A stretch of DNA of 34,009 nucleotides from Sulfurovum sp. (lineage in GTDB: Bacteria; Campylobacterota; Campylobacteria; Campylobacterales; Sulfurovaceae): positions 1 to 34,009 of the forward strand of contig JAAXPZ010000043.1 of the NCBI GenBank assembly GCA_012329065.1, in the 5' to 3' direction. Every line of letters starts with the position of its first letter. Position 1 is the stretch's first letter. Below the pieces are notes generated by a model, which worked only from the letters and a program-made list of their open reading frames with translations, was not told the origin of the DNA and searched no databases. Shown piece by piece: positions 1 through 34,009 of this stretch. Both the position numbers and the translations under genes were made by a program.

Positions 1-3
1 ATA

Positions 4-50
4 GGTAAATGAAGATACCTCGTACCCTTGAATCAAGGAGCTTCATTTTA
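4..50 (+). other. Nested inverted repeats at the window's left edge
   Basis: AAATGAAG (7-14) is perfectly complementary to CTTCATTT (41-48). Inside that pair, CCTTG (26-30) faces CAAGG (34-38) across a three-base loop. GGTA (4-7) and TACC (16-19) offer a competing small stem. A short T run follows the outer arm. It could be the terminator of a gene ending left of the window or the leader of the phosphate transporter gene; the sequence does not decide. Confidence 0.35.
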
Positions 51-66
51 GGATCTCTTGCCTTTT

Positions 67-82
67 GTAACCATTTTGAAAC
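67..82 (-). promoter_or_regulatory. Candidate PhosR-like (pho) box
   Basis: Read on the minus strand this is GTTTCAAAATGGTTAC. It agrees at 12 of 14 fixed positions with the C. jejuni PhosR box GTTTC-N-AAAA-N-GTTTC as I recall it. It lies just upstream of a possible -10 hexamer (TATACT, 93-98), about where a -35 element would be, and the downstream gene is a phosphate transporter. The orientation is opposite to the gene and only one copy is seen, so this is a candidate. Confidence 0.35.
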
Positions 83-134
83 CTATACTTATTATACTAT
101 ATTTTATCAATTAAAGTATAACAAGGGGTTACAA

Positions 135-1316
135 ATGGCAGGTTCGGCAAGTATTGCGTATGAAGATTCTAGAATTGCAGAAAAGGTAAGTAGTGGAAAC
201 TGGAAGCAGTGGGCTTCTGTTGCTTTATTGGTTTATTTATTATTGGTAGCGGTTTCATTGATCGGAGGAGGGTTCAAGCTTGCAGCTGGAGATCAGGCAA
301 AAGAACTATTTGCTTTTGCAACCAACCCTATAGTAGCATTGGTAGTGGGGACGGTTGCAACTGCACTTATCCAGTCTTCCAGCACAGTAACATCCATTAT
401 CGTAGGATTGGTTGCTGGAGGGTTGCCTGTCGAGATTGCTATTCCTATGGTGATGGGTGCTAATATCGGTACAACTATCACTAACACCATAGTAAGTTTA
501 GGGCATGTGAAGCAGGGAGAAGAGTTTAAGAGAGCTTTTGCAGCAGCAACCATACATGATTTCTTTAATCTAGTTAGTGTTGTTATCTTTCTCCCATTAG
601 AAATTATGTTTGGCTTTCTTGAGAAGATAGGAGTTTACTTATCTACATTTATGCATGGTGGAGACTCCGTGTCTGTTAGTGGCTTTAACTTCATTAAACC
701 TCTAGTGAACCCTCCTGTTAATTTCGTCAAGGACACACTCGGAAGCATTTCACCATCAGAGATGATAGCTGGCGTCATAATGGCTGTACTCGGCGTAGTT
801 ACAATATTTGTTGTAATTACACTAATAGGTAAACTTTTAAAAGTGCTTATGGTTGGGAAAGCAAAAGATATTTTGCATTCAGCGATAGGTAGAGGACCAA
901 TCTCAGGGATACTTTCAGGTACTGGAATTACTGTCCTAGTTCAGTCTTCTTCTACAACTACTAGCCTAATAGTGCCTTTAGCGGGCAGTGGAGTGTTTAG
1001 TCTCCGTCAGATATATCCATTTACACTTGGAGCAAATATAGGGACTTGTATCACAGCACTTTTAGCAGCTACTGCAGTTTCTGGTCCTTTTGCTATTTTT
1101 GCACTACAGATTGCTTTGATACACTTTGCATACAATGTTATAGGTGTGATTGTAATTTATGGCATCAAGCCACTAAGAGAGATACCTATCTGGGCTGCAC
1201 AGAAACTAGCAGAAGCAGCAACTAAAAATATACTTTATGCTGTAGGGTATGTGGTATCGGTATTTTTTGTGCTTCCAGGTATATTGATAGCTATAAGCCA
1301 AACTATGGGTTGGTAG
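135..1316 (+). CDS. Na+/phosphate cotransporter family protein (NptA/PF02690 type)
   Basis: Predicted inner-membrane sodium-coupled phosphate carrier of 393 residues. The family's duplicated architecture is clear: two QSSS motifs (about residues 80-83 and 270-273), each followed by a GANIGT motif (first near 109-113, second near 303), in a strongly hydrophobic multi-helix protein. The start at 135 is chosen because AAGGGG lies just upstream; the frame stays open back to position 9, but those 42 codons do not look like a transporter N-terminus. Many bacterial homologues carry a C-terminal cytoplasmic PhoU-like domain; this one ends right after the last membrane segment. It heads an apparent operon with a small helical protein and an exported PepSY-like protein. 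The family call is firm. Phosphate as substrate follows from the family. Confidence 0.9.
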   Translation: MAGSASIAYEDSRIAEKVSSGNWKQWASVALLVYLLLVAVSLIGGGFKLAAGDQAKELFAFATNPIVALVVGTVATALIQSSSTVTSIIVGLVAGGLPVEIAIPMVMGANIGTTITNTIVSLGHVKQGEEFKRAFAAATIHDFFNLVSVVIFLPLEIMFGFLEKIGVYLSTFMHGGDSVSVSGFNFIKPLVNPPVNFVKDTLGSISPSEMIAGVIMAVLGVVTIFVVITLIGKLLKVLMVGKAKDILHSAIGRGPISGILSGTGITVLVQSSSTTTSLIVPLAGSGVFSLRQIYPFTLGANIGTCITALLAATAVSGPFAIFALQIALIHFAYNVIGVIVIYGIKPLREIPIWAAQKLAEAATKNILYAVGYVVSVFFVLPGILIAISQTMGW

Positions 1317-1346
1317 CTTTAGACTAAAATTTAAAGGAGAATGAGT

Positions 1347-1589
1347 ATGGATTTTAAAAATGTAAATATCGAACAACTAAGAGAAAAAATATCAGAACTA
1401 GAAGAGTCGTTATCTGAGTTAAAAGTACAGCTTAAAAAGCAAGAAGAAGTGGCCCAGCATGAGGCAATCGATAACTTGGAGGAGTATCTCCATCAAGTTG
1501 ACAATAAGTATGAAACTCTTCGTGACTTGTGGCCAATGGTGGTGGCAGAGCTCAAAGAGCTTATGTCTAAAATACCTAGTAAAAAATAG
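1347..1589 (+). CDS. Small acidic coiled-coil protein, unknown function
   Basis: An 80-residue soluble protein, highly charged, with heptad-like spacing of Leu and Ile through roughly residues 8-36 (for example IEQLREKISELEESLSEL), then a second helical segment containing a Trp-Pro. No signal peptide or membrane segment is visible. The start at 1347 is preferred over the in-frame ATG at 1341, because the AAGGAGA motif (1334-1340) touches the earlier ATG but sits six bases from the later one. It lies 30 bp after the phosphate carrier gene and 19 bp before the PepSY-like gene, so co-transcription is likely. I do not recognise a named family. A role as a cytoplasmic partner of the carrier, in place of the missing PhoU domain, is speculation. 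Confidence 0.75.
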   Translation: MDFKNVNIEQLREKISELEESLSELKVQLKKQEEVAQHEAIDNLEEYLHQVDNKYETLRDLWPMVVAELKELMSKIPSKK

Positions 1590-1608
1590 AGAGAATTAGG
1601 AGTAATTT

Positions 1609-2085
1609 ATGAAAAATAGATATTTAAACATGCTAGTATTGTTAGGGCTTGCCTCCTCTTTTGTATCAGCAGGAACAGAGGTAAAAATAGATTTTAATGA
1701 TATTCCAAAAGATATAATGAGTGTGGCACAAGAACTCCTACCTGAAGCGAAATTTACCTCTGCTAACACTGAAGAGGAGACAGACGGAACTTTTGTATAT
1801 GAGATACAAGGAAAGATAAAAGATGGTAGAAAAGTTGAAGTGGATATACTTAAAAATGGCAAGATAGAGGAGTTTGAGGTAGAGTTTAGTAGAGACATGG
1901 TTCCAGGTGCTGTGCTCAAGTCTCTAGAGAGTAAACTGCCAGGATTTAAACCAAGCTACATAGAAGCCAGTCACTCTGCTAGCAAAAAAGTAATAGCATA
2001 CGAGTTTGTTGGGACTAGGGACGGCAAAGATTTTGATGTGGATGTTTCTGCAGATGGTAGAAAAATAGAGCTAGCAGATCAGTAG
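1609..2085 (+). CDS. Exported PepSY-like domain protein
   Basis: 158 residues with a classic Sec signal peptide (positive MKNR, hydrophobic core, cleavage near VSAG at about residue 22). The mature part contains two similar repeats of the small alpha/beta unit seen in PepSY-like proteins: a helix such as IPKDIMSVAQELLP, then strands resembling YEIQGKIKDGRKVEVDILKNGKIEEFE. A second unit begins near VPGAVLKSLESKLPG and ends KDFDVDVSADGRKIEL. Such proteins are periplasmic and their ligand is usually unknown. A good ribosome site (TTAGGAG) precedes the ATG. It is the last gene of the phosphate-transporter operon, which hints at an envelope role linked to that system. The domain call is moderately sure and the function is open. 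Confidence 0.75.
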   Translation: MKNRYLNMLVLLGLASSFVSAGTEVKIDFNDIPKDIMSVAQELLPEAKFTSANTEEETDGTFVYEIQGKIKDGRKVEVDILKNGKIEEFEVEFSRDMVPGAVLKSLESKLPGFKPSYIEASHSASKKVIAYEFVGTRDGKDFDVDVSADGRKIELADQ

Positions 2086-2092
2086 TTTGTAC

Positions 2093-2162
2093 TAGTTCCC
2101 AAGCCAGAGCTTAGGAGTACCCATTGGTCTGCATGTAACTATAACGCTATGGTCAGGAACTA
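2093..2162. other. Compact inverted-repeat element between PepSY gene and pyrH
   Basis: TAGTTCC (2093-2099) pairs perfectly with GGAACTA (2156-2162), enclosing 56 bases that include AAGC-caga-GCTT. No T tract follows, so it is not a standard intrinsic terminator. The 7-bp closing stem and 70-base length resemble a tRNA outline, but there is no T-arm GGTTC or D-arm consensus. It may be a structured 3' or 5' untranslated region. Confidence 0.25.
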
Positions 2163-2191
2163 AATCCTAACTTAATATAATCTTTAAAATA

Positions 2192-2200
2192 TGCTATAAT
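2192..2200 (+). promoter_or_regulatory. Extended -10 promoter upstream of pyrH
   Basis: TGC-TATAAT, an extended -10 element for the housekeeping sigma factor, lies about 90 bases before pyrH in a T/A-rich context. No good -35 hexamer is visible, which is normal for Campylobacterota sigma-70 promoters. A second TATAAT at 2259-2264, only 26 bases before the start codon, could be an alternative promoter. Confidence 0.5.
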
Positions 2201-2263
2201 GATTTGATCGAGCGAACAGACGCTAAACCTCCTCAACACCCTCTAACCGTCCATTGGATATAA

Positions 2264-2998
<735 letters not shown>

Positions 2999-3013
2999 TT
3001 TAGAAGGATAAAA

Positions 3014-3220
3014 ATGAGATTAGAAAAGATAGTAGCAAAGGCACTAAAGCAAGTAGAGGACGATCGATATCTGCTGGCAAAAGCCATTGGAAAAAGAGCA
3101 AATGAGTTGAGCGGCGGAAGTGCCCCTCTCGTGGATATGGATATTAAAAAATATAAAGCTACAGATATTGCATTATTTGAGATTGCTGAGGGAAAACTTA
3201 AGGTTTCCATTAGCGACTAA
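3014..3220 (+). CDS. rpoZ: RNA polymerase omega subunit
   Basis: 68 residues, slightly short but normal for Campylobacterota omega subunits. The N-terminal stretch MRLEKIVAKALKQVEDDRYLLA and the segment AIGKRANELSGG correspond to the conserved omega core that clamps the beta-prime subunit. In several bacteria omega forms part of a ppGpp-binding site, and here the gene sits directly before the single ppGpp synthetase/hydrolase gene. AAGGAT lies upstream of the ATG. It is the second gene of the cluster, 31 bp before spoT. Confidence 0.93.
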   Translation: MRLEKIVAKALKQVEDDRYLLAKAIGKRANELSGGSAPLVDMDIKKYKATDIALFEIAEGKLKVSISD

Positions 3221-3251
3221 TATGCAGAGCTGATTAAGACACAATACAATC

Positions 3252-5405
3252 ATGACAGATTTTCTGGAGCAAGCGGGACAAGCAAAGACAGTCTCTGTTG
3301 CCAAAGAGCTCTTGGCTGAACAGATTGAAATAACTAAGGCTATAGACCAAGCTTTGGATTTGGCTATTGAACTTCATGCGGATCAGTATCGCATAAGTGG
3401 TGATCCGTATGTTATACATCCTATCGCAGTGGCCGCCATAACTGCTTCATTTAGTGCAGATGAAACTATGGTGATCGCTGCTCTTTTGCACGATGTAGTG
3501 GAAGACACAGGGTACCCAGTAGGAAAACTAGAGAAGCTTTTTAGTGAGGACGTGAGGCATATTGTAGAAGGACTGACAAAAATTGTCACTATCCGAGATG
3601 AGAATCTCGCCTCAAGTACACCAGATGATCGGATCAATAGTTCAGCATTAAGCTTTCGTAAAATGCTCATAGCTTCCATCGAGGATGTGAGGGTTCTGAT
3701 CATCAAGCTTTGTGATAGATTGCACAATATGCTAACGCTAGATGCATTACCTCCTTCTAAGCAACAAAGGATTTCTGAAGAGACTCTTTTGGTATATGCA
3801 CCCATCGCACACAGACTTGGAATATCAAAAATCAAAAATGAATTAGAAGATCTTAGTTTTAAATACATATACCCCGGCGAATATCAAAAAATAGATGAAT
3901 ATATAAGATCCAATGACCAAAGTCTTCACTTCCAGCTAAATGCTTTTATAGAAAAAGTCAAAAATACATTGCATCAAGCTGGCTACCATTGGGAAAATTT
4001 TGAAGTTATAGGCAGAGTTAAGCATTATTATTCGATCTATCTTAAAATGCAGAGAAAAGGAATCGAGATTGATGAAGTACTGGATCTTTTGGCAATCAGA
4101 ATTATAGTCAAGGATGCTCTAGAATGTTACGAGGCCTTGGGTGCCATTCATTTGGAGTTTACACCACTTATTTCAAGATTTAAAGATTATATTGCCCTGC
4201 CAAAGGAGAATGGTTATCAGACTATACACAGCACACTTTTTGGTGATGAGGGTATCGTAGAGGCACAGATACGCACACGCCAGATGCATCAGCTTGCAGA
4301 GTATGGAGTAGCGGCTCACTGGAAATATAAAGGTGGATTAGAACATGTTAATCTAGAGTGGCTCAAAGGACTCAATTATCAAAATGAGTCTGTAGAGGAG
4401 TTTTATGAGTTGGCAAAGAGTGACCTTTTTTCTGAAGAGATCTCTGTCTTTACTCCTGAGGGGGATTATTTCACTCTCCCAAAAGACTCAGTAGCACTCG
4501 ATTTTGCTTATGCTATACACTCTGAGATCGGAGAGACAGCGACAGGAGCACTTGTCCACAAAGAAAAGGCATCATTGCTTACCATACTTAAAAATGGGGA
4601 TGTTGTTAAAATCATCACAGGTGGCAAGCCTAGAATGCATTGCTCTTGGGAAAATACAGTCAAAACTTCAAAGGCCAAAAGTGGCATCAGATCACAATGC
4701 AGAAAAAGGATAAGAGAAGTAGATGAGAATAGCAGTTATAATATTTTAGCAATGCTTTTTGCTAAGCCTTCCTCTGTAATTAAAGATATCGTTGAGGAGG
4801 ATGGCGGGGATCCTAGTATTGCCAAGGCAGCTGTGAATCTGGACGCACTCAAGGAAAAAATAAACAATATATTGCAATCACAGAATATTCATGTATTGAG
4901 ATTCTGGGAGCTTCTGAAAAAAGGTTACAAAAGACCACAGGTAAAAGATGTGGAACACATCAGGTTTTATACGAATAAGCCGATAGACGGCATAGTGTTT
5001 GATCATTGTTGTCACCCTAAGGTAGGAGATGATGTTGTAGCTTTTTATAAACATAGCAAAGCTATTATTCACCACAAATTGTGCATGAATGCCTATGATA
5101 AGATTATGGCTGGTGAAGTGATGCTCTTTGCACAATGGAACAGTAATAAAATGCCCCAGTATCGCTTGATAGTAAGTTTACCTAATCAGAAAGGCGAACT
5201 GGCAAAATTGCTGATGAAGCTTTCTACGATGAAACTAAATATTACAGGTATAGAGTTTGGCATCAGTAGTAGTGAAAGTGCAGAGTATTGCAACATCGAA
5301 GTAGAGTCAGAATCAGCAAAAGTATCAGATATTGAAAATGCATTATTCAAAAAATTTAAATTGATTGACATTGTGGCATTAAATGATGCCTATAATCATA
5401 AGTAG
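3252..5405 (+). CDS. spoT: Bifunctional (p)ppGpp synthetase/hydrolase, Rel/SpoT family
   Basis: Makes and degrades the alarmone (p)ppGpp. All domains are present in 717 residues: an N-terminal HD hydrolase domain with H56, H80-D81 and E84-D85 (LLHDVVEDT); a synthetase domain with GRVKHYYSIYLKM near 254 and EAQIRT near 337; a TGS domain around 395-455; a Cys/His-rich segment near 570-610 (FDHCCHPK and HHKLC); and a C-terminal ACT domain. The synthetase loop reads RFKD (309-312), the basic form found in bifunctional enzymes, not the acidic EPDD form of synthetase-only RelA. The ribosome-binding site before 3252 is weak. Campylobacterota generally have one long Rel/SpoT protein, so this is probably the only one. 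Confidence 0.96.
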   Translation: MTDFLEQAGQAKTVSVAKELLAEQIEITKAIDQALDLAIELHADQYRISGDPYVIHPIAVAAITASFSADETMVIAALLHDVVEDTGYPVGKLEKLFSEDVRHIVEGLTKIVTIRDENLASSTPDDRINSSALSFRKMLIASIEDVRVLIIKLCDRLHNMLTLDALPPSKQQRISEETLLVYAPIAHRLGISKIKNELEDLSFKYIYPGEYQKIDEYIRSNDQSLHFQLNAFIEKVKNTLHQAGYHWENFEVIGRVKHYYSIYLKMQRKGIEIDEVLDLLAIRIIVKDALECYEALGAIHLEFTPLISRFKDYIALPKENGYQTIHSTLFGDEGIVEAQIRTRQMHQLAEYGVAAHWKYKGGLEHVNLEWLKGLNYQNESVEEFYELAKSDLFSEEISVFTPEGDYFTLPKDSVALDFAYAIHSEIGETATGALVHKEKASLLTILKNGDVVKIITGGKPRMHCSWENTVKTSKAKSGIRSQCRKRIREVDENSSYNILAMLFAKPSSVIKDIVEEDGGDPSIAKAAVNLDALKEKINNILQSQNIHVLRFWELLKKGYKRPQVKDVEHIRFYTNKPIDGIVFDHCCHPKVGDDVVAFYKHSKAIIHHKLCMNAYDKIMAGEVMLFAQWNSNKMPQYRLIVSLPNQKGELAKLLMKLSTMKLNITGIEFGISSSESAEYCNIEVESESAKVSDIENALFKKFKLIDIVALNDAYNHK

Positions 5406-5415
5406 AGGAGAGTAG

Positions 5416-6618
5416 ATGAGTATTGCTGTAGCTATGGCGGAAATAGAGCGAGGGATAGCGGAGATTATTGATCTGGAGAGAATAGAAAAAATTGTAAGTA
5501 GGTATTATGAGACTGGTGAGCCATATTATGTGAAGCTGGGTCTTGATCCTACAGCACCTGATCTGCATCTTGGGCATACGGTAATCTTACAGAAGCTTTC
5601 TATTTTTCAGAAGTTTGGCGGCATAGTACAGCTTCTTATCGGTGATTTTACTGCTATGATCGGTGACCCTACAGGTAAAAATGAAACTAGAAAAGTTTTA
5701 GATAGAGAGACTATCAAAACCAATGCAAAAACATATCAGGAGCAAGCATTCAAAATACTCGATCCTGAAAAAACCGAGCTAGTATTTAATTCCACATGGC
5801 TAGATGCACTTGGAGCAGACGGAATGGTGCAACTCACTACACAATTCAATGTAGCTCGCATGCTAGAAAGAGATGATTTTTCTAAACGATTCAAGGGTGC
5901 TCAAAGCATCTCAATCTCAGAGTTTATCTATCCTTTGCTTCAAGGCTATGATTCAGTAGCGCTCAAATCTGATATAGAACTTGGCGGTACAGATCAGAAG
6001 TTCAACCTTCTTATGGGAAGGCATCTTCAGAGAAGTTATAGTGTAGACAAAGAGCAAGCAGTTCTAATGATGCCGATCCTTGAGGGTCTTGATGGCGTAC
6101 AAAAGATGAGTAAATCACTTGGTAACTATATCGGTATCACAGATAAGCCTAATGATATTTTCGCCAAGATACTCTCAATATCAGATGAATTGATGTGGAG
6201 ATATTATGAACTTCTGAGTAGTTTATCTTTAGATAAGATTGCTTCACTCAAAAGTGCTGTTATTGGTGGGTCAGTGCATCCCAAAAAAGCAAAAGAACAG
6301 TTGGCTCATGAGATTACTGCTAGATTTCACAATGAAGAGTTGGCTCTAGTGGCTAAAGTTGCTTTTGACAATCAGTTTAAGGCAAATCAGATTCCAGACG
6401 ACATTCCTGAATTTGAACTCGAAGATGGTATTTGGATATGCAAGGCATTGGTTGATGTAGGTATAGAGCCATCTACATCACAAGCACACAGAGATATAGG
6501 GCAGGGAGCAGTTAGGATTGATCAGGAGAAGATAGCTGACAATAAGATGAATTTAAGTGCAGGTGAGTATATTTTACAGGTAGGTAAAAGAAAATTCGCA
6601 AAAGTAAAGGTAGGTTAG
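5416..6618 (+). CDS. tyrS: Tyrosyl-tRNA synthetase
   Basis: Class I aminoacyl-tRNA synthetase charging tRNA-Tyr, 400 residues. The HIGH-type motif is HLGH at 51-54 and the KMSKS motif is exact at 230-234 (followed by LGNYIG). The C-terminal 60 residues (from about ALVDVGIEPS to the end) form an S4-like RNA-binding domain. The GAGGAG-type ribosome site, 10-bp gap after spoT and immediate abutment to the next gene (stop at 6618, next ATG at 6619) indicate one transcript. The order spoT-tyrS is conserved in Campylobacter. Confidence 0.97.
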   Translation: MSIAVAMAEIERGIAEIIDLERIEKIVSRYYETGEPYYVKLGLDPTAPDLHLGHTVILQKLSIFQKFGGIVQLLIGDFTAMIGDPTGKNETRKVLDRETIKTNAKTYQEQAFKILDPEKTELVFNSTWLDALGADGMVQLTTQFNVARMLERDDFSKRFKGAQSISISEFIYPLLQGYDSVALKSDIELGGTDQKFNLLMGRHLQRSYSVDKEQAVLMMPILEGLDGVQKMSKSLGNYIGITDKPNDIFAKILSISDELMWRYYELLSSLSLDKIASLKSAVIGGSVHPKKAKEQLAHEITARFHNEELALVAKVAFDNQFKANQIPDDIPEFELEDGIWICKALVDVGIEPSTSQAHRDIGQGAVRIDQEKIADNKMNLSAGEYILQVGKRKFAKVKVG

Positions 6619-7716
6619 ATGGAATTAAAGCCGTTTAAAATAGGAAAATATAGTATCCAAAAACCTATCATTCAGGGCGGAATGGGCGTTGGTATCTCTT
6701 GGGACCAGCTGGCAGGAAATGTGAGCAAAGAAGGTGCACTTGGCGTTATAAGTTCTGTAGGTACAGGCAATTACGAGAACAGAAAATATTCGGATAAGGT
6801 ACTCAAAGACAATAGGCCCTCAGAGGCAAATAACTTTTACTCATCAAAAGCACTTAAGATAATCTTTGATAATGCCAGAGAGATATGTGCAGATGCTCCG
6901 TTGGCCTGCAATATACTATATGCTTCAGTAAATTATGATCAGATTGTCAAAGATGCATGTGCAGCTGGAGCAGATATGATTATTACTGGTGCTGGATTGC
7001 CTCTAACTATGCCAGAAGCAGCCAGAGAGTATCCAGAAGTAGCACTTGTGCCTATCGTCTCTACTGCAAAAGCACTTCGTATATTATGCAGAAGATGGAA
7101 AAAAACACACGGTAGACTTCCAGATGCTGTTATTGTAGAGGGGCCTCTAAGTGGCGGACATCAGGGCTTTAAATATGATGATTGTTTTTTGCCAGAAAAC
7201 CAGCTAGAGAAGATACTGCCCCCAGTAGTAGAAGAGGCTAAGAACTGGGGAGATATGCCAGTTATAGCCGCAGGAGGAGTTTGGGATCATGATGATATCG
7301 TCAAAATGATGGAGCTTGGAGCTTCAGCTGTACAGATGGGTACCCGCTTTATCGGTACTATCGAGTGCGATGCCCATGAAAACTTCAAACAAGTGATACT
7401 AGGATCAAAAGAGGAAAATATAAAACTTCTCAAGTCTCCAGTAGGATATCCTGCTCGCGGAGTACTAACAAACCTACAGACAATGATAGAGGAGAAGACA
7501 GCACCCAAAATCGCCTGTATATCCAACTGCGTAGCCCCATGCCACAGAGGTGAGGAGGCTAGAGCAGTTGGGTATTGTATCGCTGACAGACTATCAGATG
7601 CATATGATGGCAAGATTGATACTGGACTCTTTTTTACTGGAGCAAATGGATATAAGCTCAATGAGATAATCACAGTCAAAGCTCTCATCGACAAGCTTAT
7701 GATAGGCGAAGTGTAG
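6619..7716 (+). CDS. Nitronate monooxygenase family flavoprotein
   Basis: 365-residue FMN-dependent TIM-barrel protein of the 2-nitropropane dioxygenase / nitronate monooxygenase family. Landmarks are the N-terminal KPIIQGGMGVGIS, the catalytic-region motif EGPLSGGHQG with His181, AAGGVWDHDDI and the flavin phosphate-binding GASAVQMGTRFI. The family ranges from true nitronate oxidases to FabK-like enoyl reductases, so the native substrate cannot be read from sequence. Campylobacter has the same gene in the same position between tyrS and amiA. A Cys cluster near residues 295-305 (IACISNCVAPC) is typical of this longer subgroup. It abuts tyrS without a gap, so translation is probably coupled. 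Confidence 0.85.
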   Translation: MELKPFKIGKYSIQKPIIQGGMGVGISWDQLAGNVSKEGALGVISSVGTGNYENRKYSDKVLKDNRPSEANNFYSSKALKIIFDNAREICADAPLACNILYASVNYDQIVKDACAAGADMIITGAGLPLTMPEAAREYPEVALVPIVSTAKALRILCRRWKKTHGRLPDAVIVEGPLSGGHQGFKYDDCFLPENQLEKILPPVVEEAKNWGDMPVIAAGGVWDHDDIVKMMELGASAVQMGTRFIGTIECDAHENFKQVILGSKEENIKLLKSPVGYPARGVLTNLQTMIEEKTAPKIACISNCVAPCHRGEEARAVGYCIADRLSDAYDGKIDTGLFFTGANGYKLNEIITVKALIDKLMIGEV

Positions 7717-7720
7717 TTTG

Positions 7721-8920
7721 ATGCGACAGTGGATTGCTGTACTATCTTTAATCCTTTTTACTGTAGAGCTTCATGCGCTTAATGTTATCAAAAGTGCAAA
7801 GATTGATGGCGGACATCTCCTTCTTCATTTTTCTAAGCCGATAGAAGTCAAAGACATACGGCATTTTGCACTTAAAGGGAGTGACTCTATTCGATATGTT
7901 TTTGATTTTGGTGGCAGCATGGTCAGGAACAAGCAACTTACTAAAAACCTTTCATATAGTTCAGTTAGATCATTTAGAATATCTCAATTTAATAGAACAA
8001 CGATTAGAGTAGTAGTAGAGGTCAAAGCTCCTTATGCTGTAGCTCATCGACAAAAGACACCCTATATCTACAAAGTAGTGCTACCTCGTGGGTATGGACA
8101 AAAAGCTGGTAGCCCTGCAGACCTGTTTTCTTCTATTGGTACAGCAAATAAAAAACAGTCTAAAAGAATCAAAAAGCACAAGAAAAGCCCTAAATCAATC
8201 AAGGGTAGTATAAAAAAGCCCAAAAGAAAATATACCATAGTCATAGATCCTGGTCATGGTGGTAAAGATGGTGGTGCATACGGTGGGGCAAAAAAATACA
8301 TGGAGAAAAAAGTTGTTCTCAGTATATCCAAGAAGCTTCGTAATCACCTAAAGAAACTTGGTTTTAGGGTGCATATGACTAGGAGTAGTGATAGGTTTAT
8401 TAAGCTTAGGAACAGAACAAAATATGCCAATAAAAAATCTGCTGATGCTTTTGTGTCTATCCATGCTAACGCTATTGGCGGAAAGAGAAAATATACTGCT
8501 GAAGGCATAGAGACATATTTTTTGCAGGTGACAAGATCAGCAAGGTCCAAAAGAGTTGCAGCTAGAGAAAATAGTGCTGTGTTTCGAGCCAAAGATAAAA
8601 TTTCCAAAAGTGTTATCTTGAATCTAATGACAGCTCCAAAGATCGTGATGTCCAACAAGCTAGCAATAGATGTTCAAAGAGGAATGTTAGGAAATGTAAA
8701 AAGAAAATTTAGAAATGTTGCAGACCATGGTGTTAGATCTGGTCCATTTTGGGTACTAGTAGGTGCACAAATGCCAGCTGTGCTGGTGGAAGTAGGGTAT
8801 ATCACTCACCCAAAAGAAAAAAAACGCTTAGTAAACCCTCTATATCAAGATCTTATAGCCAAAGGTATTGCTGAGGGCATCAGTAACTACTTTGCTAACA
8901 AAGAGAGGGAGATGGAGTAA
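7721..8920 (+). CDS. amiA: N-acetylmuramoyl-L-alanine amidase (AMIN + Amidase_3)
   Basis: Periplasmic zinc hydrolase that cuts the bond between muramic acid and the stem peptide, used in cell separation. It has 399 residues: signal peptide 1-19; an AMIN domain (about 20-125) for envelope targeting; a Lys-rich linker (about 145-170); and an Amidase_3 domain with zinc and catalytic residues H179 (DPGHGGKDGG), E195 (EKKVV), H248 (SIHANA) and E357 (LVEVGYI). The start at 7721 (ATG) is preferred to an in-frame TTG one codon earlier. It follows the flavoprotein by four bases and ends the conserved operon. Confidence 0.93.
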   Translation: MRQWIAVLSLILFTVELHALNVIKSAKIDGGHLLLHFSKPIEVKDIRHFALKGSDSIRYVFDFGGSMVRNKQLTKNLSYSSVRSFRISQFNRTTIRVVVEVKAPYAVAHRQKTPYIYKVVLPRGYGQKAGSPADLFSSIGTANKKQSKRIKKHKKSPKSIKGSIKKPKRKYTIVIDPGHGGKDGGAYGGAKKYMEKKVVLSISKKLRNHLKKLGFRVHMTRSSDRFIKLRNRTKYANKKSADAFVSIHANAIGGKRKYTAEGIETYFLQVTRSARSKRVAARENSAVFRAKDKISKSVILNLMTAPKIVMSNKLAIDVQRGMLGNVKRKFRNVADHGVRSGPFWVLVGAQMPAVLVEVGYITHPKEKKRLVNPLYQDLIAKGIAEGISNYFANKEREME

Positions 8921-8972
8921 AAAGATTCTATCTCAAACTAGTTCCATTCTTATATCCCTAATGCAACCTAGC

Positions 8973-9004
8973 TAGCATTACTTGAGAGTAATATATGCTA
9001 TATT
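8973..9004 (+). promoter_or_regulatory. Inverted repeat overlapping the probable clpB promoter
   Basis: TAGCATTACT (8973-8982) is followed by TGAG and then AGTAA-TATA-TGCTA (8987-9000): a perfect TTACT/AGTAA core, with outer TAGCA/TGCTA arms that match if four bases are looped out. The right arm overlaps an extended -10 element TGC-TATATT (8996-9004). This position suits a repressor operator for a heat-shock gene. It is not a standard CIRCE, since spacing and core differ, and it contains only one CTTGAG half of an HspR-type HAIR site. Confidence 0.45.
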
Positions 9005-9048
9005 TACACAAAGTCAATATAGGAAAAGTTCAACAATAGGAGATTAAT

Positions 9049-11622
9049 ATGAGTATATTAGAAAAATTAACTAACCAAATGCAGGGAGCTATAGAATCTG
9101 CTTTGTCACTAGCTCTTCATAATAAAAATCAAGAGGTGCAACCGCTACACTTGCTTTGGGGATTGTTGGCAAATAGCAACTCTATCCTCAACCAAGCACT
9201 AAATAAAATGGGTGTAGAAAAACCTGCTATCGAATTGGAGGTCAAGAGTGTAGTTGATAAATTGCCTACGGTCTCCAGTGTTACTAAGGAGAACATAAAG
9301 CTATCTCAAGAGCTAGTTAGGACACTTCAGAATGCTGAGGGCCTTATGGCTACAATCGGTGATCAGTATTTAGCTGTAGATACATGGTTGCTGGCAAATG
9401 CTGATGAGGGCTTCATGAAGTCTACCCTAGCTAAGTATCTTGATATGAATGAATATAAGAAAACCTTGGAGTCCATCAGGGGTGGTAAAACTATCGATAG
9501 TCAAAGTGGTGATGAGACACTTGAGGCACTGGATCAGTATGGTATAGATCTAAATGAGAAGGCCTTAGATGGCGAGTTGGATCCAGTGATCGGTAGAGAT
9601 GAGGAGGTGCAGAGAATGATGCAAATCCTCATTAGAAAGACAAAAAATAATCCAATACTCATAGGTGAGCCAGGGACAGGAAAAACCGCTATAGTAGAAG
9701 GGTTAGCACAGAGAATAGTCAACAAGGAAGTTCCACTAAGTTTACAAAACATGAGAGTGGTTGCCTTGGATATGAGTAGACTGATCGCTGGCGCGAAGTA
9801 TCGTGGTGAGTTTGAAGATAGACTAAAAGCAGTTATAGATGAAGTAAAATCTGCTGCAAATGTAATTTTGTTTATAGATGAGATACATACCATAGTGGGA
9901 GCAGGGGCTAGTGAGGGAGGAATGGATGCTGCAAATATCCTAAAGCCTGCTCTTGCCAGAGGAGAGCTACATACTATAGGTGCTACTACGCTAAAAGAGT
10001 ACAGAAAGTATTTTGAAAAAGATTCAGCACTACAGAGACGATTTCAACCCGTCAAGGTAGAAGAGCCGAGCATCAATGAAGCCTTGCAGATACTTAGAGG
10101 CATCAAAGATAGGCTAGAAGCACATCATAATGTCACTATCACAGATAGTGCCCTTGTCGCTGCTGCCAAGCTCTCTGACCGATATATTACAGATAGATTT
10201 TTGCCAGACAAGGGTATAGACTTGATAGACGAGGCTGCTGCGGAACTCAAAATGCAGATAGAAAGCGAACCAAGCGAGCTGGCTAAAGTCAAACGAGATA
10301 TCTCTACTCTCATGGTGGAGCGAGAAGCACTCAAAATGGAAGAAGGTGATAAAAATGATAAACGCCTTGCTGAGATTATAAAAGAGCTTGCCGATCTTGA
10401 AGAAAAAAGAATAGGACTACAGAGTCAATTCGACAATGAAAAAGCAGTTTTTAATGATATTGCAGAAGTCAAAAGTAAAATGGAATCTTTAAAAACTCAA
10501 GCAGAGCTTGCCAAAAGAGAGGGAGACTTCTCTAGAGTTGCTGAGATAGAGCATGGTTTGATTCGTGAACAACAAAGTGAGTCGGAGGAGCTTGAGAATC
10601 GATGGAAACAAATGATGCAAAGTGGCACACTGCTCAAAAATTCTGTTGATGAGGAGATGATAGCCAGTATCGTCAGCAGGTGGACGGGAATCTCTGTCAA
10701 CAAGATGTTACAGAGTGATAAAGATAAAATTCTTGCTATAGAGGATATCCTCAGAGAAGAGGTAGTAGGACAAGGAGAGGCACTACATGCAGTTGCTAGG
10801 GCGATCAAAAGGAACAAAGCAGGACTGAGTGATCTAAATCGTCCAATTGGTAGCTTCATGTTTTTGGGTCCTACTGGTGTAGGTAAAACTCAGGTTGCCA
10901 AGACACTTGCAAAATTCTTGTTTGATACAGAGAAAGCTATGATACGAATCGATATGAGTGAGTATATGGAGAAGCATGCCGCTAGTCGTCTAGTTGGTGC
11001 ACCTCCAGGCTATGTTGGCTATGATGAGGGTGGACAGCTAACCGAGGCAGTCAGACGCAAACCATACTCTGTTGTGCTTTTTGATGAGATAGAAAAAGCA
11101 CATCCAGATGTGTTCAATACACTCTTGCAGGTGCTTGATGACGGACGACTAACTGACAATAAAGGTGTCACGGTGGATTTTAAAAACACCATTATCATCA
11201 TGACTAGCAATATAGCAAGTGATAAGATAATAGATATTTCTGACCCAATAGAAAGAAAAAAAGCAGTAAATGATGAGCTTAAGCGTGCTTTCAAGCCAGA
11301 GTTTCTGAACCGTTTGGATGATATGGTCATCTTCAATCCATTGGATTTAGATGCTATCACAAATATCGTGGATATCCTTTTTAAAGGCATCCAAAAGAAA
11401 CTCTCAGAGCGAGATATTCAGATAGTACTGACTCCAGATGCCAAGACCTATATCGCAGAGGTTGGTTTCGATCCAGTATATGGTGCCAGACCACTCAAAA
11501 GAGCACTCTATGAGGTAGTAGAAGACAGACTAGCAGAGCTGATACTCGAGGATAAAATCACAGAGAGTAGCAAAGTCACCTTTGATGTGAAAAATGCTGA
11601 GGTTGTTGTTGATATAGAGTAG
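9049..11622 (+). CDS. clpB: ATP-dependent disaggregase ClpB
   Basis: 857-residue Hsp100 chaperone that extracts proteins from aggregates together with DnaK. It shows an N-terminal Clp_N repeat domain (1-145), a first AAA+ module with Walker A GEPGTGKT (206-213) and Walker [10 protein letters not shown], the long coiled-coil middle domain (about 400-520, rich in Glu, Lys and Leu), a second AAA+ module with Walker A GPTGVGKT and Walker [12 protein letters not shown], and a C-terminal D2-small domain ending in [12 protein letters not shown] and IEDE-like acidic strands. The middle domain separates it from ClpA and ClpC. An AGGAG ribosome site precedes the ATG. It appears to be transcribed alone from the promoter near 9000. 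Confidence 0.97.
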
Positions 11623-11650
11623 ATTCGCACGGAGAACTTTCAGAAATTGA

Positions 11651-11659
11651 TGCTAAAAT
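11651..11659 (+). promoter_or_regulatory. Extended -10 promoter upstream of glnS
   Basis: TGC-TAAAAT, one mismatch from the ideal extended -10, lies about 70 bases before glnS in the 104-bp gap after clpB. No convincing terminator for clpB is seen in this gap, so readthrough is possible. Confidence 0.4.
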
Positions 11660-11726
11660 TCCTGCACAGAGTACTCACGATAGATGTGAATTTGTCTTTT
11701 GTAGAAGTTCCAGTTTAAAAGGTTTA

Positions 11727-13982
11727 ATGATAATGAGCAAGTGCAAAGATTTTTTACGCAGTATAGTTGAAGAAGACTTGAAATCTGGCAAATACAGAGA
11801 GGTAGCTACACGATTTCCTCCAGAGCCTAATGGGTTCCCACATATTGGGCATGCTAAGTCTATTTGTATAAATTTTGGCATCGCTGATGACTATCAGGGT
11901 CATTGTAATCTTAGAATGGATGACACCAATCCAACTACAGAAGATACAAAATATGTTGAGGCTCTTAAAGATGCTGTAGAGTGGCTTGGGTTTGATTGGG
12001 GTAGTAGTGTGTATTTTACTTCTGATTATTTCCTTCAGTTATATGATTATGCTGTAAAACTTATAAAAATGGGCAAAGCATATGTAGATAGTTTAGATGA
12101 AGAAGAGATACGCGAATATCGTGGTACGATTACAGAGCATGGAAGACGGAGTAAATATGCTGATCGCACGATTGAGGAAAACCTAAACCTTTTGGAAAGA
12201 ATGAAAAAAGGTGAGTTTAAAGACGGCGAACATGTGCTGAGAGCCAAGATTGATATGGCCGCAGCTAACATAAAAATGAGAGACCCTCTTTTGTATAGAA
12301 TCAGGAATATTAAACATTTTAGAACAGGAGATGAGTGGTCAATTTATCCAATGTATGATTTTGCTCACTGTTTATCAGATTATATTGAGGGAATATCTCA
12401 CTCTATCTGTACACTAGAGTTTGAAAACAACCGTGCTATTTATGATTGGGTATTAGATGAACTTGGACTCGAGTTGCCACGCCCATATCAGTATGAGTTT
12501 GCACGATTGGCTATCAACTATACAGTTATGAGTAAAAGAAAGCTTTTGAAACTTGTTGATGGTGGGCAGGTTAGTGGCTGGGATGATCCTCGTTTGCCTA
12601 CGATTGCTGGGTATAAAAGAAGAGGATATACTCCAGCATCTATTTTAAATTTCTGTGATCAAATAGGCATAACAAAAGCAAACTCAATGGTAGATGTTTC
12701 ACAGCTTGAATTTTGCATCAGAGATGATCTAAATAAACAAGTACCACGGGCTATGTGTGTACTTGATCCACTGAAGGTAACTATCGAAAACTACGATGGC
12801 TATGAAGATATTGATGCTTCATATTACCCACATGATGTACCCAAAGAAGGTTCAAGAAAAATACCTTTCTCTAAAGAGATTTATATTGAACGAGAGGACT
12901 TCATAGAAAAGCCTCCAAAAGGTTATTTTCGTCTCACGATGGAGCAACCAGTGAGACTTAGGCATGCCTATATAATCACCTGCAAAGAGGTCATCAGGGA
13001 CACAAGTGGAAATATCATAGAAATAAAAGCAGAGTATCACCCTAAATCCAAAAGTGGCTTAGATACTAGCGGCATCAAGGTCAAAAGTGCTATTCAGTGG
13101 GTGAGTGCCAAAGAGGCAAAAAAAGTAGAAGTAAGACTTTATGATAGATTGTTCTCAGCAGAGCTTCCTGAGGGAGTAGAGGATTTAAATCCAAATTCTT
13201 TGCAGGTTATCAAAAATGCCCTTATAGAGCCAGCTGTTATAGCTGATAGGCCTGATGAGAGATTTCAGTTTGAGAGACAGGGGTATTTTTATGCTGATCC
13301 AATTGATTATAGAGATGAGAAACCAGTGTTTAATAAAATCGTCTCTCTCAAGGACTCATGGTCTAAAAAGAAAAAAGAAAATAATAGTGAACCTAGGGCT
13401 CAAACTACAACTATACAGATAGATGGTGAGGTTGCACCTATGAATGAAGCTGAACAAACATTGTTCGATAAGTACACTCAAAAGTATGGGCTCAATAGTG
13501 AAGTGGCCAATACTCTAGCTCGCGATGAGCAACTCTCATCATTTTATGAAGAGTCTTTGTCTATACTTAGCTCCCCTGTATCTCTTGCCAATATCGTGAG
13601 CAATGAAGTGGCAAGAGAGTTAAAGCAGATGGAAGTAAAAGAGCTCAAATTTACTGCAAAACATATATCAGAACTTGTCAAAATGCTTGATGATGACACT
13701 ATCTCAAATAAAATTGCTAAACAAGTATTTGAAGTGATGGTAAAAACTGGAAAAACTCCAATACAAATCGTTGAAGATAAAAGGCTTATTCAGATAAGTG
13801 ATCCTTCGGAAATAGAGCCTATTATAGATAAGGTGATTGCAAATAATCCAGATAATGTTGCTAAGTTTAAAGCAGGAAATAGCAAACTTTTAGGCTTCTT
13901 TGTAGGTCAAGTGCTCAAAAGCACAGGAGGCAAAGCAAATCCAAAAATAGTGAATCAACTTGTGGCTAAGAAATTACAATAG
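11727..13982 (+). CDS. glnS: Glutaminyl-tRNA synthetase with C-terminal YqeY/GatB-like domain
   Basis: Charges tRNA-Gln directly with glutamine. The catalytic core carries the GlnRS-type sequence RFPPEPNGFPHIGHAKS (HIGH at 39-42) and a VMSKRKL signature (MSK at 268-270); both are GlnRS rather than GluRS features. From about residue 572 to 751 a YqeY/GatB-tail domain follows, ending in GFFVGQVLKSTGGKANP, which can act as an extra tRNA-binding arm, as in Deinococcus GlnRS. This explains the length (751, against about 555 for E. coli). Well-studied Campylobacterota (Helicobacter, Campylobacter) lack GlnRS and use GatCAB, so acquisition by transfer is plausible. ATG codons at 11727 and 11733 are both possible starts; AAAAGG favours the first. 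Confidence 0.93.
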   Translation: MIMSKCKDFLRSIVEEDLKSGKYREVATRFPPEPNGFPHIGHAKSICINFGIADDYQGHCNLRMDDTNPTTEDTKYVEALKDAVEWLGFDWGSSVYFTSDYFLQLYDYAVKLIKMGKAYVDSLDEEEIREYRGTITEHGRRSKYADRTIEENLNLLERMKKGEFKDGEHVLRAKIDMAAANIKMRDPLLYRIRNIKHFRTGDEWSIYPMYDFAHCLSDYIEGISHSICTLEFENNRAIYDWVLDELGLELPRPYQYEFARLAINYTVMSKRKLLKLVDGGQVSGWDDPRLPTIAGYKRRGYTPASILNFCDQIGITKANSMVDVSQLEFCIRDDLNKQVPRAMCVLDPLKVTIENYDGYEDIDASYYPHDVPKEGSRKIPFSKEIYIEREDFIEKPPKGYFRLTMEQPVRLRHAYIITCKEVIRDTSGNIIEIKAEYHPKSKSGLDTSGIKVKSAIQWVSAKEAKKVEVRLYDRLFSAELPEGVEDLNPNSLQVIKNALIEPAVIADRPDERFQFERQGYFYADPIDYRDEKPVFNKIVSLKDSWSKKKKENNSEPRAQTTTIQIDGEVAPMNEAEQTLFDKYTQKYGLNSEVANTLARDEQLSSFYEESLSILSSPVSLANIVSNEVARELKQMEVKELKFTAKHISELVKMLDDDTISNKIAKQVFEVMVKTGKTPIQIVEDKRLIQISDPSEIEPIIDKVIANNPDNVAKFKAGNSKLLGFFVGQVLKSTGGKANPKIVNQLVAKKLQ

Positions 13983-14115
13983 AACCCTCTGAATAAAAAT
14001 ATTCGTATAATTAGCATCTGTCAGTATTTAACTTTTTAACAGCTTTTATAACAATATTTCTTTAATATGCATAACTTGATGTAGAAAAAGCTCAAAATCA
14101 TAAGGAGCATATCTG

Positions 14116-14700
14116 GTGAACAAAGCAACAAACGATTCCAAACAACTGTTAGTGCTAAATAAACCTAAGGGCTATGTGGTCACTCGCTCTGATGAGTTTG
14201 GACGAAAAACAGTGTATGATCTTTTGCCAGATTGGGTTTTTGATGCTGGATGGATGCCTGTTGGACGGCTTGATTTGGGATCCAAGGGGCTTCTACTCTT
14301 CACCAGTGATGGCAAAATAGGTGATGCGTTGACTAGACCTGGGAACTGTGTAAAGGTATACGAGGTTTGGGTTAGGGGTCATGTCACAGATGAGCATATT
14401 GCCTACGCTAAAAAAGGTGTGGAAAGCAAGCATGGTCTACTCAAGGCTCTTGTTGTTGAAAAGATAGGCATGGGTGGAGCGAAAACAAAACTAAAAATAG
14501 TTATAGACGAGGGAAAAAATCGGCACATACGCCGTCTCTTTGGAGCTATGAAAGATCCAAAATTTGATACACCTTTAAAAGTTTTAGAGCTCAAAAGAAT
14601 CAGTATTGGTTCTTTTGAGCTCGACATCCAAAGTGGCAAGTGGCGTTACCTTACATTGGAAGAAGAGAGAATACTCATTAATAATTTTGATAGAGACTAA
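14116..14700 (+). CDS. rRNA-type pseudouridine synthase, RsuA/RluE group
   Basis: 194-residue RNA pseudouridine synthase. The core motifs are LNKPKGYVVTRSD near the N-terminus, GRLDLGSKGLLLFTSDG with catalytic Asp53, and GKNRHIRRLFGA in the C-terminal half. There is no N-terminal S4 domain, which makes it most like RluE (23S rRNA), but the target base cannot be assigned from sequence alone. It starts with GTG, supported by TAAGGAG eight bases upstream. Its stop codon overlaps the stop of the convergent methyltransferase gene by four bases, leaving no room for a terminator. Confidence 0.85.
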   Translation: MNKATNDSKQLLVLNKPKGYVVTRSDEFGRKTVYDLLPDWVFDAGWMPVGRLDLGSKGLLLFTSDGKIGDALTRPGNCVKVYEVWVRGHVTDEHIAYAKKGVESKHGLLKALVVEKIGMGGAKTKLKIVIDEGKNRHIRRLFGAMKDPKFDTPLKVLELKRISIGSFELDIQSGKWRYLTLEEERILINNFDRD

Positions 14701-15287
14701 GAAAGCTTTTCTACAATTATAGCTTGTTTTCGCATATGCCTTGTCTCTTCACATCCATTCCAGTATTCTTTGTACTCTAGTATCTCATACTTGTCTCCAA
14801 AAAAGCCTTTTAGCTCATTTGGATGTAGATAAAAATCAGGATTAGACGGACTTTTCTCATTTTCTTCGTGTATCATATAAGTATCAATAATAAGTATACC
14901 ATTTTTTACAAGTGCTTCAGAGAGTTTAGAGATGAGAGATCGTACTAGAAAATTTGATTGCAGGATAAGTCCGTAATGGGATATCGGAGGCTCATACTGC
15001 TCCAGATCTATTAGCTGAGTATGTATCTTGGATATATCTGTGACCTTTTTCATGTGTTGTGAAAGCTCTTGAAGTGCGACAGCGGAGATATCAAGTGCAT
15101 CCACCTCAAAGCCATTATCCGCAAGAAACAGAGTATTTCTTCCTGTTCCACAAGCAACATCAAGTGCCTTGTTTGTAGGTGCATGAGTCATGTATTTCTG
15201 CAGGAGAGGGCTTGGCTTTCTTGGCATAAGCAACCCAGCATTATCCATATATTTTTTGTCCCATTTGAGCTGATCTTTTTGTGCCAC
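14697..15287 (-). CDS. SAM-dependent methyltransferase, class I
   Basis: 196-residue Rossmann-fold methyltransferase. Motif I is LDVACGTGRNTLFLADNGF, followed by the acidic end of strand 2 (VDALDIS). The N-terminal WDKKYMDNAGL resembles TehB-like and thiopurine-type small-molecule methyltransferases, which usually open with a W(D/E)xxY element. The substrate is not predictable from the sequence. It starts with GTG, and AGGAAGAGG lies directly upstream on the minus strand. It is convergent with the pseudouridine synthase gene, with a shared CTAA at the two stops. Confidence 0.8.
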   Translation of the reverse strand: MAQKDQLKWDKKYMDNAGLLMPRKPSPLLQKYMTHAPTNKALDVACGTGRNTLFLADNGFEVDALDISAVALQELSQHMKKVTDISKIHTQLIDLEQYEPPISHYGLILQSNFLVRSLISKLSEALVKNGILIIDTYMIHEENEKSPSNPDFYLHPNELKGFFGDKYEILEYKEYWNGCEETRHMRKQAIIVEKLS

Positions 15288-15360
15288 ACCTCTTCCTTTT
15301 TTTGCGTAAATATTTCATCTACAATCATGTGAGTTATATTCAGGAATTATATCATAAAAT

Positions 15361-15413
15361 CAAATGATACATTAATATTCTGTTTGCAAACAAATGATAA
15401 AATTAAGTATAAA
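15361..15413 (+). promoter_or_regulatory. Promoter/operator region of the usp-SLC13 operon
   Basis: A perfect 12-bp palindrome TGTTTGCAAACA (15381-15392) overlaps a candidate -35 (TTGCAA, 15384-15389), with a TATAAA -10 at 15408-15413, 18 bases apart. The nonamer CAAATGATA occurs exactly twice, at 15361-15369 and 15391-15399, with a 30-bp period. Together these look like a regulated promoter; the regulator is unknown. Confidence 0.45.
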
Positions 15414-15429
15414 TTATCCAAGGAGGAAT

Positions 15430-16584
15430 ATGATGAAAAAAATAGAGAAAATATTGGTAGCCATAGATGGCTCAGTTATGTCACAAGAAGCACTTAAGCG
15501 TGCAGTATCGATCAGCAAAGAAAAAAACGCACAGCTCATTGTTGTTCATGTGATAGAACCTTCTTTTTTAGAGTCACCCTTTTTAAAATCCATAGATAAA
15601 GATGAAGTAAAAAAGCAGATAACAGCACAAGTAGATGAGATTGTCTCTGCTAAGGGGCTTGATTATCTTCTTTTTGTAGAGTCTGGTTCAGCATACGGGA
15701 TGATTCATACGATGACAAAGAGGCTAAAAGTAGATCTCCTTGTCATGGGTGTACATGGCAAGAAGGACCCAAAGAGCAGTCATTTTGGCTCTACAGCACT
15801 GAAGCTTGTTCAGAAGACAAATATACCAGTGTTGATTGTAAAAAACATGGCTAGAAAAGAGTATAGCAAGATGATTGCCCCAACCAATTTATCTGCATAT
15901 TCAAAAGATAGTATTTTATTTGCAAAAACACTTTTTAGAAATACCGAGTTAAAATATCTCTATGCCTATGTTGCCATAGATGATTTTCAAGATATGACTT
16001 ATTATGTCAGCGTCGATGAGTCTGGTCAACTAAAAAAGGAGTTATATACAGAGGCACATATGGCCCTAAATGAGTTTGTAGAAAGTGTTGCCAAAGGTGG
16101 AACAGATCTGCTGGAGTGTGAGTGGTCAGTCAGCGAAGAACTCCTTGTTCACACAGAGAAGGATCAAGCAGACCTTCTTGTGCTCGGATCAAAAGGTGTT
16201 AGAAATCTAAACTCTTTTGTCTTCGGCTCAATAGCGTCTTATATGATACAAAGATCTTCTAAGGATGTGCTTGCATATGTTCCAGAGAAACTAGCATCAG
16301 AGCATAAAAAGGAAGTAGAAGAGGTGCTTACTGTAGCAAAAGAACTCGTAGACCAAAGTTCTCCAATACAGAAAGATTTACATAACAGAGAGGATGAGAT
16401 AAAAGATGATTTGGAATCTTTCTTCTATGATAATCTCAAGATAGCAAACTGGAATGTCCCAGAGGCAGATAATCAAGAGATTGCAGAAGGTTTGATCTCT
16501 ATATTGGCAGAAAAGCTAAACGAAATTAACCAAAAAGTAAAAGATGGAGAATATCAAGAGAAAAGAAGAGATATTTTTCAATAG
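15430..16584 (+). CDS. Tandem-domain universal stress protein (UspA family)
   Basis: 385 residues with two Usp domains: the first about 5-140 (opening KILVAIDGSVMSQEAL), the second about 142-290. Both keep the nucleotide-binding pattern G-2x-G-9x-G-S/T: GVHGKKDPKSSHFGST in the first and GSKGVRNLNSFVFGSI in the second, so ATP binding is likely. A charged helical tail (about 300-385) with no recognised domain follows. The start at 15430 is fixed by a strong AGGAGGA site; 12 upstream in-frame codons are not credible. The SLC13 carrier gene begins three bases after its stop codon, so the pair is co-transcribed and may act together, for example as a cytoplasmic regulator of the carrier. Confidence 0.88.
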   Translation: MMKKIEKILVAIDGSVMSQEALKRAVSISKEKNAQLIVVHVIEPSFLESPFLKSIDKDEVKKQITAQVDEIVSAKGLDYLLFVESGSAYGMIHTMTKRLKVDLLVMGVHGKKDPKSSHFGSTALKLVQKTNIPVLIVKNMARKEYSKMIAPTNLSAYSKDSILFAKTLFRNTELKYLYAYVAIDDFQDMTYYVSVDESGQLKKELYTEAHMALNEFVESVAKGGTDLLECEWSVSEELLVHTEKDQADLLVLGSKGVRNLNSFVFGSIASYMIQRSSKDVLAYVPEKLASEHKKEVEEVLTVAKELVDQSSPIQKDLHNREDEIKDDLESFFYDNLKIANWNVPEADNQEIAEGLISILAEKLNEINQKVKDGEYQEKRRDIFQ

Positions 16585-16587
16585 CAT

Positions 16588-17994
16588 ATGAAAAAAAAGC
16601 ACACAACAAAAGCCAACATTGAATGTGAGGAGTATTATTTTTCTTTAACTAGGGGTCATATAGTGGCATTGATTATGGCACCTGTGTTGGCAGTAGCAGT
16701 TTACTTTTTAATGTTAGCACAGGGCTCACTTATTGCAGGGGCACTAAGTATAACTGTATTTGCCGCAACACTATGGATTACCGAAGCTTTGCCTTTGCCT
16801 GTGACTGCTGTGTTGATTCCTGTAGGTTTGGCTACAGTGGGTGTATTTAAAATAAGTGATGCATATGTTTCTTTTGGTAGCCCTGTGTTATTTTTAGTAC
16901 TTGGAGGGTATGCCTTGGCTGTAGCTGTTGAAGCCAACAAAGTTGATAGGTGGATAGCACAACACATTTTGAGTCTTGCAGGCTCACACACTATAGGTCT
17001 TTTGGTCGCCTTTATGCTTACTTCAGCTCTACTATCTATGCTTATTTCAAACACTGCAACTACTGCGTTGCTCCTGCCTGTAGCACTTGGTATCTTGGCA
17101 AAACAAAAAATAGACAATAACCTCTCAAGGCTTTTGCTTTTAGGCGTAGCATATGGTGCGAGTATCGGTGGAGTTGCAACCCTAACTGGATCTGCACCTA
17201 ACGCTATAGCCGCAGGGCTTTTAGACATTAACTTTTTGCAGTGGATATCTTATGGTTTGCCAGTGAGTATCACTATGCTCATTGTTGCTATACCTATACT
17301 TTGGTGGACATACACACCCAATACCAAACACATCAAAACCTCCATCAATCAAGAAAAAGAAAAGCTCACAAAAGATGGAAGAAAGACACTATTTGTGACT
17401 GCAATTACACTTTTTTTATGGTTATTTGGCCCATTTATAACACAATTACTGTCTCTTTCTTCAGCACTATTCTCTTCTGCATCTGTTGCTGTTCTGGCCG
17501 TAGCACTTCTTATTTTAACAGGTTGTGTGCGTTGGAGAACTATAGAAAAAGGAGTGCACTGGGGTGTGCTGTTGCTACTTGGCGGAGGGTTGACTCTTGG
17601 TCGGGGGCTTACAGAGTCTGGTGCGGCTGACTGGTTGGCAAATTTACTTGTCTCAGGCGTAGGTGATTTACCCATGCTTGTGTTGCTTCTCTTTTTGGTG
17701 GGTATTGGAGTATTTGCCACTGAGCTTATATCCAACACGGCAGTTACAGCAAAGCTAGCACCTATTTTAGCAGGTGTAGCACTACAGCTAGGACTAGAGA
17801 CAAGTTCGCTTGTCATACCTGTAGCCATAGCTACTTCTATGGCTTTTATGTTACCTGTTGCCACACCTCCAAATGCTTTAGTTCATGCCAGTGGTCATAT
17901 CACTCAGCATGATATGATGAAGGCAGGTCTACGGTTGAATTTTGCAGCTATTTTTGTGATTACACTTCTGTTTTATTTTAACCTAGCAGGCTAA
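16588..17994 (+). CDS. DASS/SLC13 family anion transporter
   Basis: 468-residue inner-membrane carrier with about 11 hydrophobic segments. Family marks are WITEALPLPVTAVL near residue 63 and the pair of SNT motifs (LISNTATT at 152-159 and LISNTAVT at 380-387) that form the two sodium and substrate sites in this fold. Substrates in the family include C4-dicarboxylates, citrate, sulfate and phosphate; sequence does not choose among them. It lies directly behind the Usp gene, and its stop overlaps the stop of the convergent DsrE-like gene by four bases. Confidence 0.88.
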   Translation: MKKKHTTKANIECEEYYFSLTRGHIVALIMAPVLAVAVYFLMLAQGSLIAGALSITVFAATLWITEALPLPVTAVLIPVGLATVGVFKISDAYVSFGSPVLFLVLGGYALAVAVEANKVDRWIAQHILSLAGSHTIGLLVAFMLTSALLSMLISNTATTALLLPVALGILAKQKIDNNLSRLLLLGVAYGASIGGVATLTGSAPNAIAAGLLDINFLQWISYGLPVSITMLIVAIPILWWTYTPNTKHIKTSINQEKEKLTKDGRKTLFVTAITLFLWLFGPFITQLLSLSSALFSSASVAVLAVALLILTGCVRWRTIEKGVHWGVLLLLGGGLTLGRGLTESGAADWLANLLVSGVGDLPMLVLLLFLVGIGVFATELISNTAVTAKLAPILAGVALQLGLETSSLVIPVAIATSMAFMLPVATPPNALVHASGHITQHDMMKAGLRLNFAAIFVITLLFYFNLAG

Positions 17995-18431
17995 AAAGAT
18001 ATATTTTTATAATCCTTATCTAAAAGTCTTGCCGCTACTTGTCCTGGTTTTGCAACCGTAATACCTTTTATAAGAACAGACTTGTCTTTACTTGCGTTTG
18101 GCAGATAAAGAGGGCATACTTCTACTGTAGCACCTTTGTTGATGAGCATTCTCAAGTGTTTTTTTACAGTCAAAGCTTTACCGCTTGGTTTCTCGACAGC
18201 TATACTTTGAATATTTTTATCTGCCAAATCTCCAGCTGGCCCACATAGAACAATATTGACTTTCTTTTTATGAGCTAACAAACTTTTGGTTGACAACACC
18301 ATAGCCATGGTTTGTGTTTGAGGGTCAGCAGAGTTTACTATAACATTTAAGCCTTTAGCTTGTTCTGCACTTAAAATGCTTGGTGCTGCCAATATACCTA
18401 TAGACACTGTTACTAAGAGAGTTTTTTTCAT
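17991..18431 (-). CDS. Periplasmic DsrE/DsrF-like protein
   Basis: 146 residues with a Sec signal peptide (MKKTLLVTVSIGILAAPSILSAEQ). The mature part has the DsrE fold pattern: LNVIVNSADPQTQTMAMVLSTKS, then VNIVLCGPAGD, and VEVCPLYLPNA with Cys106, the position that in many DsrE-like proteins carries the conserved cysteine. Another Cys is at 63. DsrE relatives bind or pass sulfur in sulfur oxidation and thiolation, and exported single-domain versions are frequent in sulfur-metabolising Campylobacterota; the partner here is unknown. AGAAGG precedes the ATG. A candidate -10 (TACAAT on the minus strand, 18465-18470) lies upstream. Confidence 0.8.
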   Translation of the reverse strand: MKKTLLVTVSIGILAAPSILSAEQAKGLNVIVNSADPQTQTMAMVLSTKSLLAHKKKVNIVLCGPAGDLADKNIQSIAVEKPSGKALTVKKHLRMLINKGATVEVCPLYLPNASKDKSVLIKGITVAKPGQVAARLLDKDYKNISF

Positions 18432-18573
18432 AATTTAACCTTCTGTTTTAATTTTTTGTAATAAATTGTAGCGTTTGTATGTTAATAGAAATTAATATAA
18501 TTATAATTTCATGTTAATTAATAATCGGTTTATCTAGGTATATTCTTTTTGATTCTGAGCGTTTTTTTTAAGG

Positions 18574-18623
18574 AGATATAAAAATATATCTAATTAAGAC
18601 TAATTTTATCTTAATTAGATATA
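18574..18623. repeat. Perfect 15-bp inverted repeat with a competing stem
   Basis: TATATCTAATTAAGA (18585-18599) and TCTTAATTAGATATA (18609-18623) are exact reverse complements separated by nine bases. AGATATA also occurs at 18574-18580, four bases before the left arm, and can pair with the arm's first seven bases. Two mutually exclusive hairpins are therefore possible. It lies in the gene-free stretch between two minus-strand genes and could be an operator, attenuator or terminator-like structure. Confidence 0.6.
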
Positions 18624-18633
18624 CTTCATTTGT

Positions 18634-18741
18634 ATCTCGGGTATCGGCAATCTAATTTTCCCTCCTCCTTTTTGAGAAAACAGATTGAACTACGATTCAT
18701 ACACACAACTTCCTCCATACACACATTCCGATATTCGAGAT
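18634..18741. repeat. Long-range imperfect inverted repeat in the gene-free stretch
   Basis: ATCTCGGGTATCGG (18634-18647) and CCGATATTCGAGAT (18728-18741) pair at 12 of 14 positions. Directly inside the left arm, CAATCT (18648-18653) pairs with AGATTG (18682-18687). The 332-bp region 18432-18763 holds no gene I can support; it contains the DsrE promoter near 18470, the 15-bp palindrome and this structure. A small RNA or long untranslated region is possible. Confidence 0.35.
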
Positions 18742-18763
18742 CAATTTTAGGTTGTTCTCTATC

Positions 18764-19225
18764 CTATTTGGTTATTGCTTCTGTAGCAATATTGAGTTCT
18801 CTTGCGATACTTAAAACAACAGATATACAGTTTTTGTCTTTTATGTTGTGCTTGAGTGACCAGTATTCAGGGTGGGTATAAGAGAGTTTTATGTCCCCGT
18901 TCAACAGTGAATATACAGATATCCGTATAGGTAGGTCGATTGCCAAAGATGGGTTGCAGGTAAGCAAGGCTGAAAATGTCTTGGGATTATCCAGTTCAAA
19001 GGCGACGGTTGGTCGTAGATAAATATTTTCTGCTTTGGCTCTCTTTGTATGGTTTATAATACCATTAGCAACATAGCCTTTTTCAGTCATCGCTTTTTCA
19101 AATTTTGCTATAGTTTCTTGTAAATTGTATTTGCTTGTTACTGTAATCAGGAGGCTGTTTTGGTTCTTGCTACAACCAAACAAGACTAGGAGCAGCGTAA
19201 TCCCGAGTACTATTTGCCTTATCAT
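18764..19225 (-). CDS. DUF302-domain lipoprotein
   Basis: 153 residues. A lipoprotein signal ends in LFGC with Cys18 as the lipidation site. The body shows the DUF302 pattern: TSKYNLQETIAKFEKAMTEKGY, then IINHTKRA, LRPTVAFELDNPKT, NPSLAIDLPIRISVY and ISYTHPEY-like strands. DUF302 proteins have no settled function; they are often periplasmic or attached to small redox or metal proteins. Its ATG overlaps the TGA of ychF as ATGA, so translation is probably coupled to that gene even though the products act in different compartments. Confidence 0.82.
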   Translation of the reverse strand: MIRQIVLGITLLLVLFGCSKNQNSLLITVTSKYNLQETIAKFEKAMTEKGYVANGIINHTKRAKAENIYLRPTVAFELDNPKTFSALLTCNPSLAIDLPIRISVYSLLNGDIKLSYTHPEYWSLKHNIKDKNCISVVLSIARELNIATEAITK

Positions 19226-20325
19226 ACATTAAACCTAAAGTGCATCACATCGCCATCTTGCACGATATATTCTTTGCCCTCAAGTCGTATTTTACCTGCT
19301 TCTTTGGCTCCTTGTTCTCCGTTATGCCCTATAAAGTGCTCAAAGCTGATGACTTCTGCTCTGATAAAACCTTTTTCAAAGTCATTGTGTATTACTGCAG
19401 CAGCTTTGGGGGCTGTAGTATTTTTTCTAATAGTCCATGCTCTTACCTCTTTTACGCCAGCTGTGAAGTAACTCATGAGTCCCAGCTTGTCAAAACCTTT
19501 CCTGATGATCTGATCAAGTCCTGATTCAGAGACACCAAGAGATTCTAGCATCTCCATTTTCTCTTCCTCTTCAAAGCTAACCATCTCTTCTTCTGTTTTA
19601 GCGCAGAGTTTGATTACCTCTCTATTGAGTTTTAGGGCATACTCTTTGAGTTTGTGGACAAACTGATTATCCCCCTCTAGACAATCCTCATCCACATTGG
19701 CAGCATATATAATTTCCTTGGAAGTTAAAAATCTCATCTCTTTGTTAAGTTCGATAAAGGCATCGTCTTCTTTGTCAGCAAATGTAGCAACTGGATTTGA
19801 CTCCTCTATGTGTCCGAGTAGTGATTCGGCGATACCGAGCTGTGCTTTTGCATTTTTGTCGTTGCCTTTGGCTTTTCTTGTAAGGCTTGATATACGGCTC
19901 TCCAACCTCGCCATGTCTGCTAGAAGTAGCTCTGTCTCAATAATCTCTATGTCTCTTATAGGGTCTATACTTCCTTCGGTGTGAGTAATATTCTCGTCTT
20001 CAAAACATCTGACGATATGTAGTATCACCTCAGTCTCTCTGATGTTATCTAAAAACTTATTGCCAAGTCCTTCACCTTTGCTAGCACCTTTTACTAAGCC
20101 AGCAATATCGACAAAATCAAGTGTAGAATGCTGGATTCGTTCTGGGCTGACTATTTTAGCAAGTTCCCAAAGTCTATCATCTGGTACAGACACAATCGCT
20201 TTATTTGGCTCTATAGTACAGAATGGATAATTGGCACTTTCCGCATTTTGTGCCTTTGTAAGTGCATTGAAAGTTGTTGATTTTCCTACATTTGGTAATC
20301 CCACCAAACCTATTCCTAGTCCCAT
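19222..20325 (-). CDS. ychF: Ribosome-associated ATPase YchF (Obg family)
   Basis: 367-residue P-loop protein of the OBG superfamily. It shows the G1 loop GLPNVGKST at the very N-terminus, DFVDIAGLVKGASKGEGLGNKF as switch/G3, NVDE where GTPases have NKxD (the change linked to ATP preference in YchF), and a C-terminal TGS domain (about 280-367). YchF binds ribosomes and is tied to stress responses. The start at 20325 is chosen because AAAGGAG lies five bases upstream; a more distant in-frame ATG at 20343 would put that site inside the protein and overlap the preceding gene's stop. Confidence 0.95.
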   Translation of the reverse strand: MGLGIGLVGLPNVGKSTTFNALTKAQNAESANYPFCTIEPNKAIVSVPDDRLWELAKIVSPERIQHSTLDFVDIAGLVKGASKGEGLGNKFLDNIRETEVILHIVRCFEDENITHTEGSIDPIRDIEIIETELLLADMARLESRISSLTRKAKGNDKNAKAQLGIAESLLGHIEESNPVATFADKEDDAFIELNKEMRFLTSKEIIYAANVDEDCLEGDNQFVHKLKEYALKLNREVIKLCAKTEEEMVSFEEEEKMEMLESLGVSESGLDQIIRKGFDKLGLMSYFTAGVKEVRAWTIRKNTTAPKAAAVIHNDFEKGFIRAEVISFEHFIGHNGEQGAKEAGKIRLEGKEYIVQDGDVMHFRFNV

Positions 20326-20335
20326 TGAATCTCCT

Positions 20336-22147
20336 TTAATCAATCAGTATTATATCATCGGTTTTTGAAAGCTGCATATCACTGCGTATGAGCTCCTGAA
20401 ATTCAAAAACAGGCATGGGTTTCCCTAGATAGTACCCCTGTAGATAGTCACAATCTAAATCCTTGAGCATTGAGGCAGTTTGCATATCTTCGATACCTTC
20501 AGCAACAACTTTTAGATCAAGTGAATGAGCCACAGCTATCATAGCTTTTACGATACTGTAGTGATCTTTATTGAAAATCATATCTGTCACAAAGCTTCTG
20601 TCTAATTTGATGGTATCTACAGGAAGGGCTCTAAGCATTGAGAATGATGAGTATCCTATGCCAAAATCATCAAGAGATATATCTATACCAATCTCTTTTA
20701 ATTTTGTAAATTGATCTAGTGTATAATTTTCATTAAACATGGCGATATTTTCTGTGATTTCTATTTTTAATTGAGAACTCCCTATGTTATTTTTTTCCAA
20801 TAATGTATATATAATATCGTGAAAATCCCCCGCCTCAAACTCTCTCATGGATAGATTGACAGATACTTGTATTTTCTTAAACCCGTGTGCCTTCCATGTA
20901 TGCAGTTGTGTGATGACCTTGATAGCTATTTGAGTGCTCAGTTGTTTCATGAATCCAGTCTTTTCAACAAGTGGTAAAAAGTGACCCGGAGGTATCACAC
21001 CTTTATCTGGATGTATCCATCTGACAAGTGCTTCTGCACCAGCAATTAGATTTGATTCAGTGTTATATATAGGTTGATAGTAGATACTGAACTGATCATT
21101 TTCTAGTGCCTTTTTGATCTCTTTGTATTCGACAAGTCTTTCTGCTTTGGTCGTATCTTTGTCTGGCTTGACAACTATAGTGCATCCTGCCCCTTGGTTG
21201 TTGGCCAAGAGTAGTGCCCTGTAGGCTCCGTTGATAAGATTTTCAGTATCATTGTCTGGATAAATACTTATTCCAGAAGAGATAGAAAAATGAAGATCAT
21301 TATTTTTGCTGTGTAGGAGATTTTCACAGTCGGTTTTATATCTATCTATAAGTGCTACTCCTTCTTGGGTACTCTTGATTTCTGGTAAAAGCAGTAGAAA
21401 ATTGTTGCTGGTCATATGATATAGAGATAGCCCTTGTCTTATGGAGACATCCTGTAGATACTTGGCAATCAGTGAGACTTTTATCAATGATCGATGATAG
21501 CCTACAACAGAAATGATTTCGAGAAAATTATCAATACTGATGAGTGCAACTGCAAATTTTTTCTCCTTAGAGAGCATTTTGTTGACCATGAGTCCTATGT
21601 CTGCCATTGCTTTATTGTGATTTGGAAGACCTGTTGTAGCATTTTGATAGTGTAGTTTTGATAGCTCCAGCTTGTCAGCAATATCATATATTACAAGCCC
21701 AATATATGGCATTTTTTGATCTATTTTATATCCTGTAATTTTAATATTTACAGGTTTGCTTTTCTCATCTACTGTAACAAGTACATTATTGATGTATAGT
21801 GTGTCACCATCAGCTCTTTCTAGGCGCATTTGGATAATATTAGCAAGGCTTGCCCAGTCACCTTTTATTTGTACAAGAGGAAATGAAGATACTTTTTTTA
21901 AAGAATCCCCTTTTTTGGCTTCTATATATTTTTGAAATTCATTATTGACAAAGATGACTTCATAAGTTTCTGCAAGTATTATTGTTGGTTGTTCGATAAG
22001 ATCTGCAGATATGTCAAGCAATAGGGTTTTTCTCTCTAAGGATACGGCAGATTTCTTTTTTTGATAAAAGTATAGTACAACTAAAGTAAAAAAAGCCAGA
22101 ATAATTATACTAATATATGGTAGTAAAAGGTTGTTTGTAGACTGCAA
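20336..22147 (-). CDS. Membrane PAS-GGDEF-EAL protein, probable c-di-GMP phosphodiesterase
   Basis: 603 residues: an N-terminal membrane helix (about 9-28), a PAS-like domain (about 45-160), a GGDEF domain (about 165-330) and an EAL domain (about 340-590). The GGDEF active loop reads TSNNF (246-250), so cyclase activity should be lost, while the EAL domain keeps EALVRW (E372), EITEN, DDFGIGYSS, KLDRSFV and VAEGIE, consistent with hydrolysis of cyclic di-GMP. The start is a TTG with GAGG upstream; no other in-frame start precedes the membrane helix. It is separate from truD/P60 and runs into ychF ten bases further on. Confidence 0.9.
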   Translation of the reverse strand: MQSTNNLLLPYISIIILAFFTLVVLYFYQKKKSAVSLERKTLLLDISADLIEQPTIILAETYEVIFVNNEFQKYIEAKKGDSLKKVSSFPLVQIKGDWASLANIIQMRLERADGDTLYINNVLVTVDEKSKPVNIKITGYKIDQKMPYIGLVIYDIADKLELSKLHYQNATTGLPNHNKAMADIGLMVNKMLSKEKKFAVALISIDNFLEIISVVGYHRSLIKVSLIAKYLQDVSIRQGLSLYHMTSNNFLLLLPEIKSTQEGVALIDRYKTDCENLLHSKNNDLHFSISSGISIYPDNDTENLINGAYRALLLANNQGAGCTIVVKPDKDTTKAERLVEYKEIKKALENDQFSIYYQPIYNTESNLIAGAEALVRWIHPDKGVIPPGHFLPLVEKTGFMKQLSTQIAIKVITQLHTWKAHGFKKIQVSVNLSMREFEAGDFHDIIYTLLEKNNIGSSQLKIEITENIAMFNENYTLDQFTKLKEIGIDISLDDFGIGYSSFSMLRALPVDTIKLDRSFVTDMIFNKDHYSIVKAMIAVAHSLDLKVVAEGIEDMQTASMLKDLDCDYLQGYYLGKPMPVFEFQELIRSDMQLSKTDDIILID

Positions 22148-22173
22148 AGTGATATCCTCTAAATCAAAGATAT

Positions 22174-22179
22174 ATTATA
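22174..22179 (-). promoter_or_regulatory. -10 hexamer for the GGDEF-EAL gene
   Basis: TATAAT on the minus strand, about 27 bases before the TTG start, in the 63-bp gap after the NlpC/P60 gene. No -35 match is evident. Confidence 0.4.
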
Positions 22180-22210
22180 GCTACAAGTCGATGAGTATAT
22201 GATAAAATAA

Positions 22211-23536
22211 CTAGAAATTGATAATACTCTGCAGTGTATTGATAAGTTTACTTTTTTCTCTAATCTGAGGGTGCTCTTTGCCTGGCTCAGTTGTAGTGAT
22301 GATGGTTCGAGCTAATGTGTGTTTATCCCAGCTATTAAGTCTTACACCCCAATAAGTATGTAGTATGACAGGTTCCCCTTTGTGAGTACCTAGATATAGT
22401 CCAATATGCCCTGGCACATACAGTAGAGACCTGAAAGGTTTTGCATGTTTGATGATAGTTTGCTTCTTTAGCCCTTTTTCTAACCCTTTGATCTTGATTT
22501 TCCTTCCTGCTTTTGCCTGCGTGGCAGAGTTACGACCAAGAAAAATACCAAAACATCCTAAAAAATCTCTCGTTGTTGATGAGCAGTCTCTAGTAAATAA
22601 TTTACCGCCCCAGCCATAAGGTTCATTTCGAAACTGCTGTGAGATATAGGCAACATTTCCAGCAGTAAATTTGACTGGTTTTTTTGCCACCAACGCATCT
22701 GCTGGTTTTTTTAGAGCCTTCATTACAGCGAAGCCTTTGTTGCTTTTCTCAGCAATGAATAGTAATTTGTTGTTCTTAGAGAGAGGGAATAAGGTGCCTA
22801 GCTTGACGATGCTAACCTTTTTGCTTCCTTTGTATAGCATAAGATTATCTTTTGTGCTTATAGCATAAACTCCTCGCTTGAAACGAGTGATAAAATCTTT
22901 GCCGACTAGAGCAATATCAGAGAATAGAACCCATCCAAAGGCGTGCTTAGCATGCACAAATGCCCATTTGCGATCCAGAGAATAGTGTGAGATATATAGT
23001 GGAGTATTTAGATGTAGTTCTGAGTTTTGGTTATAGTCAAAAGGGAAGCCCTCTGTACTTTTCCATGGATTTCTGTATGCAGCTGTGTTTGTAGGAAATG
23101 CCCTGAGGTTTGAATGCCTTATGCTGATAGCTTTGCCTCTTGTTTTATCCATATTTTCGAAATTTGAGTTCTTAATCCACCATTGCCATGCTTTTTGAGG
23201 AACAAGCCTCTTTTGATCATCGTAGACTTTTCGCTTTTGGACAAAACGAATCTGCCAAGTCAGATGCTTATCGGGCTCGTTAAATTTCTGCATGCTCCAT
23301 GGGGCAAAGTATTGCCTGTTGTACTCTTTGTCGTACTCTAGCTGTTTTGACCAAGGTATGGGAATGATTTGTTTGGCGTAGAAAGAGGTTTTTTGGGGTA
23401 TGTTTTTCATGTCTGCTACAGAGTTGAATGGTAGTCTATCGATAGCACTTTTGCTTCTCTTGCCTTCTTTGAGTGAGTAGTCAGCATGCAACGAACTAAC
23501 GGCTACAATAAGGATAGAGAAGAGTATTTTTTTCAT
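22211..23536 (-). CDS. Exported SH3-NlpC/P60 peptidoglycan hydrolase
   Basis: 441-residue periplasmic cell-wall peptidase. A signal peptide (1-18, cleavage after LHA) is followed by an N-terminal stabilising region (about 30-130), SH3-like repeats (about 135-285) with GWVLFSDIALV, and a C-terminal NlpC/P60 domain with Cys318 (TRDCSST), His377 (GHIGLYLG) and His393 (ILHTYWGV) as the probable catalytic triad. Proteins of this architecture cleave gamma-D-Glu-diaminopimelate bonds and affect cell shape in Campylobacterota. Its ATG overlaps the truD stop codon (ATGA), a coupling between a tRNA enzyme and a wall enzyme that probably reflects operon packing. Confidence 0.88.
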   Translation of the reverse strand: MKKILFSILIVAVSSLHADYSLKEGKRSKSAIDRLPFNSVADMKNIPQKTSFYAKQIIPIPWSKQLEYDKEYNRQYFAPWSMQKFNEPDKHLTWQIRFVQKRKVYDDQKRLVPQKAWQWWIKNSNFENMDKTRGKAISIRHSNLRAFPTNTAAYRNPWKSTEGFPFDYNQNSELHLNTPLYISHYSLDRKWAFVHAKHAFGWVLFSDIALVGKDFITRFKRGVYAISTKDNLMLYKGSKKVSIVKLGTLFPLSKNNKLLFIAEKSNKGFAVMKALKKPADALVAKKPVKFTAGNVAYISQQFRNEPYGWGGKLFTRDCSSTTRDFLGCFGIFLGRNSATQAKAGRKIKIKGLEKGLKKQTIIKHAKPFRSLLYVPGHIGLYLGTHKGEPVILHTYWGVRLNSWDKHTLARTIITTTEPGKEHPQIREKSKLINTLQSIINF

Positions 23537-24621
23537 CTTTTTTTCTCTGGAAGTAGCGACTGCTTACCTATTTCTTCTAGAAAGGAGGTGGCATATGATC
23601 CCTTGGGAAGAGTAAATTTCACTGTAAGTCTTTGGCTGTTCTTATCATAGGTGCTTGAAAAGTCTTTTGACCATATCCATGCCACTCTGCGATCTCCTCT
23701 GAGACTAATAAGCTCATCATCATCGTGTGGTTCTTCTAGATGTCTAGCATCTGCAAACGCACGAGTGACTTTGTCTCCGCAGAGCATCCCAGTGGGGGTG
23801 ACTTCCTGTTTTTGGAACCTCATAGCATCATAATACGCATCTTTAGAAAAACTTTGCTTGCCTTGAGGATATTGTGCCAACACCTCTCCTATAAAAAGTT
23901 TAAAAAATTGTGGCTGCTTTTTCAAATCTTTTATAAGCTCAACAGGGTATTTGAGTATGGATGCAGCTTGTTGTGTATCGTTCTTGCTGACGACCTTGGA
24001 GAGATTGATCCTCTGAGAGAGCCATTGGTTGAAAAGGTGACTTTGATAGGCTGACACTAGAAGCTTCTCTTTGGCTCCTTTTAGGCGTTTTTGACTATGG
24101 GCTATATCTTTGCCTTGTTGCCAGCTTTTGCCGTCCTCTCCGAAGCGTTGATACCCAAAGTAGTTTGGTATACCTATATCTTGCATTTTGGTAGCAATAG
24201 TATCAAATCTTTCAGCATCTTTTGTACTTATATTGGTCAAAATGATTTCAAACTTATTCCCTGCAAGCTGCCCAATTTTGAGTGGAAGGTGGTTGTAATT
24301 TTTATCTAATATTTCTATACGGTCTGTAGTAATATTTTTTAATACTTTTTCATACTTTTTTGGCAAAGATATACGCTGAATAGTACTTGCATTTTTATCT
24401 TTGAGACCTGCATACCCAATCTCTCTATCATCCGCTCCAGTAGCTTCTTTGAAGATATTGAGCAGTCTCCATGTGCTCAAATCATATTTTTTGATATCAA
24501 GTAATAAGAAGTTACCTTTTCCACTGGGCTCGAAGAGGGGCATCTCTTCAACAAAAAATCTCTCTACACTCTGTAAAAATTGGAATGCCACAGGGTCATG
24601 TTCATATGCGTATGTTTTCAT
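23533..24621 (-). CDS. truD: tRNA pseudouridine(13) synthase
   Basis: Converts U13 of tRNA-Glu and others to pseudouridine. It has 362 residues with the TruD hallmarks: FFVEEMPLFEPSGKGNFLL near the start, GYAGLKDKNA with catalytic Asp75, then NYFGYQRFGEDG at the start of the TruD-specific insertion domain, and KLLVSAYQSHLFNQWLS. Upstream of the ATG no ribosome-binding site is visible. It heads a minus-strand pair with the NlpC/P60 gene and is divergent from the toxin-antitoxin operon, with a 129-bp shared intergenic region. Confidence 0.93.
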   Translation of the reverse strand: MKTYAYEHDPVAFQFLQSVERFFVEEMPLFEPSGKGNFLLLDIKKYDLSTWRLLNIFKEATGADDREIGYAGLKDKNASTIQRISLPKKYEKVLKNITTDRIEILDKNYNHLPLKIGQLAGNKFEIILTNISTKDAERFDTIATKMQDIGIPNYFGYQRFGEDGKSWQQGKDIAHSQKRLKGAKEKLLVSAYQSHLFNQWLSQRINLSKVVSKNDTQQAASILKYPVELIKDLKKQPQFFKLFIGEVLAQYPQGKQSFSKDAYYDAMRFQKQEVTPTGMLCGDKVTRAFADARHLEEPHDDDELISLRGDRRVAWIWSKDFSSTYDKNSQRLTVKFTLPKGSYATSFLEEIGKQSLLPEKKR

Positions 24622-24672
24622 AAATGTATTGTATCTGTATAGTGTGAATGAAGAGTTACTTGATATGGCAAT

Positions 24673-24738
24673 AATAAACGAATAATAAGTTTATTCTAAT
24701 TACATTAGCTATATAATGTACTTATAATTAATAGTACA
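24673..24738 (+). promoter_or_regulatory. Toxin-antitoxin promoter with operator-like palindromes
   Basis: TGTACT (24717-24722) and AGTACA (24733-24738) form a perfect inverted repeat whose 10-base spacer contains TATAAT (24723-24728), a -10 hexamer; a second TATAAT lies at 24712-24717. Upstream, AATAAAC (24673-24679) pairs with GTTTATT (24689-24695). Palindromes over the -10 are the usual layout for autorepression by an antitoxin or toxin-antitoxin complex. Confidence 0.55.
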
Positions 24739-24750
24739 AAGGAATAAACT

Positions 24751-25074
24751 ATGCAGACAGTAGGTATAAGAGATTTGCAACTAAACCCAGCTTCATTTAC
24801 GAAGCCTCTGGAGAATAATGAATTTGTAATGATTACTAAAAGAGGTAAGCCCATAGGTATTGCCACATCTTTTAATGATGATGCATTACATCATGGACTT
24901 ATAGAAAGCATAGTACTTAAAGCCTTCAATCAAGGAGATATTTCATTAGGACAACTTTCTAAGTCATTGAAGCTGACAAAAAGAGAGACAATGAAATATT
25001 TACAGATAGTTAATATACCACTTACAAATTATGATATAGGAGAAGATCTGAAGGGTATAGAGGAATTTTTATAG
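24751..25074 (+). CDS. Antitoxin, Phd/YefM-like N-terminus with UPF0175-like C-terminus
   Basis: 107 residues. The first half (VGIRDLQLNPASF through VMITKRGKPIGIATSF) matches the Phd/YefM pattern, where a small DNA-binding fold is followed by a repeated 'ITKRGKPIGV' strand. The second half (about 55-107) resembles UPF0175: a helix-turn-helix-like GDISLGQLSKSLKLTKRETMKYLQ and an acidic tail with NYDIGEDL. UPF0175 proteins are typically paired with DUF3368 PIN toxins, as here. AAAGGAATA lies before the ATG, and the stop overlaps the toxin's GTG by one base. The role is inferred from domain pairing. Confidence 0.8.
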   Translation: MQTVGIRDLQLNPASFTKPLENNEFVMITKRGKPIGIATSFNDDALHHGLIESIVLKAFNQGDISLGQLSKSLKLTKRETMKYLQIVNIPLTNYDIGEDLKGIEEFL

Positions 25075-25553
25075 TGAAGATTATCGTTAGTGATAGCACA
25101 ACAATTATTGTCTTGCTAAACATAAATAGCATGGATATTTTGACAAATGTTTTTGATGAAGTATATGTGCCTTCAAAAGTATATGACGAAGTAATGATGG
25201 AGAAAGATACCATTTTAGAGAAAACTTTTTTTGTTAAAAAAGAGATAAGAGATAAGGAGCTTTATAAGCTATTGCGTAAAAATCTAGGTGCTGGAGAAAG
25301 TGAAGCCATCACTTTGGCAAAAGAATTAGAATTATCGCTCATTATAGATGAGAAAAAGGGCAGAAAGATAGCTTTGAATTTAGGTGTTAATATTACTGGT
25401 TTTATTGGGATATTGATTCTAAATTACAAGAAGCAACTACTCTCTTCCTCTGAAAGCTTGGAGGTTTTCAATAGAGCCAAAGAAGCTGGATTTCGAGCAG
25501 GAAAGAACTTAGAACAGCAGTTTGTCGATATTGTATCAAAAAGGAATGATTGA
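25074..25553 (+). CDS. PIN-domain toxin, DUF3368 family
   Basis: 159-residue probable ribonuclease toxin of the PIN fold. Conserved acidic residues are D7 in VSDSTTII, E75/E77 in GAGESEAIT and D92 in LIIDEKKGRKIA, with the DUF3368 follow-on ITGFIGIL. PIN toxins cut tRNA, rRNA or mRNA in a magnesium-dependent way; the target here is unknown. It starts with GTG, one base inside the antitoxin's stop codon, with GAGGAA upstream. Relatives are usually free-standing VapBC-like pairs. Catalytic residues are intact, so the toxin looks functional. Confidence 0.85.
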   Translation: MKIIVSDSTTIIVLLNINSMDILTNVFDEVYVPSKVYDEVMMEKDTILEKTFFVKKEIRDKELYKLLRKNLGAGESEAITLAKELELSLIIDEKKGRKIALNLGVNITGFIGILILNYKKQLLSSSESLEVFNRAKEAGFRAGKNLEQQFVDIVSKRND

Positions 25554-25720
25554 TGGTACTTGTTTATCTTTATGAAAATTGTCATAATGATGATGATTTG
25601 GAATTTGTGCTTGAATATAAGATTATTCCATTGCTTGAAAAGTATTATTATGGTGATGATGAGGGATTGAAGAGTGTAAAGAAGGCAATAGAAGAAAAAG
25701 GAGCAATCCTAAAATGCTAA
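25553..25720 (+). pseudogene. 55-codon ORF resembling the C-terminal stub of an McrB-type AAA+ GTPase
   Basis: The ORF begins at an ATG sharing one base with the toxin's TGA, with AAGGA seven bases upstream, and ends eight codons' worth of sequence after the ModC ribosome site. Its translation has the pattern YLYENCHNDDDLEFVL followed by EYKIIPLLEKYYYGDD. That resembles the end of McrB-like restriction GTPases, where a GHSYF segment is followed by an 'IxPLLEEYFF(D/G)D' helix. No Walker motifs or other McrB parts are present nearby. It may be the relic of a lost defence gene, or a small gene that happens to look similar. The good start site means it could still be translated. Confidence 0.5.
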
Positions 25721-26604
25721 CTCTAAATATAACAAAACCTCTTCACGGAAGTAGTGGCGATATGACGCTAGATGTGGATTTGCAGATAGAGCAGGGGAGT
25801 TTTGTGGCTCTTTCTGGAGCTAGTGGTAGTGGCAAGACTACGCTGTTGCGGATATTGGCTGGGCTAGAAGAGGCTGTGGGTGAGATTTGTATGGGTGATA
25901 AGGTTTGGCTAGATGGCAAATTTGCTATTACTCCGCAAAGTAGAAGCGTTGGTTTTGTTTTTCAATCTTATGCACTTTTCCCCAATATGAGTATAGAAGA
26001 GCATTTGCTTTTTGTTAACAGGGACAGAGGTCTGGCAGAGCAATTGATAGAGATGACAGGCCTCGCGGAGCTTAGGAATAGAAAGCCACATACTCTCAGC
26101 GGAGGCCAGCAACAGCGAGTGGCACTTTGTCGTGCTATGATGGGTCGACCCAAACTGCTACTAATGGATGAGCCTCTGTCTGCACTAGACCATCAGATGC
26201 GAACTAGGCTACAACGAGAGATATTGGCACTGCATAAACTTTTTGGCACAACAATAATCATGGTTAGTCATGAGCCAAGCGAGATATATAGAATGGCGGA
26301 TAGGGTTGTGGTGCTTGAGTCTGGCAAGGTTACATCTGACGGAGAGCCAAAAGATGTACTTCTTCGCACTACAGGAAGCCAGAAATTTTCTTTTGAGGGA
26401 GAGATACTGGAGCTAGTTCAGGCAGATGTGATTATCATAGCAATTGTTGCTATAGGGCAGCAGATTGTGGAGATTGTGCTGGGTATAGAGGAGGCGAAAG
26501 GGTTTCGTGTAGGTGAGAGAGTTGCTGTCAGCACAAAGGCCTTTGCCCCAATGTTGTCAAAAATTGATACAAGTAGTCTTCCTCAAGGAAGAAAATGTGA
26601 GTAA
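25714..26604 (+). CDS. modC: ABC transporter ATP-binding protein, ModC-like
   Basis: 296-residue cytoplasmic ATPase. Walker A is GASGSGKTT (about 36-44), the Q-loop is in FVFQSYALFPNM, the signature is LSGGQQQR, Walker B is LLLMDEPLSALD and the switch His is in VSHEPSE. A TOBE-like tail (about 228-290) follows. Length and tail fit the molybdate/tungstate transporter ATPase ModC of Campylobacterota. No ModA or ModB gene is adjacent; upstream is the toxin-antitoxin locus instead, so its membrane partner must be elsewhere or lost. The start overlaps the McrB-like ORF by seven bases, and the end overlaps the kinase gene by eight. The ABC ATPase call is certain and ModC is likely. Confidence 0.75.
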   Translation: MLTLNITKPLHGSSGDMTLDVDLQIEQGSFVALSGASGSGKTTLLRILAGLEEAVGEICMGDKVWLDGKFAITPQSRSVGFVFQSYALFPNMSIEEHLLFVNRDRGLAEQLIEMTGLAELRNRKPHTLSGGQQQRVALCRAMMGRPKLLLMDEPLSALDHQMRTRLQREILALHKLFGTTIIMVSHEPSEIYRMADRVVVLESGKVTSDGEPKDVLLRTTGSQKFSFEGEILELVQADVIIIAIVAIGQQIVEIVLGIEEAKGFRVGERVAVSTKAFAPMLSKIDTSSLPQGRKCE

Positions 26605-28741
26605 GAGGATATACAGACTAAGCGATATTGAAAAAATATTGACCTATATACCACCTATTTTCATAGTCCTTATTACTACACTGGCATTAGTAATTCTTTT
26701 CCTTGTAATGGAGTATAGGCAAAATAGTAAAATAGAATTACGAGTGCAAGAACAGAAATTTACTAAACAAAGCCACCTCAATAAGTATGTCAATTCTGTA
26801 GATAAGCATGTCAAAAAAACCATTGCAAAAGTCAATGCAAAACTCAAGCACTCTGCATATGTACTAAAGGGGATCAGTATAGGTCTGAGTGGAGATGGTA
26901 AAAAAATAAGACTTATAGAGTACACAAAAAGAATAGAGGAAGAAAGCAATCTAAGGTTTTTAATTTTTGACAATGAGTTCAATATTTTCCATGGGCAGAG
27001 TGTTGCCAAGAGTATAAAAACACTCATATTTGGTAGAAACAAAGGCAAACAGCATCTAGATATCACTTTGATGTATATAGCGTCACAAGGAGATGAGTCT
27101 TCTATGTCATGGAGAAATGATTTAACAAAGACGATACAATTAAGCTACTTTGCAATAAATGAAGAGAGTGGAATTTATATGGGTGCTTTTTCTTCTATAG
27201 ATTATTTCAAAAATTTGACCACTACAGCATACATTAACGCTATTGCAAGTGGTATTTATAATTTTGGTTCATATTATTTTTGGCTCCACGACAAGCAGAG
27301 AGATAAAGTCTATAATCTCAACAATAGCATGATCTGGCAAAGTAGTGACAGTATGCCTAAGGATTCAGTACTACACAACATAGATAAGTACGATGTGTCA
27401 ATAGGTGTCAGGCAATATAGTATACTGGATAAATACCAGTCAGACAAAGCTATACTTGATATAAAAAAGGAGTTTGAGGGTAAAAGGAACACTATATCTA
27501 CGCTGATCGTACTGGTGTCAATCATGCTGTTGGTTACAACGATGCTTTTTTCTGACTTTATCAAAAGTATATTTGGCAACTTTAACAGAAGAGAAGAGAG
27601 AAAGAACAGGCAGATATCCAGCCTCAAGGAGAGGTATGAGCTGGCTGTTATTGCTTCCAATGATGGTTTGTGGGATACAAACTTTCAGACAAAAAAGACA
27701 TTCTTCTCGAAAAAATGGCTAGATATGTTGGGATATGATAGATCCGATATCAAATCGTATGATGACTGGCTAAGCATCATTCATCCAGAAGATATACATA
27801 GGGTGATAGAGGATATACGGACACATACTTTTGACAACAACAAAGAGCATCTAGTGTGTGAATATAGGCTCAAAAAGAAAAATAACGAATATGTTTGGGT
27901 TCTAGGAAGAGGGAAAGCTTTTGTAGATAAAGATGGTAACCCGATTAGACTCTCTATGATGAGTATGGATATTGATGAAAAAAAAGCAGCTGATAGAAAA
28001 TTACAAGAGCTTGTGGCAAAAGAACTTGCAAAAAACGAAAGAAAAAGAAGACTACTTATACAGCAAAATAAAATGGCAGCGATGGGAGAGATGATAGGTG
28101 CGATCGCTCATCAATGGAGACAACCTTTAAATAATATATCCTTGATCTTACATTTTATTCGTGATAATGCCAAGGATGGAGTATTTATAGAAGAAAAAAT
28201 GGACGATTTTGTCAATAGAGCCAAAATACAGCTTGAATATATGTCAAATACTATAGATGATTTTCGGGATTTTTATCAGCCGAGCAAAGAAAAGGCTTCT
28301 TTTTGTATTGCTGAGGCGATTAGGTCTACACTTAATATTATGAGCACACAGATAGAGAAAAATGATATTACGGTCACCATTGCTGGCAACTCTCTCACTG
28401 TGAATGGATATGAAAATGAGTTTAAACAGGCGATACTAAATATTCTCTCCAATGCCAAAGATGTCATAGTTGCAAAAAAGAGACAAAAAGGGAAATTTCA
28501 AGGAAAAATTGATATAACTATAGAACAGAAAGCGATAGCAATCTATAATAATGGAGGTTTTGCAAAAACTGAGGTTCTTGAGAGGATGTTTGAGCCATAT
28601 TTTACAACAAAATTTGAAGACAAGGGCACAGGCATAGGTCTCTATATGACAAAAATGATTATAGAGAACAGTATGGACGGCGAGATCACAGCGTCTAATA
28701 TCGACGAGGGTGTAAAGTTTACAATAAAAGGTTTAAAATGA
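26597..28741 (+). CDS. Membrane sensor histidine kinase (Cache-like, PAS, HisKA, HATPase)
   Basis: 714 residues from the GTG at 26597, chosen because AAGGAAG lies a few bases upstream and the protein then starts just before its first membrane helix (about 15-40). A periplasmic sensor domain (about 45-300), probably Cache-like, is followed by a second helix (about 300-325), a PAS domain with PAC end (about 345-470), a HisKA helix with phospho-acceptor His505 (AIAHQWRQPLNN), and a HATPase domain with N-box NILSNAKD, FEPYFTTK and GTGIGLYM. The first glycine box is NNGG in place of DNGGG. It overlaps the ModC-like gene by eight bases and the regulator gene by four. The ligand is unknown; adjacency to a TAXI-TRAP system suggests a transported small acid. 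Confidence 0.9.
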   Translation: MSKRIYRLSDIEKILTYIPPIFIVLITTLALVILFLVMEYRQNSKIELRVQEQKFTKQSHLNKYVNSVDKHVKKTIAKVNAKLKHSAYVLKGISIGLSGDGKKIRLIEYTKRIEEESNLRFLIFDNEFNIFHGQSVAKSIKTLIFGRNKGKQHLDITLMYIASQGDESSMSWRNDLTKTIQLSYFAINEESGIYMGAFSSIDYFKNLTTTAYINAIASGIYNFGSYYFWLHDKQRDKVYNLNNSMIWQSSDSMPKDSVLHNIDKYDVSIGVRQYSILDKYQSDKAILDIKKEFEGKRNTISTLIVLVSIMLLVTTMLFSDFIKSIFGNFNRREERKNRQISSLKERYELAVIASNDGLWDTNFQTKKTFFSKKWLDMLGYDRSDIKSYDDWLSIIHPEDIHRVIEDIRTHTFDNNKEHLVCEYRLKKKNNEYVWVLGRGKAFVDKDGNPIRLSMMSMDIDEKKAADRKLQELVAKELAKNERKRRLLIQQNKMAAMGEMIGAIAHQWRQPLNNISLILHFIRDNAKDGVFIEEKMDDFVNRAKIQLEYMSNTIDDFRDFYQPSKEKASFCIAEAIRSTLNIMSTQIEKNDITVTIAGNSLTVNGYENEFKQAILNILSNAKDVIVAKKRQKGKFQGKIDITIEQKAIAIYNNGGFAKTEVLERMFEPYFTTKFEDKGTGIGLYMTKMIIENSMDGEITASNIDEGVKFTIKGLK

Positions 28742-29418
28742 TACGAACAAGAGTGCTTTTGTGTGAAGATGAAAAAGATGCCAGAGAGATACTTAGTTTC
28801 TACCTAAATACCATTTTTGAAGAGGTCGTTGTGGCAGAAGATGGACTTGAAGGCCTAGAAATTTACAAAAAGAACTTTAAGAACAATACTGAGTTTGACC
28901 TAATTCTCACTGATATAAAAATGCCAAATATGGATGGTATAGAAATGCTAGAGACAATCCATGAAATCAACAAGAATCAAAAATTCATCATCGTTTCAGC
29001 CTATCAGGATGAAGAAAAGCTTCTTAAGTCTATCAATCTCAGAGTTTTAGGATACTTTGTTAAGCCACTTAATGTAGATAATATAATGGAGATGCTCCAA
29101 AAGGCAAAAGAAGAAGTACTAAAAGAGCGACAGAGCAATATAAAGATCAACCTTATATATACCTACGACATAAATGAGAAGCTACTATATGAAAACTCTA
29201 AGATCGTAAAACTTTCTAGGAGAGAGACACAGGTATTAGATATACTGATGCGTTCACAGGGGAAAATTGTTCCTACCGATAGATTCAAAGAGGAAATATG
29301 GGGGAGTATAGAAAAGCTTGACTCAACATTTAGGACAGTTGTAAAGAGACTCAAGGATAAAATAAAAAAAGATGATTTTATCTTATCAAGAAAAGGCCAA
29401 GGTTATATGATTGAGTAG
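28738..29418 (+). CDS. OmpR-type response regulator
   Basis: 226 residues: a receiver domain (1-120) with acidic pocket E10-D11, phospho-acceptor Asp59 (LILTDIKMP) and Lys109 (FVKPL), then a winged-helix DNA-binding domain (about 140-226) with LSRRETQVLDILMR, FRTVVKRLKDKIK as recognition helix region and the terminal beta hairpin GQGYMIE. It is translationally coupled to the kinase through ATGA and is its evident partner. The gene ends 105 bp before the TAXI-TRAP genes, whose promoter carries phased ATTGW repeats that could be its binding sites. Confidence 0.93.
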   Translation: MIRTRVLLCEDEKDAREILSFYLNTIFEEVVVAEDGLEGLEIYKKNFKNNTEFDLILTDIKMPNMDGIEMLETIHEINKNQKFIIVSAYQDEEKLLKSINLRVLGYFVKPLNVDNIMEMLQKAKEEVLKERQSNIKINLIYTYDINEKLLYENSKIVKLSRRETQVLDILMRSQGKIVPTDRFKEEIWGSIEKLDSTFRTVVKRLKDKIKKDDFILSRKGQGYMIE

Positions 29419-29491
29419 TATTGTTACAATCTGGAAAAATATTGTAAAAAATTGAATATTAATGGGACTTTATTGACACTTTAAATATAAT
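29410..29491 (+). promoter_or_regulatory. Phased ATTGW repeats and -10 element of the TAXI-TRAP promoter
   Basis: ATTGA or ATTGT occurs at 29410, 29420, 29441, 29451 and 29472, spaced 10, 21, 10 and 21 bp, all on one helical face. The last one overlaps the -35 position relative to TATAAT at 29486-29491. OmpR-type regulators bind tandem repeats spaced about 10-11 bp, and such a regulator gene ends inside this region. Confidence 0.5.
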
Positions 29492-29523
29492 AAACGCATC
29501 TTAATTATTTAAAGGAGTCACAT

Positions 29524-30540
29524 ATGATGACGAAATCACTATTGAAAAGAACTTTACTTGTGTCAGCTCTATCTATTGCTATGACAGGACAGATAAGTGC
29601 CGCAAAAGAGAAAAAGTATATAATCGCCACAGCTAGCACAGGTGGAACATACTATCCCGTAGGTGTGGGTATTGCTACAATTGCCAGCCTCAAGCTTGCA
29701 AAAAAATACAAAATGACCTTTTCTGCTATTACTAGTGCAGGAAGTGGTGAGAATGTTGATATGATTGACAAGGGCGAAGTGGACTTTGCTATACTGCAAG
29801 GTCTTTTTGGTTCCATGGCATGGCAGGGTAAAGATAAGTATGAAGGCAAGCCTAGAAAAAATCTCCGTTCTGTTTCTATGCTTTGGCAAAATGTTGAGCA
29901 GTTTGTGGTCTATAATGAGGTTGCCAAAACAGGCAATATTATGGATATGACCAACATGTACGACAAAAAGTTTTCTATAGGTAAGCGAAACTCAGGTACT
30001 AGAGTCTCTGGGCAGACTGTGCTTCGTGCCCTGGGCATAGACTACTCAAAGATGAATCTACAGTTTCTAGGATATGGACCAAGCGCAACAGCACTTCAGG
30101 ATGGCAAGATCAAAGGAATGAACATCCCATCAGGTCCCCCTACATCAGCAGTAACCAACGCATATGCGACTATAGGTGCTGACAAGATCAAGCATCTTGA
30201 GTTTTCTGATGCTGATGTCAAAAAGATACAAGCATCTTATCCTGTATGGACAAGATTTGTGATAGCAAAAGAGACTTATCCAGGACAAAAAGCAGATATT
30301 AACACTATCGCTCAGCCAAACTTGTTGGTTGTTACCAAGGATACGCCTGATGAGACAGTATACCTTCTAACAAAAACTATGTATGAAAACCTACCGTTTC
30401 TCAATACAGTTCATAAGGCAACAAAAGCCATGAATATCAAAAAAGCAATTGCTGGATTACCTATGCCTCTGCATCCAGGTGCTGCAAAGTACTACAGGGA
30501 GCAAGGTGTAGATATTCCAGATAGACTCATCGCCAAATAA
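29524..30540 (+). CDS. TAXI-family TRAP transporter solute-binding protein
   Basis: 338 residues exported by a Sec signal peptide (about 1-26, ending ISAAKEKK). The mature protein opens with IIATASTGGTYYPVGVGIA, the characteristic TAXI motif, followed by SAITSAGSGENVDMI and VDFAILQG. TAXI proteins capture small carboxylates or amino acids in the periplasm and hand them to a fused membrane subunit, here encoded 110 bp downstream. The ATG pair at 29524/29527 is preceded by AAAGGAG. It probably forms a functional set with the upstream two-component system, which would sense the substrate or its lack. Confidence 0.93.
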   Translation: MMTKSLLKRTLLVSALSIAMTGQISAAKEKKYIIATASTGGTYYPVGVGIATIASLKLAKKYKMTFSAITSAGSGENVDMIDKGEVDFAILQGLFGSMAWQGKDKYEGKPRKNLRSVSMLWQNVEQFVVYNEVAKTGNIMDMTNMYDKKFSIGKRNSGTRVSGQTVLRALGIDYSKMNLQFLGYGPSATALQDGKIKGMNIPSGPPTSAVTNAYATIGADKIKHLEFSDADVKKIQASYPVWTRFVIAKETYPGQKADINTIAQPNLLVVTKDTPDETVYLLTKTMYENLPFLNTVHKATKAMNIKKAIAGLPMPLHPGAAKYYREQGVDIPDRLIAK

Positions 30541-30551
30541 ACCTTTTTACG

Positions 30552-30579
30552 CCAAGAAGGAGAAAGTGCTCCTTCTTGG
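30552..30579 (+). other. Strong stem-loop between TAXI protein and permease genes
   Basis: CCAAGAAGGAG (30552-30562) and CTCCTTCTTGG (30569-30579) are exact reverse complements around a six-base loop. No T tract follows on the plus strand, so full termination is unlikely. Such intercistronic hairpins often protect the upstream mRNA and so raise binding-protein levels over permease levels. Confidence 0.7.
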
Positions 30580-30649
30580 TAGATCTTGACTGTTGAGCAA
30601 GGTATCTGTGGATACTTTTCTCAATCAATCAAATGCAAGGTGGTAATGA

Positions 30650-32584
30650 GTGCTTAAAATAAGTAAAAAAAGTATGGAAAAGTTTGTCTTTGTTTATGCA
30701 ATTTTCATCTCACTATTTCATTTTTATATCAATATCAGAGGAGGGCTAAGCGATCTCTGGTTTAATGCTGCACATTTCTCTTTTTTGGCATCACTTGGTT
30801 TCTTGACTTATAGGGTATTCGATAGTTCAGACAGAGATTATGTCCCATTGTTTGACATAATTCTGGCATTGTTGGCATTAATTCCATTTTTCTACATCAT
30901 GGGCTTTGAGGAGTCGTTGTATCAGGAAGCAGAGGGTACGATGCGTTTTTGGGATCTCAATATCGCAGTTCTCTCTATTATACTCTCCATAGAAATTACT
31001 CGAAGGACAACAGGACTAATCATCCCAGCGATTATGCTGACAGCTATTGGGTATATTCTATTTTTTGGTAAGCTTTTGACAGGCGTATTCGCCTTTGGGG
31101 GAATGACAGTTTCTAGGTTTTTATACCGAATGTACTTTACTAGCGAAGGGCTCTTTGGCTCTATTGCTACTATCTCTTCTACTTATGTGTTTATGTTTAT
31201 TCTTTTTGCAGCTTTTCTGCTCAAGAGTGGTGCGGGAGATTTTATAGTGGATCTATCTAGAGTTGTAACCTCGAAATTTCGTGGTGGTGCAGGGCATGTG
31301 GCAGTATTTTCTTCCGCATTAATGGGTACAATCTCTGGAAGTGCTGTTGCTAACACGGTATCAACAGGCTCTATCACTATTCCGATGATGAAAAAAAATG
31401 GTTTTAAACCTATCTTTGCTGCAGGTGTAGAAACAGCGGCTTCTACGGGTGGTCAAATTATGCCACCTATCATGGGTGCAGGTGCTTTTATCATGGCACA
31501 AATCACCCAGATACCTTTCGTGACGATTATTGCAGTATCGGTATTGCCCGCAATTCTATATTTTGCCTCTATCGGTTTTTATATACATATACATGCCAAA
31601 AAACATGATATTCAGGTCCAAGAGAGCGATGTAAAAATATGGCCTATTTTACGCGAAGGATTTCATTTTCTTATCCCTTTGTCTGTACTTATTGGACTTT
31701 TGGTGTATGGGTTTACTCCCACATATGCGGCGGGCATAGCTATTGCAGCTATTATCGCTGCATCGTGGTTGACCAAAACTAAGCGAATGGGGGTTAAGCA
31801 AGTCTTAGAGGCACTGGCTCTAGGCAGTAAAAATATGGTAGTTACTGGTGTACTTCTAGTTGGTGTAGGTATTATTGTAGGTGCGATTAATATCTCAGGC
31901 ATAGGGGTGATTTTTTCACAGCTTATTATGGAGTGGTCTCAAGGTAAACTCATTATTGCTATTGCCCTAATAGCTATTGCATCTTTAATTCTAGGCATGG
32001 GTCTTCCTGTGACAGCCTCTTATGTTGTTCTTGCAGTTTTGTCTGCACCTGCGTTAGTAGGACTTATGCTTTCTCCAGAAATGGCAGGACTTGTGTCTGC
32101 TGGTGTAGTAGTGCCAGAGGCTGTTAGTTATCTACTTGCAGCACACCTGATTATATTTTGGCTCTCTCAAGATTCCAATCTCACACCACCCGTATGTCTA
32201 GCAGCATTTGCAGCAGCAGGGATAGCAGGCACGCATCCTATGAAAACTGGCTTTCAATCATGGATATTGGGTAAAGGGCTCTATATAGTACCGCTACTCT
32301 TTGCATTTTCTCCACTGATTACTGGTAGCTGGATAGAGAAGTTTGAAGTTTTTGCTTTTGCAATAGTGGGATTGGTAGCATTTACGATAACGGTAGAAAA
32401 CTATTGGGATAGAAAACTATATATTTGGGAGAGAATATTATTCGGTCTTAGCTGCTTGTTGCTATTGTCCCAAGATAGTCTTTTTGACCTAGAAGGGTAT
32501 TTTGACTTAGTGCCAAATGTGCATATTGTAGGACTTATTTTATTTGTGTTGGTGATGTTTATGCATAAAGTGAAAAAACAATAA
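30650..32584 (+). CDS. Fused TRAP transporter permease (small + large membrane subunits, TAXI type)
   Basis: 644 residues with roughly 16-18 hydrophobic segments. The first four (to about residue 130) correspond to the DctQ-like small subunit and the rest to the DctM-like large subunit, the fusion typical for TAXI systems. Typical large-subunit patterns are GGAGHVAVFSSALMGTISGSAVANT, GGQIMPPIMGAGAFIMA and ILGMGLPVTASYVV. Transport is driven by a sodium or proton gradient. The start is GTG at 30650 with AAGGTGG upstream; an ATG at 30674 is an alternative. Its partner is the TAXI binding protein just upstream. Confidence 0.93.
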   Translation: MLKISKKSMEKFVFVYAIFISLFHFYINIRGGLSDLWFNAAHFSFLASLGFLTYRVFDSSDRDYVPLFDIILALLALIPFFYIMGFEESLYQEAEGTMRFWDLNIAVLSIILSIEITRRTTGLIIPAIMLTAIGYILFFGKLLTGVFAFGGMTVSRFLYRMYFTSEGLFGSIATISSTYVFMFILFAAFLLKSGAGDFIVDLSRVVTSKFRGGAGHVAVFSSALMGTISGSAVANTVSTGSITIPMMKKNGFKPIFAAGVETAASTGGQIMPPIMGAGAFIMAQITQIPFVTIIAVSVLPAILYFASIGFYIHIHAKKHDIQVQESDVKIWPILREGFHFLIPLSVLIGLLVYGFTPTYAAGIAIAAIIAASWLTKTKRMGVKQVLEALALGSKNMVVTGVLLVGVGIIVGAINISGIGVIFSQLIMEWSQGKLIIAIALIAIASLILGMGLPVTASYVVLAVLSAPALVGLMLSPEMAGLVSAGVVVPEAVSYLLAAHLIIFWLSQDSNLTPPVCLAAFAAAGIAGTHPMKTGFQSWILGKGLYIVPLLFAFSPLITGSWIEKFEVFAFAIVGLVAFTITVENYWDRKLYIWERILFGLSCLLLLSQDSLFDLEGYFDLVPNVHIVGLILFVLVMFMHKVKKQ

Positions 32585-32588
32585 AGCT

Positions 32589-32616
32589 CCTAGATTTCCT
32601 ATTTTGGAAATCTAGG
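32589..32616 (-). terminator. Hairpin terminator between TRAP permease and aqpZ
   Basis: CCTAGATTTCC (32589-32599) and GGAAATCTAGG (32606-32616) are exact reverse complements with a six-base loop, five bases after the permease stop and eight bases after the aqpZ stop. Reading the minus strand, a T-rich stretch with TTTTTT follows, so it serves aqpZ best; it may also slow plus-strand transcripts. Confidence 0.65.
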
Positions 32617-32624
32617 CCTAGTAA

Positions 32625-33320
32625 TTAATCGTTGTTGCTAGAAAAGTATCTCCAAACTAGACCAGCTAGTATAGCTCCAGCTATCGGGGCAACCCAAAAT
32701 ACCCACAATTGACTTAAGGCCGCTGTATCAGCAAAGAGTGCCGCAGCTGTACTTCTGGCAGGATTAACTGAAGTATTTGATACTGGAATAGAAATCAAGT
32801 GAATGAGCGTTAATCCCAAGCCGATAGCAATAGGTGCAAATCCAGCAGGTGCACGATCATCCGTAGATCCCAGTATGATAAAAAGAAACATGAAAGTCAT
32901 CACTACTTCTGCGATAATAACAGAAGTCATACTGTACTTTCCGGGAGACAGTTCAGCAAATCCATTGCTTGCAAAACCACCAGCCTCAAAGCCTGCTTGC
33001 CCAGATGCAATCATATAAAGTATAAAAGCACCAGCGGCACCACCTATGACTTGAATGATGATATAAGGAATAAGGTCTTTAGTCTCCATCTTTCCAGCTG
33101 TCCAGAGACCGAATGATACAGCAGGATTGAAATGTCCACCAGAGATATGGCCTACGGCGTATGCCATGGTAAGCACAGTAAGTCCAAAAGCCAATGCAAC
33201 ACCTACAAAGCCTATGCCAAGCTCAGGATACCCTGCTGCTAACACAGCAGAACCACAACCACCTAAAACCAACCAGAAAGTACCAAAGAATTCAGCACCC
33301 ATTTTTTTGCTTAATGACAT
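32625..33320 (-). CDS. aqpZ: Aquaporin Z-type water channel
   Basis: 231-residue inner-membrane channel with six membrane helices and two half-helices. Both NPA boxes are intact: [10 protein letters not shown] in the first half and [11 protein letters not shown] in the second. The Arg after the second NPA and the His in the first-half [11 protein letters not shown] region fit the narrow, water-selective filter rather than a glycerol facilitator. An AAGGAG site sits just before the ATG. It is transcribed alone from an extended -10 on the minus strand and ends in a hairpin terminator. Confidence 0.95.
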
Positions 33321-33348
33321 ATATTACTCCTTAATATTCATTATCAAA

Positions 33349-33357
33349 ATTGTATCA
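33349..33357 (-). promoter_or_regulatory. Extended -10 promoter of aqpZ
   Basis: On the minus strand TGA-TACAAT lies about 30 bases before the aqpZ start codon, one mismatch from the ideal hexamer. The 132-bp gap is shared with the divergent LUD-domain gene. Confidence 0.45.
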
Positions 33358-33415
33358 TAAGTATATAAAATATAAAGAAAAATTGTATTTATAGTCGCTA
33401 GTTTATTGTCTTTTG

Positions 33416-33424
33416 TGATATTAT
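33416..33424 (+). promoter_or_regulatory. Extended -10 promoter of the LUD-domain gene
   Basis: TGA-TATTAT at about 30 bases before the ATG at 33453, with a T-rich upstream stretch. No -35 hexamer is evident. Confidence 0.4.
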
Positions 33425-33452
33425 ATTCTCTAGTGTATGAAATGGAGAAAAA

Positions 33453-34009
33453 ATGCAAACAACAATTGATAATCTGAGAAATAATGGTTTTGAGGTAATT
33501 GAAGTAGCAACAAAAGAAGAGGCATTTGAGCTTGCCAAAGGTTTCGTTGAAAGCGGTATGAAAGTAGGACTGGGGGGATCTACTACAGTTTCAGACATTG
33601 GGCTACTGGAATGGCTGACACAGAAGAGTGATATAGAGTTGTGCAATCAGTATGAACAGGGCATTTCTATGGAAGACAATGTAGAGCGTAGGCGACAAGG
33701 ACTTGTTAGCGATCTATATATCACTAGCTCTAACGCAATTACAAGAAATGGTGACCTTGTCAATGCAGATGGTGATGGCAATCGTGTAGCTGCTCAGATA
33801 TTTGGCCCAAAGAAGGTACTGCTGATTGTTAGTAAAAACAAAATAGTAGACAATATTCAAGATGGCTTCGGTCGCATTAGAGGGCTAGTAGTGCCTAAAA
33901 ATATAGAACGAATGAATGCCAAGGCAATTTCTATGGGCAAAGAGCCACGCTATAATGATGGTAATATAGCTAATAAATTTGTCTTTATCAATGGTGATAA
34001 AGAGGGACG
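33453..34009 (+). CDS. LUD-domain (lactate-utilisation type) protein, 3' end beyond window
   Basis: An open frame of 185 codons to the edge of the window with no stop, starting at an ATG with GGAG upstream. The visible protein has the LUD/DUF162 pattern: VGLGGSTTVSDIGLLEWL, then DLYITSSNAITRNGDLVNADGDGNRVAAQIFGPKKVLLIV. Family members such as LutC and the LutB N-terminal part act in lactate oxidation; short stand-alone LUD proteins of about 200 residues are also common and less understood. Only a little may be missing. It is divergent from aqpZ, with no sign of a linked iron-sulfur gene within the window. Confidence 0.85.
   Translation, partial: MQTTIDNLRNNGFEVIEVATKEEAFELAKGFVESGMKVGLGGSTTVSDIGLLEWLTQKSDIELCNQYEQGISMEDNVERRRQGLVSDLYITSSNAITRNGDLVNADGDGNRVAAQIFGPKKVLLIVSKNKIVDNIQDGFGRIRGLVVPKNIERMNAKAISMGKEPRYNDGNIANKFVFINGDKEG

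Follow-up and report, generated by a model that had tools for sequence, protein, structure and literature searches.

An apparently acquired, predicted Na+/phosphate carrier operon of Sulfurovum sp. and its likely control by the host phosphate-starvation regulator

The carrier cassette and its promoter

The window (the whole 34,009-nucleotide stretch analysed here, contig C24 of a 1.94-Mb Sulfurovum sp. genome) begins with three genes on the plus strand. The first (135–1316) encodes a 393-residue member of the Na/Pi cotransporter family, the only one in this genome, which scores above threshold with PF02690 (128.7 bits; cut-off 29.1) and with the Na/Pi symporter model NF037997 (132.6 bits; cut-off 50) and under the cut-off of TIGR01013 (187.6 versus 306.15); its family membership predicts sodium-coupled phosphate transport. 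Located 24 nt further 3' is a gene for an 82-residue coiled-coil-like protein (1341–1589), followed by one for a 158-residue PepSY-domain protein (PF03413; 1609–2085). The list of open reading frames places the start of the carrier frame at position 9, and a Shine-Dalgarno sequence, AAGGGG (123–128), lies 6 nt upstream of an ATG at 135, which is likely to be the actual start codon. The region at 9–50 contains a 40-bp stretch 83% like C69:1261–1300 (locus L136), upstream of a dehydrogenase-like gene, and the two apparently encode a similar short peptide with the start MKIPRT. The window and contig C40 overlap by their first 90 nucleotides, one in reverse complement to the other; C40 thus continues the sequence upstream, with ORFs that we take to be a CopD-like frame and then lepA and prs. 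We considered a terminator separating the carrier from the upstream ORF; the fold of positions 1–60 was no better than that of shuffled sequences (z 0.25). The neighbouring pyrH product is most like PDB chain 4a7w_A, presumably the Helicobacter pylori enzyme, which fits the Campylobacterota; the pyrH region had no match in a plasmid collection.

Upstream of the carrier start codon lies a direct repeat with the geometry of a pho box. Two half-sites on the plus strand (66–83), TGTAACC at 66–72 and TGAAACC at 77–83, are separated by ATTT and repeat with a period of 11 bp, and a −10 element, TATACT (93–98), stands 9 nt 3' of the second half-site, the full element at 66–98 reading TGTAACC-ATTT-TGAAACC-TATACTTAT-TATACT. 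A sequence-only reading of this DNA had singled out the minus strand at 67–82 as agreeing at 12 of 14 fixed positions with the Campylobacter jejuni PhosR box, which it gave as GTTTC-N-AAAA-N-GTTTC, at the −35 position of a possible promoter for a phosphate transporter gene. The letters were read correctly (GTTTCAAAATGGTTAC), and the placement holds as well: the segment lies inside the repeat and covers part of the −35 region of what is plausibly a promoter, with the TATACT, the AAGGGG and the ATG of the PF02690 carrier following in order.

The PhosR consensus itself fared differently. With up to two mismatches it matched the genome 34 times, as against 70 for its reversed control, so that a match to it is, taken alone, no better than chance; by that reading's own criterion (similar matches at random positions at an equal rate) this refutes the box in that form. 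A literature search for the consensus string found no paper containing it. We also scanned 298 genomes of the phylum with its reverse complement joined to a −10, and 41 of them had a match at up to one mismatch; among the 30 loci fetched, no downstream ORF matched the Pst, regulator or lipid genes of Sulfurovum sp., which leaves the PhosR box unsupported at that geometry (the nine ORFs found behind these GAAAC-type sites were, by Pfam, LapA-domain, ferritin, TonB-receptor, HSP90, polymerase-delta and RTX-repeat proteins). We rejected it as the consensus here: the native half-site is TGTAACC (GGTTACA on the minus strand), and the GTTTC form is not enriched. In two of the phylum genomes (L276 and L277), a perfect GAAAC-type repeat with a −10 lies near 1501–1532, before long RTX-repeat ORFs, and these are possibly another dialect of the box.

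The native pho box and the genes behind it

The genome has two Pst loci (contigs C32 and C42). Inspected by eye, the pst promoters carry TGTAACC direct repeats with an 11-bp period, ending 9 nt upstream of the −10: the pstC promoter reads TGTAACC-AATC-TGTAACC-AATCAAGAC-TATAAT and the pstS promoter TGTAACC-AAAC-TGATATC-ATTT-TGTAACC-GTCCGTTGA-TATAAT. The carrier box combines one perfect native half-site with one TGAAACC, and its half-sites occupy the place of the −35 with the same 9-nt gap to the −10 as in these two promoters. A gap of 9 nt is also found in the promoter of an acyltransferase operon, the last two repeats of which read AGTAACT-AGTC-TGTAACT-GCTTTCCTG-TAGAAT.

From the pst promoters we took the pattern TGTAACC-N4-TGTAACC-N9-TANNNT and scanned the genome, obtaining 15 matches versus 11 for the control at up to three mismatches, and 6 versus 2 at up to two. 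The carrier site (66–98, plus strand; one mismatch) ties for second place among the 15, level with a site before an LpxH/PlcP-like phosphatase gene (C54, L161:3993–4757; one mismatch) and behind pstC (no mismatches), while the acyltransferase operon (C42, L101:6080–7789), a response regulator and kinase operon on C45 and the pstS divergent from it (also C45) follow with two mismatches each. All five non-carrier matches at up to two mismatches precede phosphate or lipid-remodelling genes. Among the nine with three mismatches, one lies at the pstS promoter of C32 and another is an additional site in the acyltransferase operon; behind the other seven no phosphate gene was recognised by eye. The acyltransferase is the ornithine-lipid synthase OlsF (766.6 bits; cut-off 620). 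The C54 phosphatase scores under the LpxH cut-offs; Pho-controlled PlcP phospholipases are part of the wider LpxH-like family. Its −10 lies just 6 nt from the start codon, a poor fit to the model, and the site may therefore work differently. Together, the boxes of the OlsF and LpxH/PlcP-like genes suggest that this family remodels its membrane lipids when starved of phosphate, and draw a link there between phosphate scarcity and ornithine-lipid synthesis.

The regulator encoded on C45 is the best match to the PhoB model in the genome, and is called PhoB-like here because its 177.7 bits fall under the TIGR02154 equivalog cut-off of 296.2; the accompanying kinase resembles PhoR most, again under the cut-off. 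Boxes stand both at the promoter of this regulator-kinase pair, where TGAAATC is found (compare TGAAACC in the carrier promoter), and at the divergent pstS, and on these grounds the C45 regulator is our candidate reader of the box. The genome has 26 matches to the PhoB model and over a dozen OmpR-type regulator genes.

We also searched 74 other genomes of the genus, family and order, in which the pattern at up to two mismatches gave 133 matches versus 28 for the control; 53 of the 74 had at least one match, and 21 had a control match. All 38 sites within one mismatch were fetched, and 21 of them precede phosphate or lipid genes (PstS, PstC, PhoU-like, PHO4, OlsF-like and LpxH/PlcP-like). Seven or eight others lie before ORFs of 372–483 residues with no informative Pfam match, one before a Porin_5 gene (over cut-off), one before a weak Porin_4 match (below cut-off), and the rest before other genes (for example GGDEF, antiporter and ABC ATPase genes) or nothing clear. 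In one relative (G009, L208:556–588), a PHO4-family phosphate carrier has a perfect TGTAACC-type box, so that non-Pst carriers would appear to stand under the box elsewhere in the family too.

A weight matrix was built from 43 distinct sites before recognised phosphate genes in the relatives, with the Sulfurovum sp. genome excluded. By this matrix the carrier box scores 20.9 bits, or 27.8 bits once the −10 is added; the matrix is somewhat sharp because the pattern had served to choose its training sites. The TGAAACC half-site departs at position 14, where all 43 training sites have T. In 200 Mb of DNA simulated with an order-3 model from 102 kb of the Sulfurovum sp. genome, 10 positions (0.10 per genome) reached the carrier's box score, and the full score with the −10 was reached nowhere. 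Measured against the box of the native phosphate promoters, the carrier match far exceeds chance expectation.

Origin of the cassette and the orthologous promoters

The distribution of the carrier suggests that the cassette was gained by horizontal transfer in Sulfurovum sp. Among 80 carrier loci kept of 227, the best identity was 76% (Cellvibrionaceae and Methylococcaceae), and a single member of the Campylobacterota, a Poseidonibacter, was present, at 75%. No other carrier orthologue was found in the 119 genomes searched as relatives (own genome included), 44 others of which gave just short stretches with 25–42% identity to the carrier, and a search of 397 phylum genomes at E 1e-40 matched the Sulfurovum sp. 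genome only. Distant NptA-type proteins in the relatives come from longer open frames (435–663 residues), and their control by the box found no support in 29 fetched loci (L105–L133), of which only one has a site within four mismatches anywhere in the fetched stretch, a weak one in L132. A quick tree (44 rows, one of them truncated and with a long branch) places the carrier within a set of Proteobacteria and Nitrospirota, next to a Methylococcaceae protein (SH-aLRT support 85%). Homologues of the coiled-coil protein occur in 31 of the 80 loci and of the PepSY protein in 9, that of the Poseidonibacter included, nearly always directly behind the carrier, and this recurrence marks the three genes as a cassette, found in Proteobacteria, Nitrospirota and a Poseidonibacter.

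The promoters of the orthologues were examined over 260 nt upstream of each of the 80 carrier genes, using the pattern TGTMAY-N5-TGTMAY with up to one mismatch. Because this pattern was chosen after viewing the upstream matches, the fair comparison is with its reversed control: a pho-type repeat was present in 39 of the 80, as against 5 for the reversed pattern (10 for its reverse complement, 1 for its complement and about 1 in shuffles). Conservation of the box in orthologous promoters, which the sequence-only reading had named as a check, is in this sense borne out, and pho control of the carrier looks widespread among its orthologues, though not universal, since 41 of the 80 have no box within one mismatch. 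Nine nucleotides is again the commonest gap between these sites and a TA-N3-T hexamer (9 of 16 counts). The Poseidonibacter promoter, for instance, reads TGTTATT-AAAA-TGTAACT-N9-TATCAT, and that of a close cassette relative (L013) reads TGTCATCAAAATGTCATA-N9-TACTAT. None of the 80 comes within two mismatches of TGTAACC-N4-TGTAACC and the Sulfurovum sp. promoter comes within one, which identifies its box as written in the dialect of the host.

Phosphate-starvation control and its alternatives

Judged by its letters, the carrier box is of the native pho type; its presence, its spacing, its recurrence at native phosphate promoters and its statistical excess can all be read from the DNA. Membership of the carrier operon in the phosphate-starvation regulon is very probable, and we hold it to be highly likely that a horizontally acquired, predicted Na+/phosphate carrier operon has come under the phosphate-starvation regulator of its host. 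The element at 66–98 would be a class-II-type pho promoter: upon phosphate starvation, a PhoB-like regulator (most likely that of C45, encoded with a histidine kinase) would bind TGTAACC and TGAAACC, the bound half-sites standing in for a −35 at 9 nt before TATACT, and would recruit RNA polymerase. We infer such binding and activation at low phosphate from the promoter, together with transcription of the carrier, coiled-coil and PepSY genes as one operon and sodium-coupled uptake by its product. Transcribed alongside would be a regulon of the two Pst loci, the regulator, the ornithine-lipid synthase and the LpxH/PlcP-like phosphatase. The original proposal, that phosphate-starvation control in this lineage covers a Na+-coupled carrier as well as the Pst system, is supported at its core, with a native box before a Na/Pi-family gene in the geometry of two Pst promoters; its 'in this lineage' was too wide, the carrier being in no other of the 397 phylum genomes and the cassette in Sulfurovum sp. 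and also a Poseidonibacter. For a phosphate carrier, such control would be ordinary and sensible regulation, and the native box supplies a consensus that can be put to the test in a large Campylobacterota family.

An AT-rich promoter might resemble a pho box by accident. In line with coincidence, the GTTTC-type consensus was not enriched over its control and the native pattern barely exceeds its own at three mismatches; yet the carrier site has a single mismatch, the exact period and the exact −10 gap, its box score is expected 0.10 times per genome and its score with the −10 was reached nowhere in the 200 Mb simulated, and it precedes a phosphate-carrier gene whose orthologues have pho-type boxes too. 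We consider a chance match very unlikely. Those orthologous boxes, that of L013 among them, share the geometry, as they would if a Proteobacterial pho promoter had travelled with the cassette and the host regulator no longer read it. The half-sites, however, are of host type, with AACC in both, and this closeness to the native repeat is shared by none of the 80 orthologous promoters, which makes a vestigial donor box very unlikely. A functional box could also be read by a different OmpR-type regulator answering another signal, and the genome has enough such genes to supply one; the clustering of sites at pst, pstS, the best PhoB-like regulator and lipid-remodelling genes speaks of one physiological theme, and we regard such a reader as quite improbable.

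Two accounts of how the box reached its place both leave it functional. The cassette may have been inserted behind a pre-existing host pho promoter of another gene, with no rewriting from the donor, as its host dialect and the insertion site between two host genes, the CopD-like ORF and pyrH, would allow. At the same junction, however, the sister species G002, the sole genus relative in which it is seen, has a 182-residue ORF on the opposite strand (in a draft contig with gaps there), and its genome has no pattern site within two mismatches; we give this account a small chance. Rewriting of the cassette promoter from a Proteobacterial TGTCAT-type box to the TGTAACC dialect of the host, with the geometry kept, we consider an even bet. 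If true, it would offer a legible example of regulation acclimatising to a new host, set within a family-wide phosphate regulon that takes in membrane-lipid remodelling through OlsF and the LpxH/PlcP-like phosphatase.

The Escherichia coli PhoB box consists of 7-nt direct repeats of CTGTCAT with an 11-bp period, overlapping the −35 and lying about 9 nt before the −10. The carrier box shares the two 7-nt direct repeats, the period, the −35 overlap and the spacing, and differs in its half-site, TGTAACC, and in a candidate regulator under the PhoB equivalog cut-off. Closer in phylum is the PhosS/PhosR phosphate regulon of C. jejuni, reportedly described by Wosten in 2006, where a phosphate-sensitive two-component system controls pst; the box that the sequence-only reading gave for it has the same 11-bp direct-repeat geometry, with a GAAAC half-site there and GTAACC in Sulfurovum sp. 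In the parts available to us of two accounts of the content of that regulon (PMC3197622, PMC6250842), no PF02690 carrier is seen under its control, and a literature search, limited in subscription journals, found neither a TGTAACC-type pho box nor a boxed PF02690 carrier in the Campylobacterota. The consulted portion of a study of Streptococcus pneumoniae describes NptA as a Na+/Pi cotransporter beside Pst, judged to be of low affinity (PMC4913102). The Sulfurovum sp. carrier would likewise provide an extra phosphate route beside Pst as a predicted Na+/Pi cotransporter; what sets it apart from NptA is the cassette that it forms with the coiled-coil and PepSY genes, and the pho box in front.
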